Source: Campylobacteraceae bacterium
GTDB lineage: Bacteria > Campylobacterota > Campylobacteria > Campylobacterales > Sulfurovaceae
Reading direction: 5' to 3'
Assembly: GCA_027014605.1 (NCBI GenBank)
Contig: JALWDJ010000020.1
Location: 1 to 47,321, forward strand
Length of the DNA: 47,321 nucleotides
Position numbers and translations under genes: made by a program. Shown here piece after piece: positions 1 through 47,321 of the stretch (its first letter is position 1; every line of letters begins with the position of its first letter). The notes under the pieces were generated by a model. That model did not search any database. It saw only the letters and a program-made list of their open reading frames with translations, and was not told where the DNA came from.

Positions 1-76
1 TCTTGAAAGCTAGTTCCTAGTCCAAGAGTTCGGGGTTTTCTTGAAGATTTTTTGATAAAATCAAACATTTAAAAAA

Positions 77-469
77 TTAAAAGTCAATTAAACTTTTAAC
101 CCAACTCTCCATAGCTTCATTTGCAATAGGATTGGGAGCTTCAAGAAATGAAATAACAAATTTATCCTTAAGTTCAGCTACACCAATGGAGCGAGGTCTT
201 ATACCCAAAACTGTAGGCTTTAATAATCCCTTACCAAAACAACATATAATATTTTTAGCATCTAATATCTCATTAGCTACTTCTCCATCTTCTAAACTCT
301 TAGTATGAGAGTAGTGGTCAAATTTCCCTATATATACTGCTATATCATGACTATCTATTTTTTCTTTTAAATAATCCAATATCTCATCTACACTCTTATA
401 TTTTGTCTCTGATTTTTCTATATCCAATTCAAATATAGGATATTTCTCCATTAATATTATCTGTTTCAC
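77..469 (-). CDS. Conserved small protein, possibly DUF6858
   Basis: This 130-residue soluble protein has no signal peptide or membrane segment. Its C-terminal half holds the conserved-looking stretches RPRSIGVAELKDKFVISFLE and APNPIANEAMESWVKSL. I associate this pattern from memory with a small family in Campylobacterota (DUF6858), without a known function. The start is a GTG at 469, preceded at good distance by AAAGGAAA; the ATG seven codons later has no ribosome site. It lies 18 bases downstream of the SQR-like flavoprotein on the same strand, so the two are probably co-transcribed. No function is assigned. Confidence 0.8.
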   Translation of the reverse strand: MKQIILMEKYPIFELDIEKSETKYKSVDEILDYLKEKIDSHDIAVYIGKFDHYSHTKSLEDGEVANEILDAKNIICCFGKGLLKPTVLGIRPRSIGVAELKDKFVISFLEAPNPIANEAMESWVKSLIDF

Positions 470-487
470 ACTTTTCCTTTAATTTTT

Positions 488-1657
488 TTACATTCCTGGG
501 ATTCTAGGAATTTTTCCCAATTTAGAGTTTTTATAATACCAACCCCAACCTTTTTTTATACAATGTCCAATAATTGGCATTGGTATCATTTTAGCACTAC
601 TATCACTTCTATATACAAAAGCGGCACCATCACCTGTATCCATAACACATAAAATATTTATATGGTCTAAATAACTATGTTTTGAATTAATATTTTGCAT
701 CTTTTGAAATATATTATAAGCTACATTTCGAGCCATAACTTCAGCTACATGTCCCTGTTTTGCTCTCCATTTTGGTCCCATAAGAGATGCAGAGTCACCA
801 ATAGCATAAATTCCATCAAATCCATCTATCTCATTATACTCATTAGTCATAACAAACCCAGCTTCACTAATTGGAAGTCCCGATTTCTCTAATATATGGT
901 GTCCCTTTCCTGCTGATATAAACATAGTTAAATCAGACTCTAATTTAGTACCATCTTCAAATTTAATACCATCTTTTTCAAACTCAACAATTTTTGAGCC
1001 AACCTTTTTATTGATATTTGTCATACCAAACATCTTATCCATCATAACAAGAGCTTTATCTCCCATTTTTTGACCAGGTTTTTCCATTGGTGCAAAAAAT
1101 GTTAACTCAAACTTATCTCTTAACCCCTTTTTCTTTAGAAAATTATGAACATTAAATAAAACTTCAAAAGCAGGTCCCCCACGAACAGCTGATGTATCTT
1201 TAGGGTTTCCACCAAATCCCATAGCTATCTTTCCACTACCTTTTTTAACAAGCTCCTCTAATCTTCTATTTAATTCAACTGCTTCCTCAGGTTTTCCACA
1301 TATTGAGAGACTATTCTCTATACCTTTTAACTTAATCTTATCTTGTCCAATAGCTACAACAATATATTCAAAATCATCTATAACTTTACCACTAGCAAGT
1401 GTAACTCTTTTATCTTTAGCTTCAAACTTAGTTACAGCATCAACTATTAGATTAAATCCATGCCTCTTTGCTAACTTCTCAAGAGGTATTGAGACATTAT
1501 CCACAGTTGTCTCTCCTGTTGGTATCCAAATAGATATAGGGTATATATATAAATAATCCCTATCACTTATAAGAGTAGTATCTACTCCTTGTTTTCTTAA
1601 ATATATGGCAACTTCAACACCTGCAAAGCCACCACCTAATATTAAAACTTTTTTCAT
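488..1657 (-). CDS. SQR/NDH-2-like FAD-dependent oxidoreductase
   Basis: This 389-residue flavoprotein belongs to the sulfide:quinone oxidoreductase / type II NADH dehydrogenase superfamily. It opens with the dinucleotide-binding motif GGGFAG (residues 8-13), has a second nucleotide region near VAIGQD (101-106), and carries the FAD-binding YAIGDSASL (284-292) typical of the group. GGPAFEVLF (160-168) matches the GPAYE segment of SQRs, but the redox cysteine that normally precedes it is not there. Cysteines occur only at 120, 337 and 366. The C-terminal amphipathic end fits peripheral membrane binding. GGAGT precedes the ATG. It may be an SQR with altered chemistry or another quinone-linked dehydrogenase; the family is clear, the substrate is not. 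Confidence 0.88.
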   Translation of the reverse strand: MKKVLILGGGFAGVEVAIYLRKQGVDTTLISDRDYLYIYPISIWIPTGETTVDNVSIPLEKLAKRHGFNLIVDAVTKFEAKDKRVTLASGKVIDDFEYIVVAIGQDKIKLKGIENSLSICGKPEEAVELNRRLEELVKKGSGKIAMGFGGNPKDTSAVRGGPAFEVLFNVHNFLKKKGLRDKFELTFFAPMEKPGQKMGDKALVMMDKMFGMTNINKKVGSKIVEFEKDGIKFEDGTKLESDLTMFISAGKGHHILEKSGLPISEAGFVMTNEYNEIDGFDGIYAIGDSASLMGPKWRAKQGHVAEVMARNVAYNIFQKMQNINSKHSYLDHINILCVMDTGDGAAFVYRSDSSAKMIPMPIIGHCIKKGWGWYYKNSKLGKIPRIPGM

Positions 1658-1689
1658 CTTTTTTTTACTCCATTTTAATAATTTGAGAT

Positions 1690-1714
1690 TATAAGATATA
1701 TTATCTTATATAAT
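1690..1714. promoter_or_regulatory. Palindrome overlapping a promoter between divergent genes
   Basis: TATAAGATA (1690-1698) and TATCTTATA (1702-1710) form a perfect 9-base inverted repeat with a 3-base spacer. Its right arm overlaps a TATAAT at 1709-1714 that could be the -10 element for moaC on the + strand. It lies in the 123-base gap between the divergent SQR-like gene and moaC. This is a plausible operator, although AT-rich palindromes are frequent in this genome. Confidence 0.4.
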
Positions 1715-1780
1715 TTTTATTTAAGATAAATATTGTCTAATTTAACTATTTTTTGGGTAAAATTATAATAAAGGAAACAG

Positions 1781-2251
1781 ATGAACCTAACTCATTTAGA
1801 TGAAAATAATAAACCTAAAATGGTTGATGTATCAAATAAAGATGATACTACAAGAATAGCAGTAGCCTCTGGAATTATAGAGGTTAATAGAGAAGCATAT
1901 GAAGCAGTTGTTACAAACTCAAATAAAAAAGGTCCTGTGCTACAGACTGCTGTAATATCAGCAATTATGGGCGCTAAACAGACAAGCAACTTAATTCCTA
2001 TGTGTCATCCACTAATGTTAACCTCAATTAAGACAGATATAGAGGAGATAGAAGAAATTCCTGCATTTAAATTAACAGTAACAGCTAAACTAAGAGGTAA
2101 AACAGGTGTAGAGATGGAAGCTTTAACAGGTGTTAGCATAGGGCTTCTTACAATATATGATATGTTAAAAGCAATTAATAAAAGTATGGTTATAAGAAAT
2201 ATACAACTAGAGAGTAAATCAGGAGGAAAATCAGGTGATTTTAGACGATAA
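1781..2251 (+). CDS. moaC: Cyclic pyranopterin monophosphate synthase MoaC
   Basis: MoaC acts with MoaA in the first step of molybdenum cofactor synthesis, turning the GTP-derived 3',8-cyclo intermediate into cyclic pyranopterin monophosphate in the cytosol. The 156-residue length is normal. The diagnostic MCHPL motif and the segment [20 protein letters not shown] with the catalytic Asp and Lys region are intact. AAAGGAAA lies just before the ATG. The 3' end overlaps the next gene by 17 bases. No other mo genes are in the window, so this copy stands apart from a cofactor cluster. Confidence 0.96.
2221..2227 (+). promoter_or_regulatory. Strong Shine-Dalgarno that fixes the GTG start of the DUF493 gene
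   Basis: AGGAGGA at 2221-2227, inside the end of moaC, lies 7 bases before a GTG at 2235. This near-perfect site supports the GTG start and a 17-base overlap of the two genes. Confidence 0.75.
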
Positions 2252-2498
2252 CGCAAAACCAGAGATAAAATATCCATGTGAGTGGGGATTTAAACTTATT
2301 GGAAGAGATAAAAAAAAGCTTCAAGCATGTGTATTTGATATTATGAAAGAGAAAGATTATAAGTGTAGAGATGGAAATATATCTAAAAATGGAAAATTTG
2401 TAACTCTAAATACAACTTGTGAAGTATCCTCTAAAGAGGAGAGAGATAAACTATTTAAGGCTTTCCAAGAACATGATGATGTTAATATGGTAATATAG
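2235..2498 (+). CDS. DUF493 (YbeD-like) family protein
   Basis: This 87-residue protein fits the DUF493/YbeD family, small ferredoxin-like alpha/beta proteins related to regulatory ACT-like folds. The family pattern is visible in [13 protein letters not shown] near the N-terminus, and in the end [15 protein letters not shown], which matches the usual close on a residue pair before Val-Ile or Leu. The start is GTG, supported by AGGAGGA. It overlaps moaC by 17 bases and is probably translated with it. The precise role is unknown; in other bacteria YbeD lies next to lipoate genes, which are not seen here. Confidence 0.85.
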
Positions 2499-2548
2499 AT
2501 ATCATTAAAAAATTAACTACTATCAATATATATTAATCTTTTTTGTGC

Positions 2549-2554
2549 TAATAT
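2549..2554 (+). promoter_or_regulatory. Candidate extended -10 promoter
   Basis: TAATAT preceded by TGC forms an extended -10 element 20 bases before the start of the secreted repeat protein. There is no clear -35 box. AAAAGGAT serves as its ribosome site. Confidence 0.4.
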
Positions 2555-2573
2555 AAAAAGAAAAGGATTTTAA

Positions 2574-3005
2574 ATGTTAAAAAATATAAATTTTATACTT
2601 CTTTCACTTGCTACTATAAGTTCTTTATATGCTAAAGATTATGAAGTAGATAAAAATGGTAATACCAATATAAATATTATTGATAGAAAAGTTATTGTTA
2701 ATGGTAAAGTTGTAAAAACAATCCCAAAAGGAGAGCCTATTAAAGCTAATGTCGGAAATATTGGTGCGTCTATTGATGATAGAGGTAGAAAAGATAATTT
2801 AAATGCACATGTTGGAAACAATATTGGAGCTAGTATAAAAGGTGATAGTATAAGTGCAAATGTGGGAGGAATTGGAGCTAAGATAGATGGAGATAATATA
2901 AGTGTAGATATTGGTTCAGTCCTAAAAACTGCTCAAAAGCTTAGAAATAGCAAAGATACTAAAGCAGAGAGAGATTTTTTTAAGGGAGATGATTTCTTTA
3001 AATAA
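2574..3005 (+). CDS. Secreted glycine-rich short-repeat protein
   Basis: I do not recognise this 143-residue protein. A signal peptide covers residues 1-20, with likely cleavage after SSLYA. From about residue 58 to 116 there are about four imperfect repeats of 20-26 residues: IKANVGNIGASID, LNAHVGNNIGASIKG, ISANVGGIGAKIDG, ISVDIGSVLK. Their alternating hydrophobic and polar residues with Gly turns suggest a small beta-solenoid or beta-roll in the periplasm or at the surface. The charged C-terminus ends in a repeated DFFKGDDFFK. The gene is monocistronic between the DUF493 gene and pyrC and has its own candidate promoter. Confidence 0.8.
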   Translation: MLKNINFILLSLATISSLYAKDYEVDKNGNTNINIIDRKVIVNGKVVKTIPKGEPIKANVGNIGASIDDRGRKDNLNAHVGNNIGASIKGDSISANVGGIGAKIDGDNISVDIGSVLKTAQKLRNSKDTKAERDFFKGDDFFK

Positions 3006-3027
3006 TACTTTAAGCTATTTAAGGCAC

Positions 3028-3047
3028 AATCCTTTTTAAAAAGGATT
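3028..3047 (+). promoter_or_regulatory. Perfect 20-base palindrome containing the pyrC ribosome site
   Basis: AATCCTTTTT/AAAAAGGATT is a perfect palindrome ending 3 bases before the pyrC ATG. In RNA it can form an 8-base-pair hairpin with a UUAA loop that hides the Shine-Dalgarno AAGGA (3041-3045). It may lower or regulate pyrC translation; no T-run follows, so a terminator is unlikely. Confidence 0.5.
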
Positions 3048-3050
3048 TAA

Positions 3051-4061
3051 ATGTCGATTGTAATTAACTCCCCATTAGATATGCACCTACACCTAAGAGA
3101 TGATGATATGTTAAAGGTGGTAGCACCTCTTAGTGCTACTAGCTTTAGTGGTGCTATTATTATGCCAAATCTAATACCTCCAATTACTACTAAAAATAAG
3201 CTAATAGCTTATAGAAAAAGAGTTATAGATGCCTCTAAAGATAGCTCTTTTAATCCATATATGACTCTATTTTTTAAACCAACCTATAGTAAAGAGTTTT
3301 TAAGCAAAGTAAAAGATGAAATATCTGCTATTAAACTATATCCTGCTGGAATTACAACAAATTCAGAGGGTGGTGTTAGTGGATTTGATATAAAAGAGCT
3401 AAAAAATACTCTAAATGCTATGAGTGAACTTAATATACCTCTTGCTATTCATGGTGAGACAAATGGTTTTGTAATGGATAGAGAGGCAGAATTTGCATCT
3501 ATATATGAGATGTTAGCCTTAAACTTTCCAAACCTTAAGATTATTATGGAGCATATTACAACTAAAGAGAGTGTAGCACTATTAGATAGATTTGATAATC
3601 TATATGCAACTATTACACTACACCATCTATTGATTACGCTTGATGATGTAGCAGGGGGTATGCTTCAACCTCATCTATTTTGTAAACCTATTGCAAAAAG
3701 ACCAGAGGATAGAGCCTCACTAAGAGAGGTAGCATTTAAGGCACACCCTAAAGTTATGTTTGGTTCAGACTCTGCTCCACACCCACAAGATAAAAAAGAA
3801 GCTAGTTTCTGCTCTGCTGGTGTATTTACAGCACCAATTACTCTACAGCTACTAACAGAGCTATTTTTAGAGAACTCAAATTTGGATAATCTTCAAAAGT
3901 TTATATCAACAAATGCACAAAATATATATAATATAGAAGTTCCTAAAAAAGAGGTTATCTTAGAGGAGAGAGATTTTATAGTACCTACTAAATATGGAGA
4001 TATTGTTCCACTATATGCAGGAGAGAAGATTAAGTATTCTATTAAGGAGATTATATGTTAG
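3051..4061 (+). CDS. pyrC: Dihydroorotase PyrC
   Basis: PyrC cyclises N-carbamoyl-aspartate to dihydroorotate, the third step of pyrimidine synthesis, in the cytosol. At 336 residues it matches the class II dihydroorotases. The metal ligands are visible: HLHLRD near residue 12-17, the carboxylated lysine in AIKLYPAGI, His residues in LAIHGE and ITLHHLLIT, and the catalytic Asp in FGSDSAPHP. The ribosome site is inside a palindrome. The 3' end overlaps cysK by 7 bases, which starts the tightly packed four-gene chain to 5999. Confidence 0.97.
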   Translation: MSIVINSPLDMHLHLRDDDMLKVVAPLSATSFSGAIIMPNLIPPITTKNKLIAYRKRVIDASKDSSFNPYMTLFFKPTYSKEFLSKVKDEISAIKLYPAGITTNSEGGVSGFDIKELKNTLNAMSELNIPLAIHGETNGFVMDREAEFASIYEMLALNFPNLKIIMEHITTKESVALLDRFDNLYATITLHHLLITLDDVAGGMLQPHLFCKPIAKRPEDRASLREVAFKAHPKVMFGSDSAPHPQDKKEASFCSAGVFTAPITLQLLTELFLENSNLDNLQKFISTNAQNIYNIEVPKKEVILEERDFIVPTKYGDIVPLYAGEKIKYSIKEIIC

Positions 4062-4969
4062 CATCAACCATAGATGAGTTAATTGGAGATACACCTCTAA
4101 TTAAATTAAATAGACTATCAGAGTTATCAGGAGCTACAATTTTAGCTAAGTGTGAGTTTATGAACCCAACATCATCAGTTAAAGATAGAATTGCTTTAAA
4201 TATGGTAAATAGAGCCTTAGAAGATGGGCTAATAACTAAAGATACAATTATAATTGAGCCTACAAGTGGAAATACAGGTATTGCATTGGCTAGTATATGT
4301 GCATCAAAAGGTTTAAAGCTAATATTGACAATGCCAGAGTCTATGAGCATTGAGAGAAGAAAACTATTAACTCATCTTGGAGCTAAAATTGTATTGACTC
4401 CTGCTAGTGGTGCTATGGAGGGGGCAATTAAAGAGGCAAATAGATTAGCTAAAGAGTTAAATGGATATGTGTTACAACAGTTTGAAAATCCAAATAATCC
4501 AAATGCTCACAAAAATACAACTGCTATTGAGATTCTAAATGATACTAATGACAATATTGACTACTTTATAGCAGGAATTGGAACAGGTGGAACTCTTACA
4601 GGAGTATCTGAACTGTTAAAAGAGAAAATTCCAAATCTAAAATCTATTGCTATAGAGCCAACCAATTCAGCAGTTCTATCTGGAAAAGCTAAAGGTAGCC
4701 ATAAAATTCAAGGTATTGGAGGTGGATTAATCCCAAAAGTATTAAATACCTCTATATATGATGAGGTTATTCAGATTGATGATAGTAGTGCTTTTAGCAT
4801 GGCAAAAAAATTAGCTAAAGAGGAGGGGCTATTGGTTGGAATATCAAGTGGAGCAAATGTTGAAGCATCATTTAGAGTCGCTTCAAGAGCAGAAAATAAG
4901 CATAAAGTTATAGTTACAATTCTCTGTGATACAGCAGAGAGGTATCTATCTACAGAGCTATTTGATTAA
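4055..4969 (+). CDS. cysK: Cysteine synthase (O-acetylserine sulfhydrylase)
   Basis: This PLP enzyme makes cysteine from O-acetylserine and sulfide. It is 304 residues long, normal for the family. Lys43 in NPTSSVKDRIA is the expected PLP lysine, TSGNTGIALA binds the substrate carboxylate, GTGGTLTG holds the PLP phosphate, and the C-terminal ISSGAN serine region is present. It overlaps pyrC by 7 bases and shares one base with the next gene (stop/start TAATGG). The sequence alone does not fully separate CysK from CysM; the motifs favour CysK. Confidence 0.93.
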   Translation: MLASTIDELIGDTPLIKLNRLSELSGATILAKCEFMNPTSSVKDRIALNMVNRALEDGLITKDTIIIEPTSGNTGIALASICASKGLKLILTMPESMSIERRKLLTHLGAKIVLTPASGAMEGAIKEANRLAKELNGYVLQQFENPNNPNAHKNTTAIEILNDTNDNIDYFIAGIGTGGTLTGVSELLKEKIPNLKSIAIEPTNSAVLSGKAKGSHKIQGIGGGLIPKVLNTSIYDEVIQIDDSSAFSMAKKLAKEEGLLVGISSGANVEASFRVASRAENKHKVIVTILCDTAERYLSTELFD

Positions 4970-5571
4970 TGGAACTCTTAGAGACTATAAAAATTAGAGA
5001 TGGGAAAATCTATAATATAGAATATCACAATAAGAGACTAAATAGAAGTCGTCTTGAACTATTTAATATAGATAAAGAGATAGATTTAAAGGATTATATA
5101 ACTCCACCTATAGAAGATGGAACTTTTAGATGTAGAGTTATATATAGAGAGGATATACTCTCTATAGATTATATACCATATAAAAGAAGAGAGTTTAAGA
5201 GTTTTAGAATTGTAGAGAGTGAAATTGATTATAGATATAAATATGCTAATAGAGATAAGCTCAATAGATTAAAAGATAAATACTATAAATATAGTGATAT
5301 AATTATAGAAAAATATGGCTTATTAACAGATACATCTATTGCTAATATTGCTTTTTTTGATGGGACTAAATGGATAACCCCTAAAAATCCTCTCTTACGA
5401 GGAACTATAAGAGAAAAACTTATAGATAACAATAAAATAATAAAAAAAGATATTAAAAGTGATAATTTAAAGCACTTTTCACATTTTGCTTTAATGAATG
5501 CTATGATAGGATTTCAGATTACAAAAAATATCACTATTCATATAGATAAAAAAGAGAGAATATGTCTTTAG
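4969..5571 (+). CDS. Class IV aminotransferase family protein (PabC-like)
   Basis: This 200-residue protein resembles the PLP-dependent class IV aminotransferases / 4-amino-4-deoxychorismate lyases. Visible family marks are the N-terminal LLETIKIRDGKIYNIEYHN, the lysine stretch in DKYYKYSDIIIEKYG, the LTDTSIANIAFFDG segment that normally binds the cofactor phosphate, and PLLRGTIREKL. It is shorter than usual (about 270), as are small PabC-like proteins of Campylobacterota. It could supply p-aminobenzoate for folate; the substrate is not proven. It overlaps both neighbours. Confidence 0.82.
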   Translation: MELLETIKIRDGKIYNIEYHNKRLNRSRLELFNIDKEIDLKDYITPPIEDGTFRCRVIYREDILSIDYIPYKRREFKSFRIVESEIDYRYKYANRDKLNRLKDKYYKYSDIIIEKYGLLTDTSIANIAFFDGTKWITPKNPLLRGTIREKLIDNNKIIKKDIKSDNLKHFSHFALMNAMIGFQITKNITIHIDKKERICL

Positions 5572-5999
5572 AAAAACTACAAAAATTACAATTTCAAAAT
5601 ATTATGCATGAACATATATTAAATATCATTGAGTTTCTATTTGAAGAGGAACAAGAGTTTGGTGTGGCTTGTGAGATTGAGTTTGTTAAATTTGACCCAC
5701 CACTACCAAAAGAGATAATAAAATCTCTTCCAACAATTACACTATTTATGTTAGCTAACTACTCATTTGAGAGTGCATCAATAGATGAAGATTTTTTACA
5801 ATTTGAGGCTGGATTTGGAACTCAAAATTTTGGCTCATTTGTTCAAATCCCTATACTTGCCATTAAACAACTATTTGTAGAGGAGTATCCAATTTTAATT
5901 AATATTGCACTTCCAAGAGATGAGAGAGAGGAGGTTGACTCTATGAGTGCTTTACTCAATAATCCTGAGAATGCAAAATTACTTAAAAAGAGAAGATAA
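5562..5999 (+). CDS. Small acidic protein with SspB-like pattern
   Basis: This 145-residue protein is a conserved-looking hypothetical. Its layout, with an N-terminal helix (residues 5-32), a beta-strand (35-45), a long insertion, TLFMLANYSFESASIDEDF (60-78) and a final FEAGFGTQNFGSFVQIPILA (81-100), lines up by eye with alpha-proteobacterial SspB, the adaptor that delivers SsrA-tagged and other substrates to ClpXP. The tail ends in basic residues LLKKRR, where SspB carries its ClpX-binding peptide. This is an inference from remembered patterns, not a search result. It overlaps the aminotransferase gene by 10 bases and its stop directly abuts the convergent stop at 6000. Confidence 0.75.
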   Translation: MSLEKLQKLQFQNIMHEHILNIIEFLFEEEQEFGVACEIEFVKFDPPLPKEIIKSLPTITLFMLANYSFESASIDEDFLQFEAGFGTQNFGSFVQIPILAIKQLFVEEYPILINIALPRDEREEVDSMSALLNNPENAKLLKKRR

Positions 6000-6470
6000 T
6001 TAAATAATAAATAAAAGTATATATACAACCATATATATAATGCTATTAGCACCTACAAATATGGCTGTAACTTTTCCCCACCTCTTATGACTACTACTGT
6101 ATAATCCTGGCAATGCCCGTCTTGAACTATCTTCAAGTGCAAATTTTAAAGTACGATACCAAAATATATTTGTTATTAAAAAAATAGTAATATATACATA
6201 TATTATAGCTTTTGCATCTATAATAGTATCTTTTATATATAAATCTACATTTCCCATAAAGTATATATTATATATAAAATATATAAAGCTTAAAAGAGAT
6301 AGTGTAAAAGAAGATAATTGAATTTTATGATGTATATCATAATACTCTTTTCTAGCTAACCAAATACTTACTCCAATTAAAATAGGTATTAAAATTAAAA
6401 TAACTATAATTATATCCATAAATAGAGGTGCTTTTGTACTTAAAAAACCTCCATTAAATACATACTCCAT
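6000..6470 (-). CDS. DUF420 family membrane protein
   Basis: This 156-residue protein has four hydrophobic segments (about 16-40, 52-71, 86-106 and 134-155). The start GGFLSTKAPLFMDIIIVILI and the following WLARKEYYDIHHKIQL match the DUF420 pattern, in which a conserved His lies after the first helix; a further conserved HKRWG occurs near residue 129. Some DUF420 members (CtaM) help to assemble cytochrome oxidases, so a respiratory assembly role is possible but unproven. AAGGGAAC precedes the ATG. Confidence 0.82.
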   Translation of the reverse strand: MEYVFNGGFLSTKAPLFMDIIIVILILIPILIGVSIWLARKEYYDIHHKIQLSSFTLSLLSFIYFIYNIYFMGNVDLYIKDTIIDAKAIIYVYITIFLITNIFWYRTLKFALEDSSRRALPGLYSSSHKRWGKVTAIFVGANSIIYMVVYILLFII

Positions 6471-6533
6471 AAGTTCCCTTACAACTCAATTTTTATAAAA
6501 AAAAAGTATATCAGTAATTTTATTACAATTATA

Positions 6534-6899
6534 TTACTTCACAATACATCTAGCTGAATGAAATGGTCTTGAGTAGTTGGGAGATGTAAATATTCCATCT
6601 TTTAGTACCCAACCTCTACTCTTATCTATATCAATAGATTGTGCAACTTTTCTTAATGCCCTACTTTCACATATAATAGTTTTTCCCTCATTAAAAGCCT
6701 TCTCTACTTCCTTCATTCTATCTGTAGTTATTTTAAAATGTAACCCTATAAGAAATGATAAAACAAGAGTAACCCAAAGCATACCTTTTTTTAAAGCTCC
6801 TTTTGACATAAAAGGTCTTGTTGTTACAAATAGAGTAACAGCCAATATTACAAATCCAATAAATAGATAACCAGCTTCTAATTCTAAAAAATTTCGCAT
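6534..6899 (-). CDS. Small membrane protein with extracytoplasmic tail
   Basis: I do not recognise this 121-residue protein. It has two membrane helices (about 9-26 and 38-54) and a C-terminal domain with two cysteines (IICESRALRK and SARCIVK) that could form a disulfide outside the membrane. It precedes the DUF420 gene by 63 bases on the same strand, so they may be co-expressed. AGGAGAG-like bases precede the start. Confidence 0.7.
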   Translation of the reverse strand: MRNFLELEAGYLFIGFVILAVTLFVTTRPFMSKGALKKGMLWVTLVLSFLIGLHFKITTDRMKEVEKAFNEGKTIICESRALRKVAQSIDIDKSRGWVLKDGIFTSPNYSRPFHSARCIVK

Positions 6900-6989
6900 A
6901 AAATATCTCTCCTATTATTAATTGTGAGTGATAGTATCAAATTAATATATATTAAATATTGACAAACATCAACGAACAAATCTATTCTT

Positions 6990-8132
6990 TTAGTTTGAAA
7001 AAGCTATTTTTGATATTTTCAGACATGATGAAATTACAGATAGATATTTTTTTATTACTATCTTCTCCTCAAACTCATCTATAACTTTTAATCTACCCAA
7101 TATTCCCATAATATCTCTCTCTTTAGGAGATAACTCTATCATCTTTTCCATAGCAATAGCTAAAGATTTACTATCTTTTGGAGGAACTAAAAACCCATTA
7201 TAGCTATCTTCTACTACCTCTTTACAACCTGCAACATTGGTTGTAATTATCGGTTTTGACATACTTCCAGCCTCTAATAGAACTCTTGATAACCCCTCTC
7301 TATATGATGGAAGAACAATACAATCAACCCTCTCTATCTCTTCCAATACAGCATCAGTATAACCTAGATATTCAATAAGTCCTTCTGCTACCCAACTATC
7401 AACCTCATCTTTAGATATTGATGATGGATTATCAAAATAGTATGAGCCAAGTATTCTAAATTTTGCATTAGGATATCTCTTTTTAACTACTCTAATAGCC
7501 TCTATATACTCAACTATACCTTTATCTTTTATAAGTCTTGCTATAAGTAAAAAAGTTATATCTCTGTTATATCTTTTGAGTTTTAATTTTGGTTTAAATA
7601 GTTCTGTATCAATTCCAGCACCGGGGATTAAAATTGCTTGATTTTTATTAATAAGATTTTGCTTAATAAACTCCCTACTATCATCTAAATTTTCAAAAAG
7701 GACTCTATTTCCAGAGAATGAAACTTTATATAACCATCTTGCTATCTGTGAACTAATTTTATTATCTAAAAATACTGTACCAAGTCCAGATATAACATTT
7801 ATAGTTGGAATATCTAAAAACTTTGCAATAATTCCTGCATATATATTTGGTTTTATTGTAAATATTAGTAGCATATCAGGCTCTATCTGAGTGAAGAGTC
7901 TATAGTATTGATACATTAAATTTATATCTTTTATAGGATTAGTACCTTTATTATCTAATTTTATATCATAAAATCTGCACCCTAAATCTTTTAATCTTTT
8001 AGAGTAATCATCTATAGGAGATATTAAAATAACCTCATAATCTCTATCTATAAGTGCTTTTATTAATCCTTTTCTAAAATTATATAGATACCAAGAGGTA
8101 TTGCTACATATAGTTATTTTTCTCTTTGTCAT
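6990..8132 (-). CDS. GT4-family glycosyltransferase (PglA-like)
   Basis: This 380-residue protein has the GT-B fold of family 4 glycosyltransferases. The N-terminus SNTSWYLYNFRKGLIKALI is the pattern of transferases that use lipid-linked acceptors such as PglA (which adds GalNAc to undecaprenyl-diphosphate bacillosamine) and relatives. The donor-binding EX7E motif is in REGLSRVLLEAGS (about 278-290), with PIPG-like LIPGAGIDTELF upstream. No membrane helix is clear, so it is likely a peripheral cytosolic-face enzyme. It overlaps the preceding glycosyltransferase by 4 bases. The sugar cannot be told from sequence. Confidence 0.9.
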   Translation of the reverse strand: MTKRKITICSNTSWYLYNFRKGLIKALIDRDYEVILISPIDDYSKRLKDLGCRFYDIKLDNKGTNPIKDINLMYQYYRLFTQIEPDMLLIFTIKPNIYAGIIAKFLDIPTINVISGLGTVFLDNKISSQIARWLYKVSFSGNRVLFENLDDSREFIKQNLINKNQAILIPGAGIDTELFKPKLKLKRYNRDITFLLIARLIKDKGIVEYIEAIRVVKKRYPNAKFRILGSYYFDNPSSISKDEVDSWVAEGLIEYLGYTDAVLEEIERVDCIVLPSYREGLSRVLLEAGSMSKPIITTNVAGCKEVVEDSYNGFLVPPKDSKSLAIAMEKMIELSPKERDIMGILGRLKVIDEFEEKIVIKKYLSVISSCLKISKIAFSN

Positions 8133-9244
8133 AACTTATCCTTTATAATATTTGGAAATCCTTTTATAAAAACTTTTTGATACTTTTCAATAATTAAATC
8201 TATATTATATTTATCTTTTGTATCTTCTATTATCTTCTCTCTATTAAAATTTTTAATATCTATATTCTCTATGGCAGTAGCAAACGCCTCTATATCTCCT
8301 TGTGCTACTAAAATTCCATTTCTTTTATCTTTTATAATTTCACTAATACCTCCTATTGAGTTAAAAGATACAACTGGTAAACCAAATAGATTAGCCTCCA
8401 AGAGTACATTTGGAAACCCCTCATACTCTGAAGTTAATAGAAATATATCAGCCTCTTTTAGATAACTATATGGATTTTTTTTATCTCCTAAAAAAGCTAC
8501 TCTATTACTAATATCAAGATTAGAGGCTAAACTCTCTAACTCCTCTCTCTTTGCTCCATCTCCAATAATTGTTAAACTATATCTATCATCTAATTTAAAG
8601 AGAGCTTTTAGTAATAAATCTTGTCTCTTCTCATATCTAAGTTGCCCTATATGGATTAATCTAATGGAGTTATGAAATGGATACTCTATCTTCTTTTTTG
8701 ATAATCTCTCTAAACTATCTATATCTATTGGATTATTTATAACTACACTCTTATCTTTTGGAAAACTGTAGTTCTCTATTAAATCTCTCTGCATATATAG
8801 AGATTGACAAATTACTCTACTATAGTTCTTATATACTCTCTTATATAACCACTCATATAATCTAGGGGATTTCTCTCTACCATTATTAACACTTAAAATA
8901 CTTGCCTGTCTTGCAATAAAAGTGGTATTTGGTAGAAAAAGTTTAACTACAGGTATAAAGATAGATAGGTATAGATTTAAATTTCCAATTCCACTAAATA
9001 TAATATCTGGTTTTAATATATAGATTTTTTTTAAAAGTAGAGGTAATCCTCTTAGTGTTGATTTACTATTTAAAATATATATCTCTATATCATCTCTTAG
9101 ATTATCTATTAGCAAACCACCACTATTAAATAGTAGTAGAGAGATATTGAATATATCTCTATCTAAATGGTTTATAATATTTACTAAGACTCTCTCTGCT
9201 CCACCCCCATCTAATTTTGGCATAATAAATAGTATATTTTTCAT
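8129..9244 (-). CDS. GT4-family glycosyltransferase
   Basis: This 371-residue GT-B enzyme starts with LFIMPKLDGGGAERVLVNII, the acceptor-side pattern of GT4 enzymes. It ends with the EX7E motif in EYEGFPNVLLEANLFGLPVV and IGQLRYEKRQDLLL in the donor domain. It probably extends a lipid-linked glycan on the inner face of the membrane. It overlaps the ATP-grasp gene upstream and the second transferase downstream by 4 bases each, so the three enzymes are translated together and likely serve one pathway. PglH/PglJ-type and capsular enzymes are alternatives. Confidence 0.9.
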   Translation of the reverse strand: MKNILFIMPKLDGGGAERVLVNIINHLDRDIFNISLLLFNSGGLLIDNLRDDIEIYILNSKSTLRGLPLLLKKIYILKPDIIFSGIGNLNLYLSIFIPVVKLFLPNTTFIARQASILSVNNGREKSPRLYEWLYKRVYKNYSRVICQSLYMQRDLIENYSFPKDKSVVINNPIDIDSLERLSKKKIEYPFHNSIRLIHIGQLRYEKRQDLLLKALFKLDDRYSLTIIGDGAKREELESLASNLDISNRVAFLGDKKNPYSYLKEADIFLLTSEYEGFPNVLLEANLFGLPVVSFNSIGGISEIIKDKRNGILVAQGDIEAFATAIENIDIKNFNREKIIEDTKDKYNIDLIIEKYQKVFIKGFPNIIKDKL

Positions 9245-10281
9245 CTTTTTATTGAGTCTATTAAATCTTCTATAATAAAATACTCAACCCTCAATGGTGT
9301 CTCTATCCACTCTATATCTCTAGTCCAATAACCTAAAGCGTGAGGAAAACCTCTAGGAGATGCTGCATAACTTATCTCTACAATCTTATAACCATCTATA
9401 TCTCTTACAAAATCAAATGCTACAGATTGAGCTTGAAGTCTCTCTTTAACCTCAAATGCCATTTTTATACACTCTTTTCCCTCTTCTCCTATATCCCAAC
9501 TCATCTTTCCACTACCAGAGGCTCTAAAGTCACCCTCTCTTACCATTCGTTTTTTAGTTACTGCTCTATTGCCAATTACAAAGACTCTAATATCATGGTC
9601 ACAATTAGCAATAAAGTCTTGTGCATATAGATAATTTTTCTCTATAGGAAGCATATTATATATCTTATGTGGAAATAGATAACGATAGACACCTCTACTA
9701 ATATTAAATAGACTCTTAATTGATTTATCTCTTTTAAAGTGCCAAATCTTCTCTTCTAAAATAGCATCTCTTCTATTGGCACTAAACCCTCTTCCAAAAG
9801 CTCTATCGATATATCTTTTTGCCTCTTTTTTAGATTTGATAAGAACTACATTTAATGCTCCTGCCCCATTTCTAAGTTTAAATACTTTTGGAAAAGTTGT
9901 ATCTTCTATCCACTCTAAAGCACTCTTTTTATCATAAAAGGCATAACTCTTAACTATTGGAGCATCTATAGCTTCAAGTAGATATTTCTCTCCTAATTTA
10001 TCATCAAAATACCATGCTGTTTTTGCATTTGGATATACAGGAAAACCTATAATATCTAAAGAGAGGATTAATTGTCTTGCAAAAAGTTGTGCTTTATAAT
10101 CAATATGTTGCCAGTGCCACATTAGTGCATTACAATCTCTTAACTGCTCTATAATGTTACTATCATAGCAATTCACTAATCTATAGTTAATCTTATTATT
10201 ATTGCAATACTCAATCCACTTATCAGAGTATGAATCATCTCCTTTTTTATGATGAATTGCTATGGTTAAATTATTTTTCAT
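9241..10281 (-). CDS. ATP-grasp enzyme of a glycan locus (RimK-like)
   Basis: This 346-residue protein has an N-terminal pre-ATP domain with MWHWQHIDYKAQ (54-65) and an ATP-grasp domain. FPKVFKLRNGAGALNVVLI is the nucleotide-clamp strand region, YAQDFIANCDHDIRVFVIG the central strand, and SVAFDFVRDIDGYKIVEIS the Asp/Glu-rich metal site. Such enzymes activate a carboxylate with ATP and join it to an amine. In a glycosyltransferase operon this suggests amide ligation of an amino acid to a sugar or lipid intermediate, but the substrate is unknown. It is the first gene of the three-gene operon, transcribed from the AT-rich gap that also drives the ThiF gene. Confidence 0.82.
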   Translation of the reverse strand: MKNNLTIAIHHKKGDDSYSDKWIEYCNNNKINYRLVNCYDSNIIEQLRDCNALMWHWQHIDYKAQLFARQLILSLDIIGFPVYPNAKTAWYFDDKLGEKYLLEAIDAPIVKSYAFYDKKSALEWIEDTTFPKVFKLRNGAGALNVVLIKSKKEAKRYIDRAFGRGFSANRRDAILEEKIWHFKRDKSIKSLFNISRGVYRYLFPHKIYNMLPIEKNYLYAQDFIANCDHDIRVFVIGNRAVTKKRMVREGDFRASGSGKMSWDIGEEGKECIKMAFEVKERLQAQSVAFDFVRDIDGYKIVEISYAASPRGFPHALGYWTRDIEWIETPLRVEYFIIEDLIDSIKR

Positions 10282-10561
10282 TCAAAACCTTTAAATAAAT
10301 TTTAAATATGTATTATAAATTTTATATATAAATTATATTTCAAATTACTTTATATTTAGATATAAATATATATCTACTCACTATTCTATTAAAATATTAG
10401 TGATTTTTCTATTAATTTATGTTTATTTTTGGTAAAATATAATTTTATATATTATACTTTTATTCCTAAGTTTTTATAACTATAAATTTTTATAAAAATA
10501 GTAAAGCCTTAAAAAAAAATTAAGTATAATATATCACTTAAATATAATATAAGGATATAGT
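10282..10561. other. AT-rich divergent promoter region
   Basis: These 280 bases separate the glycan operon (-) from the ThiF-like gene (+). They are very AT-rich and hold no supported ORF. TCACTA (10378-10383) and TAGTGA (10398-10403) form a weak inverted repeat followed by TTTTT, in the middle of the gap. Confidence 0.6.
10525..10549 (+). promoter_or_regulatory. Tandem -10 elements before the ThiF-like gene
   Basis: Two TATAAT hexamers (10525-10530 and 10544-10549) precede the ThiF-like start at 10562. The first leaves about 25 bases of leader with the ribosome site AAGGATA; the second overlaps that site and is less likely to be used. No -35 box is clear. Confidence 0.45.
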
Positions 10562-11467
10562 ATGTCTATAAGTGAAGAGGAGTTTTATGAGCTATTATGG
10601 TATCGCTCATCAATGATATTTACACCTCAAGAGCGAGAGCTTATTAAAAATGCAAAAGTAGCTGTTATAGGAGTTGGAGGAACAGGTGGAATTGCATCAG
10701 AACAACTTGTAAGAGGTGGAGTATCAAATATTACTTTAGTTGATCCAGATATATTTGAACTTACAAATATCAATAGACAACACTTCTGCACTATCTCAAC
10801 TATAGGTATGAAAAAAGTAGAAGCTGGAAAAAAAAGACTTTTAGATGTAAATCCATTTTTAAATATTAAAACATTTGAAAATGGAATTAATAAAGATAAT
10901 GCAAAAGAGATAGTTAATGGAGTTGATATTATAATTGATGCAAGTGATAATAAATCAGCCCACTATCCTCTACATAGAGTTGCAAAAAAGTTGAAAGTTC
11001 CTATAATATCAAGAAATCATAGAGTGCCTAATTTTACATTTGGAGCAGAGGCAAATCTATGGGACTATAGAGAAGATAATATAAAAACTAGAGAAGAGAA
11101 TGAGAACTCTCCTACAGCCTCAATCCCTTTAGATGAGATTAGTGAAGAGGAATTTAATTATAAAGATAAGAGAGTCCATAGTGAATTTAATAGAGTATAT
11201 AGAGATATTTTTAAATCTAAATATTCAAATAAACTACTACTTAGTGAAAATACTCCTCCTAAAGATTTCTTTGAAGATTATGCTAATAGTAGAGAAAATT
11301 TAGTTCAAGGTACAAATTGGGGTCCTACTGTTACTATAACAGGAACATTTTTTGCAACCATTGCAATTAATCTTATAATAGGCTCTAAAGATATATTTTT
11401 AGGACCAATATCTATTAAATCAAATCCATCAATTCCTACTATTATTGAACAAAGTGAGATTAAATAA
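10562..11467 (+). CDS. ThiF/HesA-family E1-like adenylyltransferase
   Basis: This 301-residue enzyme belongs to the E1-like family that activates a carboxylate as an acyl-adenylate. GVGGTGG (37-43) is the nucleotide loop, DPDIFELTNINRQ (61-73) has the conserved Asp and Arg, and IDASDN the later Asp. Unlike MoeB and most ThiF proteins it has no pair of CxxC zinc motifs, and a charged insertion (about 165-235) splits the second half. No ubiquitin-like partner is adjacent. It lies 55 bases before the Wzc-like gene and diverges from the ATP-grasp/glycosyltransferase operon, so a role in glycan or glycolipid modification is a reasonable guess. Confidence 0.85.
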   Translation: MSISEEEFYELLWYRSSMIFTPQERELIKNAKVAVIGVGGTGGIASEQLVRGGVSNITLVDPDIFELTNINRQHFCTISTIGMKKVEAGKKRLLDVNPFLNIKTFENGINKDNAKEIVNGVDIIIDASDNKSAHYPLHRVAKKLKVPIISRNHRVPNFTFGAEANLWDYREDNIKTREENENSPTASIPLDEISEEEFNYKDKRVHSEFNRVYRDIFKSKYSNKLLLSENTPPKDFFEDYANSRENLVQGTNWGPTVTITGTFFATIAINLIIGSKDIFLGPISIKSNPSIPTIIEQSEIK

Positions 11468-11522
11468 GATAACTCATAGTGACTCATTAAAAAATAATTT
11501 ATAAAATATAAAAGGTAAACCC

Positions 11523-13736
11523 ATGATGCAGGAAAATAATAGTTTTTTTATAGAATTTTTCAAAAAAATTTTACCATATAAATGGTTAATTATATTTATA
11601 ACTTTTATGGGCATGTCTGCGTCTATTATAAATTTATATTTTAAACCATCCATATATGAAGCACAAGCTATTATAAAAGTCAAAACAGATAACAATAGAA
11701 GAGATATGGGTGAATTAAACCCTTTAGAGGATATATACTCATCTAATTCAGAAAATATTGACCAAGATTTAGCACTCTTACAGATATTTCATATTCATAA
11801 GAAAGCTATAGAGAAGTTAAATTTAAAAATACAATATTATAAAGAAGATAACTATAGAAAAATTGAACTACTATCTAATTTGCCAATAAAGATTTCAAAT
11901 ATAACTATTTTAGATAAAAATATTACAGGAAAATATATAAAAATAGTACCTCAAAAGAGTAACTTTTTAATTGAAATTAAAAATAAATCATATAAACATT
12001 TTTTTGACTATAATAGAGAAATAACTACTCCATGGTTCAAATTTACAGTGACTAAAGAGTCAAATAGTACTACTCCACTATATATAAAATTAAATGGTAG
12101 TAGCAGAGATATATATGAAAAGATAATAAAGAAAAATTTTAATGCTGTTCGATTAAATAAAAATGCTTCTCTAATAAAAATTACCTTTCAAAATAATTCG
12201 TCAAAGCGAGCTATCTTATATCTAAACAATCTAATGGAGACATATATAAAAGAGAGTATAATTAATAAGAGTAAACAGAATAACAAAATTTTAGATTTTA
12301 TAAATAGGCAACTTAAGAATACAGGTCAAGCACTAAAAAATTCAGAAAAAGAGTTAGAGAATTTTAGAATAAAAAATAGAGTAATAGAACCAACAAGACA
12401 GTCTCAAAGTCTATTAGATAGAATTAGCAATATAGAAGTTCAACTATCTCAAATAGATATAGAAAAAAAACTTATCAATACAATAACACATAATATTAAA
12501 AGAAAAAATAAGGATTTAAGCAGTATCACCCCAACCTTACAAGAGTTAGGAGATGAACCTACTATTAGAGTCATTCAACATCTACAAGAATTAGAGAGAA
12601 GAGTTAATGAGTTGAGTAGAGAATATACTCCTAAATATCCTGCCTTAAGAGCTATTAAAAGAGATATGAGACGAGATAGTCAAATCATTATAGAGAATAT
12701 CAAACAGTTACAAAAAAATATATCTCAAAGAGAAAAAAAACTATTAGAGTTAAGAAGTAAATATGAAAAAGAGCTAAAAGTGCTTCCAACAAAAGAGAAA
12801 AAACTTATTGATTTACAGAGAAATCATGAAGTTAATGCTAAAATGTACTCATATCTACTTGAAAAACAAGCAGAAAACAATATGAAAAAAGTAGCAACAG
12901 TATCTGATTATGAGATAATAGATAGTGCATACTCAAATGGAATCCCAATTAAGCCTAAAAGAGCTATGAATATAGCAATAACAACTATGTTTAGCCTTAT
13001 TGTAGGCATGCTTATAGCATATTGGTTAAGCTCCTTAATTGACAAATTACAAAATGCAAAAGAGATTAAAGAGCTTACAGATTTACCTCTATATGCAGAG
13101 TTACCAATACTAAAAAACTCAAAATATTTGACAAGAGACTCATCTCAACTATTAAAAAGTTTTAGAAATCTTAGAACAAAAATAAACTTTAGTCACCCAA
13201 AACATATGGGCAATGTAATATTAGTTACATCAAGCCCACAAAGAGAGGCAAAAACAAATATTGCATCTAACTTAGGCTATATATTTCAAAAAGCAGGATA
13301 TAAAACTCTAATTATGGATTTTGATATATATAATCCTAAAGTCCATAAAGCTTTTAATCTAAATTTAGGTATAGGAGTAAGTAACTATTTAGCTGGAGAG
13401 GAAAACAACATAGATATATTAATACAAAAAACAAAATATGAAAATTTAGATATATTAACAGCTGGTTCAGTGAAAGATGATGTATCAGAACTTGTACTAT
13501 CAAAAAGACTATATTTTCTAATAGAAATAGTTAAAAAGAGATATAACTACATATTTATAGATGCAATTCCATTAACTATGGAGGCAGATGTTTTATATAT
13601 TATGAAATATGCAGATGTAAATCTTATTACAGTACAAGAGGATTATACAAAAAAATCATTTATAAAAGATATTCAGACAAAAATAGGAGAGTATAAATTT
13701 AAAAATATCTCTATACTTGCAATTACAAATGGTTAA
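11523..13736 (+). CDS. Wzc-like polysaccharide co-polymerase with degenerate BY-kinase domain
   Basis: This 737-residue inner-membrane protein has the Wzz/Wzc architecture: membrane helix at about 20-40, long periplasmic coiled-coil region, second helix at about 483-503, and a cytosolic BY-kinase domain (about 515-737). Normally the kinase controls chain length and export by ATP-dependent tyrosine phosphorylation. Here the Walker A reads SSPQREAKTN (570-579), in which both P-loop glycines are replaced (by Arg and Ala). Walker A' (IMDFDIYNP) and Walker B (YIFIDAIP) remain. The protein stops at ITNG without a tyrosine cluster, and a terminator follows, so the end is natural. It may act structurally or with a separate kinase. 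Confidence 0.9.
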   Translation: MMQENNSFFIEFFKKILPYKWLIIFITFMGMSASIINLYFKPSIYEAQAIIKVKTDNNRRDMGELNPLEDIYSSNSENIDQDLALLQIFHIHKKAIEKLNLKIQYYKEDNYRKIELLSNLPIKISNITILDKNITGKYIKIVPQKSNFLIEIKNKSYKHFFDYNREITTPWFKFTVTKESNSTTPLYIKLNGSSRDIYEKIIKKNFNAVRLNKNASLIKITFQNNSSKRAILYLNNLMETYIKESIINKSKQNNKILDFINRQLKNTGQALKNSEKELENFRIKNRVIEPTRQSQSLLDRISNIEVQLSQIDIEKKLINTITHNIKRKNKDLSSITPTLQELGDEPTIRVIQHLQELERRVNELSREYTPKYPALRAIKRDMRRDSQIIIENIKQLQKNISQREKKLLELRSKYEKELKVLPTKEKKLIDLQRNHEVNAKMYSYLLEKQAENNMKKVATVSDYEIIDSAYSNGIPIKPKRAMNIAITTMFSLIVGMLIAYWLSSLIDKLQNAKEIKELTDLPLYAELPILKNSKYLTRDSSQLLKSFRNLRTKINFSHPKHMGNVILVTSSPQREAKTNIASNLGYIFQKAGYKTLIMDFDIYNPKVHKAFNLNLGIGVSNYLAGEENNIDILIQKTKYENLDILTAGSVKDDVSELVLSKRLYFLIEIVKKRYNYIFIDAIPLTMEADVLYIMKYADVNLITVQEDYTKKSFIKDIQTKIGEYKFKNISILAITNG

Positions 13737-13738
13737 AG

Positions 13739-13768
13739 TGTGAAAAATATTCACATTTTTACTTTTTA
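13739..13768 (+). terminator. Rho-independent terminator after the Wzc-like gene
   Basis: TGTGAA (13739-13744) and TTCACA (13750-13755) form a 6-base-pair stem with a 5-base loop, followed directly by TTTTTACTTTTT. It starts 2 bases after the stop codon. Confidence 0.75.
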
Positions 13769-13816
13769 TATTAAAAAACTCCATTTTAATTAAGAGTAAT
13801 TTTATCTGATTAAAAC

Positions 13817-13822
13817 TATAAT
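13817..13822 (+). promoter_or_regulatory. -10 element of the candidate small RNA
   Basis: A perfect TATAAT ends 7 bases before position 13830, the first paired base of the long closing stem. Transcription would therefore start at the foot of the RNA structure. No -35 box is evident, as is common for sigma-70 promoters in Campylobacterota. Confidence 0.6.
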
Positions 13823-13829
13823 GATATAT

Positions 13830-13950
13830 ATCTTAAGTATCTGATGGGAGAAAATCATTTCCATTCCTCCTTTTAAATTGATAAGATAACTAAGCCAATT
13901 GTTACTCCTCCCATATTTGTACAATTGTAGTTCTCATCAATACTTAAGAT
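13830..13950 (+). ncRNA. Candidate structured small RNA with two UCCUCC loops
   Basis: The region folds by hand into a closed three-way structure. ATCTTAAGTAT (13830-13840) pairs perfectly with ATACTTAAGAT (13940-13950). After a bulged C the stem goes on with TGATG/CATCA and four more pairs including two G-U. Inside are two hairpins: 13854-13882 (7 pairs with one bulge, loop 13861-13874) and 13896-13927 (7 pairs, loop 13903-13920). Each loop carries TCCTCC (13865-13870 and 13906-13911), complementary to Shine-Dalgarno sequences. The RNA has its own TATAAT, lies between a terminator and the rodA promoter, and encodes no good peptide on this strand. It resembles anti-SD regulatory RNAs in design but I do not recognise a family. 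The complementary strand folds similarly; the promoter favours this one. Confidence 0.6.
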
Positions 13951-13965
13951 TAATCACTCGTTTGA

Positions 13966-13971
13966 TATAAT
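13966..13971 (+). promoter_or_regulatory. -10 element of rodA
   Basis: TATAAT in the context TTTGATATAATTT lies 23 bases before the rodA ATG, which leaves a short leader of about 15 bases. It separates rodA transcription from the small RNA upstream. Confidence 0.5.
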
Positions 13972-13994
13972 TTAAGAAAATATAGGGCTTTAAT

Positions 13995-15131
13995 ATGCAT
14001 TGGTTTCAATTTGACAGACGAATACTACAACAATTTAATTTTATTTTAATATTACAACTTATTCCACTATTTGTATTATCATCATATTTAGTCTATGAGA
14101 TAAAACCATCTCTATTTCAAAAACAGTTAATATATTATGGATTAGCAACAGGTGTATTTTTTATTGCATTCCTAATACCTTGGCGCAAATATCAGTGGTT
14201 AATTCCAATATCATACTGGATAAATCTTCTTCTTCTTCTTAGTGTTGATATTTTTGGAAAAAAAATACTTGGAGCTAGAAGATGGATTGAGATACCAATT
14301 ATTCATATAACAATTCAACCATCTGAATTTATTAAAATTACTGTACTTCTAATGTTAGGTTATCTTATTGTTAGAAATCCACCTCCAAAATGGGGATATG
14401 ATTTAAAAATGTTTATAACACTCTCTCTATATATACTTATTCCATTTATTCTTATAGCAAAAGAGCCAGATTTAGGAACAGGATTAGTTTTATTATTAAC
14501 AGGCTTTGGAGTCCTATTTGTTATTGGTGTTAGATTACGTATATGGATAACATTATTAATTATTATAGGATTATCAGCACCTTTAATATATACACATGGA
14601 TTAAAACCATATCAAAAACAGAGAATTGCAGATTTTCTAGGTAAACCTAGTTATCATGTTCAACAATCTATTATAGCAATAGGCTCTGGTGGCATGTATG
14701 GACAAGAGAAAGAGAATGCAACACAAACTCAACTAAAATTTTTACCTGTTTCATCAACGGATTTTATATTTGCATATTTGGGTGAAAGATTTGGTTTTGT
14801 TGGCATGTTATCAACTATAGTCCTTTATGCAATGCTTATTTTACATCTTTTATATATTGCAATAAGTAATAAAAAGGACTATTTAGTAAAAGTTTTTGCA
14901 TCGGGCATGGCTTTTCTATTTTTTATCTATATGGCTGTAAATATTTCAATGACCATGGGATTAGCTCCTGTTGTAGGACTTCCACTGCCAATGTTTAGCC
15001 ATGGAGGAACATCTTTTGTAATTTTTGCAATTATTTTTGGAATTTTAGAGAATTTACTTGCTTTTCGTTTCTATTTTATGTATAATACGGACTCGAAAAT
15101 AACGATGACAGGGACAAAAATTTCCCTCTAG
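13995..15131 (+). CDS. rodA: RodA, elongation-type SEDS peptidoglycan glycosyltransferase
   Basis: RodA polymerises lipid II into glycan strands for cell elongation, with a class B PBP as partner. The 378-residue protein has about ten membrane helices. SEDS marks are GARRWIEI...TIQPSEF (about 93-114), KEPDLGTGLVLLLTGFG (about 156-172), IAIGSGGMYGQ and the final VVGLPLPMFSHGGTSF. Together with the FtsW copy at 29346 this gives the usual pair; this one is assigned to RodA because the other lies between murG and ftsI. The C-terminal tail after FRFYFMYN is polar and seems non-conserved. Confidence 0.93.
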   Translation: MHWFQFDRRILQQFNFILILQLIPLFVLSSYLVYEIKPSLFQKQLIYYGLATGVFFIAFLIPWRKYQWLIPISYWINLLLLLSVDIFGKKILGARRWIEIPIIHITIQPSEFIKITVLLMLGYLIVRNPPPKWGYDLKMFITLSLYILIPFILIAKEPDLGTGLVLLLTGFGVLFVIGVRLRIWITLLIIIGLSAPLIYTHGLKPYQKQRIADFLGKPSYHVQQSIIAIGSGGMYGQEKENATQTQLKFLPVSSTDFIFAYLGERFGFVGMLSTIVLYAMLILHLLYIAISNKKDYLVKVFASGMAFLFFIYMAVNISMTMGLAPVVGLPLPMFSHGGTSFVIFAIIFGILENLLAFRFYFMYNTDSKITMTGTKISL

Positions 15132-15136
15132 TTTTT
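15110..15136 (+). terminator. Weak hairpin with T-run at the end of rodA
   Basis: AGGGA (15110-15114) pairs with TCCCT (15123-15127) across an 8-base loop and is followed by CTAGTTTTTT. It overlaps the rodA stop codon and lies 9 bases before the tRNA. A TATAAT at 15081-15086, inside rodA, could start the tRNA transcript, which would then have to pass this hairpin. Confidence 0.35.
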
Positions 15137-15144
15137 TCATAGGT

Positions 15145-15221
15145 GGGTCTTTAGCTCAGCTGGTTAGAGCACTCGGCTCATAACCGAGTGGTCCGGGGTT
15201 CGAGTCCCCGAGGACCCACCA
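15145..15221 (+). tRNA. tRNA with anticodon CAT (Met, or Ile2)
   Basis: The 77 bases fold as a complete tRNA. The acceptor pair is GGGTCTT/AGGACCC (one G-T pair) with discriminator A and encoded CCA. The D-arm is TAGCTCAGCTGGTTAGAGC-like, the anticodon stem is CTCGG/CCGAG with loop CTCATAA (anticodon CAT at 15179-15181), and the T-arm CGGGG/CCCCG has loop TTCGAGT. The stem lacks the GGG/CCC of initiator tRNA. Elongator tRNA-Met is the default call; tRNA-Ile2 with lysidine at C34 has a very similar body and cannot be excluded. Confidence 0.93.
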
Positions 15222-15247
15222 TAAAGAACTTCTTTCTACAGATAGCT

Positions 15248-15868
15248 TTAAAATATATTAAGATTGTTTTTTTTATCTTTTCTTTTAGTTATCCAAATAT
15301 ATATAACTGTAGCTATACCAATGGCAATTAATGTTATAATTACAATTTGATGTAAATAATTATGTAACAATTCCTGATTTGTACCTATTAGATAACCTAA
15401 TAGAGTTAAAATTATTACCCAAATACCTGCACCAATAGTTGTATATAATATAAAAGGGGTTATTGGCATTTTAGAGAGTCCAGCAGGAAGGGAGATAAAC
15501 TGTCTAACTCCAGGAATTAAACGACTTGTAAGTGTAGAGAATGAGCCATGTTTATAGAAAAATCTCTCCATCTTATTTAACTTCTCTTCATTAAAAAAGA
15601 AGTATTTTCCAAATCTTAAAACAGCTCTTCTACCATATATCTTTGCTAGATAGTAGTTAAATAATGCTCCTGTTAGCGAACCTAAAACTCCAACTAAAAT
15701 AGAGAGATATAGGTTCATCTCTCCTTGTGATGCTAAATATCCAGCAGGTATCATCGCTACTTCACTTGGAAATGGGAAAAATGTACTCTCTAAAAACATC
15801 ATTATAAATATGCCAATATATCCCATATCTCCTACTAAATTGACTATAAAGTCTATTATCTCGTGCAT
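15248..15868 (-). CDS. DedA family membrane protein
   Basis: DedA proteins are inner-membrane transporters or scramblases linked to undecaprenyl phosphate and phospholipid recycling. This one has 206 residues, several hydrophobic segments, and the family marks ESTFFPFPSEVAMIPAGYLA (about 27-46) and SRLIPGVRQFISLPAGL (about 114-130), which hold the conserved Glu and Arg residues. The end is basic (TKRKDKKNN). It is the last gene of the gyrA-nadK-recN cluster and shares one base with yigZ. Confidence 0.92.
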   Translation of the reverse strand: MHEIIDFIVNLVGDMGYIGIFIMMFLESTFFPFPSEVAMIPAGYLASQGEMNLYLSILVGVLGSLTGALFNYYLAKIYGRRAVLRFGKYFFFNEEKLNKMERFFYKHGSFSTLTSRLIPGVRQFISLPAGLSKMPITPFILYTTIGAGIWVIILTLLGYLIGTNQELLHNYLHQIVIITLIAIGIATVIYIWITKRKDKKNNLNIF

Positions 15869-16422
15869 TAAAAATTCTCCTTAAACTCTTTTATCTTCTC
15901 TTTAGTTGTCTCTATCTCCCAATTAACACCACTATTTAAAAACTCTCTGTTTATTTTTTCTATCTCTAATCTATTTAGTAGATATTCTATTTTTTGAATA
16001 TTACTATATGATGTTTGGAATTGATATTTTAACATTTTTTCATAAATAAAAGTATTAGAATTTGCAATAACACTTTTTACAGCATTTCCATAGGCTCGAA
16101 CTAGCCCACCAATACCAAGTTTTATCCCTCCAAAATATCTAACAATTAAGACTGCTACATTTATCATATCTTCACCACGAAGTACATTTAGGGCAGGTTG
16201 TCCTGAAGAGCCTTTTGGCTCCCCATCATCAGAGCTATTCTCTACAATCTGCTCAAACTCATTTAGATATCTAAGGGCATATACTACATGTCTAGCTTTT
16301 GGGTGTTCCTTTTTTAATCTATCTTGCAGACCTTTAAACTCTTCTATTGGTACTAAGTGAGCTATAAATTTTGATTTTTTTATCTCATAAGTTGCACTAA
16401 AAGATTTGTTTATAGTTTTCAT
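15868..16422 (-). CDS. YigZ/IMPACT (UPF0029) family protein
   Basis: This 184-residue protein has the IMPACT N-terminal domain: ENSSDDGEPKGSSGQPALNV (about 62-81) and VRYFGGIKLGIGGLVRAYG (about 94-112), followed by a small ferredoxin-like C-terminal domain (from about 125). Family members are thought to bind RNA or ribosomes and to affect translation under stress, but the bacterial role is not settled. It overlaps both neighbours by one base. Confidence 0.92.
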   Translation of the reverse strand: MKTINKSFSATYEIKKSKFIAHLVPIEEFKGLQDRLKKEHPKARHVVYALRYLNEFEQIVENSSDDGEPKGSSGQPALNVLRGEDMINVAVLIVRYFGGIKLGIGGLVRAYGNAVKSVIANSNTFIYEKMLKYQFQTSYSNIQKIEYLLNRLEIEKINREFLNSGVNWEIETTKEKIKEFKENF

Positions 16423-16793
16423 TATTTTTTACACGAAATTCCCGAACCCTCTAAGCAGTAGTCCTCTTTACACTCTGCATTTAAATATCCATCACAACAT
16501 TTACAAATCTCTTTTTCAACTAATTTTTCATTTTTATTTTTAAACTTATCTTTAAACTGTTCAGCAACATACTCTCCAAATTTTTTATCTTTAATATCTT
16601 CTTTTTCAAATTTTTTCTCTAAAGAGCCTAGATATGGTTTAACTTTTTTATTGACTTCTGTTCTAACCTCTTTAATCTCCTCATATCTTTTCTGATTTGA
16701 GAAAAAGTTTAAAATAAATTTTAATATATTGATTACTAAAATAATACCAATTAATATAAAAATAGCTATAATAATATTTTGACCATTTATCAT
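16422..16793 (-). CDS. Membrane-anchored protein with Cys-rich C-terminus
   Basis: I do not recognise this 123-residue protein. An N-terminal membrane helix (about 8-30) is followed by a highly charged, probably helical region (35-95). The end has six cysteines in ICKCCDGYLNAECKEDYC and SCKK, an arrangement that could bind a metal. The position between recN and yigZ in a tight operon suggests constitutive expression. A related charged protein with a Cys-rich end may be common in the lineage, but I cannot name it. Confidence 0.78.
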   Translation of the reverse strand: MINGQNIIIAIFILIGIILVINILKFILNFFSNQKRYEEIKEVRTEVNKKVKPYLGSLEKKFEKEDIKDKKFGEYVAEQFKDKFKNKNEKLVEKEICKCCDGYLNAECKEDYCLEGSGISCKK

Positions 16794-16810
16794 AATTTTT
16801 TCCTTTAATT

Positions 16811-18349
16811 CTAATTTTTTCTATCTTCTAAAAGTTTAATGGCAAAGTTAATTGCCTCTCTATTGGGTTTTTCTCCACTAATAATTCGTGCTACCTCATC
16901 AATCTTACCTTGAGTATCTAATACTATAGCTTGACTAATATTATCATCTCTTTTTGTTACTAAAATATGTTGATTTGCTTTTGATGCTAGATGAGCTTGA
17001 TGGGAAATAACAAATATTTGATAAATTGAAGAGAGTTTAGAAATCATATTTGCTATTGCAATAGACTCATCTCCACTAACATTTGCATCTATTTCATCTA
17101 AAATTAAAACACCACTATCTTGACTATTTGATAGAGCTACAACCATAAGAGCTAAACGAACTCTATTAAACTCTCCTCCACTAAGTGTTGACGCTTTAGA
17201 GCCATTTAAATCAATATCTACTCTATCAGAACCTAACTCATCTAATGATATATTATCAAAGTTAAATTTAATAGCAGGTAATTTTAACTCAATGAGATAT
17301 TTTTTTAACTCCTCTTCTAAAATTAAAGCTTCTCTCTTTCTAGCTTGACTAACTCTTTTAGCAATAGTTATTAACTCGCTAAATTCAACTTCAATAAATG
17401 ACTCTAATATGCTCTTATTATATTTAATATTTTTATATCCTATTAACTCCTCTCTTTTAAGTTTAGCATAATCTAAAGCCTCTTTAACTCCACCATATCT
17501 ATTTTTTAATATTGAAATTTTCTCTAATCTATCTAAAACCTCTTCAATATTAACCTCTGACAACTCCTCTGTTAAAGATTCGATATCCTCAAAATCTGCC
17601 CTTAATTGGGTCATCATCTCTACAAATAGGCTATTATCTTTATCTAATAGTCTATATACTTCATTAACAGACTCTTCAAACTCAAATATTCCATTTGCAA
17701 TATTTATAGCTTCATTTATCTTATCTATTTTTGAGAGTTGATTTTTTATCTTTAGTAGCTCTATATCTTCTCCAATTTTAGGAGATATACTCTCTATCTT
17801 GTCTATTTCAAATGTTGTAAACTCTATAAGTTCAGCTACTCTTAGCTCATCACTTCTTATTTTTTCTAACTCTTTTAATCTTATCTTATAGTTGTTATAT
17901 CTTTTTTTATACTCCTTTATCATTTTTTTAAAATTTTTATCTTTAGAAGATAGAGACTTATCTATTAACTCAATAAGCTCCCTACTACTAAAGATAGTTT
18001 TATCTCTAACAGATATAAATTGAACAAATGGTCTAAATAGAGTATTTAGTTTTTTCTTAGAGATATTTTGTCCATCTAAATAGTATCTAATCTTATCTCG
18101 TTTTATACTCTTAATTACTATCTCATCTTCAAACTCATAGGTCTCACTCTTTAAGCCCTTTGGTCTATCTATAGATACTTCACACACTCTAGCCTTTACC
18201 ATTCCATAGCCAAATGAAGATAGTATTGCATTCATTAAAACAGATTTTCCAGCTCCACTAACTCCAGAAAAGACTACTAAACCCCTCTCTAGCTCTAACT
18301 CTACCTCTTTAAACGAGATTAAATCTCTTAGATAGACTCTATGAACCAC
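16811..18349 (-). CDS. recN: DNA repair protein RecN
   Basis: RecN is an SMC-like ATPase that acts on DNA double-strand breaks. At 512 residues it is shorter than the usual 550-560, as in other Campylobacterota. Walker A is GVSGAGKSVLMNAI (about 30-43), the ABC signature is STLSGGEFNRVRLALMV (about 383-399) and Walker B is GVLILDEIDANVSGDES (about 411-427). The middle (150-350) is a shortened coiled coil. Its start shares one base with the nadK stop. Confidence 0.95.
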   Translation of the reverse strand: MVHRVYLRDLISFKEVELELERGLVVFSGVSGAGKSVLMNAILSSFGYGMVKARVCEVSIDRPKGLKSETYEFEDEIVIKSIKRDKIRYYLDGQNISKKKLNTLFRPFVQFISVRDKTIFSSRELIELIDKSLSSKDKNFKKMIKEYKKRYNNYKIRLKELEKIRSDELRVAELIEFTTFEIDKIESISPKIGEDIELLKIKNQLSKIDKINEAINIANGIFEFEESVNEVYRLLDKDNSLFVEMMTQLRADFEDIESLTEELSEVNIEEVLDRLEKISILKNRYGGVKEALDYAKLKREELIGYKNIKYNKSILESFIEVEFSELITIAKRVSQARKREALILEEELKKYLIELKLPAIKFNFDNISLDELGSDRVDIDLNGSKASTLSGGEFNRVRLALMVVALSNSQDSGVLILDEIDANVSGDESIAIANMISKLSSIYQIFVISHQAHLASKANQHILVTKRDDNISQAIVLDTQGKIDEVARIISGEKPNREAINFAIKLLEDRKN

Positions 18350-19182
18350 TACTCATCACCCCATGATAACTTCTCTCTTAAAACTTTAAAATAACTATGC
18401 TCCTTTTTATGTAAAAGTTTTGCACTCATTTTTGCTCCCTTGATTACTAACTTCTCTCCCTCTTTTAATATATAATCATCTTGCCCATCAACTATTATAA
18501 CTAACTCATCATGAGATGTTAGATTAATGGTAAAATCACTAGGGACTACTAGAGGTCTCTGTGTTAAAGAGTGAGGTGCAACAGGAGTCATAATAAATAC
18601 TTTTGATAAAGGATACATAATAGGACCACCTAAAGAGAGATTGTATGCAGTTGAGCCTGTAGGTGTTGATATTATTAAGCCATCTCCACGATATGTATTA
18701 AACCAATCATTATCAATAGAGGCATTAATTGCTACCATATGAGATATTGTGGGTCTTGATATAACAACATCATTAAAAGCATAAAATTTTTTTTTATAAT
18801 CTCTACTTTTAATATATCCTGCTATTAACATACGATTATCAATTCTGTAATTTCCTGTAGTCAATCTATCTAACATATCATCAACTAAATCAATAGGAGT
18901 ATCTGCTAAAAATCCTAAATTACCTGCATTAATCCCCAATATAGGTTTATCATATCCATAACTTTTTCTTACTAATGATAGAAGTGTACCATCTCCACCA
19001 AGAGAGATAAGTAAATCAACCTCTTGACACATTCTATTAAAACCCTCTATATCCTCTGATATACTGCTTAATATTACCCTTATTCCTCTATCTTCGAATT
19101 TATCTTTTATATCTCTATATATAGATATTATATTAGGTGAATTTGGTCTTAATATAAATCCAACCTTTTTTATATTATTCAT
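18349..19182 (-). CDS. nadK: NAD kinase
   Basis: NadK phosphorylates NAD to NADP with ATP or polyphosphate in the cytosol. The 277-residue protein has the signature LGGDGTLLSLVRKS (about 60-73), GINAGNLGFLAD (about 83-94), the NDVVISR segment (about 136-142) and the conserved STPTGSTAYNLSLGGP (about 174-189). It follows gyrA after 15 bases and is linked to recN by a one-base overlap. Confidence 0.96.
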   Translation of the reverse strand: MNNIKKVGFILRPNSPNIISIYRDIKDKFEDRGIRVILSSISEDIEGFNRMCQEVDLLISLGGDGTLLSLVRKSYGYDKPILGINAGNLGFLADTPIDLVDDMLDRLTTGNYRIDNRMLIAGYIKSRDYKKKFYAFNDVVISRPTISHMVAINASIDNDWFNTYRGDGLIISTPTGSTAYNLSLGGPIMYPLSKVFIMTPVAPHSLTQRPLVVPSDFTINLTSHDELVIIVDGQDDYILKEGEKLVIKGAKMSAKLLHKKEHSYFKVLREKLSWGDE

Positions 19183-19197
19183 AGCAAAATTTCCTAA

Positions 19198-22100
19198 TTA
19201 ATCTAAAACATCATCATTTAAAATATCTGGTTTATCTATCTCCTCTTTTGGACATTTTGCTATGCTTACTACAATATCTTTATTCTCAACATTAACAACC
19301 TTAACTCCAGAGGTATTTCTTCCTGCTCTTCTAATAGTATGCATATCAACTCGTATCATCTTTCCAATACTTGTTAGACACATTAAATCTTTATCATCTT
19401 CAACAAATACAACTCCAACCACATCTCCTGTTTTTGGTGTAAGCCTCATACTAATTACACCCTTTCCTCCCCTACTCTGTTCTCTATATTCAGTAGCTAC
19501 TGTTCGCTTACCAATCCCTTTTTCACTAAGCATTAAAAGCTCATCACTCTCACTCTCAATAGTTGTAGCTCCACAGACGAAATCTCCATCTATCTTAAAT
19601 CTTATTCCTGTTACTCCTTTAGCAGTTCTACCCATTTCTCTTACATCATCTATCTTAAATCGAATACATTGTCCCTTTTTAGTAGTTATAAATAACCATT
19701 TTGTATCAGGACGGATAATTTTAGCAGTAACTAGTGAGTCATTATCATTAAGAGTAATAGCTCTTACTCCATTAACTCTAATATTAGAATATTCTTTAAG
19801 ATTTGTTCTCTTAACCATACCATTATTTGTAAAAAATACTAAACTCTTATCTTGACTAAAATCTTTTGTAGGAATTATTGCCATAATCTTTTCATTGGCT
19901 CTTAGATTAATCAGATTTACAACTGCTTTACCCTTGGCTACTCTACTACCCTCTGGAATTTTATAGACCTTTAACCAATATAGTTGTCCCATATCTGTTA
20001 CAAACATTAAAGTATCATGAGTAGAGGATATAAAAAACTGCTCAATAAAGTCATCACTATGAGTAGTAACTGCAATCTTACCTTTCCCACCTCTTTTCTG
20101 TTTCTCATACTGCTTAACAGCTACTCTTTTAATATAACCTCTATGTGTAATAGTTACAACCATTGACTCATTAGGAATTAAATCTTCAATATCTATATCA
20201 TCATAATCATCTACAATCTCTGTTAATCTTTTGCTCTTAAAATTCTCTCCAATCTCTTTAAGCTCATCTTTAATAATGCTATTTAGTATAGCTTCACTCT
20301 TTAAGATAGAACGAAGATATTTAATCTCTCTATAAAGTTCATTTAACTCACTATCTATCTTATCTTGCTCTAATCCTGTTAATCTTCTAAGCTTCATCTC
20401 TAAAATAGCATTAGCTTGAGTTTCAGATAACTCAAAGTTACTAATTAACTCTAATCTTGCACTCTCACTATTTTTACTCTCTTTAATAATGCGAATAACT
20501 CTATCTATATTATCAACTGCTTTTTTTAACCCCTCTAATATATGAACTCTAGCTGTTGCCTTATCTAGCTCAAATATAGTTCTTCTAATAATTACAGTCT
20601 TTCTATGTCTTAAAAAGAGTTCTAGGAGCTTGCGAAGTGTAAATATTTTAGGTTCTCTATTTTCAATAGCTAACATAATAATCCCAAAGGTAACCTGCAA
20701 TTGAGTACTCTTATATAGATTATTTAAAATAATATCACTCATAGCATCTTTTTTAAGCTCAATTACAACACGCATACCATCACGGTCAGACTCATCACGA
20801 ATTTCAGAGATACCATCAATCTGTTTATCTTTTACAAGAGAAGCAATATTTTCAATCAGCTTTGATTTATTAACTTGATATGGAAGTTCATCTATTACAA
20901 TAACCTCTCTATTTCTCTTCTCTTCAATATGAACTTTAGCTCTAACTTTAATTCTACCTCTTCCTGTAGTATAGGCATCTAAAATTCCCTTTTTTCCAAA
21001 AACAATCCCACCTGTTGGAAAATCTGGACCTTTTATAATATTAAATATCTCTATATCATTACAATCTGGATTATCTATAAGATATACCAATGCTTCAATA
21101 AGCTCATCTAATCTATGAGGTGGGATATTAGTTGCCATTCCAACAGCAATACCACTTGAACCATTTAAAAGTAGATTTGGAACTCTTGATGGTAAAACAT
21201 CTGGTTCAGTTAGTGAGTCATCATAGTTTGGAATAAAATCAACTGTATCTTTATCTATATCTCTTAAAAGTTCTTCTGTTAATTTAGTCATTCTAGCTTC
21301 GGTATTATGATTAATAAATCCATTGGCTACAAATGAGTGACAATTACTATCAACTCTTATAGAATAGACTACATCTTGTTTATCCATTTTTTTGCAACTT
21401 TTTACAGAAGCATAATAGTAGTTATTATCTACAAACTCTAAAAAATCTTGTTGGAGTGAACTCAATTTTATTTCACTTAAAATCTTTTCTAAATTTTTAT
21501 CAATTCTCTCATATCTATCAATATTATATCGTTTTAGATAAGAGCTATTAACTATACTTCTAATATAGTCATTAATAAAAGGTATATAATCTTTTGTCAA
21601 TGGAGCTTTATTTGTTTCTCTTTTGATAATAAGTTCATTCTCTACAATCTCTTTAAATCTAACTCTCTTATAAGTTGCAAAATTTATATTTTGATAAAAT
21701 TTATAAATATTCCTAAATCCACTTAGATAAACTTTTATCTCATCTCTTGCTTTAATTTTTGCAATCTTTCCAATAATACCAAACTCTAAAAGAAGTAATT
21801 GAATATCCTTGGCTAACTCTTGGCTAATAGTTGAATAGTGAATTATAATTGTATTTTTTTCTACTTTAGAGAAACTTCCATCGCCCTCAAAAAGATATTG
21901 TAAAAATATCTTTTGTGACTCTTTAGAAGAAGTAAATATAAAATCTGGAACTCTTTTTTTATTAGATTTCAGACCTTGCATTTGGGTATAGATAACAGAA
22001 GATATAATTTTATCTCTATTCTTTGAGTGTTGTAACTGAACATCAAACTCATATACAATTTTACCTGACTTTAAAGCTCTCTTATGCAAATAGAAACTTT

Positions 22101-22956
22101 CACCTATTTCACTCTTCCAAGCCTTTATAAAATCATTAAAATATTCTTTATCTGTACTATTAAAACCTATTCTATTTTGATTTAAAAATCCTTCAGAGAC
22201 AAGACAACCTGCAATAATAGCTAGATTTTTTTCTTGTTGAGTAGCTTTGTTACTATTTAAATCTTTTTCACTTCTATCTATAACTATTTTATCTTCATCT
22301 AAAATAGAGTCTAATCTCTTCCAATCATAAATAGGTTTACCCTTTTTATCTTTAGTTAATGTTAAGACTAAGTGATTAGCACTACCACTAATAGTATAAC
22401 CCTCTTTTGTCTGAAGCTTATAAATATTATGAACACCAGAGTTAAAAAATTTAGAGGCACTATTTATCACTTTTGCCATAGATAAAACTTTAATATCTAA
22501 ATCATTATCGCTATTGAGTTGGCTATCTTTTACTAAATCTTCTATAGAAACAAGACCATTATCTGTTTTTATCTTTGTATTTCCGACAACACAGTATCTC
22601 ATAGCTGCTGCATTATCTCCATCTATTGAGCCAAAGTTTCCTTGACCATCAATAAGTGGCATTCTTAATGAAAAATCTTGAGCCATACGAACTAAAGCAT
22701 CATATACAGCAGTATCACCATGAGGGTGATATTTCCCTGTCGCATCCCCCGTAATTCTAGCTGATTTTTTATAAGGACTTTTATGAGAGAGATTAAGGTC
22801 GCTCATAGCATATAGTATTCTCCTATGTACAGGTTTTAGCCCATCTCTAGCATCTGGTAATGCACGACCAACAATAACACTCATGGAGTAATCAAGGTAT
22901 GAACCCTTCATACTCTCTTCAATTAATACCTCTTTTATATCTTGTTTATTACTCAT
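19198..22956 (-). CDS. gyrA: DNA gyrase subunit A with an in-frame intein
   Basis: GyrA is the breakage-reunion subunit of the topoisomerase that adds negative supercoils. The reading frame encodes 1252 residues; removing the 430-residue intein (122-551) leaves 822, a normal GyrA length. The N-terminal domain has [23 protein letters not shown] and AAMRY, whose Tyr121 is the DNA-cleaving residue. The intein follows directly and the gyrase resumes at TEARM. The C-terminal beta-pinwheel includes KRGGKGK (the GyrA box) and later repeats. Activity needs protein splicing. AAAGGGAAT precedes the ATG, and the gene heads the cluster down to dedA. Confidence 0.97.
21304..22593 (-). mobile_element. GyrA intein with LAGLIDADG homing endonuclease
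   Basis: The 430-residue intein is inserted between Tyr121 and Thr552 of the precursor, the same site as mycobacterial GyrA inteins. Splicing residues look complete: Cys1 in CVVGNTKI, block B SANH (71-74), block F with VYSIRV and [10 protein letters not shown] (His419), and the end His429-Asn430 followed by Thr as +1 residue. Two dodecapeptide motifs of a LAGLIDADG endonuclease are intact: [12 protein letters not shown] (125-136) and [13 protein letters not shown] (230-242), with catalytic acids Glu134 and Asp238. There is no frameshift. It is a selfish element that spreads by cutting intein-free gyrA alleles; residue positions here are within the intein. Confidence 0.95.
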
Positions 22957-22985
22957 AAATTCCCTTTAGTTATATAGATATTTAA

Positions 22986-22991
22986 ATTATA
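22986..22991 (-). promoter_or_regulatory. -10 element of gyrA
   Basis: TATAAT on the minus strand lies 29 bases before the gyrA ATG at 22956, which gives a leader of about 20 bases with the ribosome site AAAGGGAAT. Confidence 0.5.
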
Positions 22992-23219
22992 AAATTAGAA
23001 AAGATTATATCTAACATGCTCTTAAAAGTTATTTTCTATATATTTTTTTTTATTTATATTAATTTATTTATAATTTTTTTTGTGTATAATTATTTTATAA
23101 AAAAAATTACAAAAATAGAGTAATTTTTAAATAATTGTAATTGTACAGAAAAAATATGATTTTTTTTCTAATTTAAAATTTTGACTTATACTCTTAATAG
23201 ATATTAAGAAAAAAACATA

Positions 23220-23225
23220 TATAAT
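23220..23225 (+). promoter_or_regulatory. -10 element of the coiled-coil membrane protein gene
   Basis: TATAAT lies 53 bases before the ATG at 23279. No -35 box is clear; a TTGACT at 23181 is too far away to pair with it. Confidence 0.45.
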
Positions 23226-23278
23226 AGAAATTATGTTTTTGGTTGTTCTTTCTTAAAGTCAACTTTGGAGGTGTTTTG

Positions 23279-23944
23279 ATGAAGGAAATATTAATAGTAA
23301 TTTTATCTGCTATAGTAGGTTATATTGTGCTATCAGCACTCTCTGTAAGTAATAGTCCCCAAGAGGCTATGCGTAGGATTATAGAGCAACCTCAAAATGG
23401 TTTAAAAGATAAAAAAGAGATAGATTTAGTTAGATTAGAAAAAGAGCATGATACTAAACTGAGAGAGCTACAGACTCAAAAAGATATAGAGGCTCTGAAG
23501 ATTAAACAGAATATTGAGATAACAAAAGATAAACACAATACAGATGTAAAATTAAAAGAGATAGATTTTAAAAGAGATAGTACTATTGCAGGAATAAAAT
23601 ATAACTCTGTAGAGCATCAAAAGGCTCAAGATAACAAAATGCTTATTACTATTGCAGTCTTAATATTTATATTAGTTTATATATATCTTAAATATCAGAA
23701 GAACTTAGCTCAAATAGAGATTGAAAAAGATAAAGAGTATAAAAGTATGTTAGCTAAAAAAGAGTATGCAGAGAAGATTTTATCTATTGTTGCAAGTGGC
23801 AATATATCTATAGAGACAGAGACAAGACTTCTTAAAATTTTAGATGAAATAAACAATCCACAAGTAGATACAAATGAAAATAGAAGAATAATTCATCATC
23901 CAAATCCAGATATAGAACATCTCCCTTTTAATAGAAATAGATAG
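23279..23944 (+). CDS. Two-helix membrane protein with coiled coil, function unknown
   Basis: The ATG at 23279 is preceded 5 bases upstream by TGGAGGTG, so the longer TTG-initiated frame from 23243 is rejected; the protein has 221 residues. Helix 1 (about 3-22) is followed by a long Lys/Glu-rich coiled coil (about 40-112), helix 2 (about 121-138), a second short coiled coil and a polar tail with HHPNPDIEHLPF. The topology suggests a hairpin with a helical periplasmic or cytosolic stalk. I do not recognise a family. It is monocistronic, with its own promoter and a terminator. Confidence 0.75.
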   Translation: MKEILIVILSAIVGYIVLSALSVSNSPQEAMRRIIEQPQNGLKDKKEIDLVRLEKEHDTKLRELQTQKDIEALKIKQNIEITKDKHNTDVKLKEIDFKRDSTIAGIKYNSVEHQKAQDNKMLITIAVLIFILVYIYLKYQKNLAQIEIEKDKEYKSMLAKKEYAEKILSIVASGNISIETETRLLKILDEINNPQVDTNENRRIIHHPNPDIEHLPFNRNR

Positions 23945-23977
23945 TTACATCTCTTATGTAACTATTATTCTCCTTTT
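23944..23977 (+). terminator. Terminator after the coiled-coil protein
   Basis: GTTACAT (23944-23950) and ATGTAAC (23956-23962) form a perfect 7-base-pair stem with a CTCTT loop, followed by a T-rich tract TATTATTCTCCTTTT. The stem begins on the last base of the stop codon. Confidence 0.6.
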
Positions 23978-24135
23978 ATATTGCATACAAATCTTACTTG
24001 TCCTAAAATGTAACATTGAAACTTATTGGTGTAATAATTGTGAGTTATTAAAATTCTCGTTATCCAAAGTAAGATATTCTGTTATCAGTGATAAAGAACC
24101 TCACTTAAATTAACTTTAAATTAAAGGGGAAACCT

Positions 24136-24468
24136 ATGGCAGTAATGAAAGCTCCTGAAAATACTCCAGTATGGGTAAATACAACAAGATGTAAAGCTTG
24201 TGATATATGTGTTGATGCATGTCCTGCTGGTGTGCTTTCGATGCAACCAGAACCAACTTCTATACTAGGTGCAATGATTAGTGTAATTGCTCCAGAGTCA
24301 TGTATTGGATGCAATGAGTGCGAACTCTCATGTCCAGATTTTGCTATATATGTAGCAGATAAAAAAGAGTTTAAATTTGCAAAATTGACAAAAGAGGCAA
24401 AAGCAAGACAAGAGGCAATTTCAAAAAATGGATTTAGATTGCCAAAAGATTATAAGGAGGCTAACTAA
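24136..24468 (+). CDS. oorD: 2-oxoglutarate:acceptor oxidoreductase, delta (ferredoxin) subunit
   Basis: OorD carries electrons in the four-subunit enzyme that oxidises 2-oxoglutarate to succinyl-CoA, a key step of the Campylobacterota TCA cycle and, run backwards, of the reductive TCA cycle. The 110-residue protein has two [4Fe-4S] motifs, CKACDICVDACP and CIGCNECELSCP. AAAGGGGAAA is its ribosome site. It shares one base with oorA, the first link of the oorDABC operon. Confidence 0.96.
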   Translation: MAVMKAPENTPVWVNTTRCKACDICVDACPAGVLSMQPEPTSILGAMISVIAPESCIGCNECELSCPDFAIYVADKKEFKFAKLTKEAKARQEAISKNGFRLPKDYKEAN

Positions 24469-25604
24469 TGTCAGCAACAAGAGAGATTATTTCAAGTGGA
24501 AATGATTTAGCAGCTATAGCTGCAGTAGATGCAGGATGTCGATTTTTTGGAGGATATCCAATTACTCCTTCAAGTGAAGTAATGCACACAATTTCTGACC
24601 TTTTACCAAAAGCAGGTGGTGCAGCAATTCAGATGGAAGACGAGATAGGTGGAGTAGCAGCTGCTATTGGTGCTGGTATGAGTGGTGTTAGAACTATGAC
24701 AGCAACATCAGGACCTGGTATTTCACTTAAGGCTGAAAACTTAGGACTTGCTCAAATGGCTGAAGTACCATTGGTTGTTATAAATGTAATGAGAGGTGGT
24801 CCTTCAACTGGTCTTCCAACAAGAGTGGCTCAAGGTGATGTTGCACAGGCAAAAAATCCATCTCATGGTGACTATAAATCAATCACTCTATGTGCTGGTA
24901 ACTTAGCAGAGTGTTATACAGAGACAGTAAGAGCATTTAATTTAGCTGATAGATTTATGCAACCTGTATTTGTACTATTAGATGAAACTATTGGGCATAT
25001 GCATGCTAAAGCAATAATTCCTACAGCTGAAGAGGTAAAAAAAGGTATTGTTCCTAGAAAAACATTTGATGGGGCTCCAGAAGATTATCTTCCTTATGGT
25101 GTAGAACAAGACCAACCAGCAGTACTTAATCCTATGTTTAAAGGATATAGATACCACTTTACAGGACTTCATCATGATGCTTCAGGTTTCCCAACTGAAG
25201 AGATTGAGACATGTAGAAAACTTATTGATAGACTCTTTAGAAAAGTAGAAGCGTATCAAGATGAAATAGAACTTAATGAAGAGTATATGCTAGATGATGC
25301 AGAGATTTTATTAATTGGATATGGTTCTGCTTCTCTTGCAATAAAAGAGGCTGTAGATATGCTTAGAGCAGAAGGTATTAAAGTAGGTATGTTTAGACCA
25401 ATTACCCTATGGCCATCTCCTGAAAAAAGACTACATGAACTAGGTAAAAAATTTGACAAAGTTCTATCTGTTGAGCTTAATCAAGGTCAATATTTAGAAG
25501 AGATACAAAGAAGTATGGGAAGATTGGATATTGCAAAACTTACTAAAACAAATGGTCGTCCATTCTCTCCATCTGATATTATTGAAAAAGTAAAGGAGCT
25601 TTAA
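24468..25604 (+). CDS. oorA: 2-oxoglutarate:acceptor oxidoreductase, alpha subunit
   Basis: OorA is the large pyrimidine-binding and substrate-domain subunit of the KorA type. The 378 residues include GGYPITPSSEVMH (about 24-36), EDEIGGVAAAIGAGMSG (about 58-74), TATSGPGISLK and the C-terminal transketolase-like domain starting near ILLIGYGSASLAI. It is separated from oorB by 1 base, and the subunits work together as a TPP-dependent, oxygen-sensitive complex. Confidence 0.96.
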   Translation: MSATREIISSGNDLAAIAAVDAGCRFFGGYPITPSSEVMHTISDLLPKAGGAAIQMEDEIGGVAAAIGAGMSGVRTMTATSGPGISLKAENLGLAQMAEVPLVVINVMRGGPSTGLPTRVAQGDVAQAKNPSHGDYKSITLCAGNLAECYTETVRAFNLADRFMQPVFVLLDETIGHMHAKAIIPTAEEVKKGIVPRKTFDGAPEDYLPYGVEQDQPAVLNPMFKGYRYHFTGLHHDASGFPTEEIETCRKLIDRLFRKVEAYQDEIELNEEYMLDDAEILLIGYGSASLAIKEAVDMLRAEGIKVGMFRPITLWPSPEKRLHELGKKFDKVLSVELNQGQYLEEIQRSMGRLDIAKLTKTNGRPFSPSDIIEKVKEL

Positions 25605-25605
25605 T

Positions 25606-26463
25606 ATGGCATTTAATTATGATCAATACTTAAGAGTAAATAAAATGCCAACACTATGGTGTTGGGGTTGTGGTGATGGTGTTATTTTAAAATCATTTAT
25701 TCGTGCTGTTGATAAACTAGGTTGGAATAAAGATGATGTATGTGTAGTATCTGGAATTGGTTGTAGTGGTAGATTTAGCTCTTATGTTGATTTTAATACA
25801 ATTCATACAACACATGGAAGAACAGTAGCATTTGCAACAGGTGTAAAACTAGCAAATCCAGATAAACATGTCATTTGTGTTGCTGGTGATGGAGATGGTT
25901 TAGCAATTGGTGGTAACCATACAATTCATGGTTGTAGAAGAAATATAGATATAACTCTAATTATTATTCAAAACTTTATCTATGGTTTAACTAACTCTCA
26001 AACATCACCAACTACACCTCAAGGTTTCTGGACAGTGTCTCAGAAAGCTGGAAATATTGACCCAACATTTGATGGTTGTAAGTTAGCAGAGGCAGCTGGT
26101 GCTTCATTTGTAGCAAGAGAGAATGTAACAGCTCCTAAAAAACTTGAAAAAGTACTATATGAAGCTATGAAGCATAAAGGTTTTTCATATGTAGAGGCTG
26201 TATCTAACTGTCATATTAATCTTGGTAGAAAAAATAAAATGCAATCTGCTATGGCAAATCTTGATTGGATTGATAGTATTACTGTATCTAAAAAGAAATA
26301 TGATAAATTAAGTCCTGAAGAGCAATTAAATCTTCTTCCTACTGGTATCTTAAAGCAAGATACAGAAGCAAACGAATATTGTGATATGTATGAAGAGATT
26401 AAAAAAGTACATCAAGGTAAAAGAGGAAAAATTACCCAAGATGACTTTAAGAAAAAAATATAA
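25606..26463 (+). CDS. oorB: 2-oxoglutarate:acceptor oxidoreductase, beta (TPP) subunit
   Basis: OorB binds thiamine diphosphate. The 285 residues open with MPTLWCWGCGDGVILKSF, whose cysteines are typical for the iron-sulfur-linked beta subunits. The TPP signature GDGDGLAIGGNH runs into HGCRRNIDITLI, and IYGLTNSQTSPTTP is the conserved following segment. It lies 11 bases before oorC. Confidence 0.96.
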   Translation: MAFNYDQYLRVNKMPTLWCWGCGDGVILKSFIRAVDKLGWNKDDVCVVSGIGCSGRFSSYVDFNTIHTTHGRTVAFATGVKLANPDKHVICVAGDGDGLAIGGNHTIHGCRRNIDITLIIIQNFIYGLTNSQTSPTTPQGFWTVSQKAGNIDPTFDGCKLAEAAGASFVARENVTAPKKLEKVLYEAMKHKGFSYVEAVSNCHINLGRKNKMQSAMANLDWIDSITVSKKKYDKLSPEEQLNLLPTGILKQDTEANEYCDMYEEIKKVHQGKRGKITQDDFKKKI

Positions 26464-26474
26464 GGATAAGAGCT

Positions 26475-27035
26475 ATGAGTAGAATTGTAATGCGATTTAC
26501 TGGTGTTGGTGGACAAGGTGTTCTTCTTGCTGGTGAAATTTTTGCTGCTGCAAAGATTAAAGAGGGTGGTTTTGGAGTCAAAACTGCCACCTATACATCA
26601 CAAGTTCGTGGTGGAGCAACTGTTGTTGATATTCAATTAGATGATAAAGAGATTTTCTATCCTTATGCAATTGATGGACAAATTGATTTTATGCTATCTG
26701 TTGCAGATGTTAGCTATCAACAATTTAAAAATGGTGTAAAAGAGGGTGGAACAATTGTAATTGAACCAAACCTAGTACATCCTACTGAAGAAGATAGAAA
26801 AAAGTGGAATATTATTGAGATACCTATTATTACTATTGCTAAAGAGGAAGTTGGAAATGTAATTACTCAATCAGTAGTTGCACTTGCAATTGCTAATACA
26901 TACACCAATGCTTTAGATGAAAAACTTCTTATAGAAACAATGCTTAGTAAAGTTCCTCCTAGATTTCATGAACTAAATAAGAAAGCTTATGAATTAGGTA
27001 AAAAATATGCTAAAGAGGCTATAGCTAAAGCATAA
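26475..27035 (+). CDS. oorC: 2-oxoglutarate:acceptor oxidoreductase, gamma subunit
   Basis: OorC is the 186-residue gamma subunit. It starts with MRFTGVGGQGVLLAGEI, the family signature, and has TSQVRGGATVVDIQL (about 41-55). It completes the oorDABC operon, which ends in a hairpin 13 bases after its stop. Confidence 0.96.
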   Translation: MSRIVMRFTGVGGQGVLLAGEIFAAAKIKEGGFGVKTATYTSQVRGGATVVDIQLDDKEIFYPYAIDGQIDFMLSVADVSYQQFKNGVKEGGTIVIEPNLVHPTEEDRKKWNIIEIPIITIAKEEVGNVITQSVVALAIANTYTNALDEKLLIETMLSKVPPRFHELNKKAYELGKKYAKEAIAKA

Positions 27036-27047
27036 TTAATTCAATGA

Positions 27048-27068
27048 GAGGTAACAATGGGTTACCTC
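27048..27068 (+). terminator. Hairpin terminator between convergent oorC and the small secreted gene
   Basis: GAGGTAAC (27048-27055) and GTTACCTC (27061-27068) form a perfect 8-base-pair stem with an AATGG loop. A T-rich tail ATCATTATTTACATTTT follows on the + strand. It can act in both directions between the convergent genes. Confidence 0.6.
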
Positions 27069-27072
27069 ATCA

Positions 27073-27255
27073 TTATTTACATTTTGTAGTGTTTTTGTCC
27101 TTTAGAACACTATCTAGTGTATCTTTTTTACAACCTTTTACAGGTTTTTTAGATTTTTCTATTATTGGCTTTCCATTAGAATCCCACTTTACTTTACCTC
27201 CATTTGCACCCATAACTAATAATACTAATAGTAATAATAGTTTCAATAATCTCAT
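27073..27255 (-). CDS. Small secreted protein, function unknown
   Basis: This 60-residue product begins with a strongly hydrophobic signal sequence, MRLLKLLLLLVLLVMGANGG, with possible cleavage after MGANG or earlier. The mature part is basic and has two cysteines (VKGCKKD and TTKCK) that could form a disulfide. AAAAGGATAAAAAG precedes the ATG. It is short, so a chance frame is possible, but the signal peptide and ribosome site argue for a real gene. The convergent hairpin at 27048 would end its transcript. Confidence 0.6.
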   Translation of the reverse strand: MRLLKLLLLLVLLVMGANGGKVKWDSNGKPIIEKSKKPVKGCKKDTLDSVLKDKNTTKCK

Positions 27256-27503
27256 CTTTTTATCCTTTTTATAAAAGTTTAAAATTAAAAATACTCTTTA
27301 AAAGTATTGATATATATATAGTATATCAGTTTTATATAAATTTTTTTTTAAAAAATATATTAATTTTTAAAAAAAAGGAAAAAGTTAGTATTTTACTATA
27401 TTTTATGTTAATTTAAAATTTTTTATAGATAAAATGGAATATCTTAAGTTTTTTTTAAAAATAAAATGTAATTTTGAATTAAATTATGTTATAGTTTTTA
27501 TCT

Positions 27504-28262
27504 CTATTTAAAGTTTATCATCTCTCTTTTTATATTATTATATAATTCTCTCCACCATAGATGTTTTTGATTTTTTATCTCTACCTCCATATGTCTAAAA
27601 TCAACAGGAGATAGAATAACTTTTATATTTTTAATACCAACTTTTTTGGCTAAAAAATATAACTCTTCTATCTTTTTATCTCCTATAGGAATACACCCTA
27701 TAGTTCTATTACTTCCATGTATCATAATATCTCCCCCAAGATTCACTCTCTTCTCTTTTTTTGCCATCTTTTTATCAAAAGAGTTTGGATAGTTTATCTT
27801 TAAGGAGAGATGAAACTTACTATTTGGATTGAGATATGATATACCATAAATCCCTTCTGGGATTTGTCTATCTCCCTCTTTTAATTTAGGACCTAGTCTG
27901 CCTGAGAATGCCGTAAATTTATAATTGGTTATATGTCTCCATTTTCCATTTTTTACTCTTCCCCAAACCTCCAAAATCTTCTCATACTTTAAACCAATTA
28001 GAGTTAACTCTGTAGGATATAATATAAAATCACTCTTAGCTAAAGCTATCTTTATCTTCTGTTTACTTGATAAATTTTCATCTCTATTCTTTACAATAGT
28101 TATATTTCTCTCAACTATTCTTGTTATCTTACTAGGATATTTAGAAGACTCTCTTTTTATAGATATATCTTTTTGAAAATAAAATTTTTTATTATAGAAG
28201 TAAAATAGTAAAATAGAGATAATAAATAAGGCAAATATAAAACCAAATATAAAATTTTTCAT
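27504..28262 (-). CDS. L,D-transpeptidase family protein (YkuD/YafK-like)
   Basis: This 252-residue enzyme has an N-terminal membrane anchor (about 4-23) and a YkuD catalytic domain. His182 in MIHGSN and Cys190 in RTIGCIPI form the family's active-site signature, about 8 residues apart. The flanking IPEGIYGISYLN is also typical. Such enzymes cross-link or trim murein or attach proteins to it in the periplasm; the H. pylori Csd6 and Campylobacter Pgp2 enzymes that shape helical cells use the same fold. Whether this one transfers or hydrolyses is not visible. It is 4 bases downstream of murG. Confidence 0.88.
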   Translation of the reverse strand: MKNFIFGFIFALFIISILLFYFYNKKFYFQKDISIKRESSKYPSKITRIVERNITIVKNRDENLSSKQKIKIALAKSDFILYPTELTLIGLKYEKILEVWGRVKNGKWRHITNYKFTAFSGRLGPKLKEGDRQIPEGIYGISYLNPNSKFHLSLKINYPNSFDKKMAKKEKRVNLGGDIMIHGSNRTIGCIPIGDKKIEELYFLAKKVGIKNIKVILSPVDFRHMEVEIKNQKHLWWRELYNNIKREMINFK

Positions 28263-28266
28263 TAAT

Positions 28267-29277
28267 TTAATACTTTTTCAAAAGTTTTGCTATCTTTAAA
28301 GCTCCATCTTTCTCAATCATACTCTGAAGCTTTTTACTAATTGAATGAATATCTTCTTTCTCTATTATTTTTAAAATTTTGCTAGAGTTTATATCATCTT
28401 CTCTCATAATCCAAGCTACACCTTTATCTGCTAAAAATTTAGCATTATAGTATTGATGGTCACTAGCTGCGTATGGATATGGGATAAACACAGTAGGACA
28501 ACCAATTGCACTAAGTTCCCATAACGTAGATGCTCCTGCTCTTGCCACTGCAAAATCAGCCTCTTGCATATATGAACTCAACTTATCTGTAAATCCAAAA
28601 ACGGTAGCTTTTACATTTATATCTCTATATAACTGTTTAACCTCAACTAAATTTCTCTCTCCTGCTTGATGTATTATTTTAATATTCATATCATCTAATC
28701 TTCTAGCAAGTTTTAGAGCTAATTCATTAATGGCAACTGCTCCTTGTGAACCACCTAAAAAAATAATAGTTTTTACCTTATCTCGAACTCTAGCTTTTTG
28801 AAAAAACTCTTTTTTTATTGGATATGCTTTAATTAGGCTATCTTTATCATAAGATGATATAAAATATTCTGAATATGGTTTTAGTAATCTATTTAGAGAG
28901 CCAATATGTGCATTCTGTTCATGAATAACTAAAGGAATACCCAAAAGTTTTGAAGCAAATGAGGTTGGAGCTGCTGAAAATCCACCTACACAAAATACTA
29001 CTTTAATATTATGCTCTTTTAAAATTTTTCTAGCTTTAAGAGTGGCTCTTATAAGCATAAATATAGATTTAAATCTACCTAAAATACCTTGATTTACAAA
29101 ACCTTGTGTATCTAAAAAATATGAAGATTTAAAATCTTTATCATTTTTAAACCAAGCCTTATCTTGACCTTTCGTTGAACCAATATATATAATATCCTCT
29201 CCACTAAGCTCCTCTTTTACTGCTTTTATAATAGCTAAGTGACCCCCTGTGCCACCCCCTGTCATTGCTATAGACAT
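28267..29277 (-). CDS. murG: UDP-GlcNAc:lipid I N-acetylglucosaminyltransferase MurG
   Basis: MurG adds GlcNAc to lipid I on the inner face of the membrane to give lipid II. The start is set at 29277: AAAGGAGAA lies just before this ATG, and the protein then begins MSIAMTGGGTGGH, the family N-terminus. A longer frame from 29319 lacks this support. The protein has 336 residues. IIFLGGSQGA and ARAGASTLWELSAIGCPTVF (with the catalytic and donor-binding region) are intact. It lies between ftsW (69 bases upstream) and the L,D-transpeptidase. Confidence 0.96.
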   Translation of the reverse strand: MSIAMTGGGTGGHLAIIKAVKEELSGEDIIYIGSTKGQDKAWFKNDKDFKSSYFLDTQGFVNQGILGRFKSIFMLIRATLKARKILKEHNIKVVFCVGGFSAAPTSFASKLLGIPLVIHEQNAHIGSLNRLLKPYSEYFISSYDKDSLIKAYPIKKEFFQKARVRDKVKTIIFLGGSQGAVAINELALKLARRLDDMNIKIIHQAGERNLVEVKQLYRDINVKATVFGFTDKLSSYMQEADFAVARAGASTLWELSAIGCPTVFIPYPYAASDHQYYNAKFLADKGVAWIMREDDINSSKILKIIEKEDIHSISKKLQSMIEKDGALKIAKLLKKY

Positions 29278-29345
29278 ACATTCTCCTTTATCATAGATAT
29301 TAATAGAATAGAATATCAAAAAGTTACTTAAATAACTTTTTGACT

Positions 29346-30467
29346 CTATCTTCTTGGTTTAATCTCTTTAGAAATCATTAAAATTAAACCTATTGTTATA
29401 GATGATGCTACAATTTGAGAACCACCATAACTCAAAAATGGTACAGCAATACCTTTAATTGGAGTAATTCCTGATATTCCAAAACTATTAATTAAAAAAG
29501 AAAATATTAAAAGAAGTCCTGCTCCTACACAAAATAGATAATATATAGGATTATCTACTCTTGCTGCTATTTTAAATATACGAAATATAATAAATAGCAT
29601 AATTAAGACTATAAAAAAGATAGAGACAAAGCCTAACTCCTCTATTATTCCAGAAAGAATAAAATCGGTATGAACTTCGGATAGAAATCCAAGTTTATAT
29701 TGACCATTTCCAAGTCCCTGTCCAAAAAAACCACCATGATTAATCGCATCTAATGAGTTACTAATTTGATATGTCTCTAATCTATTTGCAGAGTTATCAA
29801 AAGATAGAAACCACTCTTTTATCCTCCTTACTCTATGAGGTTGAGTAACAATTAATAAACTTAAGCCAATTAAACCTATTGCAAATAGTATGGAAAAAAA
29901 TCTAAAACTACTACCAACTAGTAAAAAGAGAACTAATAAAGTTGCAGAGATTACTAGAGTTTGTCCTAAATCTTTTTGAAATACGGCTATAAGTAGAGTT
30001 GAAAGAATTAATATTACTAAATATGGTATAAAAATTCTAATTTCATCTTTAAGCTCCATAGCTCCTCTTGGAAGTCTTGTTCTAACAAGACTCATAGAGA
30101 TAAACATAATAAAGCCTATCTTATAAAACTCAACAGGTGTAATAGCTATAACTCCAAAATCTATCCACCGTTTAGCTCCACCTATACTTCTTACAAAACT
30201 CTCTGAGAGTAGAGGCATCATTAAAAGTATTGTTAAAAAAATTAAAAATATAACTACTCCAATAGGCTTAAACCATCTATTAGCATCTAATTTAGATAAA
30301 ATAACTATAAAGAATATACCTATTATTACTGCAATAAGTTGTCTTATAAAAAAGTGAGTATCTGAATAGTGATGTTGAATAATAGTATATGAGGATAGAG
30401 AGTAGCTCATTATAAGACCAATTAATAGCATTATAATAGTAGCTCCAAATAGTGGTTTATCAATCAT
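29346..30467 (-). CDS. ftsW: FtsW, division-type SEDS peptidoglycan glycosyltransferase
   Basis: FtsW polymerises septal glycan strands together with FtsI. The 373-residue protein has about ten membrane helices and the SEDS marks GGAKRWIDFGVIAITPVEFY (about 95-114), AVFQKDLGQTLV (about 161-172), INHGGFFGQGLGNGQYKLG and the end GIAVPFLSYGGSQ. Its place next to murG and diverging from ftsI supports FtsW rather than RodA; a second SEDS copy is at 13995. Confidence 0.94.
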   Translation of the reverse strand: MIDKPLFGATIIMLLIGLIMSYSLSSYTIIQHHYSDTHFFIRQLIAVIIGIFFIVILSKLDANRWFKPIGVVIFLIFLTILLMMPLLSESFVRSIGGAKRWIDFGVIAITPVEFYKIGFIMFISMSLVRTRLPRGAMELKDEIRIFIPYLVILILSTLLIAVFQKDLGQTLVISATLLVLFLLVGSSFRFFSILFAIGLIGLSLLIVTQPHRVRRIKEWFLSFDNSANRLETYQISNSLDAINHGGFFGQGLGNGQYKLGFLSEVHTDFILSGIIEELGFVSIFFIVLIMLFIIFRIFKIAARVDNPIYYLFCVGAGLLLIFSFLINSFGISGITPIKGIAVPFLSYGGSQIVASSITIGLILMISKEIKPRR

Positions 30468-30564
30468 CTTTCATCTCTTTTTGTATTATTTTGTGGTATT
30501 TTATCCAAAGTTTTTAAAAAAAATAGTAAAATAGTATATTCGTATATATATATAAATCATAAAT

Positions 30565-30570
30565 TATAAT
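30565..30570 (+). promoter_or_regulatory. -10 element of ftsI
   Basis: TATAAT lies 21 bases before the ftsI ATG at 30592, with AGGAAAAG as ribosome site. It is within the 124-base gap to the divergent ftsW. Confidence 0.5.
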
Positions 30571-30591
30571 ATTTAGTTAATTAGGAAAAGA

Positions 30592-32412
30592 ATGGAAGAA
30601 AATTATAATGATAATAGAATAATAGAGTATAGGAGTAGTATCCTTTTAGGTATATTTATAATTATTACCCTTTTATTAATTACTTTTTTAATTACAATCA
30701 TATCTACAATAAATAGCAATAGACATACCAATAATAAATTTTCTACTATCAGAGATAGAGCTATTAGAGGCTCTATTATATCTGCTGATGGTTATTCTAT
30801 AAGTTATAGTCAAAAATTATATAGAGCTGAAGTAAATACTCTTAGTATAGAACCTAAAAAGAGAAATCTATTTATTAATCTATTTAGTATCTATAGTGGA
30901 ATAGATAAATATAAAATAGAGCAAAAATTTCATAATAAACAAGGTAAATTAATCAGAGGAAGAGTTGTTTTAAGTAGAAATATTGATATCAGATTAGCAA
31001 GTGATTTAAAATCATTAAGTAGAAAATTAAATAGTATGAGAGTATTTAGACCACTAGATAAAAGTAAACCTCATCTTATATTAGGATTAGATATTATAGC
31101 AGATAATGAGAAGAGATTTTTTCCCTATAAAACACTTCTCACTCCAACAGTAGGTTATGTTCAAAATAGAGAGAAAAATGGTTACAAATCACCAGTAGCT
31201 ATCAAAGGTTTAGAAAAAGAGTATAATTCATATTTAGCACCAACTAGAGATGGTTTAATTAAAGGAAAGAGAGATGTATTAGGGACTGTAATTAGAACAA
31301 AAGATAGTATTAATATCTCAAGAATAGATGGAATGAATTTGCATATCAATATAGCACTAGATTTTCAAAAAAGTATTGAGGATATACTTGATAGTATGAA
31401 AAAAGAGATTAAAGCAGATGAGATTTTAGTAGCTGTTATGAACTCAAAGACAGGACAAATTATCTCTCTAGCTACCTCAGAGAGATTTAATCCAGAACAT
31501 ATATATCAAAAAGATGTAAAGATATTAAATCCCAATTTTACAGAGTATCTATATGAACCAGGGTCTGTTATAAAACCACTAACTCTCTCTATTGCCTTAG
31601 AAAATAATAGAGTTAATTTAAATAGAGAGATTAAATTAGGTGGTAAGTATAGAGTTAATAAGAAATATACTATTACAGATGATAGTTATTTTAAATCTTT
31701 AACACCAAGAGGAATTATTATACACTCATCAAATATTGGTATATCTAAAATTGCATGGCAATTATCGGGAAAAGAACTTTATGATGGTTTTAGAGCATTT
31801 GGATTAGCTCAGAAAAGTGGAATAGATTTATCTAAAGAACTTAAAGGAAAAATTAAAGCTCCATATCTTTTAGACTATCCAACATATAGTGCAAATAGTG
31901 CTTATGGATATGGAATGTATGTAAATTTTATGCAATTAATCAAAGCCTATAGTGCATTTAATAATGATGGAGTAGCAGTTACTCCAAAAATTGCAGACTA
32001 CCTATCAGATAACGCAAATAGAGAGTATGATATAGAAGGAGATATACCACCTCTTAAGAGCTGTTCATCAAAAACAGCAAAGATAATACATAGTATTTTA
32101 ATTGATGTAGTTAAAAAAGGAACAGGTAGAAATGCACAATATGATGGATTAGAGATAGGTGGAAAGACAGGAACTGCTCATATAGCATATAAGGGAAAAT
32201 ATATAGAAGAGTATCATAGTAGCTTTTTAGGATTTGTAAATGATAAATTTAATCATAAATATACAGTAGGGGTACTTGTTATTAAACCTAAAAAGTTCTA
32301 TTTTGCATCGCAAACAGCAGTACCAACATTTCGTAAAGTTATCGAGCGAATGGTTGATTTTAACTATCTAAAACCAGATAGAGTTAATAATATAGAATAT
32401 GTAGATTTTTAA
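30592..32412 (+). CDS. ftsI: Class B penicillin-binding protein, FtsI/PBP3 type
   Basis: FtsI cross-links septal murein. The 606-residue protein has one N-terminal membrane helix (about 16-40), the pedestal domain starting near RAIRGSIISADG (56-67), and a transpeptidase domain with all three motifs: Ser325-x-x-Lys328 (EPGSVIKPL), Ser379-Ser-Asn381 (IHSSNIG) and Lys525-Thr-Gly (GGKTGTAH). Its partner FtsW is divergent across 124 bases. A PBP2 role with RodA is an alternative, but context favours division. Confidence 0.92.
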   Translation: MEENYNDNRIIEYRSSILLGIFIIITLLLITFLITIISTINSNRHTNNKFSTIRDRAIRGSIISADGYSISYSQKLYRAEVNTLSIEPKKRNLFINLFSIYSGIDKYKIEQKFHNKQGKLIRGRVVLSRNIDIRLASDLKSLSRKLNSMRVFRPLDKSKPHLILGLDIIADNEKRFFPYKTLLTPTVGYVQNREKNGYKSPVAIKGLEKEYNSYLAPTRDGLIKGKRDVLGTVIRTKDSINISRIDGMNLHINIALDFQKSIEDILDSMKKEIKADEILVAVMNSKTGQIISLATSERFNPEHIYQKDVKILNPNFTEYLYEPGSVIKPLTLSIALENNRVNLNREIKLGGKYRVNKKYTITDDSYFKSLTPRGIIIHSSNIGISKIAWQLSGKELYDGFRAFGLAQKSGIDLSKELKGKIKAPYLLDYPTYSANSAYGYGMYVNFMQLIKAYSAFNNDGVAVTPKIADYLSDNANREYDIEGDIPPLKSCSSKTAKIIHSILIDVVKKGTGRNAQYDGLEIGGKTGTAHIAYKGKYIEEYHSSFLGFVNDKFNHKYTVGVLVIKPKKFYFASQTAVPTFRKVIERMVDFNYLKPDRVNNIEYVDF

Positions 32413-32488
32413 TAACCAATTATATTAAAAATAGATATTATAAATATGATTAATATTTATTTAAGTTTTATTATGTTAAACTTAGTGT

Positions 32489-33085
32489 ATGAATTATATA
32501 ATAAATCTAAAAAAGATAAAAATATCTCCAGATTTAGTTAAAAAACTATCTATAGTTTTTGTAATAACCTTTGCTATTATGGTTATGCTTGATTTAAACC
32601 AAAACTCCATAGAGGTGATGGAGTCAAAATCAAAATTACCAAAAGTTAAAATAGAAAAGGAGTATTATGATAATGGTGTAATAAAAAAAATAACTCATAT
32701 TGTAAATGGAAAAAAAGAGGGCTCTTTAGATGAATTTTATGAAAATGGTGCTATTGAATGGCAGAGTAACTATAAAAATGGTCTAAAAAATGGTATTCAA
32801 CGATGGTACAATACCAATAATATCTTAGAGTGGGAATGTGAATATAAAAATGATAAAAAAAATGGGTTAGAGACTATCTACTATCCTGATGGAAAACTTA
32901 GAAGAGAGACACACTATAAAAAAGGTATGAAGCATGGATGGGAAAGAATATATTTTAGAAATGGACAGATACAAATAGAAGCAGAATATTATAATAATAT
33001 GTTACATGGAAGATATAGAAAATATCATAAAAATGGAAAACTTATATTTAATCATCGATATGAAAACAATAAAAGAGTAAAATAA
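32489..33085 (+). CDS. Membrane-anchored MORN/YwqK-type repeat protein
   Basis: This 198-residue protein has a short cytosolic start, one membrane helix (about 20-36) and then five or six repeats of about 23 residues of the YwqK/MORN-variant kind: YYDNGVIKKI, FYENGAIEWQSNYKNG, YYPDGKLRRETHYKKGMKHG, YFRNGQIQIEAEY, YHKNGKLIFNHRYE. Proteins of this group are often labelled antitoxins of a YwqJ/YwqK pair, but no toxin gene is adjacent, so I do not assume that role. Likely a periplasmic beta-sheet scaffold. No strong ribosome site precedes the ATG. Confidence 0.83.
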   Translation: MNYIINLKKIKISPDLVKKLSIVFVITFAIMVMLDLNQNSIEVMESKSKLPKVKIEKEYYDNGVIKKITHIVNGKKEGSLDEFYENGAIEWQSNYKNGLKNGIQRWYNTNNILEWECEYKNDKKNGLETIYYPDGKLRRETHYKKGMKHGWERIYFRNGQIQIEAEYYNNMLHGRYRKYHKNGKLIFNHRYENNKRVK

Positions 33086-33113
33086 GATTTAAAATAATAA
33101 AAAGGAATAATAT

Positions 33114-33461
33114 ATGAATAAACGAGAAGAGAAAATTGAAGCTATGATTGCAGAAGCAAAAAAGTTAGGCTTAAATATTAGTGATGATTTAATTACGAAA
33201 GTAGTTATTGGTCTAGGCCCATCTATATATAAAAAGGCTAGTGAGTTAGTATCTTGTAGCCAACCTAAAGAGTTGGAAACTATTAAAAATAACTTTTTAA
33301 AGAAAAAATTAGGTTTAACCAATAGTGATGAAGAGTTAGATAGTGCCATAAAAGAGGTATGTGAACAACTTGGTACATCAAATAGAGCTAAAAAGAGAGT
33401 TCACTTCTATGCACTATTAGCCATGAAATTTAATAAAGAGAGTGTTTACGAAACAAAATAA
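33114..33461 (+). CDS. DUF2853 family protein
   Basis: This 115-residue helical protein matches DUF2853, known from a structure but not from function. Visible marks are DDLITKVVIGLGPSIYKKA (about 24-42), ELETIKNNFLKKKLGL (about 53-68) and the end MKFNKESVYETK. AAAAGGAAT lies 7 bases before the ATG. A clear terminator follows it. Confidence 0.88.
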   Translation: MNKREEKIEAMIAEAKKLGLNISDDLITKVVIGLGPSIYKKASELVSCSQPKELETIKNNFLKKKLGLTNSDEELDSAIKEVCEQLGTSNRAKKRVHFYALLAMKFNKESVYETK

Positions 33462-33473
33462 TCTCTTTAGAAA

Positions 33474-33503
33474 TAACACCTATCTCTAGGTGTTAATATT
33501 TTA
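33474..33503. terminator. Perfect hairpin terminator between convergent genes
   Basis: TAACACCTA (33474-33482) and TAGGTGTTA (33487-33495) form a perfect 9-base-pair stem with a TCTC loop, then ATATTTTAA on the + strand. It ends transcription of the DUF2853 gene and, in the other direction, may serve the cellulase gene that stops at 33501. Confidence 0.7.
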
Positions 33504-36500
33504 ATGAAATAAACTATTTACAATATCGCCTTTAGTTACAATATCTCCATCTGTAGCGATAGATACACCATCAACAGCTCCACTTTTTATAATACCTAAA
33601 TGGTACTCATTCTGCATAAAATATTGATAACCACCATAATCATGTCTAGGGTCATCAAATAGTGCCATTGGTGCAAAACCAAATAGTCCTCTATTTAAAA
33701 GTTCACTTTTCATATCTGATAACTCTTGATATGTTTTATTTGCTTTATCTTCCCAACCACTATAGTTTATCTCTCCATTATCAATGGCATTATTACTATT
33801 TGTATCGTTCCATGTAGCTGTAGCAATTGCTATATATGGTAAAAATATAGGTTTATTATATTTCTCTTTTAAGAATTGAGAAAAATTTGCAACTCTAGTT
33901 GATAACTCATCTATACCAATATCAGCACTGCTATAGGAAATAGGATTTGGATTATCCCAATCACCTGGATTGCTTGGATCTCTACTAAATTGTCCTATCA
34001 TCTCTTGAAATGAGATAAAATCTAATTTATCCATTAAATCATTATAGATTATAGATGGTCTTCCCCACTCATACTTATCACCTAAAGCACAATTATCATA
34101 TCCACACTTAGCATAAGTTTTATTTTCACTTCTACTACCTGTATCCATCATAGCTAAAGAGAATAGTGTATTTGATGTATTTGATTTGATAGTATCAATA
34201 GCACTAGAGATAATAGATGCAAACTCGTGTTGATTACTCTCACTTGATAATATATTTTCCTTATTGAACTCTGGTTCCATAATAACAAACTTAGTTCCAT
34301 TTAATTTTTTTAAGAAGTTAGCTACTTTTTGATTATCTTTAGCATATTCCTCTTTTTTTGTACTATCTGGCATACCATTCATTAGTTTATCACCAAACCA
34401 CCAATAGTTAAATACAGGAATATAACCTGCATTCATAGCTTGTTGTATCTTCTCGACATCAAACCAACTCTCTTGCCAACCTTTAACTAACCAATAGACT
34501 AGAAATTTACTATTTTTTAGACTATTTTGTAAAGTATCAAATGCAGAAGCATCAAAATTTTTAATATTACTATAGTAATCACTATTTTCTATATTATCAT
34601 TAAGTACTAAATCAACTGAACTAACCCAAATCTTTTTTCCAGCCTCATTTGAGGTAAATGGATATGCATAAGAACCTCCAAATCCAACATTAAATTTACT
34701 AAATATAGGAGATGTATCTTTTCGTGGAGTTGAAGTATTTGAACTATTACTATCTAATGCAATCAGTCCTGCTAATGCTCCTGTAAATCCTGCATTATAA
34801 TCTGTTGCTACCTCATTTGCTACATAATCTTTTCTATCATCTGCATAATCAAAATCATCTGCACTTTTTGGACCACCAACTAATGCCCCCTCTAAAATGA
34901 AGTCATTATCAACAGGTAAATCAATATTATTTGTTTGAGAATTATGAGAAGCTCTATGGTGTGGATTTATCGGTGGATTTATTCCATATCCAACAACATA
35001 AGAGCTATTTCTTGGATTTTTACCTAAAATATAATCTATTTGCCCTTTTGCAAATGCTATATAATCTGCTCTCTTTTGAGTGTTATCTAAACCTTGTGCA
35101 TATAGTAGTGCCATAAATGAAGCTGTTGATGAGTAACGCAATGAACCCCATTGATTTAAAAATGCTAAACCACCTTTTGTATATGTAATACCATTTAACC
35201 AATAGTTTAAATTTGTCTCAATATCATTTGTATATTTACTCTCACCTGTTATTTGAGATAGAAGTAGATTTACGCCATTTGATACATTATCCCAATTTTG
35301 GGACCAATATTTAGCATCACTTGCACTAGCCACATATGTTTTAGCTTTATCTAAATATGAGTTATCTCCAGTTGCTATATATAACCATATAGCACCCCAT
35401 GCTAACTCATCATTATACCCACTATATGAACGATAGTATCCATTTGCTGCTGTATAGCCATTATTACCTTGATACTCCTCTGCAAAACGGTAAATCTTTT
35501 TAGCTTTATCTAAAAGAAGTGCTGAATAAGTAGCATTATCTTCAAAAAGAACTGAACCTGAAGCCATAGCTGCTGCCATACCACCTGCTACTTCACTACA
35601 CTTATTTGTAGCATCACAAGTAAATGTTGGTCTATCCATTGTCATCAGCTCTGGTGGTCCCCAAAAACCGTGGTCTGCTCCGCCATCTCCTACTTGATAA
35701 TATACCTTATCATCGCTTGCACTATCTGGATTTGCTCCCTCATTATATGCTTGGATAAAATAGTCCAGTGCATATTTAACTTGGTCTTTTCCATAATCTA
35801 GTGTTCCAACTCTTTTGTAGGCATCACTAAATGCTATCATTCCCCAGTTTAACATAGTAGCACTATAACTCATTGGTAGATTAAATTTAACATGGTCACC
35901 TGCATCAAACCAACCACCTGTTAAATCTCTTCCTACATCAGAACCATCACTAAGTCCTCCTGCTTTTCTCCAAGTAACTGTTGGAAAAGGTCCTGTTGCT
36001 CTCTGTGCTTCATAAAATTTAAGAGCTAAAGGTAATACCTTTGAGTAACTAGTTATATCATAACTTAGTTGAGTTGTAGGAATGGGCGTTGGCGTTACTG
36101 TAGGTATTGGTGTTGCTGTTGGAGTAGGAGTTGGAGTCGCTGTAGATGTTGGAGTTGCTGTAGGTGTCGGTGTTGGAGAAGATATAGTATTTGCACAATA
36201 TCCAAACTCAACTTGTGAATTTGCCTTTACAATATTATTCCAATCAACTCCACTAGCTGTTACATCTTTTGTTGTACCATTTTGAGAAAGATTTGCATTC
36301 CAAAAATTATATACACTTCCATCTACTAAAAAAGTTACCTTCCAATCAATATCATGATTTGTATTATTCTTTACCTGAACATTTTTACAAAAACCACCAT
36401 CCCAATTTGCATTATCTGTTTGAGTAACAGATAAATCTCCACTGCTTGGAGGCTCTGGTGAAGCTACTACCTTATTTGCACAATAACCAAACTCAACTGT

Positions 36501-36791
36501 GCTATGAGAGTTTACATAGTCATTCCACCCAATACCAGAAGCTGTTGTCTGAAGTGTTTTAGAGTCTTGAGAATAGTTTGCATTCCAAAGATTATTGATT
36601 AATCCACCTGCATTAAAAGAGATTTGCCACCTCTCTTGTGTATCATTTGGATTATAAACTGATACATTAGAACAGAAACCACTATCCCATTCACTCTGTT
36701 TTAGAACTTGAACTTTTAAATCTGCACCCATCAAATTAGTATTTAAGAGTAAAATTATAGATGTTAAACCTATCGGTTTTAAAAAATCCAT
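33501..36791 (-). CDS. Secreted multidomain cellulase: CBM2-CBM2-linker-GH9-barrel
   Basis: This 1096-residue protein has a signal peptide (1-23, cleavage near LMGA). Two family 2 carbohydrate-binding modules follow (about 24-108 and 119-201), each with GFC and FGYCAN cysteines and the conserved Trp residues. After a Pro/Thr linker (204-240) comes a GH9 endoglucanase domain (243-681). Its catalytic bases are in FDAGDH (Asp296, Asp299), the His/Arg motif is NPHHRASH (609-616) and the acid is Glu660 in YVANEVATDYNAGF. The C-terminal part (692-1096) is unrecognised: eight alternating strands and helices like a TIM barrel, with FVIMEPEFN (835-843) and ISFQE (926-930) as possible catalytic strands, and a Ca-loop-like DTNSNNAIDNGE (996-1007). 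Cellulases are rare in this lineage as far as I know, so lateral transfer is likely. Confidence 0.92.
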   Translation of the reverse strand: MDFLKPIGLTSIILLLNTNLMGADLKVQVLKQSEWDSGFCSNVSVYNPNDTQERWQISFNAGGLINNLWNANYSQDSKTLQTTASGIGWNDYVNSHSTVEFGYCANKVVASPEPPSSGDLSVTQTDNANWDGGFCKNVQVKNNTNHDIDWKVTFLVDGSVYNFWNANLSQNGTTKDVTASGVDWNNIVKANSQVEFGYCANTISSPTPTPTATPTSTATPTPTPTATPIPTVTPTPIPTTQLSYDITSYSKVLPLALKFYEAQRATGPFPTVTWRKAGGLSDGSDVGRDLTGGWFDAGDHVKFNLPMSYSATMLNWGMIAFSDAYKRVGTLDYGKDQVKYALDYFIQAYNEGANPDSASDDKVYYQVGDGGADHGFWGPPELMTMDRPTFTCDATNKCSEVAGGMAAAMASGSVLFEDNATYSALLLDKAKKIYRFAEEYQGNNGYTAANGYYRSYSGYNDELAWGAIWLYIATGDNSYLDKAKTYVASASDAKYWSQNWDNVSNGVNLLLSQITGESKYTNDIETNLNYWLNGITYTKGGLAFLNQWGSLRYSSTASFMALLYAQGLDNTQKRADYIAFAKGQIDYILGKNPRNSSYVVGYGINPPINPHHRASHNSQTNNIDLPVDNDFILEGALVGGPKSADDFDYADDRKDYVANEVATDYNAGFTGALAGLIALDSNSSNTSTPRKDTSPIFSKFNVGFGGSYAYPFTSNEAGKKIWVSSVDLVLNDNIENSDYYSNIKNFDASAFDTLQNSLKNSKFLVYWLVKGWQESWFDVEKIQQAMNAGYIPVFNYWWFGDKLMNGMPDSTKKEEYAKDNQKVANFLKKLNGTKFVIMEPEFNKENILSSESNQHEFASIISSAIDTIKSNTSNTLFSLAMMDTGSRSENKTYAKCGYDNCALGDKYEWGRPSIIYNDLMDKLDFISFQEMIGQFSRDPSNPGDWDNPNPISYSSADIGIDELSTRVANFSQFLKEKYNKPIFLPYIAIATATWNDTNSNNAIDNGEINYSGWEDKANKTYQELSDMKSELLNRGLFGFAPMALFDDPRHDYGGYQYFMQNEYHLGIIKSGAVDGVSIATDGDIVTKGDIVNSLFH
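36072..36182 (-). repeat. Pro/Thr linker-coding low-complexity repeat
   Basis: Residues 204-240 of the cellulase are an imperfect repeat of PT, TATPT and TPTPI units, encoded by a short repetitive DNA tract. Such linkers join carbohydrate-binding modules to the catalytic domain and are prone to length change by slippage. The reverse strand shows a false Val/Gly-rich frame. Confidence 0.85.
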
Positions 36792-36827
36792 TTTAATCTC
36801 CTTTTTTAATGTTTATTAAAGGATTTT

Positions 36828-36833
36828 ATTATA
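36828..36833 (-). promoter_or_regulatory. Extended -10 promoter of the cellulase gene
   Basis: On the minus strand TGGTATAAT gives an extended -10 element (TGn-TATAAT) 36 bases before the ATG. A strong ribosome site AAAAAAGGAG lies within the leader. No operator is recognised in the gap up to 37000. Confidence 0.55.
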
Positions 36834-37000
36834 CCATAAAACTTCACTTTTTTGTCACTTTTTAGGATAAATTCTATTTCATTTTCCATTTTTAGAGAAT
36901 AAAAGTAATAATTTTATTAAAAAGTTTGTAATAATTAAAATAGAGAGTTATTTATAATCAAATATATCACCTCTAAAGAGAGATGATTTTAAAAAAAGTT

Positions 37001-37390
37001 CTAAATATAAAAATCAACATTTGCTAATGCAATACAATCAATCTCAACCAATACATTCCTAGGAAGAGTTTTAACAGCAACTGTACTTCTAGCTGGTTTA
37101 TGATGACCAAAATAGTGAGAATAGACCTTATTCATCTTTAGAAAATCATCCATATCTGCTAAATATACAGTAGTTTTAACAACATCATTAAAATGAGCAC
37201 CACTAGCTTCTAATACATAAAAAAGATTTTTCATAACTTGATGAGTCTGATTTACAATATCATCAGCTACAATTACTCCATTCTCATCCATCGGAATCTG
37301 TCCAGATGTATATATCATGCCATTTGCCACTACAGCTTGAGAGTATGGGCCAATAGCAGCTGGGGCTTCTTTTGTCTCAATGATTTTCAT
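37001..37390 (-). CDS. ridA: RidA family reactive-imine deaminase
   Basis: RidA hydrolyses reactive enamine/imine intermediates released by PLP enzymes such as threonine dehydratase. The 129-residue protein is typical: EAPAAIGPYSQAV at the N-terminus, VLEASGAHFNDVVKTTVYL (about 59-77), and Arg101 in HKPARSTVAVKTLPRNV with Glu117 in VEIDCIA, the residues that hold the substrate carboxylate. It follows the lipoprotein by 19 bases. Confidence 0.94.
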   Translation of the reverse strand: MKIIETKEAPAAIGPYSQAVVANGMIYTSGQIPMDENGVIVADDIVNQTHQVMKNLFYVLEASGAHFNDVVKTTVYLADMDDFLKMNKVYSHYFGHHKPARSTVAVKTLPRNVLVEIDCIALANVDFYI

Positions 37391-37409
37391 ATTTTTTCCT
37401 TATCTATTT

Positions 37410-37745
37410 CTATTTATCTTCATAAAAGATATAATTTGTTGAGTAATCAGAAAACTCAAAATAGACACGATGTTCATCTTTATCTTTTTTACCATTTAGA
37501 TTTTTGTCATTATATCCATAACCATACCTATATGGTCTATCTTTTCCATTATCTGTACCACTAGCAGTTGTAAGTTTATCTATATCGAGAAATCGCTTTA
37601 CCAATTTATCTCCTGCATAAATCTCTAAAATACCATCAGTACCAGTCCAATTTTGAATAGAACGACTCAGTTTATTTTGTGTTTCTTGAGTACAACCTAC
37701 AAATAGTATCAATGAAGCAGTTAAAAATAGGTGATTTAATTTCAT
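37410..37745 (-). CDS. Small lipoprotein, function unknown
   Basis: This 111-residue protein has a lipoprotein signal with the lipobox LFVGC (Cys at 18), so it is probably anchored in a membrane facing the periplasm. The mature part is soluble, with a Gly/Asp-rich stretch YGYGYNDKNLNGKKDKDEH (about 74-92) that resembles a calcium-binding loop (DKNLNGKKDKDE). I do not recognise a family. It is placed between the ThiF-like gene (39 bases upstream) and ridA. Confidence 0.83.
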   Translation of the reverse strand: MKLNHLFLTASLILFVGCTQETQNKLSRSIQNWTGTDGILEIYAGDKLVKRFLDIDKLTTASGTDNGKDRPYRYGYGYNDKNLNGKKDKDEHRVYFEFSDYSTNYIFYEDK

Positions 37746-37784
37746 AAATTAATCCTTTTTAAATAAATGTAATATTTTAACACA

Positions 37785-38465
37785 TTAACTTTGAGTTGGC
37801 ATATTAAATTTTTGAGTTATCAACTCTCCATTACTGTTAAAATATAGATAGTATAGTTTATCTTTCACTATAGGTAGCTTAGCTAAATATCTAAGTGCTA
37901 AATTTGCTTGAAGTGAAGCTATATGCATAACAATTGGAGCAGTAATTCCTACAGGTTTATGCTCACTAATAGTAAAAACTTGGAATGAAGCTTTATCAAA
38001 GAAACATACTTGCCCATTAAATGCCTCTACACCTCCATATACCCATGGAATATTCATATTTTTAGAAAAATTATCTATCTCCTCTCTTACATATAGATTA
38101 TCAGTAGCATCTAAAATAATGTCATACTCTTTATCTATATTTTGAAACTCATCAAATCCTATAGTATAAGCATAGACTTTTACAAAAGGGTTTTTAGATT
38201 TTATAATTTCTGCTACAACTTCAGATTTATATCTGCCTTCATCTTTTAGATTAAATGCTATCTGTCTATGAATATTATGTAGTGAGACTCTATCAAAATC
38301 TACTATATTAATCTCTCCTATTCCAGAAGTTCCTAAAGCATAAGCTAAAGAGCAACCAAGTCCTCCAGAGCCAATTATTGCTATTTTTTTATCTTGAAGT
38401 GACTTTTGAGTCTCTTCTCCCCAAAGTTGAACTTGTCTATTAAAATAATTTTCTATCGTTATCAT
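37785..38465 (-). CDS. ThiF/MoeB-family E1-like protein
   Basis: This 226-residue E1-like enzyme has GSGGLGC (32-38), VDFDRVSLHNIHRQ (about 55-68) and ILDATDN with the conserved acids and arginine, the marks of ThiF/MoeB adenylyltransferases. It is close to the minimal length of such enzymes (about 240-250) and lacks the CxxC zinc motifs. No ThiS or MoaD gene is next to it, so thiamine or molybdopterin sulfur transfer cannot be decided. It heads the operon with the lipoprotein and ridA. Confidence 0.87.
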   Translation of the reverse strand: MITIENYFNRQVQLWGEETQKSLQDKKIAIIGSGGLGCSLAYALGTSGIGEINIVDFDRVSLHNIHRQIAFNLKDEGRYKSEVVAEIIKSKNPFVKVYAYTIGFDEFQNIDKEYDIILDATDNLYVREEIDNFSKNMNIPWVYGGVEAFNGQVCFFDKASFQVFTISEHKPVGITAPIVMHIASLQANLALRYLAKLPIVKDKLYYLYFNSNGELITQKFNMPTQS

Positions 38466-38535
38466 ACTGAAAGTTTATCTAAAACATCTAAAAACTAAAA
38501 GAAATATGTTACAATATTAACAAAAAGGATTTATT

Positions 38536-38859
38536 ATGTATATTTTCATTATTGTCTTTATTATCCCATTTTTAATAACTATGAAAGTTTTACAAAAAAA
38601 TGGTAGAGTCGCCATTGAAACTAAAGCTTTAATTAATAAAGAGGAGAAAGAGATAGGTGAAGAGATGATGATACATCAAGCACTAGAGAAAATTGGAGCT
38701 ATGCCTAACCATCAACATAAAGAAAAATCTCTCAAAAAAAAGAATCATAAAAGAGTAACTCTATATACTCATAATCTACTACATCTATTAGGTTATTCTA
38801 TAATAGTTGTGGAAATTTGGTATCTTTATATACTATTATCCAATCTAATTAGCCACTAA
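38536..38859 (+). CDS. Small two-helix membrane protein
   Basis: I do not recognise this 107-residue protein. It has membrane helices at about 2-17 and 81-103. The middle is a charged loop with many Lys, Glu and His residues (NHQHKEKSLKKKNHK). AAAAGGATT lies 6 bases before the ATG. It is 61 bases before enolase and may share its transcript. Confidence 0.68.
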   Translation: MYIFIIVFIIPFLITMKVLQKNGRVAIETKALINKEEKEIGEEMMIHQALEKIGAMPNHQHKEKSLKKKNHKRVTLYTHNLLHLLGYSIIVVEIWYLYILLSNLISH

Positions 38860-38920
38860 GAGTTCTATCTTATATCTAATATGATAAAATTTCACATCTA
38901 AAATATCTAAGGATAATAAA

Positions 38921-40192
38921 ATGATTTTTATTGATGATGTAACAGCTATTGAAGTTATGGATAGTAGAGGCAATCCTACTGTTCAAGCTACAGTAACTCT
39001 TAGTGATGGAACAATAGCTTCAGCTATAGTTCCTAGTGGAGCTAGTACAGGAAAAAGAGAGGCTTTAGAGCTTCGAGATGGTGGTAGCAGATATATGGGT
39101 AAAGGCGTACTTACTGCTTGTGAAAATGTTAATGATAAAATTGCTGATATTTTAGTAGGAATGTCTCCATTTAATCAAGCAGAGATAGATTTAACTATGA
39201 AAGAACTTGATGGAACAGATAACTACTCAAATCTTGGAGCAAATGCAGTTCTTGGTGTATCCATGGCAGTAGCTAGGGTTGCTTCAAAGAGTCTAGATAT
39301 GCCACTATATAGATATTTAGGAGGAGCAAATGGGGTAACTCTTCCTGTACCAATGTTTAATATTATCAATGGAGGAGAACATGCAAACAACTCTGTTGAT
39401 TTTCAAGAGTATATGGTTATGCCTATTGGATTTGATAGTTTTTCAGAAGGATTAAGAGCCGTTTCAGAGACTTATCAAAATCTAAAAAAGATTATAGATA
39501 GTATGGGAGAGAGTACTGCTGTTGGAGATGAGGGTGGATTTGCACCAAATTTAAAGAGTAATGAAGAGCCAATTCAAGTTATTATAGAGGCTATTGAAAA
39601 GGCTGGATATAAAGCAGGTGAGCAGATTGCAATAGCTTTAGATGTTGCTGCATCTGAGCTTATTAATGATGATGGAAAATATATTTTAAAATCTGAAAAT
39701 AGAGAATTAACTAGCCAAGAGTTAGTTGAATATTATGAGACTCTATGTAGTAAATATCCAATTGTATCTATAGAAGATGGACTTAGTGAAGATGATTGGA
39801 ATGGTTGGAAGATAATGAGTGATAGATTAAATGATAAAATTCAAATAGTTGGAGATGATATATTTGTAACTAATGTATCTATCTTATCTAAAGGTATTGA
39901 AGAAGGCATTGCAAATTCAATCCTTATTAAACCAAATCAAATAGGTTCAGTATCCGAAACTATGCAAACAGTAAGACTTGCTCAAAGAAGCGGATATAAA
40001 TGTGTTATAAGTCATCGTTCAGGAGAGAGTGAAGATACATTTATTGCAGATTTAGCAGTAGCCCTAAATACGGGTCAGATTAAAACGGGTTCAACTGCTA
40101 GAAGTGATAGAATTTCTAAATATAATCGCCTTTTAAATATTGAGATAGAATTGGGTCAATTTGAATATCTAGGTTCATCAATATTTAGTTAG
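38921..40192 (+). CDS. eno: Enolase
   Basis: Enolase interconverts 2-phosphoglycerate and phosphoenolpyruvate. The 423-residue protein has [13 protein letters not shown] near the N-terminus, GAITTG-like [15 protein letters not shown], the metal sites [15 protein letters not shown] and GDDIFVTN, and [24 protein letters not shown] precedes the ATG. It is followed after 2 bases by the ftsB-like gene, an arrangement common in Campylobacterota. Confidence 0.97.
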
Positions 40193-40194
40193 AG

Positions 40195-40446
40195 ATGTTA
40201 AATAATATAACTGATAAATTCGAAGAAATTTTTGGATTATCTATAAAAGTATTTGTACTCACATCTACTATTGTTATATTTTTAGGTATATATATAGCAA
40301 ATTTAGTCTATGGAGATAGCTCTCTTCATAGACTAAAAATTCTCCAAAGAGAGAAAAATAGAATAAAACAGGAGATATACCGACTAAAAATAGAAAATGC
40401 TAAACTACATAAACAGTATTTAGAGTGGAGTGATGCTAAGAAATAA
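40195..40446 (+). CDS. FtsB/DivIC-like division protein
   Basis: This 83-residue bitopic protein has a membrane helix (about 17-38) and a coiled coil beyond it (about 43-75) with LKILQREKNRIKQEIYRLKI, then ENAKLHKQYLE. This is the topology and length of the FtsB/DivIC septum-formation proteins, which form a complex with FtsL and FtsQ and signal FtsW-FtsI. Its position behind eno supports the call, although small coiled-coil proteins are easily confused. Confidence 0.78.
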   Translation: MLNNITDKFEEIFGLSIKVFVLTSTIVIFLGIYIANLVYGDSSLHRLKILQREKNRIKQEIYRLKIENAKLHKQYLEWSDAKK

Positions 40447-40477
40447 CCAATATAGATAGTTAATCCTAGCTAAATAA

Positions 40478-41869
40478 TTATGATTTATTTAAAAGTTTTT
40501 TAGCAATAGCCTTAGCACTCTCTCTACCATCAAGTGCAGCAGTTACAACTAAATCTGCTCCTCTATGACAATCTCCTCCAGCATATACACCCTCTTTTGT
40601 AGTCTCATAATTCTCGTTAACTATAATTCCACCCCACTTATCTAATTTAATTCCATTATTTTCTAAGAACTCATATCTAACAGTATCAAATCCTAATGCA
40701 AATATAACAACATCAGCATCAACTATAAATTCACTATTTTCTACTTCTTGAACTCTCTGTCGTCCACTCTCATCTGGCTCACCAAGTTCAGTCTTTACCA
40801 TTTTAATTCCAATAATAGAGCCATTCTCATCTACTAAAACCTCTTTAGGAGAACTATAAAATTCAAAATCAACCCCCTCCTCTCTAGCATTAATAAACTC
40901 TTTTTTACTTCCTGGCATATTGTTAGCATCTCTTCTATATAAACAGGTAACAGCTCTAGCCTTCTCTCTAAGAGCAGTTCTTACACAATCCATAGCAGTA
41001 TCTCCACCACCAATAACTACTACTCTCTTATCTTTTACAACTATACTCTTATCATACTCTTCACCAAAATTCTTCTTCTGAACATTTGTTAAGAACTCCA
41101 TGGCTAAGTAACTATCTTTTGCATCAGCCCCTTTTATATTTGAACGTCTCCCCTTTGTAGCACCAACACCAATAAATACAGAATCAAACTCTTTAACTAA
41201 TTTATCAAAAGATATATCTTTTCCAACCTCTATATTTTGATGAAAAATAGCCCCTGCTTCTTTTAAGAAATCTACTCTTCGCTCAATATCTCTCTTATCC
41301 AATTTAAATCCAGGTATCCCATAAGTTAATAATCCACCTGCTCTGTTTTGTCTATCAAAGAGTTCAACCCTAATCCCCTCTCTAAGTAGAAAAGTAGCAC
41401 AAGATATTCCAGCAGGACCTGCTCCAATAATAGCTACCCTCTTATCACTCATTTTGCTATTTATAAGAGGTTTTAAACCCTCTTGAAAACCCTTTTCATT
41501 AATAAAAGTCTCAACTGAACCAATAGTAATTGCACCATGTCCATCATTTAAGGTACAATCCCCTTCACAGAGTCTATCATGAGGACATATTTTACCAAGA
41601 ACTTCAGGAAATGGTGATGGCTCATTAGAGAGTGCAAAGGCTAACTCTAAATCCTGACTAGCAGTAGCTTTTAGCCAGTGTGGAATAAGATTATGAAGTG
41701 GACACTTATTGTGACAGTAAGGGTCACCACACTGAATACATCTAGCAGATTGAGTACTAGCGTTTTGCACTGAAAAGAGTTTATATATCTCATTAAAATC
41801 TTTAATTCTCTCTCCACCTGACCTTTTTTGAGCGTCAATTCTCTCTAAATCAAAAAATTTTTGCATCAT
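40478..41869 (-). CDS. gltD: Glutamate synthase small subunit GltD
   Basis: GltD is the NADPH-oxidising FAD subunit of glutamate synthase, which reduces 2-oxoglutarate plus glutamine to two glutamates. The 463 residues show two cysteine clusters for [4Fe-4S] (CIQCGDPYCHNKCP and CPHDRLCEGDC), the FAD loop IIGAGPAGISCA (about 149-160) and a NADPH loop VVIGGGDTAMD. It starts 1 base after the gltB stop, with GGAGA inside gltB as its ribosome site. Confidence 0.96.
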   Translation of the reverse strand: MMQKFFDLERIDAQKRSGGERIKDFNEIYKLFSVQNASTQSARCIQCGDPYCHNKCPLHNLIPHWLKATASQDLELAFALSNEPSPFPEVLGKICPHDRLCEGDCTLNDGHGAITIGSVETFINEKGFQEGLKPLINSKMSDKRVAIIGAGPAGISCATFLLREGIRVELFDRQNRAGGLLTYGIPGFKLDKRDIERRVDFLKEAGAIFHQNIEVGKDISFDKLVKEFDSVFIGVGATKGRRSNIKGADAKDSYLAMEFLTNVQKKNFGEEYDKSIVVKDKRVVVIGGGDTAMDCVRTALREKARAVTCLYRRDANNMPGSKKEFINAREEGVDFEFYSSPKEVLVDENGSIIGIKMVKTELGEPDESGRQRVQEVENSEFIVDADVVIFALGFDTVRYEFLENNGIKLDKWGGIIVNENYETTKEGVYAGGDCHRGADLVVTAALDGRESAKAIAKKLLNKS

Positions 41870-41870
41870 C

Positions 41871-44800
41871 TTACTCTCCTTCTTCTATCTTTAATGGGGT
41901 ATTAATCATATCTTTAGGTCTTACCATCCAGAAGTTTCTAATCTCGACTCTAAAGTTATCTAAAATATCTTTTGCCTTTTGACTTTTAGTCTCTCTATGG
42001 TACTCTTTTAGTAGTTTTTTAAGATAGTATCTCTCATTATCCATATCATCAGTATCAATCCGTGTTGCCTGAACAAGTCCAGCATTAATCTTCTCTATAA
42101 ATTGATGCTCTCTATCATATACAAAAGCAACTCCTCCCGTCATACCAGCACCAAAGTTAACCCCTGTTTTACCAAGTACAATAACAACACCACCAGTCAT
42201 ATATTCACAAGGGTGGTCACCAGTTCCCTCTACAATAGCAATACAACCAGAATTTCTAACAGCAAATCTTTCACCAACCTGCCCTGTTACATATAGCTTT
42301 CCACCAGTTGCACCATATAAACAAGTATTTCCTGCTAGAGAGTATTTAGAACCAGATAGACTAGAGGTAATTACAATTTTACCTCCACTCATACCCTTTC
42401 CAACATAATCATTTCCAGCCCCATCAACATATATACTAATACCTTTACTTAAAAATGCTCCTAGTGATTGTCCTGTTGTACCTTTAAGATTAATAGTAAT
42501 TGAGTCTTCTGGTAACCCCTCATCTCCATAATACTCTGCAATTACACCTGAAATTCGTGTACCAAAACTTCTATTTAAATTACTAATGGTTTTTGTAATA
42601 TTTGTAGTATTGCTTGGCTGTTTAATAGTTGGCATAACCTCTTTTAAAATCTCTTGCTCATATTCATTCTTATCATAAGGCTCATTAAACTCAACCTGCT
42701 TAGTATTTACTCCATCTAATCTTACTAAAAGAGAGTCAAAATCAAATTTTTTAGCAAACTCATCTTCAACAACCTTTAATAGGTGAGTCTTACCTACAAT
42801 CTCCTCAATAGAGCTATAACCAAGTTTTGCTAAAATCTCTCTAACATCATCAGCCAATAGAGTAAAGTAGTTAATAAGTCTCTCAACTGTTCCTTGATAA
42901 TACTCTCTTAACTTCTCCTCTTGAGTTGCAATTCCAACTGAACATCTATTTAAGTGACAAATTCGTAAAATCTTACAACCTAAGATAGTTAAAGCTCCTG
43001 TTCCAAATGCGTAACTCTCTGCACCTAAAATTGCCGCTTTAATAATATCTGTTCCTGTCTTTAGACCACCATCAGTCTCAATTTTAACTTGTCCTCTTAA
43101 TCCATTTGCCTTTAGTGCATTGTGTGCCTCAATAAGCCCTAACTCCCAAGGGTTTCCTGCAAACTTAATAGAACCAAGTTGTGCAGCACCTGTTCCACCA
43201 TCAGCACCAGATATAATAATCTTATCTGCATAACACTTAGCAACTCCAGCAGCTATCGTTCCAACTCCTGAAGTTGATACCAATTTAACTGCTACTTGTG
43301 CTTTAGGATTAATCTGTTTCATATCAAATATAAGTTGAGCTAAATCCTCAATAGAGTATATATCGTGATGAGGTGGAGGAGATATTAAAGTCACCCCAGG
43401 AATTGTATGTCTTAATCTTGCAATTAAAGGAGTTACTTTATGTCCAGGTAACTGTCCACCCTCCCCTGGTTTTGCACCTTGAGCTACTTTTATCTGTAAC
43501 TCTTTAGCAGAGCGAAGATAGGCAGGAGTTACACCAAATCTACCAGATGCTATCTGCTTAATATTTGAATTTTTAATGGTATTAAATCTACTAGCGTCTT
43601 CTCCACCCTCTCCAGAGTTACTATTACCTCCAATTCTATTCATAGCTTCAGCCATACACTCATGAGCTTCAGGAGAGATTGAGCCTAAACTCATAGCAGC
43701 AGTTGAAAATCTCTTAAATATAGACTCTCTAGGCTCAACCTCATCTATAGTGATTGGTTCTCTATCTGAATTAAACTCAAAATAGTCTCTAATAAATTTT
43801 TTATCTCTCTTATCAACTAAATTTTTAAGTTTTTGGAAATCCTCTCTTTTACCTGTTATAGATACATTATGTATAGCATGAACAGTAGTAGGAGAGTAGT
43901 CATGATACTCTCCACCATCAAGATATTTATAGAATGAGCCAAGATTTAGAGGGTATAGTGATTTCTGTTTATTATACGCCTCATAGTGGTATCTACTAAA
44001 TCTCTCCTCTATATCTTTATAATTTAACCCTTTTAGTAATCCTCTTGCTCCAATAAAACACTCCTCTACAATTTCATCATCAAGACCAATAATATCAAAT
44101 AGTGCAGAGTTTCTATAACTTGCTATTGTAGCAATACCCATTTTCGACATAATTTTCATTAGACCAGCATTTATAGCACCCTTTATCTTTTTAATAGTTG
44201 GTGTCAAGTCAAGATTTTTATCTCCACTTCTCTTTTTAGCTAAAGCTCCAGCTGTTGCAAATAGTAGATATGGATATATTGCAGTTACACCAAAAGCTAA
44301 TAGAGAAGCAGACATATGAGCATCATAAACTTCACCTGTAATTGCTACAATACTTACTAAATCTCTTAATTTTGCATCTAACACTCTTCTATTAAGTCGT
44401 CCTACTACCATTAGCATAGGGATAACTCTTCTCTCTTTAGATACTTCTCTATCATCTAAGACTATTGTACGAATATTATCACTCTTAATATCTTCAATAA
44501 TAGTATCTATAAGTCTCTCTAGGCTATCTCTCATATTCCCATTAAAGGTAGTGCTATAACTTTTAGATTTATATGCAGGGTCATATTTTGGATTTTTACT
44601 ATCTCCAAACTCAAGTAGGATTTTTAGAGTCTCTTTTATAAGAATTGGTGATGCACTCTTTAATCTCTTTGCATGTAGTGCATCATCTTTTAATATATTT
44701 CTAACCTCTCCAAAACCTGTATTTAGACTCATTACAACCTTTTCACGAATTGGGTCTATTGGAGGATTTGTAACTTGTGCAAACTTCTGTTTAAAGAAGT

Positions 44801-46298
44801 CTGAAAAGTTTCTTTGAATTTTAGAAAAAGCTGCCAATGGAGTATCATCTCCCATTGAACCAGTAGCCTCTTTTCCATCTTTTAACATAGGCTCAATTAT
44901 TTGATCTATTGCTTCATGAGTAATATTAAAATATCTCTGTTTACTCTCTAGCTCATCTTTTGGCATCTCTTCAATAGTTGATGTTGGTGAGTCGATATAC
45001 TCTTGGAGATAGCTCATATTCTCATTTAGCCACTCATTATAGTTCTCTTTATTTTTTAGATAATCATTAATCTCATCATTCTTAATAACTCTTGCATCTT
45101 TTAAATCAAGCCCCATCATCTCACCAGATTGAAGTCTGCCTCTCTCTTTGATATTCTCTACAGGAATATCAAGTACACCATACTCTGAAGTTATAAGAAG
45201 TCTATTATCTTTTGTAATAATATATTTAGATGGTCTAAGTCCATTTCTATCTATTACACACCCAATATATCTACCATTTGTCATACTAACAGCAGCAGGT
45301 CCGTCCCACGCCTCAAAACATGTAGATGTATATTCATAAAATGCTCTAAGTTCAGGGTCCATATGAGGTGCATTTTGCCAAGGTGCTGGTATTAATGCTC
45401 TTGCTGTTTTAAAGAAGTCCACTCCATTTGCTTGAAGAAACTCAAAGAAATTATCAAGAGATGCAGAGTCACTCATATCATCTTGAAGTATAATATTTAA
45501 AATTTTATCCAACTCTTCATCTGAAAATACTTCACTTTTAATAGAACCTCTTTTTGCTAATACATTAAATTTATTTGCTGTAACAGAATTAATCTCTCCA
45601 TTATGTGCTATATTTCTAAAAGGTTGAGCCAATTTCCATTGTGGTAAGGTATTTGTCGAAAATCTTTGGTGAAATAGACAGAAAGAGATTTTAAAATCTT
45701 CATCTTGAAGGTCTATATAAAACTTCTTAATAAGGGTTGGCATTAAAAGCCCCTTATACGATATTACAGTCGTAGAGAATGATGGAATATAAAAATCTTT
45801 ATCATCTTTTAGAGCATACTCTATCTCTTTTCTTGTTAAATATATCATAGCTTCAAATCTTGAAAATGACATAATAGAGTTTGGTGTCACAAATATCTGT
45901 TTAATTATAGGTAGAGAATTTAGTGCATACTCACCTAAAGCCTCTGTATCTATAGGAACTTCACGACTCATAATAATTCTTAAATCATTAGCTTCACACT
46001 TTTGCCGAAATATAGAAAAACTCCCTTCATCTCTACTAAATACCATAGCAACAGCATACTGTTTAGGCAAAATAATCCCCTTCTCCTCTGCCTTTTTTCT
46101 CATAAACTCATGAGGCATAGATAAAAGAAGACCAGAACCATCTCCACTTTTACCATCTGCTGCAACTGCTCCACGATGCATCATTCTTGATAGTGCAGTA
46201 ATTGCATCTTCTAAGTTTTTATGTGTAGGCTTGTTATCTATTGAAGCCAATAGACCAAAACCACAGTTATCTTTAAATGAAGTAAAAAGATCTTTCAT
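41871..46298 (-). CDS. gltB: Glutamate synthase large subunit GltB
   Basis: GltB takes ammonia from glutamine through an Ntn amidotransferase domain, passes it through a tunnel and forms glutamate at an FMN site. I set the start at 46298, where AAAGGTTGG precedes the ATG; the upstream TTG at 46331 adds 11 residues without a site. The protein has 1475 residues, and Cys12 in KDNCGFGLLA is the nucleophile exposed by propeptide removal. The [3Fe-4S] motif is CKILRICHLNRCSVG. The FMN domain with GEGGEDASRF and the C-terminal beta-helix with GATGGKLYV and GMTGGVAFVYD are complete. It forms an operon with gltD. Confidence 0.95.
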   Translation of the reverse strand: MKDLFTSFKDNCGFGLLASIDNKPTHKNLEDAITALSRMMHRGAVAADGKSGDGSGLLLSMPHEFMRKKAEEKGIILPKQYAVAMVFSRDEGSFSIFRQKCEANDLRIIMSREVPIDTEALGEYALNSLPIIKQIFVTPNSIMSFSRFEAMIYLTRKEIEYALKDDKDFYIPSFSTTVISYKGLLMPTLIKKFYIDLQDEDFKISFCLFHQRFSTNTLPQWKLAQPFRNIAHNGEINSVTANKFNVLAKRGSIKSEVFSDEELDKILNIILQDDMSDSASLDNFFEFLQANGVDFFKTARALIPAPWQNAPHMDPELRAFYEYTSTCFEAWDGPAAVSMTNGRYIGCVIDRNGLRPSKYIITKDNRLLITSEYGVLDIPVENIKERGRLQSGEMMGLDLKDARVIKNDEINDYLKNKENYNEWLNENMSYLQEYIDSPTSTIEEMPKDELESKQRYFNITHEAIDQIIEPMLKDGKEATGSMGDDTPLAAFSKIQRNFSDFFKQKFAQVTNPPIDPIREKVVMSLNTGFGEVRNILKDDALHAKRLKSASPILIKETLKILLEFGDSKNPKYDPAYKSKSYSTTFNGNMRDSLERLIDTIIEDIKSDNIRTIVLDDREVSKERRVIPMLMVVGRLNRRVLDAKLRDLVSIVAITGEVYDAHMSASLLAFGVTAIYPYLLFATAGALAKKRSGDKNLDLTPTIKKIKGAINAGLMKIMSKMGIATIASYRNSALFDIIGLDDEIVEECFIGARGLLKGLNYKDIEERFSRYHYEAYNKQKSLYPLNLGSFYKYLDGGEYHDYSPTTVHAIHNVSITGKREDFQKLKNLVDKRDKKFIRDYFEFNSDREPITIDEVEPRESIFKRFSTAAMSLGSISPEAHECMAEAMNRIGGNSNSGEGGEDASRFNTIKNSNIKQIASGRFGVTPAYLRSAKELQIKVAQGAKPGEGGQLPGHKVTPLIARLRHTIPGVTLISPPPHHDIYSIEDLAQLIFDMKQINPKAQVAVKLVSTSGVGTIAAGVAKCYADKIIISGADGGTGAAQLGSIKFAGNPWELGLIEAHNALKANGLRGQVKIETDGGLKTGTDIIKAAILGAESYAFGTGALTILGCKILRICHLNRCSVGIATQEEKLREYYQGTVERLINYFTLLADDVREILAKLGYSSIEEIVGKTHLLKVVEDEFAKKFDFDSLLVRLDGVNTKQVEFNEPYDKNEYEQEILKEVMPTIKQPSNTTNITKTISNLNRSFGTRISGVIAEYYGDEGLPEDSITINLKGTTGQSLGAFLSKGISIYVDGAGNDYVGKGMSGGKIVITSSLSGSKYSLAGNTCLYGATGGKLYVTGQVGERFAVRNSGCIAIVEGTGDHPCEYMTGGVVIVLGKTGVNFGAGMTGGVAFVYDREHQFIEKINAGLVQATRIDTDDMDNERYYLKKLLKEYHRETKSQKAKDILDNFRVEIRNFWMVRPKDMINTPLKIEEGE

Positions 46299-46474
46299 AA
46301 ACCAACCTTTATTTAAAATGTGATAGGGCAATACTTAATAAAATCTCCCCTAAAAGTTGGTCGATATTATCTAAAGATTGATTAAGAAATGAAGGAATTT
46401 CCCCTTAATATAGGAAAAGCAAATAATCAATATATTATTGTTACACTTTTTATCATCTATTTTTAATCCATTAC

Positions 46475-46789
46475 TTATATTTTTCCAAAAGGATTTAATC
46501 CTCCAAGCATTCCCATAGCTTGAGATTTTTTATTATCTTCAACCATCTTATTGACATCATTAATAGCTGAGATTAGTAAAATCTGTAGTGACTCTTTATC
46601 CTCTAATAGAGTATCATCAATAGTAATATCAATAATTTCTCCTAATCCATTAGCAGTAACTTCAACCATCCCACCACCTGCTTTTGCAGTTAAATTTATT
46701 GATTTTGACTCCGCTTCCATATCTTTAGCTTTGGATTGAAGCTCCTCCATTAATTTCCCCATTTTGCTCATATCTAAACTTTCAAACAC
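46475..46789 (-). CDS. ybaB: YbaB/EbfC family nucleoid-associated protein
   Basis: This 104-residue dimeric DNA-binding protein matches YbaB/EbfC: MGKLMEELQSKAKDMEAE (about 10-27), AGGGMVEVTANGLGEIIDITID (about 37-58, the central tweezer sheet) and the Met/Gly-rich end AMGMLGGLNPF. The start is a GTG that shares one base with the panD stop (TAGTG), which implies coupled translation. The ATG six codons later is a weaker alternative. Confidence 0.93.
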   Translation of the reverse strand: MFESLDMSKMGKLMEELQSKAKDMEAESKSINLTAKAGGGMVEVTANGLGEIIDITIDDTLLEDKESLQILLISAINDVNKMVEDNKKSQAMGMLGGLNPFGKI

Positions 46790-47157
46790 TACTTTAATCC
46801 TTTAAACTCTTGTGCAATGGTATTATCATCATTTAAAATAACAATTTTTGGCTGAAACAAATCAGCTTCCTCTTCACTCATAGAGGCATAAGCAATAATA
46901 ATAATCTTATCTCCGACTTGAACTTTTCTAGCAGCTGCCCCATTTAGACAAATCTCTCTCTTCCCTGCCTCTCCAGATATAATATAAGTTGAAAATCTCT
47001 CTCCATTATTAATATTTACAATATCTATCTTCTGCCCAACTCTCATATTTGAAGCATCTAATAGATTTTGGTCAATAGTGATTGAGCCTACATAGTCTAA
47101 ATTTGCCTCTGTTACAGTTGCTCTGTGAAGTTTACTATATAACATAGTAATATTCAT
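46789..47157 (-). CDS. panD: Aspartate 1-decarboxylase
   Basis: PanD makes beta-alanine for pantothenate and coenzyme A. The start is placed at 47157 because GGAGA lies between it and an upstream ATG at 47169. This gives 122 residues that begin [18 protein letters not shown]. The self-cleavage site is Gly24-Ser25 in YVGSIT, where Ser25 becomes the pyruvoyl cofactor. The catalytic region NGAAARKV and the close KIIIIAYA are conserved. It is followed by ybaB with a one-base overlap. Confidence 0.96.
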
Positions 47158-47183
47158 AGTTTTCTCCATTTAATCTTTTTCGT

Positions 47184-47189
47184 ATTATA
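47184..47189 (-). promoter_or_regulatory. Extended -10 promoter of panD-ybaB
   Basis: The minus strand reads TGTTATAAT, an extended -10 element 27 bases before the panD ATG. It would start a leader of about 20 bases. Confidence 0.55.
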
Positions 47190-47279
47190 ACAAGTTTAGA
47201 TTAGATATTTCTCTATAAGTAAACTATAGTTCAATCTAGAGTCACCAAAACTAGCACAAAACAGACAATCCACTAGCTG

Positions 47280-47314
47280 TAACTATAATTAATTATAAAA
47301 AAAAATTATAGTTA
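47280..47314. repeat. Inverted repeat near the window's right end
   Basis: TAACTATAATT (47280-47290) and AATTATAGTTA (47304-47314) are a perfect 11-base inverted repeat around a 13-base A-rich spacer. A related palindrome AACTATAGTT lies at 47222-47231. They sit upstream of panD and could be a terminator of the neighbour beyond the window, an operator, or an element end. Confidence 0.4.
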
Positions 47315-47321
47315 GGCAACC

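Follow-up and report, generated by a model that had tools for sequence, protein, structure and literature searches.

A comparison across genomes indicates that the window, which is the whole stretch of 47,321 nucleotides that was analysed, probably contains a gene for a trans-acting small regulatory RNA of Sulfurovaceae with a stress-type promoter, an anti-Shine-Dalgarno (anti-SD) loop and soxC as its best-supported target. It occupies the intergenic gap that follows a Wzc-like gene, whose end is at 13736, and precedes rodA, whose start is at 13995. Family-wide conservation, covariation and promoter conservation identify the locus as an RNA gene at the level of sequence, and uphold the earlier proposal of a small RNA with its own promoter and an exposed anti-SD loop. 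The host genome belongs to the Sulfurovum group; the titles of related MAGs name them as Sulfurovum sp., Campylobacteraceae or Campylobacterota. The features of the locus are collected in Table 1.

Table 1. Features of the small RNA locus and its surroundings (positions in the window).
Feature	Position	Strand	Basis or remark
Small RNA	13830-13950	+	~121 nt, bounds set by closing stem; covariance-model matches in the genus and other genera
-10 hexamer TATAAT	13817-13822	+	sequence; TATAMT retained in nearly all copies
Activator-type promoter element AATTAAGAGTAATTTTATC, HsrA/CosR-like, ~-42 to -24	13788-13806	+	conserved in four genera
Closing stem P1, 5' arm ATCTTAAGTAT	13830-13840	+	covariation, 32 sequences
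Closing stem P1, 3' arm	13940-13950	+	covariation, 32 sequences
Upper closing stem, 5' side	13842-13849	+	pairs with 13932-13939; compensatory changes, columns 16-20
Upper closing stem, 3' side	13932-13939	+	pairs with 13842-13849; same compensatory changes
Loop 1, anti-Shine-Dalgarno UUCCUCCUUUU	13864-13874	+	invariant in the genus, nearly so in the family
Loop 1, extended form UCCUCCUUUUAAA	13865-13877	+	
Hairpin 2, loop CUCCUCCC at 13905-13912	13896-13927	+	arm swap; loop sequence differs between species
-10 TATAAT of separate rodA promoter, directly 3' of the RNA	13966-13971	+	conserved; promoter scan
rodA, whose place 3' of the RNA is conserved in the genus; outside the RNA	13995-15131	+	TIGR02210

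BLAST with the stretch gave matches in 20 of 100 genomes, all being the genome of the window or members of its genus. Two further matches in the own genome were not copies, and correspond to the promoter element shared with a superoxide reductase gene and to a coding region. A covariance search, as suggested by the sequence-only reading, was run with a model built from 19 copies (R1) and found a single copy per genome in 25 of the 34 genus genomes, including 12 of the 13 high-quality ones, with E-values down to 1.9e-18. All inspected genus copies were located just 5' of rodA in the same direction. With the R2 model further copies were found in three other genera of Sulfurovaceae, some of them with borderline E-values (0.004-0.03). 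Each of these copies is immediately preceded by the same promoter, and its stem has been rebuilt with full pairing, the arms ATCTTAGGTATCG, ATCTCGGGTATCGGC and GTCTTAGGCGTCGG each occurring with its partner. In the genera g4, g7 and g9 the same RNA and promoter lie at unrelated loci, where the downstream genes vary and are often on the opposite strand. At the g4 copies (L117, L120, L141, L142, L144) a conserved protein (MYKKKKEKLYI..., roughly 114 aa) is encoded 5' of the RNA, at about -430 to -40 from it.

The R3 model, searched over 299 genomes of the order, matched only Sulfurovaceae, apart from a contaminated MAG and a single weak match that looks like chance. L143 lies in G245, a genome of another family; the contig most likely comes from Sulfurovaceae and was misbinned, given 7% contamination and an upstream gene of the same kind as in g4. 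L118 and L145 were set aside as chance model matches that have no stem and no promoter. No Rfam 15 family was matched by the RNA at gathering or permissive thresholds, and no description of a matching RNA was found in the literature searched, which supports the earlier suspicion that the RNA is undescribed so far.

Folding of the RNA as a single strand gave z = -2.9, with 1 of 200 shuffles as good. The perfect 11-bp arms that had been noticed in the sequence are present, and they continue in the upper closing stem (Table 1). As stand-alone evidence the 11-bp repeat was dropped, as the AT-rich window holds five such repeats and random sequence yields similar numbers (0-8, mean about 3). Chance alone often yields an 11-bp inverted repeat at such spacing in this sequence, so that one sequence by itself is poor proof, and the claim is based on comparative evidence instead. 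In 32 aligned copies 99.7% of the cells were paired over the 11 outer pairs of the closing stem P1, compared with 29-49% in slid controls, and seven pairs had changed on both sides. Swapping the arms between species reduced the predicted P1 pairing from -20.1 to -12.3 kcal/mol. As judged from this alignment the closing stem is proven by covariation, which provides the conserved structure expected of a trans-acting anti-SD small RNA.

CCTCC words were found at 13866-13870 in loop 1 and within CTCCTCCC at 13905-13912 in the loop of hairpin 2. The sequence UUCCUCCUUUU of loop 1 does not vary within the genus and is almost unchanged outside it, reading UCCUCCUCCUU in g9 and UUCUUCCUUUG in one g4 species. 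This nearly invariant anti-SD loop (UUCCUCC) is predicted to be exposed, with a mean unpaired probability of 0.89 for the motif. The loss of stem pairing and of the CCTCC words in relatives, which had been named beforehand as evidence against the RNA, was looked for, but the relatives retain the stem pairing and loop 1.

Targets were sought by pattern search of the genome and in a 447-kb sample. The full loop 1 complement TTTAAAAGGAGGA occurs in the own genome only opposite the RNA itself and once elsewhere, exactly at the Shine-Dalgarno sequence of soxC (TIGR04555, E=4e-186), and almost all soxC leaders of the genus read AAGGAGGAcAAATG. The predicted pairing of the RNA with soxC amounts to -16 to -21 kcal/mol in 10 of the 14 genomes that carry both and is weaker in G019, G021, G022 and G023, while equally good pairing was seen for 0-2 of 387 sampled genes, a sample that includes soxC itself. 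From this we infer that soxC is the best-supported target. Seven RNA-bearing genomes (G001, G007, G008, G010, G012, G013 and G016) gave no soxC match, which means that the RNA has further targets or that its match to soxC is fortuitous; the strong Shine-Dalgarno sequence on soxC could merely reflect high expression. Exact matching with TTTAAAAGGAGG throughout the genus gave no universal target, with soxC matched in three species and otherwise scattered matches. The short ORFs after GGAGG in L181, L221 and L206 were rejected, as they do not resemble genes. A hairpin TGTTCCGA-GGTATT...AAATACC is conserved in the soxC leaders (L232, L239-L254; some 70 bases 5' of soxC), where it stands directly before the Shine-Dalgarno sequence, and may be a separate regulatory leader.

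The anti-SD tail generally known for the 16S rRNA 3' end is CCUCCUUU. The invariant loop core equals this tail, and loop 1 is invariant also in species without a soxC match, as would be expected if the RNA mimicked the tail and acted globally, either by slowing translation in general or as a decoy for ribosomes or a protein, and had no particular mRNA as its target. We consider this unlikely, while granting it some chance, since the window's clade conserves the loop beyond the anti-SD word to UUAAAUUGAU, as longer target pairing would require, and since few mRNAs could pair well: GGAGG is present in only 9 and AAAGGAGG in 2 of 378 leaders, sampled from one genome and including a stretch chosen because soxC lies there. 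The earlier idea that one RNA represses many mRNAs finds no support in these counts in that form, and the scarcity of GGAGG implies that the RNA should be selective, not global.

It had also been proposed that the RNA carries two hairpins with UCCUCC in both loops. Loop 1 proved to be constant, but the second loop is variable: 30 of 40 copies have a C-rich word there and about a quarter lack it. Most species show a C-rich loop, three have AUUAGCCAU instead, and others have lost it. As to the hairpins themselves, the window's clade supports hairpin 2, as the own arms pair better than swapped ones in 14/15 (loops chosen from predicted folds). Hairpin 1 shows weak pairing in the window and near relatives, where it fails the flank-swap control (3/15), but it is clear in the other genera (15/15). 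A design in which both C-rich loops act on several mRNAs at once would fit the frequency of the second word, often within a covarying hairpin, and is improbable in view of the variation and loss of loop 2. According to the aligned copies, the constant part is one loop, loop 1, and not two.

The TATAAT located seven bases before the stem was found as described, and transcription of the small RNA is predicted to start at about 13829-13831. AATTAAGAGTAATTTTATC followed by TATAAT is kept 5' of nearly all RNA copies, with L110 and L113 diverging. The position before rodA (TIGR02210, E=7e-95, slightly under the curated cutoff of the family) in the inspected genus copies, together with the terminator scan of the locus, which found none 3' of the RNA, could suggest that it acts in cis on rodA, as a 5' leader or an attenuator, rather than as a free RNA. 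This is very unlikely, as a separate TATAAT lies between the RNA and rodA in every aligned species, and as the g4, g7 and g9 copies stand with the same promoter at other loci, as expected of a free-standing gene. Of the signals that had been read from the sequence as separating the RNA from its neighbours, the rodA promoter was confirmed, but the supposed upstream terminator is a weak A+T hairpin (13740-13754) with a T tract that fails the consensus scan. That the minus strand encodes a small type I toxin-like peptide, with GGAGGA followed by ATG and the plus-strand RNA as antisense antitoxin, is hardly credible: AAAAGGAGGAATGGAAATG does precede a short hydrophobic ORF in the window and the minus strand folds equally well, but the frame and ATG are not retained in relatives (g4 has AAAAGGAGGAAGAATAA..), the spacing to the stem differs by numbers not divisible by 3, and the conserved promoter sits on the plus strand.

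The promoter element of the small RNA is shared with other genes. A search of the 34 genus genomes with the element pattern gave 43 matches, of which 22 belong to thiol peroxidase (tpx), 11 to a small c-type cytochrome, 5 to the RNA and 5 to others, the spacing of the pattern missing most RNA promoters, whose spacer is one base shorter; the reversed-pattern control gave 0. The regulon promoter of the genus can be written as TTAAGAGTAAWTTTATCYKATTTAR-N2-TATAAT, found at thiol peroxidase in 22 genomes and at the cytochrome in 11 (G000:C30:1506-1540, L046; L062-L087). In the own genome the 19-mer element occurs exactly twice, at the RNA and, identically, upstream of a desulfoferrodoxin-type superoxide reductase gene (L002, G000:C31:2088-2106). 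In two species (L078, L287) the element is also located 5' of a LicA/choline-kinase-like gene, the function being guessed from sequence.

The binding site of HP1043 has been described as ttTAAG-5bp-tTTAAg (PMC5253667, PMC8345958), and CosR binds at -37 to -17 of ahpC (PMC3139631). TTAAG, 5 bp and TTTTAT at about -40 to -24 of the RNA resemble the HP1043 site, the first half matching and the second being degenerate, and the position is similar to that of the CosR site of ahpC. An HsrA/CosR orthologue is encoded in the genome (L127; best PDB matches 8uvx/8uuz with E ~1e-110 and HP1043 2hqr with E=1e-82). The receiver of L127 is rather typical, and a second related regulator (L128) has a degenerate-looking one. 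By these resemblances, a response regulator of the HsrA/CosR type most likely activates the RNA promoter.

In the proposed mechanism the RNA would be transcribed, most likely upon activation by the HsrA/CosR-type regulator, from a promoter common to thiol peroxidase and the small c-type cytochrome, and in the own genome superoxide reductase. The long closing stem would tie both ends of the RNA and protect it. This stem, together with the lack of a detected terminator, suggests maturation by RNase III as in CJnc190 of Campylobacter jejuni, the stem probably being the site of cleavage. The U-rich loop with UUCCUCCUUUU would pair with the Shine-Dalgarno region of mRNAs that have unusually long AAAAGGAGGA sites and block ribosome binding on these mRNAs. 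Under redox stress the RNA may thereby lower sulfane/sulfite dehydrogenase (soxC) and slow down the electron flow from sulfur. In its full form this model is put forward tentatively: within the HsrA/CosR redox regulon of chemolithotrophic Campylobacterota the RNA would be the arm that works at the RNA level, repressing soxC post-transcriptionally after maturation from its closed stem by RNase III.

Conservation of small RNAs in Campylobacterota has been reported to extend only to close relatives (PMC3847290), and the Sulfurovaceae RNA adds a family-wide case to this phylum. Sulfurovum-type bacteria are major sulfur oxidisers, and no small RNA of these vent and seep bacteria was described in the literature searched. 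With a covariation-proven RNA, a promoter regulon and a predicted target, post-transcriptional control of sulfur oxidation becomes directly testable in Sulfurovaceae that are in culture; if the model is true, the RNA would be a riboregulator of the Sox pathway.

The cuckoo/CcsR RNAs of alphaproteobacteria, alike in their presumed way of working, are stress-related small RNAs, and their loop sequence is anti-SD-like. They differ in that several are encoded per operon behind a DUF1127 gene, with an RpoH promoter, RNase E processing and a Rho-independent terminator; none of these traits was seen at the Sulfurovaceae RNA, which has a single copy per genome, is flanked by rodA and other genes and does not lie in an operon 3' of a DUF1127 gene. 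To our knowledge, RepG of Helicobacter pylori has no stem or promoter architecture in common with the Sulfurovaceae RNA. The likeness is that of a small RNA pairing with a G-rich leader, which for RepG is a phase-variable G-repeat (PMC8295292). CJnc230/FlmE of C. jejuni (PMC11187230) has a conserved single-stranded anti-SD word as well, and CJnc230 is processed by RNase III; its CCUU is located in the linker between two stem-loops and the RNA is derived from the flgE mRNA, whereas in the Sulfurovaceae RNA the closing stem encloses the loop with CCUCC, and the RNA has its own promoter. The closest system, likened by mechanism alone, appears to be CJnc190 of the same order, compared here by its description. 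Outside Sulfurovaceae the one statistically sound R3 match was in a contaminated MAG. The antisense partner CJnc180 was not seen at the Sulfurovaceae RNA, the targets differ, and the regulator may differ. In CJnc190 a C/U-rich loop pairs with the G-rich ribosome binding site of ptmG and blocks it, and RNase III releases the mature RNA from within a long intramolecular duplex (PMC8687705); the Sulfurovaceae RNA shares the pairing of a C/U loop with a G-rich ribosome binding site, as predicted, and the long duplex, which would be cleaved likewise.
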